Program-made: the position numbers and the translations under genes | Part shown: positions 1 to 64,000 of the stretch, one piece after another | Layout of the letters: the number at the start of each line of letters is the position of its first letter | Numbering within the stretch: the first letter of the stretch is position 1 | Assembly (NCBI GenBank): GCA_947259165.1 | Contig: CAMYKY010000001.1 | Span: 1-64,000, forward strand | Source: an uncultured Acidobacteriota bacterium | Lineage (GTDB): Bacteria; Acidobacteriota; Vicinamibacteria; Marinacidobacterales; SMYC01 | Length of the DNA stretch: 64,000 nt | Reading direction: 5' to 3' | The notes under the pieces: generated by a model | Seen by the model: only the letters and a program-made list of their open reading frames with translations | Database searches by the model: none | What the model was told of the DNA's origin: nothing

Positions 1-100
1 ATGCGATGGCATACCTGGGTATTTCGAGTATTCACAACGAAGCCAGCGCGCAAAAGGGCCAGAGATTTATGTACAGAACTTCTGGGACGGGACACTAGAA
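1..100. mobile_element. MITE-like element (copy 1, truncated by window start)
   Basis: cgaagccagcgcgcaaaagggccagagattt...cttctgggacgggacactag shares the right-end sequence of the copy at 3799-4019 (cgaagccagcgcgcaaaagg) and of the copy at 62256. Confidence 0.6.
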
Positions 101-111
101 TAGCCCCCAGA

Positions 112-2055
112 ATGACAGAACATCGCGGCCCACTTGCCGCCATTGCGGCCGTTGGCCTTCTTCTCACGGGATTTTCTCTCACCGTGGATTACCCTCGAAC
201 GGCCGGTGGGTTCTGGAGCGACGGGGCAACGTACTACACGATGGCGCACAGCCTCGCCTTCGACGGGGATCTTCTTTTCGCGCGCGAGGACGTCGAGCGC
301 GTTTTTCGAGAGTTCAGAAACGGCCCCTCGGGAATCTTTCTCAAGAAAGGTCGACAGCTCGACCTGACGCTAACGACAGAAGTTCCCTTTCTCGTCAGCA
401 AGGGTCCGCTCACCGCCGACGTGTACTTCGCAAAAGCATTTCTGTATTCGCTGGTAGCGGCGCCGTTCGTACGTCTGTTTGGGACTAACGGTTTGTTGCT
501 GATGCATACGCTGCTGTTCACGAGCGTATTGCTTGCGGGCTACTTCTTCCTCGTCGCAACGAACTCGAAAACCATCGCCCTTGCCTTCACCGGCACCTTC
601 TTTTTCGCATCGGTGGCACCCGCGTACTTCGTCTGGATGACACCCGAGCTCTTCAATCTTTGTCTCGTGTTTTTGGGAGCGTTCTTCTGGCTCTACGAGG
701 AGCGTGCCGACGATCCTCCCTTTCTGTTGCGAGGGATCCCGTCCGACCTGATCGCTGCCGCCATTTGGGGAGCGGTAACCTACTCGAAGCCCAACAATAT
801 TATTCTGATCGTGCCGTTTCTCGCGCTACTCGCTTGGCGACGTCAATGGCTACGCAGTCTCAGCGTCGCCGCGATGTTCTCGATTCTTCTCGGCGGGCTT
901 TTCTTGGCGAATCTCCTCGTTACTGGAGAAATGAACTATCAGGGGGGCGAGCGCCAAACCTTCAGCGGTTCGTACCCTTTCCAACTCCCGAACTTGACGT
1001 TCGACAACACCGGCCTGTCCATGAGAACCGACGCCATCTACACGGACCAACCGTGGGACATCATCGCGCACGACGTGATCTTTTTCTATTTCGGGCGTTT
1101 CTCTGGAATGGTGCTCTACTTTTTCCCAGCAGCGGCGACGATTGCACTTTTTATTTTCTCTCGGGAGAAGAAGATCTACCAATGGCTGATTCTCGGCGTT
1201 GCGACCTTCGGAGGCATGCTGCTGGTCGTCTGGAGTCCAACCAACTACTTCGGTGGTGCCGGCACTCTCGGTAATCGCTATTTCACGAACCTGTTCCCGC
1301 TCTATTTTTTTCTCGTCGCAAATATCAGGCGGCCACTCCTGCCGATCCTCGCCTCATGGGTCGCCGCATCACTATTCTTGACGTCGATCCTCATCCAACC
1401 CTTCGAGGCGGGGCGCCGACCCGGAGAGCACGCCACACTCGGGGTCTTCAAATGGTTTCCTCCTGAGCTGTCCGGGATCAACCATCTTCCGACGAACAGC
1501 GATCCTCTCAAGTTCCGCCAGCGTTTCGATGACGGTTTCCTCGGCTACTTTCTCGACAACAACACTTGGGGACGCGAGCGTCGAAGCCCGGGCGGCCTAG
1601 GATTCCACGTCAAGGGAGGGTCGACAGCCGAAATGGTCGTGCGGACGAACGCCGAGTTGAACCGATTGGTAGTGCGGGTCACCAACGTCGCGGGGCAGAA
1701 AAATCGCATTCGCGTGTGCGTGCCCGGTGGTTGCGAAACGCGGGAGATGGCAGCTGGCACCAAGGAAATCCTCGACCTGCCCGCGGGGGATGCGTTTCCG
1801 TACGAAGATTTCGGGCACCGTAGCTTTTGCTATCTCGTCTCCATTGAGACCGAGACGGGCGCGACCCCTCTGCTACAGAGTCGTGCTCGAAACGATCGCC
1901 GCTATATCGGTGCGTTCGTCCACATCGAGCCGGATCCGTATCCGGGCCTCTACAGCTCGACTTTTTCCTTCAGCAAGAACTCGGGTGCGAGGCCGTTGGC
2001 GTCGACGCCCGAGAGATGGCGGACGAGCGAGTCGATGACCATCGCGTCGAGATGA
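112..2055 (+). CDS. Polytopic membrane protein, probable glycosyltransferase/mannosyltransferase-like
   Basis: Long ORF with many hydrophobic segments. Start taken at ATG 112 (MTEHRGPLAAIAAVGLL); the upstream in-frame sequence belongs to an intergenic repeat. Confidence 0.6.
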   Translation: MTEHRGPLAAIAAVGLLLTGFSLTVDYPRTAGGFWSDGATYYTMAHSLAFDGDLLFAREDVERVFREFRNGPSGIFLKKGRQLDLTLTTEVPFLVSKGPLTADVYFAKAFLYSLVAAPFVRLFGTNGLLLMHTLLFTSVLLAGYFFLVATNSKTIALAFTGTFFFASVAPAYFVWMTPELFNLCLVFLGAFFWLYEERADDPPFLLRGIPSDLIAAAIWGAVTYSKPNNIILIVPFLALLAWRRQWLRSLSVAAMFSILLGGLFLANLLVTGEMNYQGGERQTFSGSYPFQLPNLTFDNTGLSMRTDAIYTDQPWDIIAHDVIFFYFGRFSGMVLYFFPAAATIALFIFSREKKIYQWLILGVATFGGMLLVVWSPTNYFGGAGTLGNRYFTNLFPLYFFLVANIRRPLLPILASWVAASLFLTSILIQPFEAGRRPGEHATLGVFKWFPPELSGINHLPTNSDPLKFRQRFDDGFLGYFLDNNTWGRERRSPGGLGFHVKGGSTAEMVVRTNAELNRLVVRVTNVAGQKNRIRVCVPGGCETREMAAGTKEILDLPAGDAFPYEDFGHRSFCYLVSIETETGATPLLQSRARNDRRYIGAFVHIEPDPYPGLYSSTFSFSKNSGARPLASTPERWRTSESMTIASR

Positions 2056-2555
2056 CGTTCGATGATTCCTTCCTGAAGCGTAAAGCTGATACCCATCCCC
2101 GGCGGCAAGGAAGCCCGGTCGAGCGGACGATCGTTACTCCAGACAACCTCGCCCGGAGCTTCGAGCAACGATTCGTGGGTGACTTCCGTGCTCGAAAGGT
2201 AGACCGTCAAGCTCGATTGGGCGGGCAAAACCAAGGATGAAGACAGGTAGAGGCCACCACGACTGACATTGACTCCCTTGGCCGTGTAGAACTCACCGCC
2301 CGCTTGGAACACCATGTCCATCTCGAGCGGGACCCGAAGTCGCTCGCGCGACGTGACTCGGGCTTCGACATCTTTGGCCGAGAACTGCCGCGAGACGGGC
2401 CGGGGAACGATCCCACTCTTCGACATGAGCAGATCGTAAAAGTCCTTGAGCTCTTCCCAACGTTGCTCGGCATCACGAGGCAACGTACCGCCCCACATGA
2501 CCTTGGCATCGTTGAGGACCGCGAACTCCCCAATGAGATCCAGTACGGTCTTCAT
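1950..2555 (-). CDS. PilZ-like domain protein
   Basis: Motifs RERLRVPLEMDMVF...GVNVSRGGLYL resemble the PilZ RxxxR and (D/N)xSxxG motifs. Start ATG at 2555. Confidence 0.65.
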   Translation of the reverse strand: MKTVLDLIGEFAVLNDAKVMWGGTLPRDAEQRWEELKDFYDLLMSKSGIVPRPVSRQFSAKDVEARVTSRERLRVPLEMDMVFQAGGEFYTAKGVNVSRGGLYLSSSLVLPAQSSLTVYLSSTEVTHESLLEAPGEVVWSNDRPLDRASLPPGMGISFTLQEGIIERHLDAMVIDSLVRHLSGVDANGLAPEFLLKEKVEL

Positions 2556-2742
2556 GCGCTCTCCCCTCGGCCTCTGGATGCCGAGCGATCGCAAGTCGGG
2601 GGGCCTCGATCCGCCGTTCGAAGAATGGGACATCTTTTTCAATAGGGTATTGGACTCAAGCATTCCATTATCAACTCTCCGCGCGATTCGATCCGTGATC
2701 CAAACCGTCTGTTTTTCCCCTACGTGTGATAAAACACGCGGC

Positions 2743-3771
2743 GTGCGCAACTGGAACTATCGTCAGACCTTGTGCGCGATTCTCTTGTGCGCTTCGAATG
2801 CTCTGAGTCAAGACGAGCCCCAAGTTCGCTTGATCGCCACCGGCGGATCGATCGCAGCAGGCCGTTCCGGCTCACTCACCGCACAACAGCTACGAGAGCT
2901 CGTTCCTGAACTGAGCGCCATCGCCGAAGTCAGCGTCGAAGACTACCTCGCGATCGGCAGCTCACGAATGACTCCCGAGCTGCAGTACGGACTCGCGGAG
3001 CGGGTCAACAAGCTTTTTCTTGATCGGCCTGATTTGTCCGGAATCGTCGTCACCCACGGAACGGACTCGCTCGAGGAAACTGCGTTCTTGCTCGATCTTC
3101 TCGTGACCAGTGATCGTCCGGTGGTTTTTGCGGCGGCGATGCGCGCCGCAAGGGAAACGACGACCGACGGTCCACGCAATTTGCTGAACGCCGTTCGCCT
3201 CGCGGCTTCGAGCGAGGCGCGGGGGCTCGGCGTCATGGTCACCCTGAACGACGAAATTCACGGCGCTCGCGACGCTCGCAAGACCCACGCGGCCGCACTC
3301 GACGCTTTCGCGTCTCCGCACGGCGGCCCTCTCGGGCACTTTGATCACGGTCGTATCTACCTCACCCATCGGCCCGCGCGTCGTCTCACTCTCGACGTCA
3401 CCGCACTCGAACGTCGGGTCACGCTCATCCGGCTCTTCTCGGGGAGCGACGGCAGCCTAGTGCGCGCCGCCATCGAGTCGGGACAACGAGGCATCGTCGT
3501 GGAGGCGTTCGGACGAGGCAACGCACCCCCACCGGTTATGGACGCCGTGCGCGAGGCAAGGACGAAGGGTATTGCGGTCGTGTTCACGACACGCACCGGT
3601 GGCGGGCGGGTGATTCTCAGTAATGAAGCTCGGCGAATGGGGGTGGTCTCAGGCGAAGATCTCGACGGTCTCAAAGCGCGGCTCGTGCTCGTCGCGGCGC
3701 TCGGGACGACGACGGAACCGGAGACGCTTCAGGCTTACTTCGTTCGGCTTTCGGGGCAGTTGGAGAATTGA
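2743..3771 (+). CDS. L-asparaginase (type II-like), secreted
   Basis: IATGGSIA and VVTHGTDSLEETA asparaginase motifs; N-terminal signal peptide; GTG start gives a clean 343-codon frame. Confidence 0.85.
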   Translation: MRNWNYRQTLCAILLCASNALSQDEPQVRLIATGGSIAAGRSGSLTAQQLRELVPELSAIAEVSVEDYLAIGSSRMTPELQYGLAERVNKLFLDRPDLSGIVVTHGTDSLEETAFLLDLLVTSDRPVVFAAAMRAARETTTDGPRNLLNAVRLAASSEARGLGVMVTLNDEIHGARDARKTHAAALDAFASPHGGPLGHFDHGRIYLTHRPARRLTLDVTALERRVTLIRLFSGSDGSLVRAAIESGQRGIVVEAFGRGNAPPPVMDAVREARTKGIAVVFTTRTGGGRVILSNEARRMGVVSGEDLDGLKARLVLVAALGTTTEPETLQAYFVRLSGQLEN

Positions 3772-3798
3772 GGTGGAACGGGTACGGGGAGATTACGG

Positions 3799-4019
3799 CT
3801 AGTGGACTGTAACAGTAATTCGTTGCGCAAATCGCGAGGTCATTTTGTGGGCTGGCAAGGCGTGATGACGACGATATATCTAGATATTTGCCGCTTCGTG
3901 CAGCGAGCTTGTCGAGCGGAGGGCTAGGCCGAAGGCCGAACTGCAAGAACGCTCGCAACGAAGCCAGCGCGCAAAAGGACCCGCGATTTTGGCAGCGAAT
4001 AACTGTTACGGTCCACTAG
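3799..4019. mobile_element. MITE-like element with terminal inverted repeats (copy 2 of family)
   Basis: Left end ctagtggactgtaacagtaattcgttgcgcaaatcgcg matches the reverse complement of the right end, ctagtggaccgtaacagttattcgctgccaaaatcgcg. Core gatatatctagatatttg. Confidence 0.75.
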
Positions 4020-4041
4020 CTATGGCCAGTTTTTGGGGCCT

Positions 4042-4374
4042 TCAGGCCTCAGACTCGACGACTTCGGGGTGGGTTTTTAGTCGGTCGCCTAGGATCGTAC
4101 GGGCTTTGTCGGCGGCGTCTCCGTCGCCGAGCGTGAGCTCGACGTCCGCGCCCTCCATAGCTTCGCGGTCTTTCCTGAGCTCATCGCAATAGATGGTCGC
4201 TTTGTTGCGCCAAGCGTCGAGCTCCGCGAGACGCGCCGCCTGATCTTGCCAAGACCGACGGACCGCCAAACAGGCCTCGGCGATCGCATCCAGCAAAACG
4301 TTCTCCGAATCCGTAAGCTTCTCGCGCTCACTGAGCGCCCAATCTTCCAATTCGTGGAGCCGTCGTTCATCCAT
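4042..4374 (-). CDS. Hypothetical protein, charged and helical, 110 aa
   Basis: ORF MDERRLHELEDWALSEREKL...; no recognised domain. Confidence 0.5.
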   Translation of the reverse strand: MDERRLHELEDWALSEREKLTDSENVLLDAIAEACLAVRRSWQDQAARLAELDAWRNKATIYCDELRKDREAMEGADVELTLGDGDAADKARTILGDRLKTHPEVVESEA

Positions 4375-4457
4375 TTCTCAACCTCGGGTTACATCCGAAT
4401 CGAAAGCAAACATCGCGCCAACAGAGATTGACGCGCCATTGCCGGCGTGAAATCGAC

Positions 4458-4619
4458 CTAGTGCATGGACCCGCTGATCCTGTCGGTAAATTCCGACGTC
4501 ATTTTGGGTGCGGACAAGGCGCTCCGACGAATTCATATCTAGATATTCGGAGGAGGAGCAACGCTGTCAGCGCCGAAAAGGGCCAGGAATTTACGGCAGG
4601 ATCAGTCGACACCTGCGAG
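4458..4619. mobile_element. MITE-like element (copy 3 of family)
   Basis: Inverted arms tgatcctgtcggtaaattccgacgtcattttgg and reverse complement tgatcctgccgtaaattcctggcccttttcggc; core catatctagatattcgg; ctag at the left end. Confidence 0.65.
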
Positions 4620-4704
4620 CGGGCCAGACGCACCCAACCCACAGACAGAAATGGATTTATGGAAATCCCTGTCGAGTGTCTAGAATTCCGACAGTCGAGA
4701 CACC

Positions 4705-5688
4705 TCAAGCGCAAGCCGGACAGGGAGTTTGCCCACATACGACGCAGAGCCCTCGCCCGCAGGTCTGACAGCGCACCATGCAATTCGAGCAAAGAATGTG
4801 TTTCAAGCGACATTGCACGGCCTTGGTGTCGCGCGTACCGCAATGACTGCACACCCATCCGGCGTGGGCCAATGGAGCCGGTGCGACTTGGGCCGGTGAT
4901 GGGGCCGTCGCCGATACGGCGGCGGCAACTGCTGGCGTCGCTGCGGGACCCGTCGGGCCTGCGGCGCGTGGCGACGCGGTGACCGTCGCCACGACTTCGT
5001 TTCTGCCCGCCACTACTGGCGCCGTCGTTGTAAGCGCGGCTTGGGCGCACGCATCGCAGCTCGTCAACCCGCAGGAGAGACACAGAACCGAACCGCACAC
5101 CTTGCAATGAGCGACACAGTCGCCGCACAAGACGTGTCCGGTAGCACACCGCTCGAGCGGCTTACCTTTGGCACCGCAGTTAGAGCATTGGTCCGCTGTT
5201 TTAGCCTCGCGCTGCTCCGCGTTCGACAAATCGATAAAGAACTCTTCCTTTTCGATAGGTAGCCGATGCAAGTGCTCTTCTACCCATCGCGCAGCCTGGC
5301 CATTCAACGGGCTCTTGACGTTGTAGCTCTGAAACGCCAACATCTCCCCAACTCGCTGGATCATTTCGTCCAGCCGTTCGGCAGCGCTCCAGTGGTCACC
5401 GATGCAAACCGTGTGCGGTGCGATGTTCGGATGAAACACCGGAGTCAGCATACGACACACGGGTGCGTCGCGCGGATAGCTCCTCGGGAGCGTAATTTCG
5501 AGACGATGCTCCCGCGCCAAATCAATGCGCTCGCCTTGTTCCCTGAGCGAGCGCACGCGAATCACGAGTCGGTAACGATCGGGAGGGTTTCCGCTGACTC
5601 CCTCAACGTCGATTTTGGGATGCAGGTGTACGAGACGCTTCACCGCTTCGTAGTCTGACTGCAAACGCCGTAGCCGAAAGTTGCTCAT
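4705..5688 (-). CDS. E2 ubiquitin-conjugating-enzyme-like (UBC fold) protein with two C-terminal RING/treble-clef-like zinc modules
   Basis: SYPRDAPVCRMLTPVFHPNIAPHTVCIGDHWSAAERLDEMIQRVGEMLAFQSYNVKSPLNGQAARWV matches the canonical E2 pattern (HPN motif, catalytic Cys95 codon at 5404-5406). The C-terminus has two Cys-rich blocks, CSNCGAKGKPLERCATGHVLCGDCVAHCKVCG... and CSHCGTRDTKAVQCRLKHILCSNCMVRCQTCG.... Confidence 0.88.
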   Translation of the reverse strand: MSNFRLRRLQSDYEAVKRLVHLHPKIDVEGVSGNPPDRYRLVIRVRSLREQGERIDLAREHRLEITLPRSYPRDAPVCRMLTPVFHPNIAPHTVCIGDHWSAAERLDEMIQRVGEMLAFQSYNVKSPLNGQAARWVEEHLHRLPIEKEEFFIDLSNAEQREAKTADQCSNCGAKGKPLERCATGHVLCGDCVAHCKVCGSVLCLSCGLTSCDACAQAALTTTAPVVAGRNEVVATVTASPRAAGPTGPAATPAVAAAVSATAPSPAQVAPAPLAHAGWVCSHCGTRDTKAVQCRLKHILCSNCMVRCQTCGRGLCVVCGQTPCPACA

Positions 5689-6926
5689 GGCTCTCCCCCA
5701 CCACCCAAAAGCATGAGCTCGTCCCCGTCCATCATCTCCACGATACGCTGCATCGTATTCGACGGCAGGCTAATGCCCTTCGGGCCTCCTTCTTCAAAAT
5801 GCGTCCAGGTGTTCAAGCCAACGAGACGACCGAGACTATCGAAAAGCCCGGTACCGCTGTCGCCCGGCTGCACGGGCAAGCTGGTGTAGATCAAACTGTA
5901 GTCGCCGGCCGGGGTGCGGTGTGACTCTCGCTTCAAGACTGTCCCGCGATGCACTGTCCAACCCGAACGAAACGGATTCGGGACGAACGAGACGTCGAAA
6001 CCCGCCTCGGCCGCGTCGGCGCTCGCTCGCACGGGAACCGGTTGCGGAGGATTTTCGATTGAGACGCGAACGACCGCGACGTCGAGCGGTGGCTCCGCCG
6101 TCCACACGACGTGCCCTTCGGCATGTCGCCCATCCGAAAAATACACCCAGACAGGGTGGGCGTCCTTCGGATCCCGAAACGCCGCAACGGACGCATAAGG
6201 CATCGCGACGTGCGAACAGGTCACGACGAACGCCGCGCCGCGCTCGCTCCGGATGACCGCCCCCGAACCCAAAGATACGCCGCGGGCATCACCGTCTCTG
6301 TCTGGAGCCATCAGCACCGTCGTCGCCGACATGATGGATTTCTCTTGCACGCTCAGGGTTTGGGGAGCCACTTCGAGCGGGGGCATCGCCATATGAGCCC
6401 ATCCCACGCCGCTCGCACCGCTCCAATGGAAGGCGCCCACGAGCATCGTGGTCGTGCCGACGACAATGGCGGTGAGGTTCACCAACAGTAGCGGGGCGTT
6501 CCGGAAAAGAGATCCTCGCTTCTGAGCAAGTGTGGACGCCGCGCCCACGACGAGTGCGAGGAGCCCGAGTCCGGCCGTCAGCAGAGACGTTCGCTGCAGC
6601 TCCGCAAAAAGCGGCGCGAGCGGCCCGAGCGGGCGAGCCGCCAGGAGGTCTCGCGCGTAATAGATTCCGCCGACGGCCAGGACGAGCGCGGTGATACCAG
6701 CGAACCAGTACTTGGCGGCCACGGCCACGCCTTCGCCACGAGTGAACTTCGACTCCGCTTCCGCGATGTCGTTTTGGCCAATGACTAGTTTCTCTCCGCG
6801 CCGCCCATACCGCTCCCACGCCTTCGAGGATTCGCACTGAGAACACGACTGGCCGGCGAGCAGCCGCACGGGCACCGGTGAGCGGCAATCAGGACAAAGC
6901 GTTCCCCCTACGCTGGTCATCGTCAC
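5685..6926 (-). CDS. Membrane-anchored trypsin-like (S1C) serine protease with N-terminal zinc ribbon
   Basis: CPDCRSP...CSQCES zinc ribbon; TM helices; triad blocks VTCSHVAMP (His), PPLDVAVVRV (Asp), QPGDSGTGLFD (Ser). ATGA overlap with the E2 gene. Confidence 0.85.
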   Translation of the reverse strand: MTMTSVGGTLCPDCRSPVPVRLLAGQSCSQCESSKAWERYGRRGEKLVIGQNDIAEAESKFTRGEGVAVAAKYWFAGITALVLAVGGIYYARDLLAARPLGPLAPLFAELQRTSLLTAGLGLLALVVGAASTLAQKRGSLFRNAPLLLVNLTAIVVGTTTMLVGAFHWSGASGVGWAHMAMPPLEVAPQTLSVQEKSIMSATTVLMAPDRDGDARGVSLGSGAVIRSERGAAFVVTCSHVAMPYASVAAFRDPKDAHPVWVYFSDGRHAEGHVVWTAEPPLDVAVVRVSIENPPQPVPVRASADAAEAGFDVSFVPNPFRSGWTVHRGTVLKRESHRTPAGDYSLIYTSLPVQPGDSGTGLFDSLGRLVGLNTWTHFEEGGPKGISLPSNTMQRIVEMMDGDELMLLGGGGEP

Positions 6927-6948
6927 GGATGTCCTACATTACCTGTGC

Positions 6949-7488
6949 CTAGAAACCGAGAGCGACAGCGATCGAGATCAACGCGTACGTCGCTCCCAGC
7001 GCTGCGGTACCGTAACCCATGGCGAGGTAAGTCCCCCCGGCACCCTCGAGTTTCTCCCTGTTGCTGTAGGCGAACCAACCGGCGATGGGGCCAACGATCG
7101 GTGCCAGTACGCCAGTGAGCGAAATCACGAAAAGCGTCACCATCATCCCGCGACTGCTCTTGATCGCCGCTTGTTTGGCGAGCCATTGGAAGTACTCGTC
7201 CTTCGTCATCGGGTCCGCATAGGGGAACTGGGCGCCGCAGGCGCACGCGAGAAAGCTCGAGCTCATTTCACTGCCACACGACGGGCACGTTTTGTTATCA
7301 CCCCACCCCGCGGCTTGAACGGCAACCGGATCGGCTTTCTCCGCGGGAGCGACTTTCGTGCACCCATAGGTCGCGCAACCACCGATGCCGTCCCAGCAAC
7401 TCGTATGATACTGCTGGTGACATTCTGTACACGTGCGCGTCGGGACGTCTTCCTGAATCAGAGTGTGACAAACGGAGCAACGATTCAT
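6949..7488 (-). CDS. Prokaryotic RING-finger (Prok-RING family 1-like) membrane protein
   Basis: CSVCHTLIQEDVPTRTCTECHQQYHTSCWDGIGGCATYGC binuclear Cys/His pattern, a second CPSCG...CACG ribbon, and C-terminal TM helices. Confidence 0.82.
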   Translation of the reverse strand: MNRCSVCHTLIQEDVPTRTCTECHQQYHTSCWDGIGGCATYGCTKVAPAEKADPVAVQAAGWGDNKTCPSCGSEMSSSFLACACGAQFPYADPMTKDEYFQWLAKQAAIKSSRGMMVTLFVISLTGVLAPIVGPIAGWFAYSNREKLEGAGGTYLAMGYGTAALGATYALISIAVALGF

Positions 7489-7566
7489 CCCAGCCCTCCA
7501 GCCGTCATGCGAGCGCCCCCCGAGCCAAGCGCCAAGTCTTTTTCCCGAGCGTGCATGGCGTCGCGA

Positions 7567-8139
7567 TCAAACCGAGAATTGGTAGAGCAGTCCAAGACCC
7601 CAGAAAACGAGCGCAACGATACCCAGCACCTTCCCCGTCGTCGCCAACCCGCCACCGCTCAGACTCGGATCGGCGGCGATCGCAGTTTTGGCCTCGTCGG
7701 CCTTTTGAATGGCGATCAGTCCGAAAATGACCCCACAGATGAAGATGCCGAGAACCCCGAACACGAGCGACGCAACCGCACCCGGTGCGGTCTCCGTTGG
7801 TCCGCGGTAGACACCGTCGGGAGACACCAGGCCTTTGTTGCAGTACTCGCAACGGATCGACACCGAGGGAATTTCGAGCTGACAATGCGGACAGTTCACC
7901 CGCCCTGGTGGCGGGCCGGGCGGGAGCTCGGGCAGCGGAGCGAGCTGCTTGAGCGGCGCGTTCACGCAACCGTCGGACGAACAACCACCTTGGGCATCCC
8001 AACAGTTGGAGTGATGTCCGATGGTGCAGCTTTCGCAAAGAGCTGCGTCGGCTCCGAAATTCAACACCTTCGAGCACCAGCCGCAAGGCTTGCCTTCGAG
8101 AACTCGATTGGTCTTGAGTCGATTGACTGTCTGTCCCAT
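7567..8139 (-). CDS. Prokaryotic RING-finger protein with DUF4190-like TM domain
   Basis: CGWCSKVLNFGADAALCESCTIGHHSNCWDAQGGCSSDGC, then CPHC...CEYC, then a GAVASLVFGVLGIFICGVIFGLIAI TM hairpin. Confidence 0.82.
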   Translation of the reverse strand: MGQTVNRLKTNRVLEGKPCGWCSKVLNFGADAALCESCTIGHHSNCWDAQGGCSSDGCVNAPLKQLAPLPELPPGPPPGRVNCPHCQLEIPSVSIRCEYCNKGLVSPDGVYRGPTETAPGAVASLVFGVLGIFICGVIFGLIAIQKADEAKTAIAADPSLSGGGLATTGKVLGIVALVFWGLGLLYQFSV

Positions 8140-8162
8140 CCGTTATCTCCCAGACTCAGTCC

Positions 8163-9494
8163 TCAGGCCGACCCGCCCATCTGTTTCGCACGCTCCTCGA
8201 ACTCGACCACGGTCGCGCCCAACGTCACCTGGTCTCCGGAGTTGAGGCGTTGCCTTCTGATGTTCTGTCCACTGATTTGCGTTCCCGAGCGGGTGTCGAG
8301 GTCTTCTATTTCGTAGCGGTTGCCGACGCGATGGATTGCGATGTGGTCGGGATCGATCCCCGCGTCTTTGAACAAATAGACATCCGCAGAGGGAGAGCTA
8401 CCGATGACGGTCGGCGATTTGTAGAGAACGAAGGATTTGCCGGCAAGCGGGCCCGTCCTAACTCGAAGCCACGCTTCTCTTGCGAGCTGATCGACGAGCG
8501 CGACGAAGAATCCAACACAGAGCCCGACCGCGATGAGACCCACGATACGGGACAACTCAGCGCCCGCAAATGCGGAGGGCTCCTGGAAGAATCGATCGAT
8601 GGGATCGAAGAACACACCTCCGAGCGCGCCGCCCAAGGCGCCACCAATCACGGAGTTGCGAAGTTGGCTCTTCGTGCTCCGAGCCAGGTTCATCCCGAGA
8701 CCGAGACCGGCTCCGATAAACGCCCACGCTCCGCTGCGACACGCTGAGTACAGAATGAATGTCACCGGAGGCATGTCCTGCACGGTCGTCCATGTCGCGG
8801 AATCATCCATCGACATCACATACTGCCCGATGCCCATCATGACGGCGGCGGGAACGAACGACAGGAACGCGAAGATTGCCGTGAGCAGAACGCCGATCAT
8901 GACGCGATCGATCATGCGCACCCAGTTCCGGGAGGTGACCCCTTCGGCGACCAGCATCGCGACCGCGATGAACACCGCCGTCACCGGAAACAACAGGATG
9001 CCGGACCAGCCGAAGCCGCTTTCGATCTGATCCCCCGTGTGCATGGCTTGGCTGGCCGTCGCCGGTCGCAACGCCCCCGCGAGCATCTCGTGGTCGGCCC
9101 AGGTCTCGCCGACAGCTTCGACGTACGTTCCTGGCTGGACTTCGTTGATATCGGTGAACGGAGGCTGACCATCGACTCCGGCCTCCATCGTGATCATGCC
9201 CGGAAAGACGATGACTTTGTTGTCCCCTACCGTGAGATTGATCGCATCACTCAACTCGGGCTCGGCAGGATCGTCGCCGAATTCGAAGGGCTCGCTGTTC
9301 ACTAGCAGGACTTCTCCGCCCACGAGCGAGAAATCGGCGAAGTAGGGCTCGATCAGAAGCCACGCCGAGAAGCTCGCGAGCAGTCCCGCGACCGGCAGAT
9401 AGAACAGACTCGACATCATGAGTCTGCGCATCGGCGACAGGTCCGGGGGCTCTTCGGCGACGACGCGAGTGCGAAGCTGACGTTCCTTCTTCAA
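8163..9494 (-). CDS. Polytopic membrane protein with C-terminal FHA domain
   Basis: Several TM segments, then PTVIGSSPSADVYL...DPDHIAIHRVGNRYEIEDLDTRSGTQISGQNI...GDQVTLGATVVEF (FHA). True start may lie upstream in frame. Confidence 0.82.
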   Translation of the reverse strand: MKKERQLRTRVVAEEPPDLSPMRRLMMSSLFYLPVAGLLASFSAWLLIEPYFADFSLVGGEVLLVNSEPFEFGDDPAEPELSDAINLTVGDNKVIVFPGMITMEAGVDGQPPFTDINEVQPGTYVEAVGETWADHEMLAGALRPATASQAMHTGDQIESGFGWSGILLFPVTAVFIAVAMLVAEGVTSRNWVRMIDRVMIGVLLTAIFAFLSFVPAAVMMGIGQYVMSMDDSATWTTVQDMPPVTFILYSACRSGAWAFIGAGLGLGMNLARSTKSQLRNSVIGGALGGALGGVFFDPIDRFFQEPSAFAGAELSRIVGLIAVGLCVGFFVALVDQLAREAWLRVRTGPLAGKSFVLYKSPTVIGSSPSADVYLFKDAGIDPDHIAIHRVGNRYEIEDLDTRSGTQISGQNIRRQRLNSGDQVTLGATVVEFEERAKQMGGSA

Positions 9495-9550
9495 CGCTTC
9501 GTCGACGTTCTTGTCGAAGAGCTCGTCGCGCTGAATGACGACTCGGTCGC

Positions 9551-10876
9551 TCAGGGAGCACCCCCATCGCGCAAACTGCTGCGCAGTTCCTCGTAACGAC
9601 GGGCGTTTCCGGGGTCGAGCGTCGCCGCGAGCTGGAGCAGGCGACGAGCGCGCTGGGTGTCTCCGGCTTTGCCGACATCTGCCGCGACCTCGGCGTACAG
9701 CTGACCGAGCGCGGCGCGCTGGTCCGAAACCATCCGCGTGACCTCCCGGGGAACGGCCGAGGATCTTTGGCCGAGTTGTTGCAGCAGTCTCAAAGAGCGA
9801 TCCGCCTGAAAATGGGTATCCCGGAGCTCTCTGAGCTTGCGCCGTCCTTCGACCAGCGGAACCATTGCCTCGTCACCAGAGCGCCCACTACTGAGCTGTG
9901 CGAGACCGAGGTCGACTGCCGCAAGCCCTTCATCGAAATCCCGGCGCAGAGACTCACCACCCCCCGCGGCCTCACGGACGAAGCTCAGAAGCTCCACGTT
10001 CAATCCACGAAGCAGCGCTTCTGCCGCGGCAGCTCGATCCCGGTCGAGTCGGATTCGAGCTTCTTGAATCACGTCGCGCAAACGGTATTGGGCGAACGAG
10101 AAACCAGCGAACCCTCCAATCAACAGGATGGCGAGCGCGGTGATGGCCATCGTCGCCCAATCCCATTCGCGCTCCGGCGGCGAAGGGTCGACCCTTGGTT
10201 GACTCATAGTCTGTTTCGCCGAGCTCGAGCCCGAGCTTGAACTTGTCGCGGTCCCTGCCGAGACCTTGGGCTCCGCCGACACGCGGGCGCCGTCCCAAAG
10301 GGTCTCCTCCTGCCCTACCCAGTATTGACGGCAGCGCGCAGGCTCGTTGTCACGCCAAACGAAGACACCGTGCTCATGACTCTTGGGATCGTAGACGAGC
10401 GCAATTTGATAGGGCAGATTGAAAAAACTCTGGTGAATAAACAGATCTCGATCCGACAAGAAAATGCCGAAACCGGGGTGTGTGTGGTACCAACCGACGA
10501 TCTTCTTGTCTTTATGCTTCGATTCCAATTCTTTGTGGATGTAATCCCAGGTGTCTTGAGTAAAGGTGAGCTCGGTTCCCTTTTCTTCCGCGTACAGCGC
10601 GTCGATGGTCGCATCCACTTTGAGAAACGGCCCGCTCTTGTCCTTGTGAATCTTCCCGACGAGCACGCCGCCGATTTCGCGAGTGAGATCGGCGTCTCCA
10701 CGTTCGGTCGCGCGATCGAAAGCGTCCTCGGAAATGTAGATCCGAAACCCGTGCCGAACGCTGGGAAAAGTCTCTTTCGAGAGCTCTTTCGCGTCGATGG
10801 CACGGGTATCAAGTCCGTTCAAAACCGCCTCCCATCTCTTCAGGAACTGACAAGGGCCCCAAGACCAAGGGTGCAT
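9551..10876 (-). CDS. JAB/MPN (JAMM) metallopeptidase with TM segment and C-terminal helical region
   Basis: EIGGVLVGKI...GWYHTHPGFGIFLSDRD JAMM motif (His-x-His codons at 10477-10485); TM WATMAITALAILLIGGFAGFSFA. Start uncertain; overlaps the E1 3' end. Confidence 0.87.
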   Translation of the reverse strand: MHPWSWGPCQFLKRWEAVLNGLDTRAIDAKELSKETFPSVRHGFRIYISEDAFDRATERGDADLTREIGGVLVGKIHKDKSGPFLKVDATIDALYAEEKGTELTFTQDTWDYIHKELESKHKDKKIVGWYHTHPGFGIFLSDRDLFIHQSFFNLPYQIALVYDPKSHEHGVFVWRDNEPARCRQYWVGQEETLWDGARVSAEPKVSAGTATSSSSGSSSAKQTMSQPRVDPSPPEREWDWATMAITALAILLIGGFAGFSFAQYRLRDVIQEARIRLDRDRAAAAEALLRGLNVELLSFVREAAGGGESLRRDFDEGLAAVDLGLAQLSSGRSGDEAMVPLVEGRRKLRELRDTHFQADRSLRLLQQLGQRSSAVPREVTRMVSDQRAALGQLYAEVAADVGKAGDTQRARRLLQLAATLDPGNARRYEELRSSLRDGGAP

Positions 10877-12038
10877 CGCCGTCGAAAAGCCACGCTCGCT
10901 GATCGTCGAGTCCTTGGCGCGCGACGATGACGTCGAACAACGGAAGACCGGCCTGTTGCGGAGTTCGAGATAAATCGACAACTCCGTCTCTGCATATCGA
11001 CGAGGCGAACTCGACGCCGCGATGGGCGCGGCACTTCGGGCACGCCGCGTCTTTCTCACCGATTTCGCCGAGGACTTGGTAACGCGGCTCGCTCGTCCCG
11101 CAGCTTCCGCACTCGAGCGACACGACGATGTCACGACTGAGATCCAAAACCGCACCAGCTCCCAACTCGCCCTCGGCACGTTCGAGAAGCTCTTCGAAGG
11201 TCACGGCGTCACTTGCCAGTCCGAGTGGTGTGATCGGTCCCAAGTTCTCGTGACCGGGACACTCGTCACGACGCGGGTATCTTACCCGGCTGATATCGCC
11301 CCAGAGCCCGTTGACATGGAGTCCCTCGGAAACGAGCGCGGGTTGACCGTGCAGCACCTTGATCGCTTCTTGCACTTCGAGCGCCGCTACGAGTGAAGCC
11401 GCGACGGCGGTCGTGGGCACGTGTCCGGACTCAACGATGTCCCGCGCAAGCATTGCGCACGAACGACGCTCCGCCACGAGCTTCCGATCCGTTTCGTTCA
11501 TCGTGCACTCGTAGCAGGACCCCTTCGCCGGATCGAATACGCGCGCGATTCCCGCCAAACCCTCGATCGCACCATCGACCCAAACACGACCGGTCGCCGC
11601 GCTCGCGCTGTTTGCAAAGATGCGTGCCTCGCGATTGTCGAGACCGCAGATGACGACGTCCGCCCAGAGAAAAACGCCTAGCCCCGCCTTGTGGTTGAGA
11701 TTGTCGACTCGTGGGTGTGCGCACACGTCGGGGTTGAGCTCCCGCATGCGCTTCACCGCGACCGTCGCCTTCGCGCCACCTTGGTCTTCGTCGCGAAACA
11801 AGACTCCACGTGACAGATTGCTTTGCTCGATGATGTCCATGTCGTAGACCAGCACTTCGCCGATTCCGGTCAACGACAAAATCTTCAAGATCTCGTTTCC
11901 GAGAGCACCCGCCCCGATCACGAGAACGCGTGCCGATCGGATTTTTTCCTGGTCCCACCACGTGATGAGCTCCTGACGGTCGTAGCGACCACCACCGTCA
12001 CGTCCGAGAAGCTCGTCGTGCGAGAGCTTCATGTCCAT
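10809..12038 (-). CDS. E1-like ubiquitin-activating (ThiF-fold) enzyme
   Basis: RVLVIGAGALGNEILKILSLTGIGEVLVYDMDIIEQSNLSRGVLFRDEDQGGAKATVA, VVICGLDNREAR, putative catalytic Cys194 in RRSCAMLARD (codon 11457-11459). TAATG overlap with the Ubl gene. Confidence 0.9.
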   Translation of the reverse strand: MDMKLSHDELLGRDGGGRYDRQELITWWDQEKIRSARVLVIGAGALGNEILKILSLTGIGEVLVYDMDIIEQSNLSRGVLFRDEDQGGAKATVAVKRMRELNPDVCAHPRVDNLNHKAGLGVFLWADVVICGLDNREARIFANSASAATGRVWVDGAIEGLAGIARVFDPAKGSCYECTMNETDRKLVAERRSCAMLARDIVESGHVPTTAVAASLVAALEVQEAIKVLHGQPALVSEGLHVNGLWGDISRVRYPRRDECPGHENLGPITPLGLASDAVTFEELLERAEGELGAGAVLDLSRDIVVSLECGSCGTSEPRYQVLGEIGEKDAACPKCRAHRGVEFASSICRDGVVDLSRTPQQAGLPLFDVIVARQGLDDQRAWLFDGDAPLVLGPLSVPEEMGGGFERT

Positions 12039-12313
12039 TAGACGCTGCCGGCGGTGATCTCGGGCTGGATTCGCATCACATCACCGTTGGTCACCTGCTG
12101 GTCGGCGAGGGATTTGTCATCGAGCAACTGGATCCCGAGCCGGCGATGGTGAAACTTATAGCTCATCAACTGACCGTCGGGACTGTGCTTGGGAAGATGG
12201 AGCTTGTCGGCGAGAACGAGCAGGATGCGATCTACCGTAACGTCGTCGGGCACTTCGACCTCGACCCGCTTGTTCCCGGTGGCATCCCAGACTTCCAGGT
12301 TGACATCACCCAT
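12038..12313 (-). CDS. Ubiquitin-like (YukD/EsaB-like beta-grasp) protein, 91 aa
   Basis: MGDVNLEVWDATGNKRVEVEVPDDVTVDRILLVLADKLHLPKHSPDGQLMSYKFHHRRLGIQLLDDKSLADQQVTNGDVMRIQPEITAGSV; beta-grasp-like pattern, lies directly before the E1 gene. Confidence 0.78.
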   Translation of the reverse strand: MGDVNLEVWDATGNKRVEVEVPDDVTVDRILLVLADKLHLPKHSPDGQLMSYKFHHRRLGIQLLDDKSLADQQVTNGDVMRIQPEITAGSV

Positions 12314-12430
12314 GGACAGGACTCCAGAAGACGGAAGGTTTTGTGAAACCAGAGCGTTGATCAATTCTCGCGGACAGCTCCCAGGCTGTCAACACATCAG
12401 CTCTCTCTTACCACGGAGACAGCGGCGAAA

Positions 12431-14311
12431 TTACGGGGTGACGACGGCGATTAGCTCGGGGCCGTCCAGGACCTGACCTTCTTCGACGAGAATGGTGTCA
12501 ACGCGGCCTTCGATCGGGGAGTGGATTTCTAGTTGCATTTTCATCGATTCTACGACGGCGAGGACTTGGCCTTCTTCGACGGAGGTGCCTTCTTCGATGC
12601 GGAGCTCGAGCACTTTGCCCGCCATGGGGGCTCGGACTTCGCCGTCGCTGGCAGCAAGCTTGATGCGGCGGTGGCTCAGCGCTCGCGGATCTTCCAGCCG
12701 GAGGGTCTCGCCCTGCACGGTGAGCGCCATTGCGGTCGCGTCGAGGACCGTCGCCACGCCTTCGACGGGATGAGGGAGGTCCGGTCCCGTCAGGACGACG
12801 TCACCCGACGAAAGCTCGATGTCGACATCGATCGCCGGACGCTCCATGGCGCTTCCAACTCGTGCGACGTGGTTACCCTGTTCTCTAAAGCGTGCGGCGG
12901 AGCGTGTTTCCGGGATGCTCGCTCGTAGCGCCAACGACAACTGTTCGCGGAACCCCGCCGTCTGAAGACGCGCCTCCAGTGTTTCCGGTAGAAGCGAGCG
13001 ATTGAGCTCGTCGAGATGGGCCCCAATCCATGAGGTCGAAAACGCCCCGGAACGAAAATCGGGATGACGGATCACGGATTGCAGAAACGGCAGGTTCGTT
13101 ACAACGCCGTGCACGACCATCACCGCGAGAGCAGCGTCGAGGATTTCGAGCGCGTCCTCGCGAGTTGCACCGACGGCAATCACCTTCGCGATCATCGAAT
13201 CGAACTGCGCGCGCACGAAGCCGCCCTCGGCAACGCCGGAGTCGACGCGAATTCCCGCGCTGCTCGGCTCGCGGTAGCGGCGAAGTGGCCCCGGCGTCGG
13301 CAAGAAGTCCGCTCGAGGGTCTTCCGCAAGCACCCGCGCCTCGATAGCCCACCGGCTGGGCTGAAGCGATTCGAGACGCGAAGGCCAATCACCCTCGGCG
13401 AGCTCGAGTTGTGCGGCCACCAGATCCACGTTGTAAACCGCTTCCGTCACCGGATGCTCGACTTGAAGGCGCGTGTTCACTTCAAGGAAATAGAATTTGT
13501 CATCGGTATCGAGCAGGAACTCCACCGTTCCCGCGCCACGGTATTGCGTCTTCTCGACGAGTCGAAGCGCCGCGGTGCTCATCCGCTCTCGCAGCGCGCC
13601 GCCAACAACGGGACTCGGCGACTCTTCGATTACTTTCTGGTAGCGACGCTGCATCGAGCATTCGCGCTCACCGAGCGCGACGCCCCCGCCGATACCATCG
13701 CCAAAGACTTGTATCTCGATGTGACGCGGTGCGGCCAGGTACCGTTCCACGAACACCGTCGGGTCTCCGAAGCCGGCCTTCGCCTCATCCGAGGCCCGCG
13801 CGAGCGCGGCCGGAAGTTGTGCGTAGGTTTCAACGATGCGCATCCCCCGGCCGCCACCACCGCCGGCCGCCTTCACGAGATACGGCGGCTCGATGCCCTT
13901 GTCCACGAGCTCCTCGAGCTCATCGGAACGAACGGACGGGAGCGTTGCTACGCCCGCGGCTTCAGCGATCGCCTTCGCGCTCTCTTTGTTCCCGAGACGC
14001 TCCATCGATTCCGGAGTTGGGCCAACGAAGGTGATCCCGACTTCTTGGATTTTTCGCGCGAATTCCGCATTCTCCGACAAGAAACCGTAGCCTGGATGCA
14101 GCAAATCGGCTCCCCAAGCGTTCGCCGCCGCCACGATCTCTCCGGCATCGAGAAAGCTCGAGACTTCGACCACGTCGTCCGCTTCCAAGCGCACCAAAGC
14201 ATCAGCATCCTCCGGCGTCGAGACGACGGCGACGAGATAGCCTCTCTCGCGCGCGGAGCGCAGAATGCGCCGCGCGATCTCTCCCCGGTTTGCGATGACG
14301 AGCTTTTTCAC
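12431..14311 (-). CDS. Biotin-dependent acyl-CoA carboxylase alpha subunit (methylcrotonyl/geranyl-CoA carboxylase type)
   Basis: KKLVIANRGEIARRIL...HPGYGFLSENAEFA...ESMKMQ biotinyl motif. GTG start; the ORF caller's upstream extension is spurious. Confidence 0.9.
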   Translation of the reverse strand: MKKLVIANRGEIARRILRSARERGYLVAVVSTPEDADALVRLEADDVVEVSSFLDAGEIVAAANAWGADLLHPGYGFLSENAEFARKIQEVGITFVGPTPESMERLGNKESAKAIAEAAGVATLPSVRSDELEELVDKGIEPPYLVKAAGGGGGRGMRIVETYAQLPAALARASDEAKAGFGDPTVFVERYLAAPRHIEIQVFGDGIGGGVALGERECSMQRRYQKVIEESPSPVVGGALRERMSTAALRLVEKTQYRGAGTVEFLLDTDDKFYFLEVNTRLQVEHPVTEAVYNVDLVAAQLELAEGDWPSRLESLQPSRWAIEARVLAEDPRADFLPTPGPLRRYREPSSAGIRVDSGVAEGGFVRAQFDSMIAKVIAVGATREDALEILDAALAVMVVHGVVTNLPFLQSVIRHPDFRSGAFSTSWIGAHLDELNRSLLPETLEARLQTAGFREQLSLALRASIPETRSAARFREQGNHVARVGSAMERPAIDVDIELSSGDVVLTGPDLPHPVEGVATVLDATAMALTVQGETLRLEDPRALSHRRIKLAASDGEVRAPMAGKVLELRIEEGTSVEEGQVLAVVESMKMQLEIHSPIEGRVDTILVEEGQVLDGPELIAVVTP

Positions 14312-15156
14312 GTGACCTGTTTCTTTCGAAGAAGGGCGACGCGAGCCGCCCATGCGGGGGGCGCCTTGGCAAAGAACGCCTCGAGCCCCATCCGGCCCTC
14401 CCGAGAACACCGCGCTTCGGCGATTTGGTGAGCGGTGAACTCGAGAAGCTCGGGACCAGGAAGCGGCAACGCTCGCTTGATGAGCGCCTTGGTACGCCGT
14501 GCCGCTTCGGGTCCCGCCGCCAGAAAATCGAGCACCACATCCTGCAGGGTCGCCGCACGCTTCGACGGCAGTGTGACTTGTTGCACGAGTCCGATCTCTT
14601 TCGCCTCGGACGCGAGCACGCGACGGCCCGTGAGCATCATCGGCGCGGCATTCGCGAGCCCGATCTTGCGAATGATGTAAGGGCTGATGACGCCGGGAAC
14701 AATCCCGAGCAACACCTCCGACGTGGCGAAGACGGTGCCCTCGTCCGCAAGGGCATAGTCCGCGCACACGCAAAGCCCTAGTCCACCACCGATCGCGGCT
14801 CCCTGAATGACGGCGATGATCGGCGTCGGAAAGTCGGCGAGCACATAAAACAGACGCGCGAGCGTCGTCGCATCTTCCGCGCTCTCTGCGACGGTGCTCG
14901 CTGAAAGCCGCTTCATATAGCCGAGGTCGGCACCGGCGCTAAACACCTTACCGTCACCCTCGAGCAGCAGAACGCGCGTCTGCTGTTGTTCGGCGAGGTG
15001 GTCGAGCGCGGCGCGCAGTTCCGATATCATCGCTTCATCGAACGCGTTGCGCACGTCGGGCCGCGACAGCACGATTCGCTTCACACCCATCGACAGAGAT
15101 TCGACTCGCAGGGTCGTCGCCTCAGTAATGACCCGCTCGACAGGAAAATCCCTCAC
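14308..15156 (-). CDS. Enoyl-CoA hydratase/isomerase family (methylglutaconyl-CoA hydratase-like)
   Basis: SAGADLGYMKRL...AVIQGAAIGGGLGLCVCADYALA crotonase motifs, in a carboxylase cluster. Confidence 0.88.
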   Translation of the reverse strand: MRDFPVERVITEATTLRVESLSMGVKRIVLSRPDVRNAFDEAMISELRAALDHLAEQQQTRVLLLEGDGKVFSAGADLGYMKRLSASTVAESAEDATTLARLFYVLADFPTPIIAVIQGAAIGGGLGLCVCADYALADEGTVFATSEVLLGIVPGVISPYIIRKIGLANAAPMMLTGRRVLASEAKEIGLVQQVTLPSKRAATLQDVVLDFLAAGPEAARRTKALIKRALPLPGPELLEFTAHQIAEARCSREGRMGLEAFFAKAPPAWAARVALLRKKQVT

Positions 15157-17003
15157 GAGAGCTCCTTGGATGAAGGTTTGTCCGCAACGGCTATCGTCGC
15201 GAGCAGACCCGAAGGGATACGCACGCGACAACGTAGAAGCGCCTGAGAGTAGGTCTTGCCCTGCGCATCGGTGTAAAGGCTCACGGTGCCGCCGCCTCCG
15301 AGCGATTCATCGAGTAGAAAGTTGAGCGCGAAAAGATTGGGAACTAGATAACGATGCACTTCACCGTTGACGATGTCTTCGAACCACTGACGCACTCGCT
15401 CGCCGCTGACGTTGTTTCTCAGCCACACATAGCATGCTGCACTGCGGCCAATGAGCCCTATGTTCGCGGTGTCACCCTTATCGCCGCTACGAGCATGTGC
15501 GATCGCCATGAGCGGCACCTCGATCACATCCTCGTCAAGTGATTGGACGAGCGCATCGGGATGCGGGTCTTGGAGAGGTCGTACCGGCTCCGAGCGTCCT
15601 TCGGTCACCGGCCAGATCAGATTTTGTTTCGAGGCAACTTCGTTGCCGTCATCGTAAACCGCGAGCGTTGCCGGCGCATGCCCTTGCGGGATGAGGCTCG
15701 GCCAATACCGAACGACATTCGAGATCGGCGGCGCCCCTCCGGTCACGGCAACGCCTGCAGGCCCGCTGAGAATGAGACCCGGCAGAAGCTTGCGAAAGAT
15801 CTGTAGCTTGCGTTTGTCATGATCCCGAGCCGCGAGCCGCAAGAGAACCTCGCTGACGTGGTGCGCAGGCGTCAAAGAGCGGTGGGTGCTGTCGTCACCA
15901 ATGTATTCGGTGTGTCTCGCTTCGAACGCGCTCAAACCTTCACGCTCGAGCTCCGCCGTGAGCCGCGTCCAGAAAACGTTCGCGAACATCTCCGCCTTCG
16001 CGCGCGGGTCTGGGCCAGAAACGATCAACGCTCCCGAGGATTTGAACCCGTCGTCGAGCGCCGCGCTGACTTTGAGAAAGTCGGTTGGAGGCGCACCCTT
16101 GGCGCCAGCGATACGAACTCGATCGTCTCCGTCCGCCTCGAGCGTGATCGTCGTGAAATCGGCAATGCAGTCCGGGGTGATGTACACCTGAGGGTGGCCC
16201 ATCTCGTAGAGAAATTGCTCGCGCGCCGTCTGCAGCGACACGAGGCCACCCGAGCCGGGATGTTTCGTCAAGACAAACGATCCGTCGGGCTCGAACTCCA
16301 CAACGGGATAGCCGACATCGATGTAGCTCGGCACTTTCTCCCAGTCGGTGAAATTGCCTCCGGTCGCCTGCGCGCCGCACTCGATGAGATGGGAAGCGAC
16401 GATACCCTGCGCGAGACGATCGTAGTCCTCCGCATCCCAACCAAACTCATAAATGAGCGCGGCAAGGGTGATCCCCGTATCAGTAACGCGCCCCGAGAGT
16501 ACGATATCCGGATTTTCCTCGAGTGCCTCCACGACGGGCATCGCTCCAAAGTAGGCATTCGCCGAAAGAACTTTGTCGCGGTAGTCGTCGAGCGGCTCCC
16601 CTGTCTCCATGTTGTCGAGGGTGAGCTCATCTAGTTGCGGACGAACGTCATCCCCGCCGACGACCGCGACCTTGAGTGAGAGGCCACGTTTCACCGCGAC
16701 ACTGAACAGAGCGTCTGCACACGCCTTGGGATTGACTCCGCCGGCGTTGGTGATGAGCTTGATGCCGCGTTCGAGGATCTCCTCGAGCAACGGATCGATC
16801 TGGGCGATGAAATCCCTTGCGTAGCCCGCGGTGGGGTCACGAGCGAACTGCTTTTGCAGAATGCTCATAGTGATCTCGGCAAGAAAATCCATCGAGATGT
16901 AATCGATGGGGAGGTCACCGAGAACTTGGCGACGCATCGCATAGGGGTCGTCGCCCCAATAGCCACCGGCGTTGGCGATTCGAAGAGTTGATGATCTTGG
17001 CAT
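15153..17003 (-). CDS. AtuA/DUF1446 family protein (acyclic terpene utilisation AtuA-like)
   Basis: LRIANAGGYWGDDP...; HARSGDKGDTANIGLIGRS C-terminal domain. Start taken at MPRSSTLRIANAGG; the upstream 20 aa are repeat-derived. Confidence 0.85.
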   Translation of the reverse strand: MPRSSTLRIANAGGYWGDDPYAMRRQVLGDLPIDYISMDFLAEITMSILQKQFARDPTAGYARDFIAQIDPLLEEILERGIKLITNAGGVNPKACADALFSVAVKRGLSLKVAVVGGDDVRPQLDELTLDNMETGEPLDDYRDKVLSANAYFGAMPVVEALEENPDIVLSGRVTDTGITLAALIYEFGWDAEDYDRLAQGIVASHLIECGAQATGGNFTDWEKVPSYIDVGYPVVEFEPDGSFVLTKHPGSGGLVSLQTAREQFLYEMGHPQVYITPDCIADFTTITLEADGDDRVRIAGAKGAPPTDFLKVSAALDDGFKSSGALIVSGPDPRAKAEMFANVFWTRLTAELEREGLSAFEARHTEYIGDDSTHRSLTPAHHVSEVLLRLAARDHDKRKLQIFRKLLPGLILSGPAGVAVTGGAPPISNVVRYWPSLIPQGHAPATLAVYDDGNEVASKQNLIWPVTEGRSEPVRPLQDPHPDALVQSLDEDVIEVPLMAIAHARSGDKGDTANIGLIGRSAACYVWLRNNVSGERVRQWFEDIVNGEVHRYLVPNLFALNFLLDESLGGGGTVSLYTDAQGKTYSQALLRCRVRIPSGLLATIAVADKPSSKELS

Positions 17004-17133
17004 TGGCTTAGAGTTCCCGTGCTGGTTTTCGTTCCCGTTCCCGATTGCGTCTTTGTCTTTCATATCAGTACCTGACGATACGAGCTAGAGCTTTCCGCCA
17101 GGTCAGTGTTTTTCACGGTTTCATCTTCATCCG

Positions 17134-17189
17134 TTCGGGAACGGGAACGGGAACGGGAACGGGGACGGGAACGGGGACGGGGACGGGGC
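17134..17189. repeat. Short tandem GGGAAC/GGGGAC hexamer array
   Basis: cgggaacgggaacgggaacgggaacggggacgggaacggggacggggacgggg, with a short inverted counterpart gttcccgttcccg near 17031-17043. Confidence 0.85.
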
Positions 17190-17263
17190 CCGGCGGACTT
17201 TCGAAGTTCTTATCAACGTAGCCTTCATTTGGGTCAACAGCGATTTTCGGTAGCCATCCAGAT

Positions 17264-18871
<1,608 letters not shown>

Positions 18872-18895
18872 GGGTGACTCAATACGATCTTGTCA

Positions 18896-19903
18896 TCAAG
18901 AGCGGAAGTAGGGAAGTACCTCGCGACCCAAAAGCTCGATTGCCACGAGCGGGTCTGGCCCGAGTGGTGGCCCGAAGCTCAAATGACGAACGCCCGCTTC
19001 AACCAGAGGCTCGAGACGCCGGATCAGCGCTTTGGGCTCTCCGGTGACGCCGATCTGCAACATGCGCTCGTCGACGAGAGCACACGCCTTGTCCATGTCA
19101 CGCTCCTGGTGCACGGCGCGGTCGATCGCCGAAAAATCGTCTCGGGTCAACGAAAGCCTCTCGAGAATCAGCGGCGACAGCGCCGACCCATAGTAGGCAA
19201 TCTTTTCGGCCAGCACCCTCCGAGCGGCATCGCTGTCTTTCGAAAGAGACACCCAGATGCAGGCGGCGAAATCGATTTCGGAAAGGGACTCATCGCGCGC
19301 GCGGCCACCTTCGTCGAGAAGCGGACGTACTGTGAAGTAATGCTCGGGCGGGAACAAAAGCGGTAGCACCCCGTCGCCAATCTCGCCTGCGAGGCGAAGC
19401 ATTTTGGGGCCGAGGGCGCCGATATAAATGGGTGTCGTGCGGGGTGCTGAGAACCTCAGATAGGCCTCGTCGGACCACTTCAAGTAGTCGCCATCGACCG
19501 GCGCCGGCGCACCGGCCAGGAGCTTTCGAATCACGGCGACCGATTCTCGTACCGCGGCGAGCGGCGTTCGATGCTCGATGCCGACCCACTTCATAAAATC
19601 CCGTGCACCGGCGGCGATGCCCAAGCAGAAGCGGTTGCCACTGAGCTCGTCGAGCGTCGCCGCGATCATGGCGATTTCGCTCGGGTCGATCGTGTAGGGA
19701 TTCAGAATACACGTTCCGAGTTGGAGTCGTTTCGTAGCCGTAGCGATCGCGGCAAGAATGACGGGAGAGCTCTTCAAGAAAAGGTCGTTACTGACCCAGA
19801 GCTGATCGAATCCCGTCCGCTCGGCAGCTTGCGCCAATCGAACATAATCGGCAACCCCGAGATCGTTGTTGAGCCGAATACTATAGGTAAACGAAGTGCT
19901 CAT
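18896..19903 (-). CDS. LLM-class (F420/FMN-dependent) oxidoreductase
   Basis: MSTSFTYSIRLNNDLGVADYVRLAQAAERTGFDQLWVSNDL...; luciferase-like pattern. Confidence 0.82.
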   Translation of the reverse strand: MSTSFTYSIRLNNDLGVADYVRLAQAAERTGFDQLWVSNDLFLKSSPVILAAIATATKRLQLGTCILNPYTIDPSEIAMIAATLDELSGNRFCLGIAAGARDFMKWVGIEHRTPLAAVRESVAVIRKLLAGAPAPVDGDYLKWSDEAYLRFSAPRTTPIYIGALGPKMLRLAGEIGDGVLPLLFPPEHYFTVRPLLDEGGRARDESLSEIDFAACIWVSLSKDSDAARRVLAEKIAYYGSALSPLILERLSLTRDDFSAIDRAVHQERDMDKACALVDERMLQIGVTGEPKALIRRLEPLVEAGVRHLSFGPPLGPDPLVAIELLGREVLPYFRS

Positions 19904-20301
19904 AGATCCGCGGACGCGGAGCCCACGACGGCCTCGGCTTCGATCTCGACAAGGTACTCGTCACCGATGAGCTCCGCGCGAACGAGGGTGTTGGCGGGGC
20001 GAATTTTTCGGAAGCGCTCACCGTGCACCGCACCGACCGCCTTCCAGTCGTCGACTCGGGCGACGAAAATACGCGTCCGAACCACATCGCCGAGGACACC
20101 CCCTAGTGATTCGATCGCTTTTTCGATTTTGTCGAGCGCGTAGCGAGCTTGTCCAGCCGCGTCTCCGGGAGCGACGAGACCGTCGGGACCCGTCGCCGTC
20201 GTCCCCGAGACATAGATCCTATCGCCGACGCGCACCGCGCGGGAATAGCCGTACATCTCTTCCCACGAAACGCCACTGCCGACTCTTGTGCGCTCCGCCA
20301 T
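19900..20301 (-). CDS. RidA/YjgF/YER057c family protein
   Basis: RVGDRIYVSGTTATGPDG...GDVVRTRIFVARVDDWKAVGAVHGERF...PANTLVRAELIGDEYLVEIEAEAV. Confidence 0.88.
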   Translation of the reverse strand: MAERTRVGSGVSWEEMYGYSRAVRVGDRIYVSGTTATGPDGLVAPGDAAGQARYALDKIEKAIESLGGVLGDVVRTRIFVARVDDWKAVGAVHGERFRKIRPANTLVRAELIGDEYLVEIEAEAVVGSASADL

Positions 20302-20363
20302 ACATCGAACCTCCGGTTGCGAGGTATATCATAGTGGTAACCGGGAACCTGCAAACCTCACCT

Positions 20364-21452
20364 ATGCGCCTACAGCGAATCATCCTCGGCGAGTGGATGC
20401 CCGCTCTCTTGCTCTCGACAACCGTGGCGACAGCTCAAACCCCTCGAGTTGACGAGGGGCCCAAGAGAGAAGACCCCTCGGATCCGAGCCACGAGATCGA
20501 GGCCACCGTCGACCGTGGCTGGCGGCGTCCGCTGGCCAGCCGAAATCAGTTCCCCGTTTTGCTGATGTTCGTATCGCTGGCGCCCGATCGCGCCGCCTCG
20601 CTTTCCCGCGGCCACACGAGTGTCGACGTCGGCTTCGACTACTCCAACATCATTGCCGGCCAGGAGACCGAGGACGAATTTCTGCACCTCGACCTCGAGT
20701 ACTTGAGAACCAACGTTGTCGTCAAGCATGGACTTCCCGCGCACATGGAGATCGGCGCGTCGATCCCCCTTTACTACTACTACGGTGGGTTTTTCGATGG
20801 ATTGGTCGGAGGACTTCACGAATCTTTAGGGCTTCCCAATTTCCTTCGCGGGCAAACGGACAACGGTCTGACTCGGTACGAATTCGTCTCCGGCACGGGA
20901 GTGCCCTTTCTCGGCGACGAGGCCATCACCGCCATCGGCGACATCGCGGTGCATTTCAAGAAGACTCTTTTCGAAAACGATCGTTACGCGTTCGCCGTAC
21001 GAAGTGATGTCAAATCTCCCACCGGCAAGCCGGAGAGGCTAAGCGGCAGCGGTGCGACGGACCTCGGTCTCGGCCTCGCTTTCGACCGCATCACCGAGCG
21101 CTGGGGTCTTTACTCGAACGCCAGCTATCACTTCCTCGGGCAACCCGACGGATTCAGGGTGAGGAATTTCTTCTCGTTGATGCTGGGCTTGGACTACAGA
21201 CTTCGATCACGGCTATCAGCGCACCTACAGTTTGATCACGCTCGGCCGTTCGTCGAGAGTGAGCTGCCACTGTTCAGTCGGGCTGCGCAACAGGTCGCGC
21301 TCGGCCTGCGTTGGCGACACTCGGATCGTTTTGTCTACGAATGGCGTTTCGTGGAAGACCTTTCAAAAGTTGCACCTGATTTCACCGTCAGCTTCCAAGT
21401 GGGTATTCGCTGGAGCACGACGGCTTCGACAGAGGAGGCAATCCCACCATGA
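20364..21452 (+). CDS. DUF3187-like outer membrane protein
   Basis: Signal peptide MRLQRIILGEWMPALLLSTTVATAQ; beta-rich sequence. Confidence 0.5.
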   Translation: MRLQRIILGEWMPALLLSTTVATAQTPRVDEGPKREDPSDPSHEIEATVDRGWRRPLASRNQFPVLLMFVSLAPDRAASLSRGHTSVDVGFDYSNIIAGQETEDEFLHLDLEYLRTNVVVKHGLPAHMEIGASIPLYYYYGGFFDGLVGGLHESLGLPNFLRGQTDNGLTRYEFVSGTGVPFLGDEAITAIGDIAVHFKKTLFENDRYAFAVRSDVKSPTGKPERLSGSGATDLGLGLAFDRITERWGLYSNASYHFLGQPDGFRVRNFFSLMLGLDYRLRSRLSAHLQFDHARPFVESELPLFSRAAQQVALGLRWRHSDRFVYEWRFVEDLSKVAPDFTVSFQVGIRWSTTASTEEAIPP

Positions 21453-22774
21453 AACAAATCCTGTTCGTTATCGCCCTCTTCGGTTGTTCCTTCTTACTGG
21501 CGGCGATATCTCTCGCACAGGAGCAAGCCCACCACCCACAGCGCGCTCGAGGCGCGGCCGAGGCGCCTCCTCCCCGTGATGGATCCGGTACGAGTTGGCT
21601 GCCAGCCTCGTCGCCCATGGAGATGATCCATTTCAACTCCGGCGAGTGGGCGTTCATGGTGCATGGCTTCGCCAACTTCGCCTACCAGCAAGAGTCCGAG
21701 CCTCGGGGAACGTCGGAATTTTTCAGCACGAACATGGCGATGTTCTCTGCCGGACACGGACTCGGCAAGGGCCAGTTCAGGTTTCGCTTCATGGGGTCGC
21801 TCGAGCCCACGCTCGGCTCGACCGGATACCCGCTGTTGCTCCAAACGGGCGAGACTGCCGACGGAACCAACCCGCTGTTCGATCGCCAACACCCCCACGA
21901 CGTTCTCATGGAAGTCGCGCTCCGATACGACCGTCCACTCGGCGAGGCCGATGCGTTTTTCGTTTACTTCGCGCCCGCAGGCGATCCCGCTATTGGTCCC
22001 TCGGCTTTCATGCATCGTTTCTCCGGCGTCGACAACCCCGTCGCTCCGCTGGCGCACCATTGGCTCGATGCTACCCACATCAGCTACGGGGTCTTGACCG
22101 TCGGCTGGAGCCGCAAGGACAAGGTCAAGCTCGAAGGCTCGATCTTCAACGGACGCGAGCCCGACGCGAATCGCTGGGATGTCGACAAGATCCAGTTCAA
22201 CTCATTCTCGACGCGTATCACGGTCAACCCGACACCGAACTGGTCGCTTCAGGGAAGCATGGGCTGGTTGAAGGAGCCAGAGATTCTGCACCCAGGTCAA
22301 GACTTGCTCCGCATGACCGCCTCGGTGACGCACAATCGGCCCCTCGGCAGAAGCAGTGAGTGGGGCAACTGGCAAACGACTGCCGCTTGGGGACGCAACA
22401 AGTGGGACGAGCCTCCGAGCGCAACGACCGCGCCAGTGACCGGGCATCTCCACTTCACACCCGGCATCCAGCCGACGCGCAACGCAGCTCTCGTCGAGAC
22501 CGGCGTTCGGTTCAAGAGCATGCACACCGTGTTCGCACGTTGGGAGTGGGCGGAGAAGGACGAGTTGTTCATCTCTGCCGATCGTAGGCACCAGCTCGTC
22601 TATGACGTCAGCAAACTCGACGTCGGCTACCTGATAGATTTCCTGCGCTTGTCACACCTACGCGTCGGCGCCGGCGTGTACGGGGCATTGCACTGGGTTC
22701 CCGACGACCTGAGCATCGTCTACGGCGAACGCCCGAGCACGGCAGGCTTCTTCCTTCGATTCAAGATCATCTAG
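21449..22774 (+). CDS. Secreted/outer membrane beta-barrel-like hypothetical protein
   Basis: Signal peptide MKQILFVIALFGCSFLLAAISLAQ; beta-rich; ATGA-type overlap with the preceding gene. Confidence 0.55.
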   Translation: MKQILFVIALFGCSFLLAAISLAQEQAHHPQRARGAAEAPPPRDGSGTSWLPASSPMEMIHFNSGEWAFMVHGFANFAYQQESEPRGTSEFFSTNMAMFSAGHGLGKGQFRFRFMGSLEPTLGSTGYPLLLQTGETADGTNPLFDRQHPHDVLMEVALRYDRPLGEADAFFVYFAPAGDPAIGPSAFMHRFSGVDNPVAPLAHHWLDATHISYGVLTVGWSRKDKVKLEGSIFNGREPDANRWDVDKIQFNSFSTRITVNPTPNWSLQGSMGWLKEPEILHPGQDLLRMTASVTHNRPLGRSSEWGNWQTTAAWGRNKWDEPPSATTAPVTGHLHFTPGIQPTRNAALVETGVRFKSMHTVFARWEWAEKDELFISADRRHQLVYDVSKLDVGYLIDFLRLSHLRVGAGVYGALHWVPDDLSIVYGERPSTAGFFLRFKII

Positions 22775-22789
22775 GAATGCGAGGTTGCT

Positions 22790-22902
22790 AACAGCAAGGG
22801 GATAGGGTGGATGACCGCGATCGGATGCTTGGAGATTGTGGAGATTGAGAATATTTCTTTTATCCCCAGAATCCCCTCCTATCCCCCTATCCCCTTGCTT
22901 TC
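22790..22902. repeat. Imperfect-palindrome intergenic repeat, copy A
   Basis: aacagcaaggggatagggtggatgaccgcgatc...tatccccagaatcccctcctatccccctatccccttgcttt; the two ends are complementary. Confidence 0.85.
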
Positions 22903-23853
22903 GCGTTCCGCGGTCAGGGCGGCGGCTAGGAGGGGGAGCATCAGTTCGTGGTGGCCAACGAACTCGAAGCCTTTGCCGTTGCCAGTGATGGGGCGTTGGA
23001 CGACGTTCACTCGCGGGCGGTAGTGGCGGATGAAATCAAAATTGGCGGTTGAGAAATCGGAGAGCGGGTGGCCGAGATTTCTGACGACGCTCACGGCTTT
23101 CAGAAAGACTTCCGGCAGAAGCACCGCCGAGCCAACGTTGAGGTACACACCGCCGTCGTTCAGCCCTTTCACGACCCCCGCGAACAATTTGAAATCGTGA
23201 AGGCTGGTTTTGCCAATCGCCTCTCCCGATGCCTGCGGGTGCATGTGGATGATGTCTGTTCCCACGGCAACGTGCACGGTCACTGGGATCGCGAGTCGGT
23301 GCGCGTTCCACAGAAGGCTCGTCTCTTTATACGGCGGATCCTTTTCCTCGAGCATCGCGCCCACAGCCTCGCCGAGGCCGATGTCACGCGAGGCGCCGGT
23401 GCGGATCGCTTCGTTGAGAAGCGTGCCGGTCTCCTCGGCCATGCCGAATTTTCCGTCGCTGAGACCGTCGGCTACTTCCTCGGAAGTCTGCCCGACCATA
23501 GCGAGCTCGAAATCGTGGATGATCCCGGCGCCGTTGAGAGCAAGCCCCGACAAAAACCCGGAGCTCATGAGCTCCACGAGAAGGGGCGAAAGTCCGACTT
23601 TGATCACGTGCGCACCGAGACCCCACACGAGAGCCCGCTCGCGCGCTCGCGCGCTTTGCATCCGCGTCACCAAGTCACGAAGCTCGCGCGCCGCCAGAAT
23701 GTCCGGGAGCCCGTCCCAGAAATCACGAAAGCGCCCACCCGATACGGACGGTTTACCGAGCTGTTCGCGGCCGACTTTGCTTTTGCGGGAGGCAAGCGGG
23801 TACGTGTCGAGACCGTCGAGATCGAGCGGCGAGATCGAGTACTTCGAGGCCAT
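22879..23853 (-). CDS. Deoxyhypusine synthase-like fold protein (uncharacterised)
   Basis: WGLGAHVIKVGLSPLLVELMSSGFLSGLALNGAGIIHDFELA and DGGVYLNVGSAVLLPEVFLKA resemble DHS family blocks; weak recognition. Confidence 0.45.
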   Translation of the reverse strand: MASKYSISPLDLDGLDTYPLASRKSKVGREQLGKPSVSGGRFRDFWDGLPDILAARELRDLVTRMQSARARERALVWGLGAHVIKVGLSPLLVELMSSGFLSGLALNGAGIIHDFELAMVGQTSEEVADGLSDGKFGMAEETGTLLNEAIRTGASRDIGLGEAVGAMLEEKDPPYKETSLLWNAHRLAIPVTVHVAVGTDIIHMHPQASGEAIGKTSLHDFKLFAGVVKGLNDGGVYLNVGSAVLLPEVFLKAVSVVRNLGHPLSDFSTANFDFIRHYRPRVNVVQRPITGNGKGFEFVGHHELMLPLLAAALTAERESKGIGG

Positions 23854-24425
23854 CAGGGAAAGAGCTCGTCTTCAATGATCTGGCAAAAGAAATGCACGAG
23901 CATGGCGTGTACTTCCTGAATACGGGCGGTCTCTTGGTGCGGCACCGTCAGACACAGCTCGACGCTGTCGGCAAGCTTGCCCCCATCGCGTCCGCTAAGG
24001 CCGACGGTCCTCAGCCCTCTTTCGGTCGCCATTGTGATCGCATTCAACACGTTGGGAGAGCTTCCGCTCGTCGTGATCCCGATGGCGACGTCCCCTTTGC
24101 CGCCGAGGGCGTCGATCTGCCGACTAAAGACTTCGTCGTAGTGGCTGTCGTTGGCAACACTCGTGAGGATCGACGAATCCGTCGTCAACGCTATCGCGGC
24201 AAGCGCTGGGCGATCGGCGCGAAAACGGTTCACCAACTCGGCGGAAAAATGTTGAGCGTCCGCGGCGCTACCACCGTTGCCGAAGATGAGGAGCTTCTTG
24301 CCGGAGCGCAGCGCCTCGGAAAAAACCGTGCCTGCCTCCAAAACGGCGTCGGCATGCCGCTCGAAAAACGATTCCTTGAGCTGGACGCTGTCGCGAACGT
24401 CGGACAACAAAGAGTCACGATCCAC
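23853..24425 (-). CDS. gmhA: SIS-domain D-sedoheptulose-7-phosphate isomerase (GmhA-like)
   Basis: KLLIFGNGGSAADAQHFSAELVNRF...GITTSGSSPNVLNA. Confidence 0.85.
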   Translation of the reverse strand: MDRDSLLSDVRDSVQLKESFFERHADAVLEAGTVFSEALRSGKKLLIFGNGGSAADAQHFSAELVNRFRADRPALAAIALTTDSSILTSVANDSHYDEVFSRQIDALGGKGDVAIGITTSGSSPNVLNAITMATERGLRTVGLSGRDGGKLADSVELCLTVPHQETARIQEVHAMLVHFFCQIIEDELFP

Positions 24426-24459
24426 GCCGAAAGTATATCCCGCCTCTGACGGACAGGTT

Positions 24460-24577
24460 GTCAAAGGCAAGGGGAGAGGGGGATAACCGCGATTCGTTGT
24501 TGGGAGATGTGGGGAATACAGATCTTGTTCTATCCCCAATATCCCCTCCGACCCCCTTATCCCCTTGCTTTTAGCAA
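24460..24577. repeat. Imperfect-palindrome intergenic repeat, copy B
   Basis: tcaaaggcaaggggagagggggataaccgcgattcg...tatccccaatatcccctccgacccccttatccccttgctttta. Confidence 0.85.
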
Positions 24578-25605
24578 CGCCGGCGGGAGGCTCCGTGGCG
24601 GGCGGGGTAGATCAGCATGGCGTCACCGAAGCTGTAGAAGCGGTATTCTTGTTCCACCGCCTCCAGATAGGCGGCGCGAACTTGGTCCACGCCACCGAGT
24701 GCGGAGACGAGCATCAGCAGGGTGCTCTTGGGAAGGTGGAAATTGGTCACCAGGCCACCCACAACGCGAAACTCGAAGCCCGGCGTGATGAACAGGTCAC
24801 TCTCGTGCCATCCCGGTGCAAAGTCGAGTCGGGCCGCGGACTCCAGGGCTCGGACGGTCGTTGTCCCGACCGCGATCACGGAGCGACTTTGTCGCATCGC
24901 CTCGACGGTGGCCGGCGGCACCTCGAAACGCTCGATCCCCATCCGATGCTCAGAGATTTCGTCGGAGCGCACCGGCGCGAACGTCGCATGGCCGACGTGC
25001 AGCGTGATCTTGGCGACACGGATGCGACGGCTCTCGAGCGCAGTGAACATCGCCTCGGTGAAGTGCAGACCCGCTGTCGGTGCCGCCACCGAGCCGCGGT
25101 CACGAGCGTACACGGTCTGATAGCGGAGTCGGGCTTCAGCTTCATCACTCATCGGCTCGATGTAGGGAGGCAGCGGAGTTCTACCGAGGCTGTCGACGAT
25201 GTCGTCCCACTCGCCTTCGTGATGGAATCGCACGGAGAGTGGTGCTCGAGTCACGACTTCGGCGCCGAGACGTCCGTCACCAAACGTCAGCTCGGTTCCA
25301 GGTCGGAGCTTGCGCGCAGGTTTTCCGAGGACACTCCAAGTATCGTCTTCGAGCTTTTCGAGAAGCAACAGCTCGACCGAGCCTCCTGTCGAGCGAGCTC
25401 CGACGAGTCGCGCCGGGAAGACTTTGGTGTCATTCAATATCAATAGATCGTCCGGCTGGAGGAGCTTGGAAAGCGCGTCGAACCCCAGGTGGTGCATCGA
25501 GCCGTCCGGCTCGAGATGCAACAAGCGGGACGCGTCGCGCGCCGACAACGGTTTCTGAGCGATGAGCTCTGCCGGGAGCTCGTAGTCGAACTCGGCGAGC
25601 TTCAA
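24571..25605 (-). CDS. queA: S-adenosylmethionine:tRNA ribosyltransferase-isomerase
   Basis: [20 protein letters not shown]...[15 protein letters not shown]...[17 protein letters not shown]. Confidence 0.95.
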
Positions 25606-26630
25606 AACAGACGTTTTTGCGGATTTCTTTGCAGGTGCGTCGGCTCGAGGCCGAAATGGTGGTAGGCGAGATCGGTCGCAACGCGCCCGCGCGGCGTGCG
25701 GTCGAGAAACCCGATCTGGATCAGGTAAGGCTCGTAGATATCTTCGATCGTATCGGGCTCCTCGCCAACGACCGCGGCAACCGTTGAAAGACCAACGGGA
25801 CCACCCGAGAACTTCTCCATGATCGTCAGCAGGATGGTGCGGTCCATTTCGTCGAAGCCCATCTCGTCGACTTCGAGCAGGGTTAACGCGTCGGCCGCGA
25901 CTCCAGACGTGACTTTCCCATCTGCCTTGACCTGAGCAAAGTCCCGAACACGCCTCAGAAGACGATTCGCGATCCGAGGGGTGCCGCGCGAACGCTTCGC
26001 AATCGCTATCGCCGCATCCCCGTCGACGGCAACGCCGAGAATCGACGCGGAGCGTTCGATGACCGCCGTCAGGTCTTCCACCGTATAGAAATCGAGACGG
26101 TGCACGATGCCGAAGCGCGCCCTTAGCGGCGAGGTCAAGAGTCCGGCCCGTGTCGTTGCGCCAATGAGGGTGAACGGCGCCACGGGGATCTTGACGGATT
26201 TCGCCGACGGCCCCTGCCCAATGATGATGTCGAGCTTGAAATCCTCCATCGCGGGGTACAGCACTTCCTCGATCGCGGGATGGAGCCGGTGGATCTCGTC
26301 GATGAACAAAACGTCGCGCTCTTCGAGGTTCGTGAGCAGCGCAACGAGATCACCCGACTTCTCGACGAGAGGTCCCGCGGTCGTCGTGATGTTCACCGCG
26401 AGCTCGTTTGCCACGACGTGGGCCAGAGTCGTCTTGCCGAGCCCCGGAGGCCCGTACGTCAGCATGTGGTCCATTGCCTCGCCCCGCTCACGCGCCGCCT
26501 GAACCGCGATCTCGAGCTGCGCGAGAACCTTCTTCTGCCCGACATACTCTCGAAATCCCCGGGGGCGAAGACTCTGGTCAAGAGAAAGATCCTCGTCGGT
26601 GCGACCCAGCGAGATCAGACGCTCTGCCAT
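25602..26630 (-). CDS. ruvB: Holliday junction DNA helicase RuvB
   Basis: [57 protein letters not shown]. Confidence 0.97.
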
Positions 26631-26701
26631 CTTTCCGGCAAGTCTACAACAAGAGCAAAAAAGATTTGTCCCCTCCTTTATTACGTGTATATACTCTCTT
26701 T

Positions 26702-27163
26702 ATGCCGACCGACGAAACTCCGGACATCGAGTGCGCGGTCTTCCATCTGCGCAAGACGACGCGGACGATTACTCAGCTCTATGACGAGGTGCTGCGTCCC
26801 ACAGGGTTGCGGAGCACGCAGTATTCGATATTGCGCATCGTTTCGAACCTGGGTCCATTCACCGTCAACGAGCTCGGCACGACCATGGGGATGGATCGCA
26901 CCACGGTGACCCGAAACGTGCGGTTGCTCGAACGGATGGGCCACCTCCGTATCGAGCCCGGAGACGATCGCCGAACACGGCGGGTTCGACTCAGCGCTCG
27001 CGGTCGCTCCGCGGTCGAAAAAACTCAGCCCTACTGGGAGCAGGCCCAGGCAATCCTCGTTGGCGGCCTCGGTGATAAACGGTGGCAGAAGTTGCGAAAC
27101 GAGCTCACGGCGATTGTCAACGTCGGGCGCAAAGAGCTCGACAAAAGGGCAGACACAAGATGA
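26702..27163 (+). CDS. MarR-family transcriptional regulator
   Basis: LRSTQYSILRIVSNLGPFTVNELGTTMGMDRTTVTRNVRLLERMGHLRIEPGDDRRTRRVRLSARG wHTH. Confidence 0.88.
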   Translation: MPTDETPDIECAVFHLRKTTRTITQLYDEVLRPTGLRSTQYSILRIVSNLGPFTVNELGTTMGMDRTTVTRNVRLLERMGHLRIEPGDDRRTRRVRLSARGRSAVEKTQPYWEQAQAILVGGLGDKRWQKLRNELTAIVNVGRKELDKRADTR

Positions 27164-27164
27164 T

Positions 27165-27398
27165 AGGATTCCGCATCTCCACACTCACCCCGCCATCTTC
27201 GCCCGCTACCTCGACTACCTCGAAAGCCTCGTCCAAGCGGTCCGGCACGCCCACCGTGAAGATTGGAGCCTCGAGCAAACCCTGGGGCGATTCCCGCTGC
27301 CTGAGCGCTTCGCGATCTCGACGCAGCTCTCGAGCGCTTCGTTTTACAAGGGACTGCATCCTTACAACCTTCAACGGAGTTTTCTCGAAACCCAATAG
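27165..27398 (+). pseudogene. Remnant resembling the C-terminus of an MBL-fold hydrolase
   Basis: HTHPAIFARYLDYLESLVQAVRHAHREDWSLEQTLGRFPLPERFAI...FYKGLHPYNLQRSFLETQ, with no N-terminal metal-binding half. Confidence 0.35.
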
Positions 27399-27445
27399 GG
27401 AAAGTCTTCACCTTCCGCTCCGCGCCGCCGTGGTGAAAAAAGCGG

Positions 27446-29236
27446 CTAGACTTCGAGACCAATGGAGCGCATCAGGTCGAGGGCATTGCTCTTCTTCACC
27501 ACGCCTTCGCGCATGACGTAGTCGAACTGAATCTCTCCATCGACGATCTGATCTTCGAAGTGAACGTTCGTGGCTGCGTTGTCCATCGTATCCGCCATCT
27601 TCGAGAGCGCAAGGTCGTGGGTCGTGATGAAACCCACGGCGCCGCGATCGATGAGGCCGCGAACGACCGCCTCCGCACCGATGCGGCGATCGTGCGAGTT
27701 GGTTCCATGGAGGATCTCGTCGAGCAGGAATAGCACCGGTGTACTCCCGGACGTCAACTCCAGTACTTGTCGGAGGCGGAGAATCTCGGCGTAAAAATGC
27801 GAAATACCCTCTTGTAGTGAATCCAGAATTCGAATCGATGCTGCAACGGTAAACGGCGACAACTCGAGCTTTCGCGCACACACCGGCGCACCTGCGAACG
27901 CAAGTACGGCGTTGACCCCGATGGCCCGGAGAAACGTGCTCTTGCCCGACATGTTCGAGCCGGAGACGACGAGCAGTCGCAGCTCGTCCCCGAAGCGGAC
28001 GTCGTTTCGAATGAGGCGCGACGCTGGGATCAGGGGGTGGCCGAGGCCCTCGGCGTCGTAGACAACTCCATCCTCGCAAAGGGCGGGGAACGGGTCCTCC
28101 GGATGCTCGAAGGCATAGGTGGCCACAGCGAGGAGGGCGTCGAGCTCTCCAACTGCGGAGAGCCAACGAGGCACGTGCGGCCCCGACCGCTGTCGCCACG
28201 ACTCGATCGCGAAAGCAAACTGAGTGCCCCACAGCAGTAGCGCCGCAAACGGCGCGAACAGCTGATTTCGGCGGGCATCGAGATACTCGACGAGACGAAT
28301 CAACCGACGTATCTGTCGGGACGCGGGCTCGCCCTCGGAGACGAGCGCCTCCTGAAGGGAAACGAGACGTGAGGACGCAAACCGTTCCCCTTCGAGTCTC
28401 TCGACCAGCAGCGACAAAACACTGAGGGCATTCGCCGGGTCTTCCACGGCGGTGAGAACCGATCGGACCCGCGGACGGAAGGCGAGCGCGAACGCGGCAC
28501 TGACAGCGGCCAAACCCAAAAACGGCAGTCGCGTCCACCACGCCGCGATCCACCCGATAGAGGCCACGAGAGTCGCGCTGCCCAAAACGAGCGCGATGAT
28601 TCTCACCGACGACGATGTCAAAACGGCGGGCTCGGTAGCCCACTTGGAAAGGGTTTCCGGATCGACGCTGTCGACGGCGACGGGTCGCTCGCGCGCGATG
28701 TCCTCGCGGAGTTTGACCAAGGGAGCGAGCTCGGCCACAGATTGTTGACGTTGTCGAACAACCTCAAGCGGTGCGGGAGAGAGCAACCATCCGGCGAGCG
28801 TCTTGGCGCCCCACGGGCTTTGAGTCGTTGCGAGCAACTCAAACAACGATCCGCTACCAAAAACATCGAGGTCGCTCGAGTAGGGATGGTGCGGGTCGAT
28901 GAACGCAGCGCCCTGGTTGCCGGTTCCGGCCCACGCGTCGCCTAGTCGAGCGAGCCCTCGAGAGTAAAACAGCCGGGAACGCTCGGCGCGGCGCACCCCT
29001 TCATAGAGACGCGCATGCCAGCTCATCAGAAAGGCGAATGTCACGACCGGGACCAGAAGCCACGGCCACGCAACCCGATCGGTTTCCCACACGAACCACG
29101 CCACGGCGACGCCCACCACGAAAACGATCAGGCGCGAGTAGGAGACGAGCGAGGCTTTGCGCTCGCGACTCTCTCGCTCGAGCTGACGCTCCGAAATCCG
29201 AGCGTTGTAGAGCTCCGCTATTGCGTCCCGCGTCAT
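27446..29236 (-). CDS. MutS-family ATPase (MutS core/ATPase, lacking the mismatch-recognition N-terminus)
   Basis: LRLLVVSGSNMSGKSTFLRAIGVNAVLAFAGAPVCA...LFLLDEILHGTNSHDRRIGAEAVV. Confidence 0.9.
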   Translation of the reverse strand: MTRDAIAELYNARISERQLERESRERKASLVSYSRLIVFVVGVAVAWFVWETDRVAWPWLLVPVVTFAFLMSWHARLYEGVRRAERSRLFYSRGLARLGDAWAGTGNQGAAFIDPHHPYSSDLDVFGSGSLFELLATTQSPWGAKTLAGWLLSPAPLEVVRQRQQSVAELAPLVKLREDIARERPVAVDSVDPETLSKWATEPAVLTSSSVRIIALVLGSATLVASIGWIAAWWTRLPFLGLAAVSAAFALAFRPRVRSVLTAVEDPANALSVLSLLVERLEGERFASSRLVSLQEALVSEGEPASRQIRRLIRLVEYLDARRNQLFAPFAALLLWGTQFAFAIESWRQRSGPHVPRWLSAVGELDALLAVATYAFEHPEDPFPALCEDGVVYDAEGLGHPLIPASRLIRNDVRFGDELRLLVVSGSNMSGKSTFLRAIGVNAVLAFAGAPVCARKLELSPFTVAASIRILDSLQEGISHFYAEILRLRQVLELTSGSTPVLFLLDEILHGTNSHDRRIGAEAVVRGLIDRGAVGFITTHDLALSKMADTMDNAATNVHFEDQIVDGEIQFDYVMREGVVKKSNALDLMRSIGLEV

Positions 29237-29839
29237 CTACCCGGAAAGCTTTCGCAGAACGCTTTTGAGCGCATCCTCGAACTTGGCGTCGGGGTCGCTG
29301 GCAACGACCTGCTCGACTCCCTTCTCGGATTGTGGGCGCGGAAAACCAAGGTTCAGCAGCGCCGAGATCAAATCTTCGGCAAGCGTCTGCACCGGATCCG
29401 CGCTCGCGGCCCTCATCCGGCCCTCACTCGCTGAAACTTGCGGCATTTTGTCGCGAAGCTCGAGAATGAGCCGCTCCGCCGTTTTCTTGCCGACCCCAGG
29501 GATCGCGTTGAGGCGACGATGGTCTCCTCGACGGATCGCGTCAATGAGCGTTTGAGGTTCGAGACCGGACATGACCTTGAGCGCAAGCGACGGGCCGACC
29601 CCGGCAACACTAATGAGCCGGTCGAAGAGAAGCCGCTCCTTCGCGGAGAAGAACCCGTAGAGAGCAAGCGTGTCTTCCCGCACGTGCGTATGGATCTGGA
29701 GAGCAACAGACTCCCCTTCACTCGGAAGCTCGTAATACGTCGACACCGGGATAAGGACTTTGTAGCCAACGCCACCCACGAGAACGACCACGTGATCCGG
29801 CGTTTTTGTTTTGAGTCCTCCTTCGAGATAGGAAATCAC
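29237..29839 (-). CDS. ruvA: Holliday junction branch migration protein RuvA
   Basis: MISYLEGGLKTKTPDHVVVLVGGVGYKV...GVGPSLALKVMS...IPGVGKKTAERLILELRDK. Confidence 0.95.
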   Translation of the reverse strand: MISYLEGGLKTKTPDHVVVLVGGVGYKVLIPVSTYYELPSEGESVALQIHTHVREDTLALYGFFSAKERLLFDRLISVAGVGPSLALKVMSGLEPQTLIDAIRRGDHRRLNAIPGVGKKTAERLILELRDKMPQVSASEGRMRAASADPVQTLAEDLISALLNLGFPRPQSEKGVEQVVASDPDAKFEDALKSVLRKLSG

Positions 29840-30333
29840 GAAGATGTTCGCACTTTCGCGTGGAACCGCATCTGGTTAGCGTGACACAAAGCGAGCGCGA
29901 GCGCGTCGGCGGCGTCGTGGGGATCGGGTGGAGCGTCGAGCGCCAACAAAACCGCGACCATTTTTTGGACCTGGTGCTTGTCGGCTCGACCATAGCCGAC
30001 CACGGACTGTTTCACCTCGAGCGGTGAATACTCGTGCACCGGAAGCGCCCGCTCGACGCCCGCCAAAAGCGCAACACCTCGAACATGCCCAAGCTTCAGA
30101 GCGCTCTTGACGTTGGTCGCAAAAAAGAGGCTCTCGACCACCATCTCGTCCGGGCCACAATCATCCATCACATCGAGGATCCCCTGATGAATGGTTTTCA
30201 ACTTCTCGGGGAAAGATCGCGTCACTGCCGTCCGCACGACACCGTGGGTTACGAGCGCATGCCGGCTTCCGTCGGTATCGATGACGCCGAAACCGGTGAC
30301 TCGAGAGCCCGGGTCAATTCCGAGGATCCTCAT
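29836..30333 (-). CDS. ruvC: Crossover junction endodeoxyribonuclease RuvC
   Basis: MRILGIDPGSRVTGFGVID...VVESLFFATNVKSALKLGHVRGVALLA. Confidence 0.96.
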   Translation of the reverse strand: MRILGIDPGSRVTGFGVIDTDGSRHALVTHGVVRTAVTRSFPEKLKTIHQGILDVMDDCGPDEMVVESLFFATNVKSALKLGHVRGVALLAGVERALPVHEYSPLEVKQSVVGYGRADKHQVQKMVAVLLALDAPPDPHDAADALALALCHANQMRFHAKVRTSS

Positions 30334-30358
30334 AACTCGACATCGCGCGATGGGACGA

Positions 30359-31108
30359 TCAAGACATTGCGGCCACGATCTCTTCTTCGTCGATGTCGAA
30401 ATTCGCCCAAACGTTCGTGAGATCTTCGTGATCCTCGAGCGCTTCCATAAGCTTGAGCATCTGCTTGGCCTGTTTGCCTTCGAGCTTCACGCTCGTTTGA
30501 GGGATCATGGCGATTTCCTCCGCGGCAACAGGGATGCTCTTGGCCGAGAGTGCGTCCCGAACCGCCTGAAACGCGTCGGGGGCGGTGAAGATTTCCCAAA
30601 GGGTTCCGTCTTCGTTGACATCGTCGGCGCCGGCTTCGAGAACGATCTCGAGCAACGTCTCTTCGTCAACGTCGTCCCCCTCGACTACGAGATAGCCCTT
30701 TTTGTCGAACAACCAATTGACGGAGCCGGACTCTCCCAGGTTGCCGCCGTATTTGGAGAAGAAATGACGTATTTCTCCAACCGTACGATTCTTGTTGTCC
30801 GTCGTCGCCTCGATGAAAACCGCAACCCCACCAGGCCCATAGCCTTCGTATTGAACCTCTTCGAGGTTGTAGCCCTCGAGCTCACCGGTTCCCTTTTTGA
30901 TGGCTCGCTCGATATTGTCCTTGGGCATGTTCACGGATTTCGCCTTGTCCACCGCAAGGCGGAGCCGGGGGTTGAAATCGATATCGCCCCCGCCCAACCG
31001 GGCCGCCACCGTAATCTCTTTGATGATACCGGTGAACGCCTTGCCTCGCTTGGCGTCCGTCGCCGCTTTCTTGTGCTTAATAGAGTGCCACTTAGAATGT
31101 CCAGACAT
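30359..31108 (-). CDS. yebC: YebC/PmpR family regulatory protein
   Basis: [32 protein letters not shown]. Confidence 0.96.
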
Positions 31109-31184
31109 TGGAACGAAATCGTAGCACGCCGGTGGGCCGGCCTCAATGGTTTCTGGTCCGGCGATCGGCTGTCGGCATCCGGCT

Positions 31185-32009
31185 CTAGTCATCGAACACG
31201 AACGTCGGCTCCTCGTAGTAGCGGACGCGGTGCTCGGAGACTTTGTGCTGGATCTCGTCCTTGAGCCAACGGCGTTTTTCTTCGAGGGGCAGGCTCGATT
31301 TCAATAGAGGCAGGCGGAGGTCGAAACCCAGCACGCGCCGAGGCACGAGGATGCGGGTGACGCCGGAGGGAAGACGATCACCGGCTTCGGCGACAGCGCG
31401 GACATCCTCTTTGGCGAAATCGGGGAACATCACGAGGGCCCCGAAATGTGGATGCTGGTCTCGCAGCGACGCGACGTCGGCGTGATTCACTCGATCCATT
31501 CGCGCATCGCCTTTGTAATAGATGTCGACGATCGAGCGCAGGTGTTGGACCCTCTCGGACCACGGCGCATCTGTAACCAGATGCACCGCTTCGTCCCCTT
31601 CGGTGACGAAACTCGCAAGGTGACCTTCGGGTGGGACGTCACCCGTCCGAACCTCGAGCCCTGTTATCGAGCGCGCATGGTCGACGAGTCCCTTCGCTTC
31701 GATGTCGCGTACGACGTGATTCCAGTGCCCAATCTCGAGTGCGGGATTCTCGAACGGCTCGACCTGGACGAGAAGGTGCTCGATATCGAGGTTCTCGAGC
31801 GCCGAGACACGATTGGCGCCATCGAGAAGCAAATAGCGGTCGCTGCCTTCAAGACTGGCGACGATCGGCGGGTTCCTCAAAATCCCGTCCGCCGAGAGGC
31901 GATCGAGCAAGCGAGCGACCCGCTCGAGATCGACCTCTTCATGAAGCAGAAGATCGGTGATGGGAACGATTCGCAGGTCCGGAAAACCCCCGGAAGACTT
32001 CTGGCTCAT
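31185..32009 (-). CDS. ParB-fold protein, SbnI/free-serine-kinase-like
   Basis: [53 protein letters not shown] resembles ParB-like/SerK blocks. Confidence 0.5.
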
Positions 32010-32026
32010 CCCGCTATTGTAGTGCC

Positions 32027-32374
32027 CTACTTCCGCATGCGCCGATTCTTCTTCCGGGCGGCGGCGACAAGCTCGTCGATATGCTCTTGCGCGAGACCGT
32101 CCATAGCACGCAGCATCTTCCCAGCATTCGCGGGCTGCCGGTAGATAATGCGTTTGAGATCGGTTCCGACCCGGCCCGCGAGTGCGAGCAACTCGTCTGG
32201 GTCCTGGTCGAGCGCCTTCGCTATACGGATGACCTTTTGCTCGGCTGGGGGAGGGAACACATCGCGCTCAATCGGCGCCAGATACGTCGGACTCATTCCG
32301 ACTTTCCGCGCAAATTGGGCGATGCTGATGTTCCTTCCTTCTCGGAGTTTACGAATCGTCCTTCCAAACTTCAT
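32027..32374 (-). CDS. XRE-family HTH transcriptional regulator
   Basis: FGRTIRKLREGRNISIAQFARKVGMSPTYLAPIERDVFPPPAEQKVIRIAKAL HTH. Confidence 0.88.
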   Translation of the reverse strand: MKFGRTIRKLREGRNISIAQFARKVGMSPTYLAPIERDVFPPPAEQKVIRIAKALDQDPDELLALAGRVGTDLKRIIYRQPANAGKMLRAMDGLAQEHIDELVAAARKKNRRMRK

Positions 32375-32583
32375 CGTGACGGGCCTCCTCCTGCGGTGGC
32401 TATCACTTGCAAAACAAGACCGACTCGGTTCGAGAGTCATACCAGGTAGGCAAGGGAGCACGGACACTCGAGCCGGTTTCCGAAAGATCTCCCCTCTGCA
32501 GAGAAGACTAGGACGACGGGATTCTAATCGTGGCGGCGATTGACGGTCAACTACCTAACGGCAGTCGGTTGCCGAAAGCCGTA

Positions 32584-33750
32584 CTACGATTCCAGCCAGT
32601 CAGAAAGGTGAACGAGAGTGCCGCCTTCGGCCTTGCTCAAATGGACGGCGTTGAGTCCCTGATGGTTGTCGCTGTCGAAGCTAATCGGCGTGCCAACGAA
32701 GTTGTCGGTCCAGTTGTCGATGGTCTCGAGCGATAGGATGAACCCGAGCCGCGAGAGCTCCGGCCCGGCACGACGCAGCCCCTCGACGAGGATTTCGGCG
32801 CGGGCAAGTCCCCAGTAGGCGTACGTTCCGAACTCCATCCCGTTGCCGTACTGTTCGATGATCTCGCGGGCCTTGACGGCACCCGCCTCCTCGGACGTCG
32901 TCTCGGGCACACTCGATGCCACGATCGCGCCGTCCCAAGCCTCGCCCGCAAGGTCGAACATGACTGGGTCGGAGAGCACCTGGGTGGCAACGATTTGCGG
33001 GTCGTAGTCCTCGATCTCAGCGAGCGCCTTGACGAGTGCCGCAGCGCCTTCGGTGATACTCCAGACGAAAATGACGTCCACTTCTTCGTCTTTGAACTTC
33101 TGAGCAACCTCAGCGAGATCGTTTTGACCCACTTCATATGGCTGCGCCAGGGCGATCTCCTTGTCGGCAGCCCTGAGTCCCAAGCGCACGCCTTCTTGGC
33201 CTTCCCGCCCAAAGGAGTCGTCCTGGTAGAACATGCCGTACTTATCCGCCTCGATCTCGTCGACGACGTACTTCGCGAGAATGCGCCCTTCGGTGACATA
33301 GGACGGAAACGTCGAGAATATGTAGGCATTGACGGGCGAAGTCCACACCCGCGCGCCGGAGCCGGGGTTCACCCACGGGAGGAGCTTCATAGCGATATAG
33401 TCTTTGACCGCGAGACAGTTTGCCGTGCCATTACCACCGAGCAACGCAAAGACATGTTCGCCATCGATGAGCTCCTCGACGACACCTGGCGTTCGCGCGG
33501 GATCGTAGCCGTCGTCCTTTATCAGCAGACGGAGCTTCCGTCCGTGAATGCCGCCTTGATCGTTGATGTAGGCGAAATAGGCATCCATGGCTTTGGCGAT
33601 CGTCGAAAGATTCGACGCCGGTCCCGTCATAGGAGCCCACGTTCCGATCAGAACCTCTTCGCTCGTCACACCGATATCCGGACCTCCGCAGCCCACGGAG
33701 ACGAGCAGCGTGCAAATCGCTGCCAACGCAAGAATTCTTTTGAGTTCCAT
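32584..33750 (-). CDS. ABC transporter substrate-binding lipoprotein (branched-chain amino-acid type)
   Basis: Lipobox LLVSVGCGG; EEVLIGTWAPMTGPASNL...AYFAYINDQGGIHGRKLRLLIKDDGYDPART. Confidence 0.9.
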   Translation of the reverse strand: MELKRILALAAICTLLVSVGCGGPDIGVTSEEVLIGTWAPMTGPASNLSTIAKAMDAYFAYINDQGGIHGRKLRLLIKDDGYDPARTPGVVEELIDGEHVFALLGGNGTANCLAVKDYIAMKLLPWVNPGSGARVWTSPVNAYIFSTFPSYVTEGRILAKYVVDEIEADKYGMFYQDDSFGREGQEGVRLGLRAADKEIALAQPYEVGQNDLAEVAQKFKDEEVDVIFVWSITEGAAALVKALAEIEDYDPQIVATQVLSDPVMFDLAGEAWDGAIVASSVPETTSEEAGAVKAREIIEQYGNGMEFGTYAYWGLARAEILVEGLRRAGPELSRLGFILSLETIDNWTDNFVGTPISFDSDNHQGLNAVHLSKAEGGTLVHLSDWLES

Positions 33751-33993
33751 CGTAAATATCTTCCTGTCATGGCCGGCACGACGAGTGTGACTCGCCGCCA
33801 CGGCGGCCTTTTTTGATTCTGCTGGTCTGTTCGAGACTCGATTCTCGACATGAGCCCGCGATAATGCCGGACCGCAGCGAGGAATTCTACCATGAAACGC
33901 ACACCCGCAAGGTACTCCCCCAGTAATCGTCATGGTATAATTTTTCTCTCAAACTCTTGCGATGGACAACGTCCAGAAAACGGGGAGCTCACC

Positions 33994-34191
33994 ATGAGCG
34001 ACGAGCTAGAAGTCGAGGATGACGTATTCCTCGAGGAAGGTCTCTTTTACTGCACCTGCGGCAACCCCATCGAGGCCGAGGATGCCAACGGGTTGATCGA
34101 GAAGGAAGCTGGCAAGGAATTCGTCGCCTGCCCCACGTGCGACATGAAACACTTCGCGGACAGCGGCCATTTTCGCCTCGGCGACGACTAG
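33994..34191 (+). CDS. Small zinc-ribbon protein, 65 aa
   Basis: FYCTCGNPIEAEDAN...FVACPTCDMKHF. Confidence 0.6.
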   Translation: MSDELEVEDDVFLEEGLFYCTCGNPIEAEDANGLIEKEAGKEFVACPTCDMKHFADSGHFRLGDD

Positions 34192-34373
34192 CGGCCTGCC
34201 GAAAATACGATCGCAGCCTTCACGCAGATAGCCGGCCCCGGGAAACACTGAGCTCTCCCCCCAACTGTCCGCATCCGGCTGGTTGGAACTAGATCAGAAG
34301 TGTGCGGCGCGCCCCCGACCGGCGAAAGCCGGCGGCGCGCCGCGTTGATGTCGCGAGCGACTGTTCGTGAGCC

Positions 34374-35033
34374 CTAAAAAACCGGCCCCATTCCTCCGCC
34401 TAAGTCATCGTCGTTGTCATCGCCGGACCCCTCGCTCGCATCGGGACCGTCGTCGCCGGGAGTGCCGCTTTCCGACTCCGGCTCTCGCCAAGGCGGGGTC
34501 ACGGGCGCCGGTGCGGGAGTGGCTTGCCACGGCGCGGCACTCGAGGCAGGTGCTGGCACCGCCGCTGGGGCCGGTGCAGGCGCCGGCTTCGGAGCCGGTG
34601 CAGCTTTTTTCTTTGGCGCGGGTTTAGGCTTCGCCGACGAAGCTTTCTTCTTCGCCGTCTTCTTCTTCGCCGTCTTCTTCTTCCCGGCTTTCTTCTTGAC
34701 TGCCTTCTTTGCCGCCTTTTTCTTGGCGGCCTTCTTCTTTACTTTCTTCTTCTTGGCGGCCTTCTTCTTCTTGATTTTCTTCTTAGCCGGTTTCTTCTTA
34801 GCGGCTTTCTTTTTGGCCTTCTTCTTCGTTATTTTCTTCTTGGCCTTCTTCTTGGTCTTCTTAGTAGCCTTTTTCTTCTTGGCCTTCTTTTTCGCTACTT
34901 TCTTCTTTTTGGCCTTCTTCTTGGCCGGGCGTCGCGTCTTCGTGGCCTTTTTCTTACGGGCCACTTTCCGCTTTACCGCTTTCTTTTTGGTCACCTTCTT
35001 CTTCGCTTTTGCCTTCTTCTTTTTCTTTTTCAT
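34374..35033 (-). CDS. Lysine/alanine-rich histone H1-like protein
   Basis: KKKAKKKVTKKKAVKRKVARKKK...AAKKKPAKKKIKKK repeats, then an Ala/Pro-rich acidic tail. Confidence 0.75.
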   Translation of the reverse strand: MKKKKKKAKAKKKVTKKKAVKRKVARKKKATKTRRPAKKKAKKKKVAKKKAKKKKATKKTKKKAKKKITKKKAKKKAAKKKPAKKKIKKKKAAKKKKVKKKAAKKKAAKKAVKKKAGKKKTAKKKTAKKKASSAKPKPAPKKKAAPAPKPAPAPAPAAVPAPASSAAPWQATPAPAPVTPPWREPESESGTPGDDGPDASEGSGDDNDDDLGGGMGPVF

Positions 35034-35292
35034 GTCAGCTGCCCACCTTCATCCACGCTCAGCGGTGTTGTCGTTGCATCAACTCCGAACACGTCTACCT
35101 TCAGGGTGAACCTCCCGCACATCGAATCGAGAATAACATCGAATGTTGCTTTCGTCATCTTGATCGAAGTACCGAAGACAAGACTGAAATTCCCGTCCAC
35201 GCCTGAATATGACCTCGGATCCGCGTTGCGGATTTGGTCGGGATTCTAAAGAACATTGATTCGAACTGTCAAAGGTGTTTCTAATACTCTCG

Positions 35293-36132
35293 ATGCAAGA
35301 CCGCCTGAGAACCTACAGCCGATTCGTCAAGATCGAACACACCCTTTTTTCGTTCCCGATGTTGATCAGTGGCGCCCTTCTGGCCGATGGCGCGCTCACT
35401 TGGCGGCTGTTGCTGCTAATCCTCGTAGCGGGCACCGGAGCTAGAACGGCGGCTCTCGGCTTGAACCGAATGCTCGACCGCGCCATTGACGCCAGGAACC
35501 CGCGAACAGCGAATCGTGAGCTACCAAGTGGTCAAATGACGCTTGTCGAGGCCGTCGCCGTCACCGGCGCCGGAATCCTCGTTTACCTCGTCGCCGCTTT
35601 TCTCATTTCTCCACGCTGTCTCGAGCTCTCCCCGATCCCGCTTGCGGTTTTCCTTGCTTATCCGCTGATGAAACGATTCACGATATGGGCTCACCTGGGC
35701 GTTGGGGCCGCCCTCGCGATGGGTCCTTTGGGAGCGTGGTTCGCGGTTCAGCTCAATTTCTCGGACTACCCTCGCATCGTGGCGTTGTGTTTGTTCACCT
35801 TCTTGTGGGTGGCCGGATTCGACATCATCTACGCCACACTCGACGTCGACTTCGACCGCGGGGAGAGACTTCGCTCACTTCCCGCTCGGTTCGGCAAACG
35901 GCGCGCGCTTGCGATCTCCTTGGCATTCCACATAGTAGCGTTCGCTCTGTTATGCGTGCTCTACTGGACGGCCATGACGGGTCCGCTCGCCGCACTGATG
36001 TTGCTCGCTATCGGAGCACTCCTCGGGCTCGAGCACCGTCAGGCTGAAAATGTCGAGCTCGCTTTTTTCAAAGTGAACGCCGTGCTGGGATTCGTCGTGC
36101 TGGGATTCGTCGCCGCAGGAGTGTTTGCATGA
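35293..36132 (+). CDS. UbiA-family prenyltransferase (menaquinone, MqnP-like)
   Basis: FVKIEHTLFSFPM...LGLNRMLDRAIDARNPRTANRELPSG...FDIIYATLDVDFDRGERLRSLPARFG. Confidence 0.92.
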   Translation: MQDRLRTYSRFVKIEHTLFSFPMLISGALLADGALTWRLLLLILVAGTGARTAALGLNRMLDRAIDARNPRTANRELPSGQMTLVEAVAVTGAGILVYLVAAFLISPRCLELSPIPLAVFLAYPLMKRFTIWAHLGVGAALAMGPLGAWFAVQLNFSDYPRIVALCLFTFLWVAGFDIIYATLDVDFDRGERLRSLPARFGKRRALAISLAFHIVAFALLCVLYWTAMTGPLAALMLLAIGALLGLEHRQAENVELAFFKVNAVLGFVVLGFVAAGVFA

Positions 36133-36691
36133 GGGTGATGGTCGGCTTAACGGGCTAATTCGGCGCTATTTACGGTGTGAAGTTTCTCGAGCGATGCCCG
36201 GGCGACAAGTTCCTGGTGGTATCGAAATGGGGCGAGAAGGTGCTCGGGCTCGAGCTCGGTATGAGCCTCGACGGTTTGAAGCCGCACGTCAAAGCAGTGT
36301 TTCGTGACGACGACTTGGCGGCCCCGTTCTCGTCGGGCTCCAACCGCCACGATGCGCTTGTGCTCATGCCTTGCAGTATTTCGACTCTGGGCAAGATCGC
36401 GAGCGGCATCGCGGACACGCTGATCACTTCGAGCAGCACAAGTGGCGCTCAAAGAGCGGATGCCTCTCATCGTGGGCATCCGTGAGACACCCTTGTCATC
36501 CATCGCCCTCGAAAACGCGTTGAAGCTCTCACGGGAGGGAGCTGTGATCATGCCGATCTCGCCTCCCTGGTACAAAAACCCTGAGTCGATGGACGACATC
36601 GTCAACGGGTTCGTGGACTATTTCTAGCTAGGTGCTCTCGATCCTCGGTGTCGAAGTCGAAGGAGGGTGGCGCACCAGCGAGCTCGCATAG
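36129..36691 (+). pseudogene. ubiX: ubiX-like flavin prenyltransferase with premature stop and frameshifts
   Basis: Reading across frames gives MRVMVGLTG*FGAIYGVKFLERCPG...LVLMPCSISTLGKIASGIADTLIT(fs)RAAQVALKERMPLIVGIRETPLSSIALENALKLSREGAVIMPISPPWYKNPESMDDIVNGFVDYF*(fs)VLSILGVEVEGGWRTSELA*. Confidence 0.85.
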
Positions 36692-36697
36692 TTCGGA

Positions 36698-37834
36698 GTG
36701 GAAGCTTCGGCGCTTTTTGACAATAATCCACTCGTGAGCACGACAACACTCGAAGACATCACCTTCCAGGATCCTGTCCTCGTTCCAATTTGGGAGAAAG
36801 TGCGCTCCGGAGTCCGGCTCGGGCGCGAGGATGGGCTGTCGGTCTTGAACACATGGGACATCACCGCGCTTGGCAAGATGGCCGATTACGTCAAACGCGC
36901 CAAGACCGCCGACATCGTCTATTTCGTGATGAACCGACAGATCAACCCGACGAACCTGTGTGTCCTGGACTGCACCTTTTGCGACTTTGCCGCAAAACCT
37001 GGTGACGACCACGCTTACGAATTGTCCATGGACGAGATCTTGGACAAGCTGAGCAACGAGTTGTCTGAGGTCCACATCGTCGGCGGGCTCCACCCGAAGT
37101 GGAAGTTCGAGGACTATCTCAATATCGTCGCGCGGATCCACCAAGCGTTCCCCTCGATCCAGATCAAGGCCTGGACCGCGGTCGAGATCGATTGGTTCGC
37201 TCGCATCGGCCGGATGTCGGTTCGAGAAGTCCTCGAAAAACTTCGCGAAGCGGGGCTTCAATCTCTACCGGGAGGAGGCGCGGAGGTTTTCTCCGAGCGG
37301 GTCCAGGAGGCCACGTTCAAACACAAGATGGGTGCCGATCGATGGTTTGAGATCCACCGCATCGCCCACGAGATGGGCTTTCCCTCGAACGCAACGCTCC
37401 TCTACGGGCACATCGAGACGTACGAAGAGCGCGTCGCGCACATGTTGCGGTTGCGCGAGGCCCAAGACGAAACGCCGGGCTTTCTCTCGTTCATCCCACT
37501 CGCGCTCCAACCCGGAAACACGGGGCTCGTCGAGCGGCAAGCTTCCTCCATCGAGGACTTGCGGACGGTGGCGTGCGCACGGCTTCTGCTCGACAACTTC
37601 GACCACATCAAGTCTTACTGGGTGATGCTCGGCGAAGAAACCGCTTCGATCGCGCTGAACTTCGGCGCCAGTGACCTGGACGGCACGATCGGCGAAGAGC
37701 GCATCGCGCACTACGCCCAGGCGCAAAGCGCCGTGGGACTCGCTCGGGACAAGCTCATCGACATGATCCGAGAATCCGGCAAAGTCCCCGCGGAGCGCGA
37801 CGCTTTGTATAACGTTGTGCGCGTCTACAACTAG
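36698..37834 (+). CDS. mqnE: Aminofutalosine synthase (radical SAM)
   Basis: INPTNLCVLDCTFCDFAAKPGDDHAYELS; MqnE-type neighbourhood. Start may be downstream. Confidence 0.92.
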   Translation: MEASALFDNNPLVSTTTLEDITFQDPVLVPIWEKVRSGVRLGREDGLSVLNTWDITALGKMADYVKRAKTADIVYFVMNRQINPTNLCVLDCTFCDFAAKPGDDHAYELSMDEILDKLSNELSEVHIVGGLHPKWKFEDYLNIVARIHQAFPSIQIKAWTAVEIDWFARIGRMSVREVLEKLREAGLQSLPGGGAEVFSERVQEATFKHKMGADRWFEIHRIAHEMGFPSNATLLYGHIETYEERVAHMLRLREAQDETPGFLSFIPLALQPGNTGLVERQASSIEDLRTVACARLLLDNFDHIKSYWVMLGEETASIALNFGASDLDGTIGEERIAHYAQAQSAVGLARDKLIDMIRESGKVPAERDALYNVVRVYN

Positions 37835-37842
37835 ACACCTCC

Positions 37843-38604
37843 GTGCGACTCCTCATCGGCCAGATCTCCTATCTCAACAGCCAGCCGTTTTATCCACTTC
37901 TCTGCGAGCACCGCCTCATCCCGACGCCGCCGAGCGAGCTCGGAAAGATGGCAGACAAGGGTGAGATCGATGCCGGAATTCTGGCGACCGCCGACTTTCT
38001 GCTGCACGAGAGCCGCTATGAGCCCGTGGCGGGTCTTGGTATCGCGAACAGCGCGGAAGTCAGAAGCATCTTGTTCCTCAGCAAAAGGCCGATGTCGGAG
38101 CTCGACGGCGCACAGATCGGTATTACCGAAGACACCTCGACGTCCGTGCGTCTTTTGCGCATTCTTCTGGAGGTTCGCGACGGCAACAAACCGCGGGAGT
38201 ACGTTCGTGGACTGCGTGACGACGGCGACGCATTCCTCGTGATCGGAAACGAGGCGCTGTGGCGCAACCAAACGCCGACTCCCGAGTTCCCCTACCGTTA
38301 CGACCTGGCCACCGAGTGGTGGAACTGGACCGGTTTGCCGTTCGTGTTCGCTTTGTGGACCGCACGTCGCTCACTCCCCGACAACGTCAAAAGAGATTTC
38401 GCCGATCTTCTCGAGCGCTCGTTTCAAGTCGGCATGTCTCAGATTGACGATTTCGCTGCGCAGTTTGCGGGGGAGCTCGGCGCGCGCGAAGTGCTCGCGT
38501 CCTACCTGCGCAATTTTCATTATCGCCTTGGCCCGGAGGAGATGAAGGGCTTGGAAGAGTTTCGACGCTTGAGCAACGCGAACGGCTTCCTGGAGCCGAT
38601 CTAA
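37843..38604 (+). CDS. mqnA: Chorismate dehydratase
   Basis: LLIGQISYLNSQPFYPLL...GEIDAGILATADFLLHE; between mqnE and mqnC. Confidence 0.9.
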   Translation: MRLLIGQISYLNSQPFYPLLCEHRLIPTPPSELGKMADKGEIDAGILATADFLLHESRYEPVAGLGIANSAEVRSILFLSKRPMSELDGAQIGITEDTSTSVRLLRILLEVRDGNKPREYVRGLRDDGDAFLVIGNEALWRNQTPTPEFPYRYDLATEWWNWTGLPFVFALWTARRSLPDNVKRDFADLLERSFQVGMSQIDDFAAQFAGELGAREVLASYLRNFHYRLGPEEMKGLEEFRRLSNANGFLEPI

Positions 38605-38605
38605 A

Positions 38606-39688
38606 ATGACCGTGAAGCTGGACTCTGTCCGCGAGAAGCTCCGCTCCCAACAACGGCTCACCACCGAAGAAGGCCTCTTCCTGTTGCGGGATGCGCCGCT
38701 TCTCGACCTCGGCCAACTCGCGATGGAAGAGCGCCGCCGACGGCATCCCGCCTCGGTCGTCACCTTCGTGGTCGATACCAATCCGAACTATACGAACGTC
38801 TGCAACGTCGACTGCACTTTCTGCGCGTTTTACCGGAGCCCCGGGGACAAGGAAGCGTACACCCACTCGGTTGAGGAAATGCTCGAGCGCATCGGCCGCT
38901 CCGCGGCAAAAGGCGTGACGACGGTGTTGATGCAAGGCGGTGTCAACCCCGAGCTCCCGTTCGACTACTACTTAGACCTCGTGCGCGGCGTGCGTGAGCG
39001 CTACCCGGACGTCACGCCGCACTTTTGGTCAGCCGCCGAGATCGAAGGGATGGCTGCGGTCTCGGGTCTGACCCTCCAAGAGGTTCTCGTTCAGCTCAAA
39101 GACGCCGGCCAGACGACCCTGCCCGGGGGCGGCGCCGAAATCCTGTCGGAGAGTGTCCGGAAGAAGATTTCGCACAAGAAAGGCGTGACCCACAGCTGGC
39201 TCGAGGTCCACCGCGAAGCACACGCAATTGGCCTACGTTCCACCGCCACCATGATGTACGGGCACGTCGAGACCCCCGAAGACGTCGTCGAGCACTTCGA
39301 GGCCATCCGAGCACTGCAGGACGAACACGGCGGCTTCACCGCATTCGTGCCCTGGAGTTTCAAGCCGGGGAATACGCCACTCGTTAAGAAGATCCCGCGC
39401 CATGCGGGCCCCAACCAATACCTTCGAATGCTCGCTGCTTCCAGGCTGTACCTCGACAACTTCGACCACATCCAAGCGTCGTGGTTCTCGGAGGGTAAGA
39501 AGACAGGGCAAGTGGCTTTGCACTGGGGCGCCGACGACTTCGGAGGCACGTTATTCGAAGAAAACGTCCACGCCGCGACCGGCTTCATCAATCAGACGTC
39601 GACGGAAGAACTGAAGATCATCATTCGGGAAGCAGGCTTCACCCCTGCGCAGCGCACGACGCTCTACGAGATTCTAAAAGTCTTTTGA
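38606..39688 (+). CDS. mqnC: Cyclic dehypoxanthinyl futalosine synthase (radical SAM)
   Basis: YTNVCNVDCTFCAFYRSPGDKEAYTHS...TVLMQGGVNPELPFDYY. Confidence 0.93.
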   Translation: MTVKLDSVREKLRSQQRLTTEEGLFLLRDAPLLDLGQLAMEERRRRHPASVVTFVVDTNPNYTNVCNVDCTFCAFYRSPGDKEAYTHSVEEMLERIGRSAAKGVTTVLMQGGVNPELPFDYYLDLVRGVRERYPDVTPHFWSAAEIEGMAAVSGLTLQEVLVQLKDAGQTTLPGGGAEILSESVRKKISHKKGVTHSWLEVHREAHAIGLRSTATMMYGHVETPEDVVEHFEAIRALQDEHGGFTAFVPWSFKPGNTPLVKKIPRHAGPNQYLRMLAASRLYLDNFDHIQASWFSEGKKTGQVALHWGADDFGGTLFEENVHAATGFINQTSTEELKIIIREAGFTPAQRTTLYEILKVF

Positions 39689-39727
39689 TCTTGCCGCCAA
39701 AGCTCCACAGCACGGACCGACAGATCG

Positions 39728-39843
39728 TCAACAGCAAGGGGATTGTGGGGATGGACGCGATCCAATGTTTGGAGATGATGGGGATTTAGAACAAGTTCTA
39801 TCCCCATATCCCCTCCTATCCCCGTCTCTCCTTGCCTTTTACA
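39728..39843. repeat. Imperfect-palindrome intergenic repeat, copy C
   Basis: gtcaacagcaaggggattgtggggatggacgcgatccaatgtttggagatgatggggatttagaacaagttctatccccatatcccctcctatccccgtctctccttgcctttt. Confidence 0.85.
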
Positions 39844-39866
39844 ACTTTGCGTCGTTCAAAGAAGTC

Positions 39867-40856
39867 TCATTCTGCGCCGAGCGGTCTCGCCAGCAGGTCC
39901 TCCACGGCTTGTTCCGCGGTGATTTCGCCAGTCAGGAGTCGCTCCATATGGAGCGCGATGGGCATGTCGACGCCGTGGCGACGGGCGAGGGCGGCGGCGG
40001 CGTGAGTCGTGCCCACACCTTCGGCAACCTGTTGCATCGAGCCGAGGATGTCGTCGATGCGCTCCCCTTCACCTAGCGCGACACCTACCGTGCGATTTCT
40101 CGAAAGCTCTCCCGTACAAGTGAGCACCAGGTCACCGACCCCGGCGAGACCGGACAGCGTCGAGCGCTTTCCGCCCATGGCTTCGGCGAGACGCTCAATC
40201 TCTTTGAGTCCCCTCGCCATGAGCGCCGCTTTCGGATTGTGTCCAAAGCCGAGCCCCGCGGCCACGCCGACGGCGAGCGCAATCACGTTCTTCAGCGCGC
40301 CGCCGAGCTCCACGCCGACGACATCGTCTTGGGTGTAAACGCGAAACGCCCTCGTTGCCAGTCGGCTCTGCACCGCCGTCGCCGACGTTTCGGCGACGCT
40401 TGCTGCAACCAACGCCGTGGGCTCGCCACGGGAAACTTCCTTGGCGAAGGTTGGGCCTGAGATGACCGTAAGATCCGGATTGAACGAGAGCACATCGCCA
40501 ACAACCGCGCTCATCGTAAGAAGACTCCTCTCTTCGATGCCCTTGGTTGCGCTCACAAACCGCTGGCCGCGATCGACGTATGAAGCGAAGCCGGCGACGA
40601 CGGAGCGTAAATGCTGCGACGGGACCGCGAGCACAATGAGCTCGGTTCCGTCAACCGCAGCCGCAAGCTCAGCCGTCGCTACGAGCGAGTCGGGCAAGGG
40701 CGCACCCGGCAGGAAAGTGTCGTTGACATGGTGACTCTGAATCGACGCCGCCACTTCGGGTTCACGGCACCACAGGGTAACCACCTCACCTTTTTCGGAG
40801 AGAAGCTTCGCGATCGCCGTACCCCAGGCTCCCGCGCCCACGACGGCAACGCTCAC
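39867..40856 (-). CDS. gpsA: NAD(P)H-dependent glycerol-3-phosphate dehydrogenase
   Basis: VSVAVVGAGAWGTAIAKLLSEKG...FVSATKGIEE...GGALKNVIALAVGVAAGLGFGHN. Confidence 0.95.
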   Translation of the reverse strand: MSVAVVGAGAWGTAIAKLLSEKGEVVTLWCREPEVAASIQSHHVNDTFLPGAPLPDSLVATAELAAAVDGTELIVLAVPSQHLRSVVAGFASYVDRGQRFVSATKGIEERSLLTMSAVVGDVLSFNPDLTVISGPTFAKEVSRGEPTALVAASVAETSATAVQSRLATRAFRVYTQDDVVGVELGGALKNVIALAVGVAAGLGFGHNPKAALMARGLKEIERLAEAMGGKRSTLSGLAGVGDLVLTCTGELSRNRTVGVALGEGERIDDILGSMQQVAEGVGTTHAAAALARRHGVDMPIALHMERLLTGEITAEQAVEDLLARPLGAE

Positions 40857-40860
40857 GCGG

Positions 40861-40959
40861 TTATTTACCCTGTTTGAGCGTCTGGTACAGGAAGTACGCG
40901 AACCCGCCCCAGATACCACCCAAGACCGTCACCATGGTGATGATTCCGCTCGGCTCCAT
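40861..40959 (-). CDS. 32-aa single-TM small protein, MetS-like transporter small subunit (not in the ORF track)
   Basis: MEPSGIITMVTVLGGIWGGFAYFLYQTLKQGK; complete ATG-to-TAA frame, one hydrophobic helix. Confidence 0.6.
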   Translation of the reverse strand: MEPSGIITMVTVLGGIWGGFAYFLYQTLKQGK

Positions 40960-41131
40960 GCCCAGATTGTATCGCGAACGCTCGGCTCGATCCGTTCCGA
41001 CAACTACCGAGCTCCCGCTTCTTCATCAGTTGTGAGACACTGGTTCGGCGTGCAGCCCGGACCCTGGTTTCAAACCAACCACGAAGTGGACCTGGCTCAC
41101 GGATGCGATGATCTAGTGGCCTGATTTAGCG

Positions 41132-42388
41132 ATGATCGTCACCCTGGTGGTCGGACTCGTCCTGGTCCTGGCTTTGTCGGCGTTTTTCTCGGGCTCCGAG
41201 ACCGCGCTCATGTCGCTCGACCGCTATCGCTTCCAGGGCCCCGAACGCGCGAGTGCGAAAGCCGATCTCGTCCTCGACGTCGTCGCCCACCCGGAAAAAG
41301 TCCTCGCGACGATCCTGACGGGAAATGTCTTCGTCAACACCGCGGCCGGGGCGCTGCTCACTTATGCCGTCACGATCTTGTTTGCGTCCGAGGATCACCG
41401 AGCACGGACCATTTCCGTGGCGACGATCGTACTCACGGCACTGATTCTCGTTTTCGGCGAGATGGTTCCGAAAAGCCTTGCGGCTCGCCATCCCGAGGAG
41501 TGGTCGTTGTTCGTCATCCGGCCGGTCGCGGCACTCATCAAGGCGGGAGCTCCCATCGTTTGGGTTCTCACCCGGATGTCGAACGGATTTCTATCCCTTC
41601 TCGGCGTGAGCACGGGTGCTCTCAGCTCTGCCGTCACTCTCGAAGAGATCAAAGGCATTCTCTACGCGGGCGGCGTGCCGGAAGAAGAGCGCGGAGGCCG
41701 TCGCCAAATGCTACGGCGCGTGATCGAGCTCGGCGAGAAGCGCGTGGCCGCGATCATGGTGCCCCGAACGGAGATCGTCGCGATCGAAAAAGACACCCCG
41801 CTCGAAGACATCGTGCGGTTGATCCAGAACAAGCGATTCTCGCGCATGCCCGTCTACGACGACAAACTCGATAACGTCGTTGGACTCCTATTCGCCAAAG
41901 ACGTTCTCACCTATTGGGGGGCACGCATCCCCTTCCGCCTGGACCAGGTCCTCCGGAAGACCTATTTCATCCCCGACTCAGCGAAGGTCGAGCAAGCGCT
42001 CGAACAACTCCAACACCAGCGAACTCATTTGGCACTCGTCGTTGACGAGCACGGCGGTATCGAGGGCCTCGTCACGCTCGAAGATCTTCTGGAAGAGATC
42101 GTGGGAGAGCTTCTCGACGAGAAGGACGAGCAAGAGTCGCAGGTGGTCGAGCTTCCGGACGGAAGTCTACTCCTCGACGGAGTCCTCTCGGTCAAGGATG
42201 CGAACGAACGGCTAGACCTGGAGATTCCCGAACAAGCCGACTACCACACGCTCGCTGGTTACATGCTCGACCGCTTGGGCCATATCCCAGTGGCGGGCGA
42301 AGAGCTGAACACGCCCGGCGCCGTGCTGTCCATCGATAAGGTCACCGGCAACCGCGTCGTTCGCGTCAAAGCCCGAAAAACCCGCTAG
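41132..42388 (+). CDS. CNNM/CBS-domain transporter-associated (HlyC/CorC family) protein
   Basis: LALSAFFSGSETALMSLDRYR...IMVPRTEIVAIEKDT...VVDEHGGIEGLVTLEDLLEEIVGEL. Confidence 0.93.
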   Translation: MIVTLVVGLVLVLALSAFFSGSETALMSLDRYRFQGPERASAKADLVLDVVAHPEKVLATILTGNVFVNTAAGALLTYAVTILFASEDHRARTISVATIVLTALILVFGEMVPKSLAARHPEEWSLFVIRPVAALIKAGAPIVWVLTRMSNGFLSLLGVSTGALSSAVTLEEIKGILYAGGVPEEERGGRRQMLRRVIELGEKRVAAIMVPRTEIVAIEKDTPLEDIVRLIQNKRFSRMPVYDDKLDNVVGLLFAKDVLTYWGARIPFRLDQVLRKTYFIPDSAKVEQALEQLQHQRTHLALVVDEHGGIEGLVTLEDLLEEIVGELLDEKDEQESQVVELPDGSLLLDGVLSVKDANERLDLEIPEQADYHTLAGYMLDRLGHIPVAGEELNTPGAVLSIDKVTGNRVVRVKARKTR

Positions 42389-42460
42389 GCTAGCGCCTTG
42401 CGTCGTCCGAAGCCAACCAGGCTACGTCAGAGTGGCGGATGCTAGTGGGCTGTATGCCGA

Positions 42461-42631
42461 CTAATCGTCATCGCCGAAGAAAAACAGCATCGCACAATCC
42501 TTGGTGCAAAACGCGCGCCCGTTGCGATCATGCTCGCAGTCTTCGCAGTAGCGCCGAAAGCACATGACACATTTCTTCAGATCGCGCTCGTCCTCGCTGA
42601 TGCCACAATGGCAACATTTAGTTGCGTCCAT
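42461..42631 (-). CDS. Small Cys-rich zinc-finger-like protein, 56 aa
   Basis: CCHCGISEDERDLKKCVMCFRRYCEDCEHDRNGRAFCTKDC. Confidence 0.6.
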   Translation of the reverse strand: MDATKCCHCGISEDERDLKKCVMCFRRYCEDCEHDRNGRAFCTKDCAMLFFFGDDD

Positions 42632-42758
42632 GGTCTCGGCCCTCCCCACGGGTATCGAGTTCTAAGCGTTCTTGACAGAAGGGTCTAACCCTTCTATTAT
42701 AATGCACTTAGAAGGAAATTCCAACAGCGGCCAAACGCCGACCTTCCATTTCGACGAA

Positions 42759-44204
42759 ATGCTGACGACAACGATTTTGCGGACGATTCTGCGCTTCTCG
42801 ATGGTGCGTCGCGGCGACCGTGTGCTCGTGGGCCTCTCCGGCGGAGCGGACTCCGTCGCGCTCACGCACGCGCTCTTTGCGCTGCGAACAGAGCTCGAGA
42901 TCCATCTGGTCATCGCTCACCTCAACCACGGGCTGCGAGATGACGCGGCCGCGGATGAAGGTTTCTGCCGTGAGCTCGCGGGAAAGCTCGGCGTCGCTTT
43001 CGTCGTCGGGAGGACCGATGTCACCCAGAAAGCGACGTCCGAAAAGCGATCCATTGAAGACGCCGGACGGGCAGCTCGCTACGCGTTTTTTGCGGCGCAG
43101 GCGGAGCGTCACCAGTGCCACCGCATCGCCACGGGGCACACGATGGACGATCAGGCCGAAACGCTTCTGATGCGGCTCACGCGCGGCTCCGGCACGCGTG
43201 GGCTCGCGTCAGTGTATCCGGTGATGACGCCCGGGGCTCGAAGTCCGGAGTTGTGCACCACGATCGCCACCATCCGACCGTTGATCGACGTTCGCCGCCA
43301 CGAGATCGAGGCCTTTGTCGCCGAGCAAGGACTCTCGTATCGGGAAGACCCGAGCAACCGCGACCGACGATTCACCCGGAATCGCCTGCGACACGACGTT
43401 CTCCCCCGCCTGGTGAAAGAGCTCAATCCCCGCCTGGTGGCGACGCTGGCACGAACTGCCGAGATTCTGCGAGACGACGAAGACTTCATGGACAAGCGCG
43501 CACTCGAAGCGTTCGACCGCGCCGCGACCCGGAGCTCCGCCGAAATCCGGCTTTCGATCTCGGCGCTTGCGGACTCTCACCCAGCCCTTCGCCGTCGCGT
43601 GGCGCGCCTCGCGGTTGAGCACATTCGCGGAGATACCCGAGATCTCTCCATGCAACACGTTCGCGATCTGCTCGGGTTGCTCGAGCCCGGCAAAAGCGGG
43701 CGCGAAGTGCACCTTCCCGGGGTTGTTGTGGAGCGATCGTTCGACGAACTGCTGTTGTTCCCGAAATCGGCTCGCCGCGGGCACGATCCCTCCGATACCG
43801 GCTATAATAGCTTTGAGTACCGTTTAGCAATTCCTGCAGAGCTTCCGATCCGGGAGTGTCGGGGGTTGCTGACGGCGCATCTCGTGGAGTCGATTCGGGT
43901 TTCAGATCAACCGGGCGCGGCCGCCGGAAACGCGGTCGATGTCGGAGTCGAGGACGGAATTGCGGAGCTTCATGTCAGAAGCCCCAGGCCGTCGGATCGA
44001 TTCAGGCCGCTCGGAGCGCCGGGGTCGAAGCCACTCGTGCGGTATCTTATGGAACGGAAAGTCGCGAAAAGAAAACGACGTCATGTACCGCTGGTAGTGC
44101 GGGTCGATGACGAAATTCTCTGGGTAGCTGGGCACTCCGTATCCGAAACAGCGCGGCTCGGACCCGGACGTCGTCGCCTTCACCTCGAATGGATGGGTCA
44201 ATGA
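42759..44204 (+). CDS. tilS: tRNA(Ile)-lysidine synthase
   Basis: VLVGLSGGADSVALTHAL...IAHLNHGLR...ATGHTMDDQAETLLMRLTRGSG. Confidence 0.93.
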   Translation: MLTTTILRTILRFSMVRRGDRVLVGLSGGADSVALTHALFALRTELEIHLVIAHLNHGLRDDAAADEGFCRELAGKLGVAFVVGRTDVTQKATSEKRSIEDAGRAARYAFFAAQAERHQCHRIATGHTMDDQAETLLMRLTRGSGTRGLASVYPVMTPGARSPELCTTIATIRPLIDVRRHEIEAFVAEQGLSYREDPSNRDRRFTRNRLRHDVLPRLVKELNPRLVATLARTAEILRDDEDFMDKRALEAFDRAATRSSAEIRLSISALADSHPALRRRVARLAVEHIRGDTRDLSMQHVRDLLGLLEPGKSGREVHLPGVVVERSFDELLLFPKSARRGHDPSDTGYNSFEYRLAIPAELPIRECRGLLTAHLVESIRVSDQPGAAAGNAVDVGVEDGIAELHVRSPRPSDRFRPLGAPGSKPLVRYLMERKVAKRKRRHVPLVVRVDDEILWVAGHSVSETARLGPGRRRLHLEWMGQ

Positions 44205-44722
44205 GCAACGGGCACGGGCTATCGATTGTCTACAGTCGCGATGCGATAGCGCGCCGGGTGCAGGATTTGGGGACCCAGATCACAGCCGATTTTTCCGAAG
44301 GCAATATCGCCTGTGTCGGCGTTCTCCCGAATTCGATGGTGTTCATGGCTGACCTGATTCGCGTTATCGACTGCTCCCTCACCTGCGATTTCCTCAAGGT
44401 GGGAACGGAAGATTCGAAACGGGTGGATGTAGCTTTCGGACAACCGAACGATTTCAGTGCTCGTGACGTACTACTCATACAGGGCGTCGTGGATACAGGA
44501 ATAACATTGAGCTTCATCGCTGGCCATATCGAGGAGACGTGGAAGCCGCGCACCCTCAAAGTGGCAGCGTTGATCAACCGCGAGAACCACCGTAAGGTGG
44601 ATTGCCCAGTGGACTACGCGTGTTTCGAGCTCTCAAAAGAGGGCTTCGTAGCGGGTTATGGTCTGGGGATTCACGAACAACATCGCGGGGCGCCGTTTCT
44701 CGGCCTCGCCGAGGCACCATGA
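44201..44722 (+). CDS. hpt: Hypoxanthine phosphoribosyltransferase
   Basis: VGVLPNSMVFMADLIR...VLLIQGVVDTGITLSF; ATGA overlap with tilS. Confidence 0.85.
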   Translation: MSNGHGLSIVYSRDAIARRVQDLGTQITADFSEGNIACVGVLPNSMVFMADLIRVIDCSLTCDFLKVGTEDSKRVDVAFGQPNDFSARDVLLIQGVVDTGITLSFIAGHIEETWKPRTLKVAALINRENHRKVDCPVDYACFELSKEGFVAGYGLGIHEQHRGAPFLGLAEAP

Positions 44723-44761
44723 TATGACGCGATGGAATTTCTCTAGAACCGGAGGCGACTC

Positions 44762-46690
<1,929 letters not shown>

Positions 46691-46754
46691 CCGGGACGCA
46701 GTTTCAGTCGAGCTCGCCGAAGCCTCGCCGAAGCCGGGGAGTTGTGGCGAACGC

Positions 46755-46800
46755 GGCGATTCATCTCGCCGAAGCGTGGCGATTCATCTCGCCGAAGCCT
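46755..46800 (+). repeat. Two tandem 23-bp units (ggcgattcatctcgccgaagc..)
   Basis: ggcgattcatctcgccgaagcgt + ggcgattcatctcgccgaagcct, followed by three ggcggaa heptamers. Confidence 0.85.
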
Positions 46801-46837
46801 TGGCGGAAGGCGGAAGGCGGAAGGTTCTAGGGTTACG

Positions 46838-47701
46838 GTGCGCTCTCACATTTTTAAGGCTCGCGACAAAAAGCTCGTCCTCGGAGAGCGGAGCGCGCTC
46901 ATGGGCGTCGTGAACGTCACTCCGGATTCCTTCTACGAGGGGAGTCGCTATCCCGAAGTTTCCCAGGCGATCGATGCCGCGCTTGCACTGATCGAAGCCG
47001 GCGCCGATATCGTCGACATCGGCGGCGAGTCGACCCGGCCCGGCAGTGATGAGGTTCGAGCTCCGGAGGAGCTCGAACGAGTGATGCCCGTACTCGAGAC
47101 CTTGCGCAAGCAGACCGACGTGATGATCTCCATCGACACCCGCAAGGCGTTGGTTGCTGAGACAGTCCTCGCAGCTGGGGCAGATGTCATCAATGACGTA
47201 TCGGCGCTCGACGACGGCATGGTCGACGTCGTCGCGCGTGCGGGCGCCGGGATCGCGCTCATGCACATACAAGGCTCCCCCGAAACCATGCAGCAATCGC
47301 CCGCGTACCGCGACGTCGTTGGCGAAGTTAAGGCATTTCTGCAAGAAGCCGTCACCCGCGCCGAAGCCGGAGGTGTTTCGAACGAATCGATTCTCGTCGA
47401 CCCGGGGATCGGGTTCGGCAAAACGCTCACACATAATCTGGAACTTTTGGCCAACCTGGCGGAGCTTTCCGATCTCGGCAAGCCGATCCTCGTGGGAACG
47501 TCCCGCAAGAGCTTCATCGGGAGATTACTCGAGGATTCTTCTAAGAACCGCGTTTTCGGAACGGCCGGCAGCGTGGCGGCAGCGATCGTAAACGGCGCGA
47601 CCGTCGTGCGAGTGCACGACGTTGCCGAAATGGCCGACGTCGCGCGCGTCGCCGACGCCGTTCGCGCAGCATCCCGCACGCGCGAAGAAATCCTGCAATG
47701 A
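46838..47701 (+). CDS. folP: Dihydropteroate synthase
   Basis: ALMGVVNVTPDSFYEGSRY...DIGGESTRPGSDEV...PILVGTSRKSFIG. Confidence 0.95.
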   Translation: MRSHIFKARDKKLVLGERSALMGVVNVTPDSFYEGSRYPEVSQAIDAALALIEAGADIVDIGGESTRPGSDEVRAPEELERVMPVLETLRKQTDVMISIDTRKALVAETVLAAGADVINDVSALDDGMVDVVARAGAGIALMHIQGSPETMQQSPAYRDVVGEVKAFLQEAVTRAEAGGVSNESILVDPGIGFGKTLTHNLELLANLAELSDLGKPILVGTSRKSFIGRLLEDSSKNRVFGTAGSVAAAIVNGATVVRVHDVAEMADVARVADAVRAASRTREEILQ

Positions 47702-48543
47702 ACGACGTGCTCGATTTCTTCCAAGGCGTTTCACGGGACATTTCGTTCGTCGCCGTAATCGACATCTTGCTGGTGAGCTTCCTGTTCTACAAGCTCTTCC
47801 AGCTCATTCGCGGCGGACGCGCGTTCCAAATGGTCGTGGGAACGCTTCTGTTGGTGCTCTTGTTTTTCGCGTCGCAGTGGGCACAGCTAACGACTCTGAA
47901 CTGGTTGCTGCGCAATACCCTCGCCTATATCGGTTTCGCCGTGATCGTTTTGTACCAGCAGGAGCTCAGAAGAGGGCTCGCGAATCTGGGGCGGGCGCCG
48001 CTGTTCCGCTTCCTCAACCCCGCGCGCCGTAAAGGCACGCTCGACGAGATCGCGTTCTCGGTACTCACCCTCGCTGGTCGCCACATGGGTGCCATCCTGG
48101 TTCTCGAAAGGGACATCGGCCTTCGGAGTTATATCGAGGGTGGCATTCGCCTCGACGCCGTCGTCACCTATGATCTTCTTCTTTCCATCTTTAATCCCAA
48201 GTCCCCACTTCACGACGGCGCTGTCATTGTTCAAGGCGATCGTGTCGCCGCCGCGGCCTGCTTTCTCCCCATCTCCATCAACCCGCAGCTATCGAGGGAG
48301 CTCGGTACGCGGCATCGTGCAGCTATTGGTATCACTGAAGACACGGACGCGGTGGCTATCGTCGTCTCGGAGGAGACCGGACTCGTGAGCTTCATGGAAG
48401 ACGGCGCGATCCTTTCCGGACTCGACAGCGAACAGCTGCGCACGAAACTGCGCGAGGCGCTCGGTCAAGATGACAAAGCGACTCGCACGATCCACGCTGC
48501 CTCGAAGGATGGGTCGGCGAGAGCGACCGAAAGGCCGATCTAG
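47698..48543 (+). CDS. cdaA: Diadenylate cyclase CdaA/DacA
   Basis: N-terminal TM; SPLHDGAVIVQGDRVAAAACFLPIS...LGTRHRAAIGITEDTDAVAIVVSEETG (DGA and RHR motifs). Confidence 0.95.
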   Translation: MNDVLDFFQGVSRDISFVAVIDILLVSFLFYKLFQLIRGGRAFQMVVGTLLLVLLFFASQWAQLTTLNWLLRNTLAYIGFAVIVLYQQELRRGLANLGRAPLFRFLNPARRKGTLDEIAFSVLTLAGRHMGAILVLERDIGLRSYIEGGIRLDAVVTYDLLLSIFNPKSPLHDGAVIVQGDRVAAAACFLPISINPQLSRELGTRHRAAIGITEDTDAVAIVVSEETGLVSFMEDGAILSGLDSEQLRTKLREALGQDDKATRTIHAASKDGSARATERPI

Positions 48544-49460
48544 TGAGAGATTGGTTGACAGCAAATCTCTGGCTCAAAAGCCTGTCCCTGCTGATCGGGG
48601 TCACGCTGTGGTATGCGGTGGCGCGCGAGCAAGGCGCCGAGTTCGCATTCTCGATCCCATTGGAGCTCCGAGACGTACCCGACGGGCTCGAAGTCGTCGA
48701 GGAGTCAGTCCAGCAAGTCGATGTGCGACTACGCGGGCCGTCCGAAATACTTCGCGGCCTCACGCCGCAGGACCTCAGCGTCGGCATCGATCTCTCCGGC
48801 GCCGAGCCGGGCGAGCGCGTGGCCTATTTGACGCCCAGCGATGTCGCAGTTCCCTTCGGCGCACGCGTCATCCGAGTCACCCCAGCCAACGTCCAGATCG
48901 CGCTCGATCGTACTCTCGAGCGCACCGTCAACGTCATCCCACGGGTTTCAGGGTCGCCTGCCGAGGGGTTCGAGCTCGCCGGGATCACGTTGTCGCTAGT
49001 GTCGGTCGTCGTCGTGGGCCCCGCATCCCAGATCGGAAGTCTCGAGGAGGTCACTACTGAGCCCGTTTCTGCCGAAGGCTTGCGTCAACCATTCTCTCGC
49101 ACGGTTCGCCTGGAGCTCGACCCTCTCGTGCGACTGCGAGGCGATACGAGCGTCGAGCTTACCCTCGACGTGCGTGAGGTTCGCCTGCGCAAAGAACTCT
49201 CCGGCGTCGTCGTCAAGTCCCAGCCCCAGCGAGTGAACGCCGCCATGGATCCGGACACGATCCGAGTGCTCGTCGAAGGGCCCAAGAGCCTCGTCGAGCA
49301 GCTCACCGCGGAAGAGATCGAGGCGGAAGTTCAGCTGGAGGGGCTCTTGCCCGGAAGCCACCGCGTGGTCCCCGTCGTACGGATCGTCGGCCGGCACGAG
49401 CTCGCTGGGTTTCATGTGATTTCCGTGAACCCCGAACATATTCAGGTCGAGCTCCGCTAG
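48543..49460 (+). CDS. YbbR-domain protein (CdaR-like)
   Basis: NLWLKSLSLLIGVTLWYAV...; position between cdaA and glmM. Confidence 0.88.
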   Translation: MRDWLTANLWLKSLSLLIGVTLWYAVAREQGAEFAFSIPLELRDVPDGLEVVEESVQQVDVRLRGPSEILRGLTPQDLSVGIDLSGAEPGERVAYLTPSDVAVPFGARVIRVTPANVQIALDRTLERTVNVIPRVSGSPAEGFELAGITLSLVSVVVVGPASQIGSLEEVTTEPVSAEGLRQPFSRTVRLELDPLVRLRGDTSVELTLDVREVRLRKELSGVVVKSQPQRVNAAMDPDTIRVLVEGPKSLVEQLTAEEIEAEVQLEGLLPGSHRVVPVVRIVGRHELAGFHVISVNPEHIQVELR

Positions 49461-49479
49461 AGCGCCAGGACGTCGCTGC

Positions 49480-50859
49480 GTGGCAAAGCTCTTTGGAACC
49501 GACGGCATCCGCGGCGAAGCCTACGCGCCACCGCTCGACCGCCCAACCGTCGTCCGCGTGGGACAGGCATTAGCTAAACAGCTCCCCGCGGAAGCGCCGC
49601 AAATTCTCATCGGGCGCGATACCCGGGCGAGCGGACCGGATATCGAGTCGTGGCTGACGATCGGCATTCATTCCGTCGGCGGCCTTCCCACGTCCGCCGG
49701 CGTCGCGCCGACGCCGGCGATCGCCTTTTTGACGAGGCAGAAAACCTTCGATGCCGGCGTCGTCATCTCAGCATCGCACAACCCCTATCAAGACAACGGA
49801 ATCAAGATCTTTTCGGCGGATGGCGTGAAATCGAGCGAAGCGCTCGAGAAGGCGATCGAGACGGCCGTCGATTCACACGCCCACGTACCGGAAGCCGAGA
49901 GCACGCCAACGCCAAGCCTTGATCTCGAAAGCCTCTACTCCGCTCACGTTGAGGCGAGTCTCGGCGACGGGGTACGTTTGCCCAAGCTCAAGATCGCGCT
50001 CGACTGCGCGAACGGCGCGGGTTATCGCGTAGGGCCGAAACTTCTCATGTCCGTAGGACTCGACGTGTTGTCACTGTACGACGAGCCCAACGGCGAGAAC
50101 ATCAATCGAGACTGCGGCTCGACCGCGATGGAGCGCTTGACCTCGGTCGTCGTCGACAACGGTTGCGATCTGGGCGCTGCGCTCGATGGTGACGGCGATC
50201 GAGTCCTGCTCGTCGACTCGAAAGGCAGGCTCGTCGACGGCGACGCTGTTTTGTTGCTGTGTGCTCGGCGGCTCAAAAAAGAAGGGCGTTTGACGGACGA
50301 CACAGTCGTTGCCACCGTCATGAGCAACATGGCGCTCGAGGTTGCTCTCGCCGACGATGGGATTCAGCTTATCCGTACCCAGGTCGGTGACAAGTTCGTC
50401 GCTCACGAAATGAAGCAACGTCATGTCGTCGTTGGCGGCGAGCAATCGGGGCATATCATCTTTTCCGACTACGCTTCGACCGGCGACGGGTTGTTGACGT
50501 TGATGCAAGTGCTGCGCGTGCTCGCTCTAGAAGAGCGTAGTTTCGACGATTTGTCCCGCTTAGAGCCTTTTCCTCAGGTTCTCGTGAATGTCCGCGTTAG
50601 CTCTCAACCTGACGTCGACCAGGTTCCAGAGATCGCACGCGCCATAGAGGTCGCCGAAAAACAGCTTGCAGGACGCGGGCGCATACTCATACGCTACTCA
50701 GGAACGGAGCCACTACTTCGAATCATGATGGAAGGCCCTGAGAAAGCGGAAATCGCTTCCCTCACACAAAGTATACGCACCGCCGTCGAGGAATCGATCG
50801 GGGCCGCGAATGACGGAACCCCGGTTGTTGAACCGAAACAATCGAAGCCCAATGATTGA
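49480..50859 (+). CDS. glmM: Phosphoglucosamine mutase
   Basis: LFGTDGIRGEA...GVVISASHNPYQDNGIKIF...ALDGDGDRVLLVD. Confidence 0.95.
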   Translation: MAKLFGTDGIRGEAYAPPLDRPTVVRVGQALAKQLPAEAPQILIGRDTRASGPDIESWLTIGIHSVGGLPTSAGVAPTPAIAFLTRQKTFDAGVVISASHNPYQDNGIKIFSADGVKSSEALEKAIETAVDSHAHVPEAESTPTPSLDLESLYSAHVEASLGDGVRLPKLKIALDCANGAGYRVGPKLLMSVGLDVLSLYDEPNGENINRDCGSTAMERLTSVVVDNGCDLGAALDGDGDRVLLVDSKGRLVDGDAVLLLCARRLKKEGRLTDDTVVATVMSNMALEVALADDGIQLIRTQVGDKFVAHEMKQRHVVVGGEQSGHIIFSDYASTGDGLLTLMQVLRVLALEERSFDDLSRLEPFPQVLVNVRVSSQPDVDQVPEIARAIEVAEKQLAGRGRILIRYSGTEPLLRIMMEGPEKAEIASLTQSIRTAVEESIGAANDGTPVVEPKQSKPND

Positions 50860-50865
50860 ACCCAA

Positions 50866-51618
50866 ATGATTGAACTTGGAGTCACCTTGGACACCGTCGC
50901 GCTTCTCCGTGAGACGCGCAAAACGAAGAGCCCGGACCCGGTCTTCGCCGCATTCCTCGTGGAGCAGGCAGGAGCCCACACGGTGAACGTCCAGTTACGA
51001 GGCGATCGAGCCCATATCCAGGAGCGTGACGTCGAACAGCTGCGGGCAACCGTGACGGGTGAGCTCAACCTCGTGATCACGCCTCGCCAGGAGATGGCTC
51101 GACTCGCTTTGACCACGAAGCCCGAGCGCGTCACCTTCATCCCGGAGCGCCTGGAAACCGCGGGCGGCGGCGGCCTCGACGTCATGCTGAACAGCACTCA
51201 GCTCAAGGAACGTGTCCGTGAAATGCGGGAAAGCACAATTCTTCCAGCGATTTATTTGGACCCCTCGATCGAGCAGGTGAAGGCCGCCCATCAGGTGGGG
51301 GCGCTGGGCGTCGAGCTTTCGACGGAGGCCTACGTGACCGCCAGCGCAGCCGTTGCAATGGCGAGAGACAAAGAGGCTGTCAGTCGTGAGCTCCAGCGCC
51401 TGTCCGATTGTACGCGGCTCGGCGCCAAGCTAGGCCTGCACGTCGGCCTCAGCCACGGCCTCACCCTGCGCAACGCGCCTCCGCTGCTCAGCCTCGGAGG
51501 ATTGGCCCGGGTCAACGTCGGCCACAGCCTGGTCTCCCGAGCCGTCATGATCGGGCTCGAACGCGCCGCTTCGGAATGGATAGACCTGCTTTCTCGCCCA
51601 GCGGACACAGGGCATTGA
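50866..51618 (+). CDS. pdxJ: Pyridoxine 5'-phosphate synthase
   Basis: LGVTLDTVALLRETRKTKSPDPVFAAFLVEQAGAHTVNVQLRGDRAHIQERDVEQL...LNLVITPRQEM. Confidence 0.93.
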   Translation: MIELGVTLDTVALLRETRKTKSPDPVFAAFLVEQAGAHTVNVQLRGDRAHIQERDVEQLRATVTGELNLVITPRQEMARLALTTKPERVTFIPERLETAGGGGLDVMLNSTQLKERVREMRESTILPAIYLDPSIEQVKAAHQVGALGVELSTEAYVTASAAVAMARDKEAVSRELQRLSDCTRLGAKLGLHVGLSHGLTLRNAPPLLSLGGLARVNVGHSLVSRAVMIGLERAASEWIDLLSRPADTGH

Positions 51619-51699
51619 CGGAGTCCATGTTTGTTTGTTACTTTCAGTTTATCGAGGAAACACTCTAGAAGCAGTCCTTTAGAGGGAGGCAAGACGCCG

Positions 51700-52494
51700 G
51701 TGAGCCGGAAGTCGAAACACAAAGTCAGGGATCCGAAAGATCTCGACACCGCGAAAGACACGGAGGGCTTCGAGAAGTCCACCGTGCGCGAGTACTTCGA
51801 GTCGATCTGCGTGGCCGTCATCCTCGCGCTTTTTATCAGGACGTTCGTCTTCCAAGCGTTCAAGATCCCGACAGGATCGATGGAGGAGAACCTGCTCATC
51901 GGGGATCATCTGATTGTAAACAAGATGCTTTACTCCCCGTCGAGCACGCTCGAGGACGCCACAGCTCCGCTCCGAGATGTCCGACGCCTGGATGTCGTTG
52001 TGTTCAAGTTTCCTGACGATCCGAAACGGGATTTCATCAAGCGCGTGATCGGACTTCCGGGCGAGCGGATTCGCATCGAGAACAAAAAGGTCTACGTCGA
52101 CGACGTGCCGCTCGACGAGCCGTACGTCTTCTTTCAAGATACCGGTGGCGGCGGCATGGGGTTCAGCTCAGACTCGATGCGCGACAGCATGTCGGAGCTC
52201 ATCGTGCCCGATGGTCACTACTTCGTGATGGGCGACAATCGAGACAACAGCCACGACAGCCGGTACTGGGGTACGCTCGACGGCGATTTGCTGAAAGGCC
52301 GCGCTCTCATCATCTATTGGTCTTATGAGTCCGGCCGAGAGGCTTACACGAAGCAGGGCTGGGACTACTGGCAGGAAAAGCTTTCGTTGTTCCCTTACCC
52401 GCGTCGCGCACGAAGCGGTCCCAATCAGGGAGAGCTGGAGTGGGGGTTCATTACCAACACCCGATGGGCTCGCTCCTTTCACCTCGTACGATAG
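51700..52494 (+). CDS. lepB: Signal peptidase I
   Basis: FKIPTGSMEENLLIGDHLIVNK...RDFIKRVIGLPGERI...VMGDNRDNSHDSRYWG. GTG start. Confidence 0.95.
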   Translation: MSRKSKHKVRDPKDLDTAKDTEGFEKSTVREYFESICVAVILALFIRTFVFQAFKIPTGSMEENLLIGDHLIVNKMLYSPSSTLEDATAPLRDVRRLDVVVFKFPDDPKRDFIKRVIGLPGERIRIENKKVYVDDVPLDEPYVFFQDTGGGGMGFSSDSMRDSMSELIVPDGHYFVMGDNRDNSHDSRYWGTLDGDLLKGRALIIYWSYESGREAYTKQGWDYWQEKLSLFPYPRRARSGPNQGELEWGFITNTRWARSFHLVR

Positions 52495-52515
52495 GAACCG
52501 TCAGGAGGTATTGCG

Positions 52516-52881
52516 ATGAAGAAATTCAGAAGCGAACGCGGTGGTGCCGGTGTTGGCTTGCTAATCGCGGTCGTCGTCTTTTTGTTCGTCGCGTACGAGG
52601 CCAAACAATTCGGGCCTCACGTCGTGGCCCAGTTTCAGTTCGAGGACGCGGTGGTCGAAATCGCGAAGTTCTCGCGTAACAAACCCGCCGCGACCGTTCA
52701 GGGGGAAGTGCTCGCCAAAGCGACAGAGCTCAGCCTTCCGGTTACCCGTGACATGATTAAGGTCAGCCGCCAGCCAACGAATACCCGCATCGAGGTGCGC
52801 TACGATCAGGAAGCGGCGTGGCTACCTGGCAAGCCGTACAAATGGACGGTTCAAGTGGAGACAGAGTCGGTATTGTTCTAG
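52516..52881 (+). CDS. Hypothetical single-TM protein (DUF4845-like)
   Basis: MKKFRSERGGAGVGLLIAVVVFLFVAYEAKQFGPHVVAQF. Confidence 0.55.
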   Translation: MKKFRSERGGAGVGLLIAVVVFLFVAYEAKQFGPHVVAQFQFEDAVVEIAKFSRNKPAATVQGEVLAKATELSLPVTRDMIKVSRQPTNTRIEVRYDQEAAWLPGKPYKWTVQVETESVLF

Positions 52882-52938
52882 CTCCGCTGTCAACCACGCG
52901 TTAGCGGCATCGAGCCAACGCGTAACGAACTCCTGTCC

Positions 52939-53439
52939 CTAGGGTTCTGCTTTTCGCTTTAAGAACGAAAGCTTGTCTGACTGCGCGTCGCTTTCGCTCA
53001 TGAGCTGGATCAGGTTTCTCAGGTTCGCGATCGCAGCAAGGATCGAGTTCAACACTTGACGCTTTTGCATCTTGAGCTCGATGATGTCTTTTTCGATCTC
53101 GTGGGCTCGCGACTGAGCGGCTTCGACGAGGCGGTCCGCGGCTAGCTCCGCTTCCTTCAAGAGCATCTGGGACTGCTTCTTTGCGTTGTCCTTGAGCTCC
53201 TCTGAAGTTCGCTGTGCGGCGACGAGGGTGTTTTTCAGAATCTCTTCGCGCTGGCGGTGCTCGGACAGCAGTAGATTCAGCCGGTGCACTTCTGCGGAGC
53301 GCTTCTCGTTGTCGGCGCGGAGCTGTTCCATTTCCTCCGAGACCTCGTTCAAGAACGACCGTACCTCGTCGGTATCGAGGCCGCGGAACGAACGCTGCTG
53401 GAATTCGTGTCTCTGGATGTCAAGGGGGGTTAGTTTCAT
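52939..53439 (-). CDS. DivIVA-domain protein
   Basis: MKLTPLDIQRHEFQQRSFRGLDTDEVRSFLNEVSEEMEQL. Confidence 0.92.
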   Translation of the reverse strand: MKLTPLDIQRHEFQQRSFRGLDTDEVRSFLNEVSEEMEQLRADNEKRSAEVHRLNLLLSEHRQREEILKNTLVAAQRTSEELKDNAKKQSQMLLKEAELAADRLVEAAQSRAHEIEKDIIELKMQKRQVLNSILAAIANLRNLIQLMSESDAQSDKLSFLKRKAEP

Positions 53440-53481
53440 CACAACTCCTAAGAATGACCGACGAGCCAGCTCGTCGATCCG

Positions 53482-53619
53482 ACCCTCCCTCTCCCTCCGA
53501 ATGGGGGGAGAGGGCCTGGGGTGAGGGGGATGTCCAGGAGAGCAAAGCTCACCCTCCCTCTCCCTCCGAATGGGGGGAGAGGGCCTGGGGTGAGGGGGAT
53601 GTCCAGGAGAGCAAAGCTC
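53482..53619. repeat. Perfect tandem duplication of a 69-bp unit
   Basis: Two identical copies (53482-53550 and 53551-53619) of accctccctctccctccgaatggggggagagggcctggggtgagggggatgtccaggagagcaaagctc, each with an internal hairpin. Confidence 0.95.
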
Positions 53620-53629
53620 GTCGGTCTAT

Positions 53630-54340
53630 TCATCTGACTACCTGCTCCGTGCCTGAGGCTTTTGCGGCTCGCGGGCCAAACAACGCCGTCCCGACGCGAA
53701 CGAGCGTCGCGCCTTCTTCAATGGCAACTTCGAAATCGTGGCTCATTCCCATGGACAGCTCGCTTCCCAAAAGGCCGCGCTGTTGACCTTCGCTCGAGAG
53801 CTCGCGCAGACGACGAAAGTAAGGGCGCACCTCCTCCGCATCGTCGAAAAAGGGTGGGAGCACCATTAGGCCATCAACGCTGAGATGGGAGCACTTGTCG
53901 AGCTGTTCGAGCGTCGGGAGGAGCTGGTCCTCCGGAAGGCCGTGTTTCGTTTCTTCACCGGCAAGGTCGACTTGGACGAGCACTGACTGTACTTTGTCCT
54001 GCTCCGCCGCAAGGCGGTCGATGCGTTGCCCGATTGCGGCGCTATCAACGCTATGAATGACGTCGATGATCTCCACCGCCTTTTTCGCTTTGTTCTTTTG
54101 CAGGTGACCCACGAGATGCCAGCGCACCGGCGCATCGAACGCAGGTTTCTTGGCCTCGGCCTCCTGGATCTTGTTCTCGCCCACATCCGTGGCACCGGCC
54201 TCAACGGCCTGGCTCATCTCCTCGACAGAGCGTGTCTTCGTCACCGCCACGAGTTTTACCGACGCCGTATCGCGCCCGGCTCGGTCCAGGGCTTGGTCCA
54301 TGCGGTCACGAATCTCCTCGAAACGCGCTGGAATGTCCAT
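53630..54340 (-). CDS. YggS-family PLP homeostasis protein
   Basis: VKLVAVTKTRSVEEMSQAVEAGATDVGENKIQEAEAK...WHLVGHLQKNKAKKAVE...LSMGMSHDFEVAIEEGATLVRVGTALFG. Confidence 0.95.
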   Translation of the reverse strand: MDIPARFEEIRDRMDQALDRAGRDTASVKLVAVTKTRSVEEMSQAVEAGATDVGENKIQEAEAKKPAFDAPVRWHLVGHLQKNKAKKAVEIIDVIHSVDSAAIGQRIDRLAAEQDKVQSVLVQVDLAGEETKHGLPEDQLLPTLEQLDKCSHLSVDGLMVLPPFFDDAEEVRPYFRRLRELSSEGQQRGLLGSELSMGMSHDFEVAIEEGATLVRVGTALFGPRAAKASGTEQVVR

Positions 54341-54418
54341 GAGTTGTAGGCTCAGAGAATCAGAAGTCGTTATTGTAGCGCATTTTGGACGCCATGTGGG
54401 AATTACTCTACGCTTCGA

Positions 54419-54826
54419 TCATTGAAGCTTACGAGCCGACGAGGCTGGCGAATAGGTCGCACTGTAGGTTGGGGCTTCCCAGACTCGAACACGGCGCAAA
54501 GACACACCGTCAGGAAGCTTCTTCGCCAGCTCTTCGAAGAAGAACCGCGCCATGTTCTCCGTGGTCGGGTTCAACTCGTCAAAGGGCGGCAAATCGTTCA
54601 GGTGTCGGTGATCGTACGGCGCGACGACCTCTTTCAGCCGCTCCTCGAGCTCCAGGAAATCCATGACATAGCCCGACACGGGAAGGGCGTCCGCATCGGT
54701 GGCCACAAACACCTCGACGCGAAAATTATGACCGTGGAGCGGCTCGAGAGGCGCTTTGTAGCCGCGCAGCTGGTGCGACGCGGAGAACATCGTCTCGATC
54801 GAAATCTCGTAGTTAGCTCTCGTCAT
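54419..54826 (-). CDS. 6-pyruvoyl tetrahydropterin synthase/QueD family
   Basis: FSASHQLRGYKAPLEPLHGHNFRVEVFV...VMDFLELEERLKEVV...LNDLPPFDELNPTTENMARFFFEEL. Confidence 0.92.
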   Translation of the reverse strand: MTRANYEISIETMFSASHQLRGYKAPLEPLHGHNFRVEVFVATDADALPVSGYVMDFLELEERLKEVVAPYDHRHLNDLPPFDELNPTTENMARFFFEELAKKLPDGVSLRRVRVWEAPTYSATYSPASSARKLQ

Positions 54827-56819
54827 CGAAAGACTCAGGAGAAGCTTCGGGGGAAACTTCGAAAAAACGCACGACATCTGCGCGATCGTGCGTCAATCGG
54901 AAGGGCGGCAAGCTCGACACAAATCGCTCCCCGTAGCCGCTCGTGGAGACGCGGCTGTCGAGGACGGCCACGACGCCGCGGTCGGTTCGTGACCGGATGA
55001 GGCGACCGAGACCTTGTTTGAGAGACAGGATTGCCATTGGAACCTGATAATCGGCGAACGCGTTGCCGCCGGTACTCGCGACCAAATCGATGCGTGCGGA
55101 AACCAGCGGATCGCCCGGTACCGCAAAGGGAAGCTTGTCGACGATGACCAACGAGAGTTGCTCGCCCATGACGTCGACGCCCTCCCAAAAACTCGATGTC
55201 GCCAAGAGCACCGCGCCAGGCGCGGCGCGAAAGTTGTCGAGGAGCTCCGCCCGCGGCGCCTCGCCCTGAACGAACAACGGAAACGGCAGATTTCCTTCTA
55301 GCGCCCGCCGCACCGCGTGCAGGTTGGCGAAACTCGTGAACAGCACGAAGGCGCGACCGCGGCTCGCCATCAACAGCGCTCGAATCTCAGCGACGGCGTT
55401 TTGCAAGAAGGCAGAGTCGCGGGGAGCGGGAAGATGCCGTGGCACGTAGAGCAAAGCTTGTTCTCGATAGTCGAACGGGGACGCCAAGAGCTGACACCGT
55501 TCGGTGCCGACGCCGAGACGGGCACTCATGTACTCGAACGATTCGTCCACGGCCAGCGTTGCACTCGTCATGACGACCGTGCGCTTCTTTGCCAAGAGCG
55601 TTTCTTGGATGAGAGGCGCGACGTGGATCGGTGACGATCGAAGCGCAACAGATCGCTCCCGACTTTCGCACCACGACACCGATTCTGGATCGGCAGCGTC
55701 GAGAATCGTCCGCAGATCGAGCTCAATCTCACCCGTGCGCCGAACGAGGGCGATGGTGAGCTCATCAGGATTTGGGATCCCGCCCAAATCGGCTCGCACT
55801 TTCGTGAGCTGTTTGAGAAGCGCCTCTCGATAACGCTCCTGGGGGGCTGTCGCCGCCCGAGGTCGTATTCGGTAACGCTCATCTTTCGCTCGGTACGTTT
55901 CGAAGAGCTCGTGGGCCACGCTTTTCAGCCGCCGAAGCTCGACGCGCGCCTCGGACAGATGCTTGCCGGTGGCACGGCTGTCCCAGGCAGCCTCGGTATC
56001 GCGGGCGAGCTCCTCGATTCGAACCGTACTGACGACGACCCCAAAATATTGCGTGGCCACACTCTCGAGCTGGTGCGCCTCGTCGAGCACAAGGTAGTCG
56101 TAGTCTGGGATGACCTCTCCGTAGGAGCCCTCGCGAACCATCAGATCGGCGAAGAGGAGATGATGGTTCACGATGATGATGTCGCTTTCGGCGGCGCGCT
56201 GGCGAAGCTTCGTGACGTAGCAACGATCGAACTCCGCACACTCCTTGCCAGTGCAATTCTCGCTCCGGGCGGAAATCCCCTTCCAAAAATCGAGACGGTC
56301 GGGCACCCCCGGAATCTCCGCGCGGTCACCGATCTTGGTCACGCCGGCCCACTGGCGGAGCGAATCGAGATGGCTCGCCTCTTCGAAGAAACGAAACGAC
56401 GGCTGCATCGAGAATTGAGCGAAACGGGTCAGGCACAAATAGTTCCCACGCCCCTTCATGAGGCTCGCGGTGAATGGAACTTTCATCGCCTTGCGCAGCA
56501 GGGGAATGTCTTTGTAGAAGAGCTGCTCTTGGAGGTTCTTCGTTCCCGTCGAGATCACCACTCGCTGCCCAGAAAGAACCGCGGGCACCAGATAGGCGAG
56601 CGTTTTTCCCGTCCCGGTCCCCGCCTCCACGAGGAGCTCCCCCCCATCGCGAAAAGCGTCGGCGACCGCACCCGCCATCTGCTGCTGGGACCCACGAGAC
56701 TCGTACCCCGGAAGGGCCGCCGCGAGAGGGCCGTTAACGCCCAAAAGACCGACGACGTGGTCTCGGTCCAGTTTTGCGAGGCCTCGCTCCCGCGGGGTGA
56801 CACCGGGGGTTTCTATCAT
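54813..56819 (-). CDS. DinG-family ATP-dependent DNA helicase
   Basis: RGSQQQMAGAVADAFRDGGELLVEAGTGTGKTLAYLVPAVL...DEAHQLE...GRLIRSRTDRGVVAVLDSRV. Confidence 0.92.
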   Translation of the reverse strand: MIETPGVTPRERGLAKLDRDHVVGLLGVNGPLAAALPGYESRGSQQQMAGAVADAFRDGGELLVEAGTGTGKTLAYLVPAVLSGQRVVISTGTKNLQEQLFYKDIPLLRKAMKVPFTASLMKGRGNYLCLTRFAQFSMQPSFRFFEEASHLDSLRQWAGVTKIGDRAEIPGVPDRLDFWKGISARSENCTGKECAEFDRCYVTKLRQRAAESDIIIVNHHLLFADLMVREGSYGEVIPDYDYLVLDEAHQLESVATQYFGVVVSTVRIEELARDTEAAWDSRATGKHLSEARVELRRLKSVAHELFETYRAKDERYRIRPRAATAPQERYREALLKQLTKVRADLGGIPNPDELTIALVRRTGEIELDLRTILDAADPESVSWCESRERSVALRSSPIHVAPLIQETLLAKKRTVVMTSATLAVDESFEYMSARLGVGTERCQLLASPFDYREQALLYVPRHLPAPRDSAFLQNAVAEIRALLMASRGRAFVLFTSFANLHAVRRALEGNLPFPLFVQGEAPRAELLDNFRAAPGAVLLATSSFWEGVDVMGEQLSLVIVDKLPFAVPGDPLVSARIDLVASTGGNAFADYQVPMAILSLKQGLGRLIRSRTDRGVVAVLDSRVSTSGYGERFVSSLPPFRLTHDRADVVRFFEVSPEASPESFDDES

Positions 56820-57015
56820 GTTCGCGGACAGTGCTCGACGCGCGGGGGCGCGAAATCCATCACTGTTTTGATCCCCCTCCGCACGCTCGGCTGCTTGTGC
56901 TCACAAGAAGGTGATCCGTCGAATACCATCCCATATTAAGACGAAATCAGAGGGCCGAATCCTCCCCCGAGCTCTCGATTGCCAGCAACGTGTCACGAGG
57001 CCGCCCCGCGACGCA

Positions 57016-58305
57016 TCATGGGGACGCCGAAGACTCCGCCGTGCCACCCACCGTGTCTGGATACAGGGGGAAATCGGAGGAGAGCTCGCGAACGTCGCCA
57101 GCGACCCGGCCCAGCTCGTCTTCACTGTCACGAGCTCTGAGCGCCCGGGCAATCAAACGCCCAACGCGCTGCATTTCGGGTTCTTTCATACCGCGCGTCG
57201 TCAATGCGGCCGAACCGATGCGGATTCCACTCGCAACGAGAGGCGGCCTCTTGTCGAAGGGAATCACGTTTTTGTTGACAGTGATCTCGGCTTTTTCGAG
57301 CGCGGCCTCGCCCTCTTTGCCGGTAATCTCACTCGCGCCGACGTCGATGAGAAGCAGGTGGTTGTCGGTGCCACCCGAGACCAGCCGGAAGCCCTCCTCG
57401 AGCAGAACCTCTCCAAGAGTCTTCGCATTGAGAACAACCTGCCGGGCATAGTCTTTGAACGAGCTTTGGAGTGCCTCGCGCAGGCACACGGCCTTCGCCG
57501 CGATGACATGCACGAGTGGCCCGCCCTGAATCCCCGGAAACACCACCCGATTGAGATCCTTTTTGTACTCCTCGCGACACAAAACGAGGCCACCCCTCGG
57601 GCCCCGCAGCGTTTTGTGGGTCGTGGAGGTCACAAAGTCCGAGTGAGGTACCGGGCTCGGATGCTCGCCACCCGCCACGAGGCCCGCGATGTGCGCCATA
57701 TCGGTCACCAGCTTGGCGGACACGGAATCGGCAATCTCTCGCATGCGTCCGAAGTCGATAACCCGCGGGTACGCACTCGCGCCCGCCATAAGGATCTTGG
57801 GTCGGTGCTCCTTCGCGAGCGACGCCATCGCGTCGTAGTCAATCTGCTCCGTGGCCTCGAGCACACCGTACGGCACGACCTGATAGAAGCGACCGGAGAA
57901 ATTCAGAGGATGGCCATGCGTCAGGTGGCCGCCATGAGCCAGGTCCATCCCCATAAAAGTGTCGCCCGGCTCGAGAAGCGTCATGAAAACCGCCATATTC
58001 GCCTGGGTTCCGCTATGGGGCTGAACGTTCGCGTGCTCGGCGCCGAATAGCTCAGTGGCACGCGCGATCGCGAGTCGCTCGACGACGTCGACGAGCTGGC
58101 ATCCGCCGTAGTACCGACGACCCGGGTAGCCCTCGGCGTACTTGTTGGTGAACACCGAGCCCGTCGCCTCGAGAACGGCCGGGCTCGTAAAATTTTCGGA
58201 CGCAATGAGCTCGAGACCGTCGGACTGCCGTCTCAGCTCGGCCGAGACGGCTTCGCCAATCTCTGGGTCCACGTCGCGCAGCGATCCGCCAAAAGTCGTC
58301 AACAT
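57016..58305 (-). CDS. glyA: Serine hydroxymethyltransferase
   Basis: [39 protein letters not shown]...[17 protein letters not shown]. Confidence 0.97.
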
Positions 58306-58433
58306 TTCGAGCCTATCTTAGCGGGACGTGGCATTGGGGTGCCACTATCACATATGCCTGAATTCGTGTAAACTAATAGTGTTTTCTCAGTCAAAGGACA
58401 ATCTTCGCCTACGCCCGGAAGCCCTGGGAGTCG

Positions 58434-59288
58434 TTGAGCTTGGAAAAACAAAAAGACGAGGTCCCAGCGGACAATCCCGAAATGCCAGACCCCGCAAAGA
58501 CGCGGCCTGAAGTGTCCGCAATCCCAGAGGAAGCCGAGATCATCGAGATCGTCGATGAGGGCGCTCCGCCGGAACTTCCCGAGCCCATCCTACCGCTCGA
58601 GCCGCCCCGACGCGTGGACTCTAGCTTTCCCAAGGAAGCGCTCGATCAGATTCGAACGCTCAAAGGCCAGCTCGAGCGCAAAGACAAACAAATCGAGCAA
58701 GTTATGGAGGCCTACCGTTCGAAGAAATCCGAAACGGAGAAACTTCGTGACCGTATCGAGAAGACCGAGCGCCGTCGGTTCGAGCAATCCAAAGGAGATT
58801 TCATCGCTCGATTCGTCGAGGTCCTCGACAACCTGGACCGGGCGATCGACTCCATCGAGCAAAGCTTCGACGCGGATTCCGTTCTCCAGGGCATCATGCT
58901 CGTTCGTTCGAGGCTCGTCCAACTGTTGAAAACAGAGGGCCTGGAAAAGATCTTCGTCCGCGGGCAGCCGTTCGATCCCATGCACAGCGAAGCTGCCGAA
59001 ATGGAAGGCGTGCCCGACGAGGAGCACGACGGCGTCGTCCTCAAGGAGCTCCAACCCGGCTACATGCTCAAGGGATCGCTTCTGCGTGCAGCTCGGGTCG
59101 TTGTGGGCCAATTCGGCGCTGACGCGGCCGCGGCCGCGGCCAACAGCGAAGCCACGACCGAAACAAGCGCGCCCACGGTCGAGCTGGCCGAGATTAACGA
59201 AAGTGCCGACGGCGAAAGCTGGGAGACCGACGAAAGCCCCCCCGAGCTCGAGTTCAGTGACGACGGGCTGGATTTCAGTAACGAGTAA
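58434..59288 (+). CDS. grpE: GrpE nucleotide exchange factor
   Basis: FIARFVEVLDNLDRAIDS...GLEKIFVRGQPFDPMHSEAAEM...VLKELQPGYMLKGSLLRAARVVVG. Confidence 0.9.
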   Translation: MSLEKQKDEVPADNPEMPDPAKTRPEVSAIPEEAEIIEIVDEGAPPELPEPILPLEPPRRVDSSFPKEALDQIRTLKGQLERKDKQIEQVMEAYRSKKSETEKLRDRIEKTERRRFEQSKGDFIARFVEVLDNLDRAIDSIEQSFDADSVLQGIMLVRSRLVQLLKTEGLEKIFVRGQPFDPMHSEAAEMEGVPDEEHDGVVLKELQPGYMLKGSLLRAARVVVGQFGADAAAAAANSEATTETSAPTVELAEINESADGESWETDESPPELEFSDDGLDFSNE

Positions 59289-59335
59289 AACGGCTTGCGG
59301 CATTGGGCATTCGGTCGCCGCTAGTCGAGCCTCTC

Positions 59336-61303
59336 TCACCTTTTCTCCAGGTTGAGTCGGTACAGACGGATCGCGGTATCTCGGTGGCGGCGGTTCAGTC
59401 TCGTCAACTCCTCATATTTGAGTACCAGTTGATTTAGGCCCGGCCTCAGCGTTTGGGCCGGCATCGACCAACGGTGGGTTTCGCGCTCGGATTTGTAGCT
59501 CAGCTCACCCAGATCATTCCCGTTCAACGTCAGCGTCAAACCTCCAGCAGCGCCAGCAGCGCCGATTATCAGCTCGGCGCTCAGGTCACTTACCTCGTCG
59601 AGGATAAAGAAGATCTCCGACTCATCGCCGCGAGACAGACGCGACGTCTCGAAGGCGCCGGGAGTTGGCGGGTACCAACCCTCACCGAAGTTGGCCAAAT
59701 CTCCGGCGCCCATTGAGGCGCGCTTGCGGTTGCGTGGGAAGGTGCTCGGCATCAGAGTTTCGCGCTCCGGGACCTGGTACACAACGATCCGGTCCCCAAG
59801 AGCTCCATCGTTGTCGAACCGGGCGACCTCGCGCAGCCCGCGAGTCGAGAGCACAGGAGGGTAGCCGGACACCAGCACCCAATCGAAGTTCCCAACGAAT
59901 TGTTTCTCTTCGACACCTATCCGATGGACTCGATAGGACTCTGGATCGAGGCGCGGCGTGTTTTGGTCTTCGAGCACACGGCTACCAACCGGCAGATTCG
60001 ACACTACCCACGCAGCCGCATCTTCAGCGGGCGTTTGCCGGTGCACACGGCGCCAGAGGTCGAACGACCCCATCAACGGCCCGGCGACGAAGGCGAGCCC
60101 TAAAGCCACGCGCGCCCACGTCGGGATCCGGTGCGACGCGCGATCGAAAGCGTCGGCAGCGAGAAGAGAAATCGCGGGGAGCAGCACAAGCGCGTGCCGC
60201 GGGTAGGAGCGATCGAACAAAGAGAACACGAACCAGTAGCTCACCGGATACGCGAGCAACACGAGGAGCCTCTTGTCGAGCAGAGTGAGGGCTCTGGCCG
60301 ATGCTCCTAACGCGGCCAGCGCTGCAACGATTCCAACACCTCGAGTTGCATCCTGCAGGGAGAGCTCGAGCGGAGCGTTGAGTTGTGCGGCCTGGTAGTA
60401 GCCCACATGCATCGATAAACCGCGAACGAAGGCCGACGCGTTTAAAAGGGTGTAGGGGCTCGCCACCAGGAAGGTCACGCCCGAAAGAGCGAGACCCCAC
60501 AACCAAGCAACGAGATCACGACGCGGGTTTGGACCCAAAAGCCAAGCGAGAAAGAACGGTCCGAGCGCAAAAACACCGGTGTATTTGATCGCGGTCGCGA
60601 GTCCGACGGAGGCTCCAGCGAGCAAGTACGCGGCGCGGGTCCTCGATCCCGACGGCTCCAACAAGCGCAGCGACACCATCAGTGACGCGCTCACGAATAG
60701 CATGAGCATTAGATCCGGGTTGACCACCGCCGATTCGCGAAACGCGAGCGGCGACAGCGCGACCAAACTCCCAGCCAACGCAGCGCTCGGCAACGACATG
60801 AACGCTCGGCCGATCCAAAAGACAAATCCCGCGGCGAACACTCCGGCGGTTAACGTCATCAGACGTGCACCCAGATAGAACCCCGCGCGAGGAAGCTCCG
60901 GGATGGCTCGACCCGTGGCCACCATGTGGGCCTTTGCCGGCAGCATCTGCAAGTAGAAATGCAGCCCCGGGTAGCCCGGATGACGATGGTCCCAATCACC
61001 CATCCGAATCATCTCGAGCACGTTCTCAACGACTTCGCCTTCGTCCGGGCCTGCGTAATGCTCGACGTCGTGCAACGCGATCGGCCACCTCAGGACGAGT
61101 GCCAAGACGATCCCGGTCGCGCTCAGCCCAGCTGCCGCACGGGTCGAGACCGACGACGCCGACACGGGTGCGACCGTGATTGGGAGTTTCTTCCGGTAGA
61201 CACCGGCAAGCCATAGCGCGAGGCCACCGAGCGAAGCGAGATAGCCCCCTGCGCCGGTAACAAGCGCCACCAGAAGCAGCGCCGAGGCTACCGCAAGCAG
61301 CAT
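59336..61303 (-). CDS. ArnT-like glycosyltransferase family 39-type membrane protein
   Basis: DVEHYAGPDEGEVVENVLEMIRMGDWDHRHPGYPGLHFYLQML; multiple TM helices. Confidence 0.75.
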   Translation of the reverse strand: MLLAVASALLLVALVTGAGGYLASLGGLALWLAGVYRKKLPITVAPVSASSVSTRAAAGLSATGIVLALVLRWPIALHDVEHYAGPDEGEVVENVLEMIRMGDWDHRHPGYPGLHFYLQMLPAKAHMVATGRAIPELPRAGFYLGARLMTLTAGVFAAGFVFWIGRAFMSLPSAALAGSLVALSPLAFRESAVVNPDLMLMLFVSASLMVSLRLLEPSGSRTRAAYLLAGASVGLATAIKYTGVFALGPFFLAWLLGPNPRRDLVAWLWGLALSGVTFLVASPYTLLNASAFVRGLSMHVGYYQAAQLNAPLELSLQDATRGVGIVAALAALGASARALTLLDKRLLVLLAYPVSYWFVFSLFDRSYPRHALVLLPAISLLAADAFDRASHRIPTWARVALGLAFVAGPLMGSFDLWRRVHRQTPAEDAAAWVVSNLPVGSRVLEDQNTPRLDPESYRVHRIGVEEKQFVGNFDWVLVSGYPPVLSTRGLREVARFDNDGALGDRIVVYQVPERETLMPSTFPRNRKRASMGAGDLANFGEGWYPPTPGAFETSRLSRGDESEIFFILDEVSDLSAELIIGAAGAAGGLTLTLNGNDLGELSYKSERETHRWSMPAQTLRPGLNQLVLKYEELTRLNRRHRDTAIRLYRLNLEKR

Positions 61304-61307
61304 CGAA

Positions 61308-62255
61308 CTATTCTCTGCGACGCCAATCGTTTAGTAAATCTTCGAGGGTTTCTTTGAGCGAAAAACGAGGTGCCCACCCCGTGTCGGCAAGAAGACGGCT
61401 GACGTCTCCCACGACCAACGGGGCATCGAGCGCATGGTAGCGCTCGGGATCGACCTTCACTTCCACGTGCACGGTTGAAAGCTCGATGAGCGTGTCGAGC
61501 ACTTCCTGGATCGAAACCGCCTCGCCGCGGCCCACGTTGTAGGCCCGCCCCGGCTCGCCACTCTCGACGATCGCGGAATACGCGCACGCGACGTCGCGCA
61601 CATCCAGAAAATCGCGCCGGGCGGAAAGGTTCCCGACGTGGATCTCTGGAGCCCTCGCGCCTTTTTCGACTTCGGCGACCTGACGTGCAAAGCTAGAACA
61701 AACGTACACGTCCGCCTGTCCAGGCCCAGTGTGGTTGAACGAGCGCGTCCAAAAGACCGGCAGCCCCCCAGAAAGGAAATAACTCTGGCCGAGGAGCTCC
61801 TGAGACGCTTTGCTGACCGAATAAGGTGTCAATGGTTTCTGGTCGCGGTCTTCGGAAATGGGCTGCTCGGTCTCGTCTACTTTCCCGTACTGCTGAGCCG
61901 ACCCGACGAGGAGAACCTTGGGAGCAGCCCCGGTCGCTTTTGCAGCCTCCAAAAGGTTCTGCGTTCCCAGAATATTGGTCTCGAGGGTCTTGCGTGCATA
62001 TTTCAAAGAACTCTCGGGATTGGAAAACGCCGCCAGGTGATAGATCGCATCCGGTGCGAGCCGCGCCACCGCGCCACCGAGCGCATTGTCATCGAGAAGG
62101 TCCGCCCCTTCGATTACGTCGACGCCGTCCAACGAGATCCCGTCGTGATAGTCGTTCGGGTGCACGAGTCCCAACACGTCGTGACCGATATGTTTCAACT
62201 GATACGTGAGATGACGGCCGACAAACCCGGCCGCACCGGTTACCAGACAACGCAC
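61308..62255 (-). CDS. NAD-dependent epimerase/dehydratase (GDP-mannose 4,6-dehydratase-like)
   Basis: LVTGAAGFVGRHL...IYHLAAFSNPESS...PYSVSKASQELLGQSY. Confidence 0.88.
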   Translation of the reverse strand: MRCLVTGAAGFVGRHLTYQLKHIGHDVLGLVHPNDYHDGISLDGVDVIEGADLLDDNALGGAVARLAPDAIYHLAAFSNPESSLKYARKTLETNILGTQNLLEAAKATGAAPKVLLVGSAQQYGKVDETEQPISEDRDQKPLTPYSVSKASQELLGQSYFLSGGLPVFWTRSFNHTGPGQADVYVCSSFARQVAEVEKGARAPEIHVGNLSARRDFLDVRDVACAYSAIVESGEPGRAYNVGRGEAVSIQEVLDTLIELSTVHVEVKVDPERYHALDAPLVVGDVSRLLADTGWAPRFSLKETLEDLLNDWRRRE

Positions 62256-62376
62256 CTAACGTCCTGCCCCAGAAGTCCAGAACATGAATCCCGGATATAC
62301 CCTCGTCTCCACGCCTCGCCAGCGAACAAATTGACCTAGAGCTTCATGCCAACTTATGAGGCAGTCCACTAGTCGA
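62256..62376. mobile_element. MITE-like element (copy 4 of family), filling the intergenic gap
   Basis: Reverse complement ctagtggactgcctcataagttggcatgaagctctaggtcaatttgttcgctggcgaggcgtggagacgagggtatatccgggattcatg aligns to the copy at 3799; the other end is ctaacgtcctgccccagaagt. Confidence 0.6.
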
Positions 62377-63331
62377 GCTCCGCTCTCCAGTAGTCGAGCA
62401 TATCCTTGAGCGTCCGTTCGTAGGGAATGGATGGCTCCCATCCGGTCGCCTTGTGGAACTTCGATGCGTCCCCGAGGAGCACGGGAACGTCCGAGGGACG
62501 AAGCCGCTCCGGATCCTCCCGGACTTCGACCTTCACGCCTGACATCTCGATCAACTGGTGGAGGACGTCCTTAATGCAATAGTCCGTCCCACTACAAATG
62601 TTATACGCCTCTCCCGGCTCACAGTTGCCGTCGAGTGCTAACCAGTACGCGCGGACGATGTCGCGCACGTCGGTAAAATCACGCCGGGCTTCCAGGTTGC
62701 CGACGTGGATGATGGGAGGTTTTTTCCCTTTTTCGATCGCGGCCAGTTGTTTCGCGAAATTCGAAGACACGAACACGTCACCGCGTCTCGGACCATCGTG
62801 GTTGAACCCCCGTGTGCGAACGACCTTCATTCCGAAGCTCTGACAATATTGATAGCCGAGATAGTCCTGCCCGACCTTGCTCACTGCGTACGGGGACAAC
62901 GGGCGCAAGGGGTTCGTTTCTTTGATCGGAAGCTCGCTCTCATAGACCATCCCGTATTCCTCACTCGAGCACGCGATCTGGATCCACGGGTCGATATCCA
63001 GAGCCCGCACCGCTTCGAAAATATTGAGCTGGCCAAGAATGTTCGTCGTGAGCGATTCGGCAGGCGCGTTCCATGACGAAGGAACAAAACTTTGTGCCGC
63101 CAAATGGAAGATTCGATCGGGCTCAGCCCGCTCGATGAGTTTTTTGACGGAAGTCAGATCCCTCAAGTCACATTCGATCAGCTGAACCTTGGACTCGATG
63201 TCACGGATGTTCTCCATCCGACTCCGCCACCTCATCGTGCCGAAAATCTCCGTGTCTCGATGCTCCGTCAAGATGTACTCGGCGAGATGGCTTCCTGCGA
63301 AGCCGGTGATTCCGGTTATCAGTGCGCGCAA
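62369..63331 (-). CDS. NAD-dependent epimerase/dehydratase (GDP-mannose 4,6-dehydratase-like)
   Basis: MRALITGITGFAGSHLAEYIL...RIFHLAAQSFVPSSW...PLSPYAVSKVGQDYLGYQYC. Confidence 0.92.
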   Translation of the reverse strand: MRALITGITGFAGSHLAEYILTEHRDTEIFGTMRWRSRMENIRDIESKVQLIECDLRDLTSVKKLIERAEPDRIFHLAAQSFVPSSWNAPAESLTTNILGQLNIFEAVRALDIDPWIQIACSSEEYGMVYESELPIKETNPLRPLSPYAVSKVGQDYLGYQYCQSFGMKVVRTRGFNHDGPRRGDVFVSSNFAKQLAAIEKGKKPPIIHVGNLEARRDFTDVRDIVRAYWLALDGNCEPGEAYNICSGTDYCIKDVLHQLIEMSGVKVEVREDPERLRPSDVPVLLGDASKFHKATGWEPSIPYERTLKDMLDYWRAELD

Positions 63332-63581
63332 TTGCTTATCTCCTTCATCCAGAGTCGCCGGCTTCCCGCTGTGGCTAGCTCATCGCCCAAATGAGCATTG
63401 TTGCCGCGCGCCTCGGCGATGGCGCGACCCCGAGCGGCGTCCTAGCTCACTTCGAAGGCCTTGTTCGCAGGGGCGCGCTCAGTGTCATCCGCGTCAATAT
63501 CAGCCGAGCAGTGTAGCACGATGCGAGGGGGAGGACTCTTCGGCGCGTCGGAAACAGCGTCCCGGGTCGGCGAGCACGGGC

Positions 63582-64000
63582 TCAATACACCCGTCCGGTT
63601 CCGCCGAGCGACGTGCCAAAACTCCCGATATTCGCGAGCGTGATCCCGAACCGAAACGTGTTCTCTTCGCGAAACCCAGCAAAGTTGAAACGGTTGAAAT
63701 CGAAAGTGAGCCCACAGCATTGCACGTTATAGACGACGCCCGCGCGCATATTAGTGAGCGCTCTCTCGGTCACATCGTAGCTCGTATCGAAGCTGACCTG
63801 GATCCCTGCGCCGACGTTCAACGCCGTGCCAATTCGAAAGTTACTGCGCTTGACGTCCCGGTCGGGAATGTTGCGCCGCGTCCACAAACCGCGAACCGAT
63901 CCCCACCGTCCGCCATAGGTCGCAGCGGTGCTCGACGACCGGATGGCATTGAAGTTCATGTCATAGTCCAAGTTCCAACTCGCGGTAAGATTCCGAGACG
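63582..64000 (-). CDS. LptD-like outer-membrane protein C-terminal fragment (continues past window end)
   Basis: SRNLTASWNLDYDMNFN...AGVVYNVQCCGLTFDFNRF...EENTFRFGITLANIGSFGTSLGGTGRVY; LptD-like C-terminal Cys pair and strands. Confidence 0.65.
   Translation of the reverse strand, partial: SRNLTASWNLDYDMNFNAIRSSSTAATYGGRWGSVRGLWTRRNIPDRDVKRSNFRIGTALNVGAGIQVSFDTSYDVTERALTNMRAGVVYNVQCCGLTFDFNRFNFAGFREENTFRFGITLANIGSFGTSLGGTGRVY

Follow-up and report, generated by a model that had tools for sequence, protein, structure and literature searches.

The analysed window, a 64,000-nucleotide stretch from an uncultured Acidobacteriota bacterium, contains a packed operon of eight minus-strand genes (12313..4705; Table 1), which with a probability of roughly 75% encodes a bacterial pathway for conjugation of a ubiquitin-like protein (Ubl), assembled on the cytosolic side of the cytoplasmic membrane. 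The parts themselves, their intact catalytic residues, the C-terminal signature of the Ubl, co-conservation and membrane segments can all be read in the sequence. Active sites are complete throughout the operon, and the nearest solved relatives of E1, E2 and JAB are ubiquitin-pathway enzymes, not sulfur-carrier enzymes.

Table 1. Genes of the operon, with window coordinates and the matches supporting each assignment.
Product	Coordinates	Strand	Support
Ubl, 91 aa, YukD-type beta-grasp	12041..12313	-	Pfam YukD 5.6e-11
E1, 409 aa	10812..12038	-	Pfam ThiF 5e-47
JAMM/JAB metallopeptidase, one TM helix (225-243) and C-terminal region	9554..10822	-	Pfam JAB 6.7e-11; hydropathy
Multipass membrane protein, glycine-rich TM region and C-terminal FHA	8166..9494	-	Pfam FHA 1.5e-11
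RING1: Prok-RING_1 (C4HC3), two C-terminal TM helices (DUF4190-like)	7570..8139	-	Pfam Prok-RING_1 3.7e-7
RING2: second Prok-RING (C4HC3), two TM helices	6952..7488	-	Pfam Prok-RING_1 6.3e-5, below cut-off
Protease: N-terminal CxxC pairs, three TM helices, C-terminal trypsin-like domain	5688..6926	-	Pfam Trypsin_2 3e-18
E2: UBC residues 1-150, then two zinc-finger modules	4708..5688	-	Pfam UQ_con 4e-10

The stop codon of the Ubl gene overlaps the E1 start in TAATG at 12038, and the protease stop overlaps the E2 start in ATGA at 5688. TTG at 10822 is the most plausible start of the JAB gene, which would then overlap the end of E1 at 10809; the remaining gaps are 22-78 bp. This layout agrees with the initial annotation, whose family assignments for the eight genes are likewise borne out by Pfam and by profile searches of solved structures.

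The Ubl matches the solved structures of ubiquitin and of Candidatus Caldiarchaeum subterraneum ubiquitin in profile searches. Its Gly89 is invariant in homologues and aligns with ubiquitin Gly76, providing a candidate conjugatable C-terminal glycine. The tail after this residue is variable, from 0 residues upwards: it comprises two residues in the window (ITAG/SV, the slash marking the end of the invariant glycine), two close homologues terminate exactly at the glycine, and the endings found outside the window are ITAG/, ITAG/AR, ITAG/YLNSVM, LEGG/LR and NTRGG/RHRNYEL. In sequence terms, such a glycine with a variable tail is the signature of a pro-ubiquitin that would be trimmed to a conjugatable glycine. 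The single glycine (TAG) at the end of the window Ubl, in place of GlyGly, counts against a conjugation pathway. The protein had initially been called YukD-like, which is right for the domain and understates the ubiquitin-like tail with its invariant glycine beyond it. Type VII loci include YukD (PMC1779556), and the Pfam name could suggest that the Ubl acts non-covalently, as YukD/EsaB does in type VII secretion, with E1 and E2 as relics. We consider this very improbable, given the invariant glycine, the intact E1, E2 and JAMM active sites and the lack of a WXG100 protein in the incomplete genome. The earlier statement that the window has no ESX/type VII genes holds, for WXG100, across the whole genome assembly (about 84% complete).

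The E1 possesses an adenylation domain, catalytic Cys194, invariant in homologues, zinc-binding Cys pairs and a C-terminal domain holding a zinc ribbon. Among solved structures UBA7, UBA1, UBA2 and UBA3 (2.6e-49 and down) rank above MoeB (1.5e-34). The E1 also matches ThiF/MoeB family models, as would be expected of a sulfur-carrier or cofactor pathway of the ThiS/MoaD-ThiF/MoeB type; however, it scores far below the cut-offs of those models, the profile favours UBA enzymes, and the operon has an E2 and RING proteins and no cofactor genes, so that we find this reading scarcely credible. No Pfam E1_UFD match was obtained in the C-terminal region, which gave mostly weak zinc-ribbon matches, and a UFD-like E2-docking domain is not demonstrable because the AlphaFold model, built from two sequences, is too uncertain for use (mean pLDDT 42.6). 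Of the folds that the initial annotation wished to see recovered, ubiquitin, E1 and UBC were all found by profile, and it was the AlphaFold modelling of E1 that fell short.

The E2 contains HPN (86-88) and Cys95 within a recovered UBC fold and matches Rad6/UBE2B (1.1e-15). The JAB protein carries the active-site residues E49, H113, H115, S123 and D126, and its best-matching structures include Rpn11 (2.9e-19) and C. subterraneum Rpn11 (3.2e-17). As in E1, the active-site residues of these two enzymes are intact and invariant in homologues. A Syntrophomonas homologue of JAB (L037) has a LysM-like segment after the TM helix, which places the JAB domain, by prediction, in the cytosol.

Both Prok-RING proteins contain eight zinc ligands in cross-brace order (C4HC3), all invariant; RING1 exceeds the Pfam cut-off and RING2 falls below it, yet its eight ligands are conserved. 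The RING assignment combines this zinc-ligand pattern with weak profile matches, PHD fingers among them, the best single match of RING1 being the EL5 RING ligase (3.3e-5). It is possible, though on balance unlikely, that conjugation is real and the Prok-RING proteins are structural zinc-finger membrane anchors, with E2 transferring the Ubl alone. The CxxxxC last pair of the C4HC3 pattern, the mixture of RING and PHD fingers among the structural matches and several homologous E1/E2/Ubl loci (L041, L053) with no RING in the region examined fit such anchors. The invariance of all eight ligands, the top rank of EL5 and the RING-like genes beside E1/E2 even in diverged loci without Ubl or JAB (L044, L047, L048, L050) argue for ligases instead.

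TM segments were predicted by hydropathy in JAB, the FHA protein, RING1, RING2 and the protease (5/8 proteins), in line with the earlier description of most members as membrane proteins; none was found by this measure in the Ubl or E2, and the sole E1 match is its Rossmann motif. The FHA domain matches GarA/OdhI. Its residues in the window (GSSPSADV / DPDH / RSGT) lack the usual pThr contacts GR, S and N, and homologues in the other loci of the five-locus set likewise lack R and S, which makes phospho-reading by this protein unlikely. The protease has an intact triad (H239/D282/S357), invariant in homologues, matches HtrA/DegS models and bears zinc-ribbon-like CxxC pairs at the N-terminus. Hydropathy and charge rules, from which the topology is derived, predict its catalytic domain to be extracytoplasmic and DegS-like, which makes it improbable that the protease is a second deconjugase. 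The initially proposed built-in deconjugation is therefore left to JAB.

We infer the reaction steps, topology, substrates and role from these features. Membrane-anchored JAB would trim the two-residue Ubl tail, exposing Gly89, which E1 would adenylate before holding the Ubl as a thioester on Cys194; the Ubl would then pass to E2 Cys95. The membrane-anchored C4HC3 RINGs, perhaps together with the C-terminal fingers of E2, may bring E2~Ubl to membrane targets, and the Ubl would be joined to lysines of proteins at or in the membrane, from which JAB would later remove it. Conjugation is likely to take place at the membrane. The multipass FHA protein could serve as a phosphorylation-independent scaffold, while the trypsin-like protease on the outer side may provide a link to envelope damage or degrade the outer parts of marked proteins. 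We put forward only tentatively, as rather improbable, that the operon is a bacterial counterpart of membrane-protein quality control in eukaryotes, with the C4HC3 RINGs tagging membrane proteins inside and the DegS-like protease acting outside; tagging, tag removal and proteolysis would then be coupled across the membrane by one operon. Proteasomal degradation finds no support in this incomplete genome, where the search for a 20S proteasome gave a single PF00227 gene, hslV, located next to hslU.

Beyond the window, the gene set recurs in one Bacillota MAG (Syntrophomonas) and, within the phylum, in three further genera, with synteny kept across five loci in two phyla; recurrence of the same families in four other genomes excludes a chance grouping. 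The E1s of the five loci form one group (89/96), the Bacillota copy included. A complete, mostly membrane-anchored Ubl/E1/E2/JAB/RING set, as initially described, is therefore conserved in order, and the synteny anticipated by the initial annotation was found in those four genomes and not in close relatives. The distribution is patchy, and the operon, missing from close relatives, is accessory. A genome-contig scan with a single E2 gave only one relative, so that the census outside the phylum of the window is shallow, and a plasmid search with E1 gave no match at 1e-30.

Such patchiness would suit an antiphage system of the Bil or Bub sort, in which the Ubl would be conjugated in the infected cell to proteins of the phage or of the host. 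Bil Ubl-E1-E2-JAB operons defend against phage, Bub is described as a putative immune pathway (PMC13373217), the PADLOC E1-E2 and JAB models weakly match our E1 and JAB, and at one homologous locus (L045) the genes next in line encode IetA, a component of the Iet antiphage system, and a protein of 865 aa. However, the window operon has carboxylase genes as neighbours on one side and ruvABC, queA, glmM and glyA (named from sequences) at a greater distance, and no flanking gene tested in the window, L042 or L043 was matched strongly by PADLOC. We also know of no arrangement in Bil or Bub with most parts membrane-anchored and a protease outside. Antiphage defence is accordingly unlikely, but a serious alternative.

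Bacterial systems combining YukD-like Ubl, E1, E2, JAB and Prok-RING were reportedly predicted by Burroughs, Iyer and Aravind in 2011, a study cited in PMC7159879 and PMC11354881, and we agree with the initial annotation that the class is not new. Ubl, E1, UBC-type E2, JAB and Prok-RING occur together here, with the same predicted YukD-like Ubl conjugation and Prok-RING_1 as the Pfam family. Compared with that class as its abstract describes it, the tandem C-terminal fingers of E2 and the ITAG tail evidence are contributed by this work. The operon appears to be a new, experimentally untried member, of a membrane-bound form apparently never tested in the laboratory: no experimental study of this type was found in the literature searched.

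Bacterial tri-ligase Ubl systems that include RING E3s have been described (eLife 2020, PMC7159879). Their FtsH-ternary types share JAB, E1, E2, a prokaryotic RING and Ubl with our operon, but have the Ubl fused to E2 and EAD1, and FtsH, MoxR/vWA and caspase partners that are absent here. In C. subterraneum, a pro-ubiquitin with a 9-residue tail is cut by an Rpn11/JAMM enzyme before E1/E2/RING transfer (PMC5654768); the pro-Ubl tail, its Rpn11/JAMM processing, which is predicted for our operon, E1, E2 and a small RING are common to both (PMC5654768, PMC6043591). That system is archaeal, soluble, ends in GlyGly, lacks FHA and trypsin-like protease and has been reconstituted in vitro (PMC5654768, PMC6043591), whereas the window operon is predicted to be membrane-anchored. 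Bil (bacterial ISG15-like) shares Ubl, E1, E2 and JAB, the last exposing a reactive C-terminal Gly (PMC11354881), but is an antiphage system with two Ubl domains in BilA and no RING, FHA or membrane protease. The window has a single-domain 91-aa Ubl and eight genes in place of the four of BilABCD, and the PADLOC BilD model matched at only 1.9e-5. As outlined in PMC13373217, which cites Gong 2025 and Ye 2026, Bub (bacterial ubiquitination-like) operons also combine Ubl, E1, E2 and protease genes in bacteria, and are regarded as a diverged pathway.

With all three ligase activities predicted, together with a deconjugase and a membrane location, the short operon could show whether ubiquitin ligation of the RING type exists and operates in bacteria, and also the purpose of Ubl tagging beyond phage defence. 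A simple first test of the pathway is offered by the conserved glycine and its tail. A RING ligase is missing from the bacterial Ubl pathways that, to our knowledge, have been worked out (Bil, Bub and CBASS Cap2).

The 165-residue C-terminal extension of E2, which the initial annotation does not mention, contains two copies of a Cys-rich finger, each of 47 residues with 12 Cys/His positions (about 168-214 and 280-326). Tandem C-terminal zinc fingers are absent from every E2 homologue found, and neither the genome nor 59 relatives hold a second copy of the finger. A weak single-finger similarity to GATA fingers was observed.

All eight genes of the compact conjugation operon proposed in the initial annotation are present in the window within the span claimed, as are the TAATG (Ubl/E1) and ATGA (protease/E2) junctions, and Pfam, NCBIfam and PADLOC scans returned the expected families.

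Genes of the Ubl operon; coordinates include stop codons
Gene	Coordinates	Strand	Remark
Ubl	12313-12038	minus	
E1	12038-10809	minus	
JAB	10822-9551	minus	start codon inferred
FHA protein	9494-8163	minus	
RING1	8139-7567	minus	
RING2	7488-6949	minus	
protease	6926-5685	minus	
E2	5688-4705	minus	

The Ubl passes the Pfam YukD cut-off (43.5 vs 27 bits); its YukD domain stops at residue 81, and the chain continues through PEITAG. A profile built from nine Ubls matched ubiquitin chains and archaeal C. subterraneum ubiquitin, placing invariant Gly89 on ubiquitin Gly76, with modest per-domain scores and very low E-values that stem from repeated domains. Compared across homologous loci (L-numbers), Ubls adjoining these enzymes have a conserved glycine in their C-terminal ending, and the residues beyond it (written after the hyphen) vary: ITAG-SV in the window, ITAG-AR (L042), ITAG with zero further residues (L043, L045), ITAG-YLNSVM (L037), FVAG-SFQC (L040), IEAG-A (L008), IDAG (L073), IEAGG-C (L076), LEGG-LR (L041), TRGG-GLKWVHQKK (L053), TRGG-A (L074), TRGG-RHRNYEL (L078) and TRGG with longer tails (L075, L077). 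At the sequence level, this is the appearance of pro-ubiquitins. In C. subterraneum, an Rpn11-type enzyme cuts off a nine-residue tail prior to activation (PMC5654768); from the tail pattern, we infer that the operon's own JAB may process the Ubl. A two-domain Ubl gene (L046 7861-8610) adjoins E1, E2, JAB, RING and FHA genes, its second domain ending in EEIAG plus a tail. In L075, L077 and L078 (two-contig genomes and their kin), an NTRGG-ending Ubl lies beside E1, with E2 and JAB elsewhere in the genome (in genome G237, for example, the Ubl gene maps to C1:161584 and the E2 gene to C1:699368).

For the E1 profile, UBA7, UBA1, UBA2 and UBA3 outrank MoeB and ThiF (best 2.6e-49 vs 1.5e-34 and 6.4e-33), UBA7 and UBA1 each having two matching domains; Cys194 is invariant among homologues. 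The E2 profile matched Rad6/UBE2B (1.1e-15), HPN and Cys95 are conserved, and the best Foldseek matches of the medium-confidence E2 model are E2s alone (target TM about 0.6). The JAB profile matched Rpn11, including that of C. subterraneum, and all JAMM residues are invariant. Both RINGs are C4HC3 with invariant ligands, an arrangement typical of prokaryotic RINGs together with a longer last ligand pair (PMC11354881); their best PDB match is the EL5 RING (3.3e-5), followed by PHD fingers. The best-supported reading is that E1 and E2 would conjugate Gly89 at the membrane, with the JAMM enzyme processing and removing the Ubl; transfer aided by the RINGs is also likely, though with less certainty.

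Hydropathy and charge rules predict the RING and FHA domains inside. Charges flanking the JAB TM are ambiguous in the window and consistent with an inside JAB domain in L045, a placement supported by a LysM-like segment read C-terminal to the TM in the Syntrophomonas JAB (L037). In the window as well as in L045 and L037, the trypsin-like domain, with its catalytic triad retained, is predicted to be extracytoplasmic, resembling DegS in this respect. FHA domains of the window, L042, L043, L045 and L037 lack the phosphothreonine-contacting arginine and serine, and that of the window also lacks the contacting asparagine; docking independent of phosphorylation appears the more likely role. The C-terminal region of the window E2 (4708-5205) carries a twice-repeated 47-residue module with 12 Cys/His positions, not seen in the homologous E2s found and without a second copy in its own genome or 59 relatives (60 genomes searched).

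A genome search (genome about 84% complete) found no 20S proteasome, so any degradation would need other proteases. We hypothesize a role in envelope or membrane quality control. Phage defence is possible, given that the homologous operon in L045 is directly followed by an IetA gene of the Iet antiphage system (3.4e-145) and an 865-aa gene, the two together spanning 9251-12875; the window operon, however, sits among housekeeping genes. A biotin carboxylase gene lies about 118 bp upstream on the same strand, within a stretch (12434-18871) also encoding enoyl-CoA hydratase-like, AtuA-like and carboxyltransferase proteins, a set resembling a degradation route for acyclic terpenes or leucine and unconnected with the Ubl operon.

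The complete gene complement (trypsin/TM, Ubl, E1, JAB/TM, FHA/TM, RING/TM, E2) recurs in L042, L043 and L045, which represent three genera of a single family of the window's phylum, and also in L037, a Syntrophomonas MAG (Bacillota). The E1s of these four loci and of the window form one group (support 89/96, without the formal star); this grouping, Bacillota copy included, and the patchy spread suggest horizontal transfer. Other members of the phylum have partial versions comprising E1, E2, Ubl and JAB, sometimes also RING/FHA; of 396 phylum genomes, the Ubl profile matched 17 and UQ_con 19. Among 149 close relatives, E1 matches were generic and ThiF-level, none resembling the window's, and those to the E2 were weak; a small contig (L004) of G001, a genome from the same family, carries a JAB and a Ubl-E2 fusion. 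Diverged loci L044, L047, L048 and L050 contain E1, E2, double-RING and FHA/TM genes, but neither a Ubl nor a JAB was recognised in the examined region.

In 2011, Burroughs reportedly predicted RING E3s as well as the conjugation of YukD-like Ubls, and may already have noted the FHA and trypsin genes. Ubl/E1/E2/JAB operons were described, and YukD placed with type VII loci, by Iyer in 2006 (PMC1779556), and tri-ligase Ubl systems, some coupled to Pup genes, in eLife in 2020 (PMC7159879). These three descriptions place the operon within an already predicted class. What this analysis newly contributes is the evidence from the Ubl C-terminal glycine and tails, synteny across five loci in two phyla, corrected readings of the FHA and protease domains, and the fusion of fingers to the E2. 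Pup-ligase/Dop family genes in two genomes of the window's phylum (L008 11345-12898, L073 12370-14010; Pfam 8.6e-80 and 7.4e-88, respectively) are located a few kb away from genes for Ubl, E2 and JAB, suggesting that Ubl and Pup pathways occur together there.

Follow-up and report, generated by a model that had tools for sequence, protein, structure and literature searches.

An invariant single glycine and a drifting, probably removable tail at the C-terminus of a bacterial YukD-like protein encoded beside E1, E2 and JAB

In archaea, a pro-ubiquitin carrying a nine-residue C-terminal tail is refractory to its E1 until Rpn11 removes that tail (PMC5654768), and CsRpn11 of Caldiarchaeum subterraneum cleaves exactly after the di-glycine, removing nine residues; this enzyme still cuts a Gly77Ala ("AG") substrate, though at a lower rate, and is sensitive to bulky residues past the cut site (PMC6043591). 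In the Bil system, BilC exposes the C-terminal Gly of BilA (PMC11354881). E1/E2 conjugation in CBASS requires no more than one C-terminal Gly, the residue before it being variable (the cGAS of these systems needs only one Gly or Ala), with the JAB protein Cap3 serving as deconjugase (PMC10097602), and UFM1 (VG-SC) is matured to a single Gly by the loss of Ser-Cys (PMC9638016). For bacterial operons, JAB was predicted both to process and to deconjugate the ubiquitin-like protein (Ubl), YukD itself being unconjugated (Iyer 2006, PMC1779556). Here we describe a bacterial operon whose Ubl is, in our judgement, quite probably a YukD-like precursor that is cut after Gly89, with the operon's JAMM peptidase as the likeliest enzyme, and conjugated by E1 and E2 through that single glycine.

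The window, i.e., the whole stretch of 64,000 nucleotides that was analysed, encodes on its reverse strand a YukD-like beta-grasp protein of 91 residues (12041..12313), read directly from an ATG at 12313 to a TAA stop at 12040-12038 that overlaps the start of the E1 gene (TAATGGACATG). An in-frame TTG at 12364 was rejected as the start, because the ATG is where orthologues begin. Direct translation bears out the original prediction that the protein ends in ...EITAGSV and lacks a di-glycine: the C-terminus reads ...RIQPEITAGSV, in which the near-invariant EITAG motif (residues 85-89; 12047..12061) lies at the end of strand beta5 and contains the predicted E1-reactive residue, Gly89 (12047-12049), and in which Ser-Val (12041..12046) is the predicted removable propeptide. 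The protein belongs to PF08817 (YukD; 5.6e-11, 43.5 bits against a gathering cut-off of 27), and its AlphaFold2 model (pLDDT 88.7) has a beta-grasp layout in which the last strand, beta5, spans residues 79-85. Model confidence is low from residue 89 onward, and this end of the protein is predicted to form a flexible tail. By fold, the model is nearest to EccD Ubl domains, ubiquitin, NEDD8 and the ubiquitin of C. subterraneum (6fno/6fj7); E-values to polyubiquitin were disregarded, as repeats inflate them and each domain scores only about 6.7 bits.

Downstream of the Ubl, all on the same strand, lie genes for a ThiF/MoeB-type E1-like activating enzyme with a C-terminal zinc-binding region (10809..12038; PF00899, 5e-47), a JAB/JAMM metallopeptidase continued by a transmembrane segment and a C-terminal region (9551..10813, start approximate; PF01398, 6.7e-11), a protein judged from its sequence to have multiple transmembrane segments, with a C-terminal FHA domain (8163..9494; PF00498, 1.5e-11), a Prok-RING_1 protein with transmembrane segments that is a candidate E3 (7567..8139; PF14446, 3.7e-7, above cut-off), a second Prok-RING_1-like zinc protein with transmembrane segments (6949..7488; PF14446, 6.3e-5, below cut-off), a transmembrane protein with a trypsin-like (HtrA-type) protease domain (5685..6926; PF13365, 3e-18) and an E2 (UBC) domain joined to two C-terminal Cys-rich (RING/zinc-ribbon-like) modules (4705..5688; PF00179, 4e-10). 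Hydrophobic, probably transmembrane, segments occur in each of the FHA, RING-like and trypsin-like partners (5685-9494), so the conjugation complex may be membrane-associated. PADLOC returned only generic E1-E2 and JAB matches in the window.

The three enzymes are intact at the level of sequence. The motifs of the E1 (an Arg finger, GxGA-GNE, D.D..E..NL.R, DNREAR and CYExT...R..C) are conserved over 61 orthologues, and the nucleotide loop is kept. The JAB retains a complete JAMM motif (E...HTHPGFGIFLSDRD), the E, HxH and SxxD residues of which are invariant in 25 aligned JABs, and its best PDB relative is CsRpn11 (2.4e-22). In the E2, the catalytic site reads HPN...VCIGDHW, with the HPN and the catalytic Cys invariant in 23 aligned sequences. 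The operon holds together an E1, an E2 with its catalytic Cys, a JAB with its JAMM motif and a Ubl with a conserved C-terminal Gly and a dispensable tail. The PDB relatives of the E1 are UBA7, Uba1, UBA3, UBA5 and MoeB, and it is a single-domain ThiF/MoeB-type enzyme in which neither a UFD nor a separate Cys domain can be recognised, an architecture that would also suit a sulphur carrier. The CysO/Mec+ pair, in which a JAB-type enzyme releases the product, provides a precedent: here, the MoeB-like E1 would turn Gly89 into an adenylate or thiocarboxylate, and the JAB would free the product. We consider such a role improbable, given that every genome tested has an E2 in which HPN and the catalytic Cys are conserved, that the operon encodes RING-type proteins and that no sulphur-metabolism genes occur among its genes. 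Since a sulphur carrier also needs Gly89 exposed, the case for maturation of the Ubl is unaffected by the choice between this role and conjugation.

The gene content of the operon is that of the predicted bacterial E1/E2/JAB/Ubl operons (Iyer 2006, PMC1779556). It also shares the E1-E2-RING-JAMM set of the C. subterraneum operon (CsUb/CsRpn11/E1/E2/RING), where CsUb, like the Ubl proposed here, is a precursor with a C-terminal propeptide and has a matching fold (6fno/6fj7). However, CsUb ends in GG plus nine residues, whereas Ubls of the type found in the window have a single Gly after Ala and a tail of 0-107 residues that is often absent, and the present system is bacterial and has membrane-associated RING, FHA and trypsin-like partners. 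Bil (BilABCD) likewise comprises a Ubl, E1, E2 and JAB, but BilA has two Ubl domains rather than one and the gene set differs: the BilA model did not match the window Ubl, and BilD matched the E1 only weakly over a partial domain (1.9e-5). UFM1, Atg8 and the CBASS cGAS resemble the window Ubl in their single C-terminal Gly, although their machinery is unrelated, UFM1 and Atg8 being matured by cysteine proteases. Bacterial operons with RING proteins and YukD-like Ubls were reportedly described by Burroughs in 2011, perhaps with mention of a C-terminal Gly; in the accessible literature on such operons, which does not include that work, we did not find an invariant single-Gly AG end combined with a hypervariable or absent tail.

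An E1-based scan yielded 15 loci from Planctomycetota, Armatimonadota, Clostridia, Ignavibacteria, Actinomycetota and others, with the Ubl just upstream of the E1 in 14 and, in the fifteenth genome, on another contig stretch. EITAG is invariant in these first 15 aligned Ubls and is followed by nothing, S, I, RF, GA, GARV, SIHR, TGLGSATGE or longer sequences. Profile searches of additional genomes raised the number of orthologues to 75 from several phyla (72 distinct by core and tail). Gly89 is kept in all 75, and the motif is spelled EITAG in 72 and EVTAG, EMTAG or EITTG in one each, such that the chain reads AG in 74 and TG in one, with C-terminal GG found in none of them. Among the 72 distinct proteins, 30 end exactly at Gly89 and 42 carry one of 33 different tails of 1-107 residues; none of the 75 ends before Gly89. 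The residue immediately following the glycine (P1') can be S, R, A, G, I, V, M, Q, T, E or N across the tailed orthologues; Pro does not occur there. Averaged by column, identity reaches 0.992 at residues 85-89 as opposed to 0.73 at residues 1-84, which argues that the EITAG end is not due to chance.

The tails themselves drift rapidly. Ignavibacterial Ubls with cores 97-99% identical have tails of MSS, S, none or 23 residues, and among the 205 pairs whose cores are at least 85% identical, only 4 have the same non-empty tail (the very long tails in L048, of 51 residues, and L133, of 23, may be assembly errors and were given no weight). Mapped onto a tree of E1s from 61 genomes, tails were gained or lost at least 16 times, near the mean of 19.5 obtained after shuffling. 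Because the boundary at Gly89 is fixed while the residues downstream vary freely, the pattern reads as the signature of a removed propeptide, and an invariant Gly with a variable tail is what the original prediction had proposed to look for among orthologues. The mature Ubl is thus very probably residues 1-89, ending in ...PEITAG.

One possibility raised in the original prediction was that the operon's JAB trims the Ser-Val to leave ...TAG: trimming to Gly89 is well supported by the orthologue alignment, and the JAB is the probable trimming enzyme in view of its genome-wide co-occurrence, its intact JAMM motif and the archaeal precedent (PMC5654768, PMC6043591). Both JAB and E2 are present in eight of eight genomes tested, including four Ignavibacteria with split loci, in which their apparent absence near the E1 was a flank artefact: whole-genome searches locate the two genes together elsewhere, at a second locus, where they are neighbours if the contig allows, as it does in three of the four assemblies. 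In these Ignavibacteria (L014, L016, L018 and L021, with L114-L117 and L125-L128), a Ubl-E1-RING locus stands apart from an E2-JAB locus. As tailed and tail-less testable species all have a JAB, correlating tails with JAB presence is uninformative, and co-occurrence alone cannot prove that the JAB does the trimming. A further point against it is that P2 at the predicted cut is Ala, whereas CsRpn11 prefers Gly.

Trimming to Gly89 could instead fall to another enzyme, either the operon's trypsin-like protease or a housekeeping peptidase, leaving the JAB only to deconjugate. A trypsin-like protease gene is present in the window and in 16 surveyed loci, and tails of one or two residues could be nibbled by carboxypeptidases. 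However, the surroundings of several tailed members (L012, L088 and L089 among them) yielded no trypsin-like gene, for which reason we rejected this protease as the trimming enzyme; in addition, no trypsin-like site is common to the tails, P1 is always Gly, a JAB occurs in every genome tested, and the archaeal counterpart of this step is the job of a JAMM enzyme (PMC5654768). Trimming by an enzyme other than the JAB is accordingly unlikely, if less so than the sulphur-carrier role. Separately, the operons of L008, L009, L010, L092 and L201 each carry more than one JAB, with two or three distinct paralogues, so maturation and deconjugation may be split between them.

YukD and EccD Ubls of type VII secretion share the Pfam family (PF08817) and fold of the window Ubl, so that the tail might be retained and the protein act non-covalently, as these do, with EITAG merely structural. 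In keeping with such a role, B. subtilis YukD is not conjugated (PMC1779556), and EccD Ubl domains are the best VIA-align matches to the model, although many ubiquitin-type folds are tied with them within Z ~1. However, YukDs of the secretion type stop after beta5, without a PEITAG tail, and are reported unconjugated (PMC1779556), whereas PEITAG extends past beta5 in the window Ubl, the neighbours of which are E1, JAB, FHA, RING, trypsin-like and E2 genes rather than EssC or WXG100. As a control, we compared PF08817 matches in Clostridia: 19 YukDs resembling those of type VII secretion end within a few residues of beta5, and six operon-type proteins carry QPEITAG with or without a tail, so that the PEITAG extension is specific to conjugation-type operons. 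A non-covalent role is very improbable, as the EITAG end also runs into a low-confidence, flexible tail in the model, the sharp limit at Gly, and never earlier, is unexpected for a structural element, and the operon holds an intact E1, E2 and JAB.

The AG rule is common to three sister Ubl families from related E1/E2/JAB operons, which end in PE[IVM]VAG, LLTSTFVAG or L.PN[IV][ED]AG with variable tails or none. Beyond the orthologues themselves the rule is not absolute: the Gly is missing from two family-2 members (...PEIIAA-FRHSPPRAE and ...PEMVE-PFPRIL...). The fourth Ubl family (PN[IV][ED]AG; L003, L044, L005 and L043) has a diverged E1 and JAB-like neighbours with an altered motif, which in L003 reads HSHP followed by a Cys-rich insertion. 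L045/L046 (G361:C132) encodes a tandem two-domain YukD-like Ubl (poly-Ubl), the second domain of which ends in EEIAG-CRFASRSGGRP.

In one Clostridia MAG, the Ubl runs on in frame from EITAG, as a fusion, into a zinc-ribbon protein whose two hydrophobic segments probably cross the membrane (L179 / L201:10757-11362, reverse strand), in an operon that also encodes E1, E2, a trypsin-like protease and two JABs; the arrangement resembles the ubiquitin-ribosomal-protein fusions of eukaryotes. In two Armatimonadota loci, a YukD-like Ubl lies N-terminal to a JAB domain, a transmembrane segment and a LysM-like C-terminus, with the Ubl ending in AG in one (L173) and AA in the other (L037).

At the level of sequence, then, the Gly is invariant, the tail dispensable and hypervariable, and JAB, E1 and E2 intact and co-occurring; from these we infer cleavage, the JAB as trimming enzyme, thioester chemistry, conjugation and its targets. 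The flexible C-terminus beyond the last beta strand would be cleaved after Gly89, most probably by the operon's JAMM peptidase, with loss of Ser-Val to leave ...PEITAG. The E1 would then adenylate the single C-terminal Gly, after which the Ubl would pass from cysteine to cysteine, from E1 to E2, and on to a target; the membrane RING proteins are likely E3s. The JAB probably doubles as a deconjugase that takes the Ubl off its targets, which would explain its retention in tail-less species. Direct use of a non-Gly terminus, or no conjugation at all, had also been considered originally; both are disfavoured because many species encode a Gly-ending Ubl beside an intact E1, E2 and JAB. The missing di-glycine is not in itself a problem, since CBASS and Atg8 manage with a single C-terminal Gly (PMC10097602).

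The kind of system and its style of maturation are already known; distinct here are the single-Gly AG class, the drifting tail and the natural fusion. The lack of a di-glycine yields a clear prediction, that the working end of a widespread bacterial Ubl is one glycine and the remainder disposable, and a simple C-terminal rule sets conjugating YukD-like proteins apart from the YukDs of secretion systems. With JAMM processing of pro-ubiquitin so far shown in archaea and Bil, these bacterial systems offer native tail-less, short-tailed and fused substrates for it. We regard it as somewhat more probable than the reverse that they form a bacteria-wide class of conjugable modifiers with an AG end, a drifting removable tail, JAB-split fusions to membrane proteins and a JAMM enzyme adapted to Ala at P2; if so, Ubl-membrane-protein fusions would be split by JAB in a manner analogous to the ubiquitin-ribosomal-protein fusions of eukaryotes.
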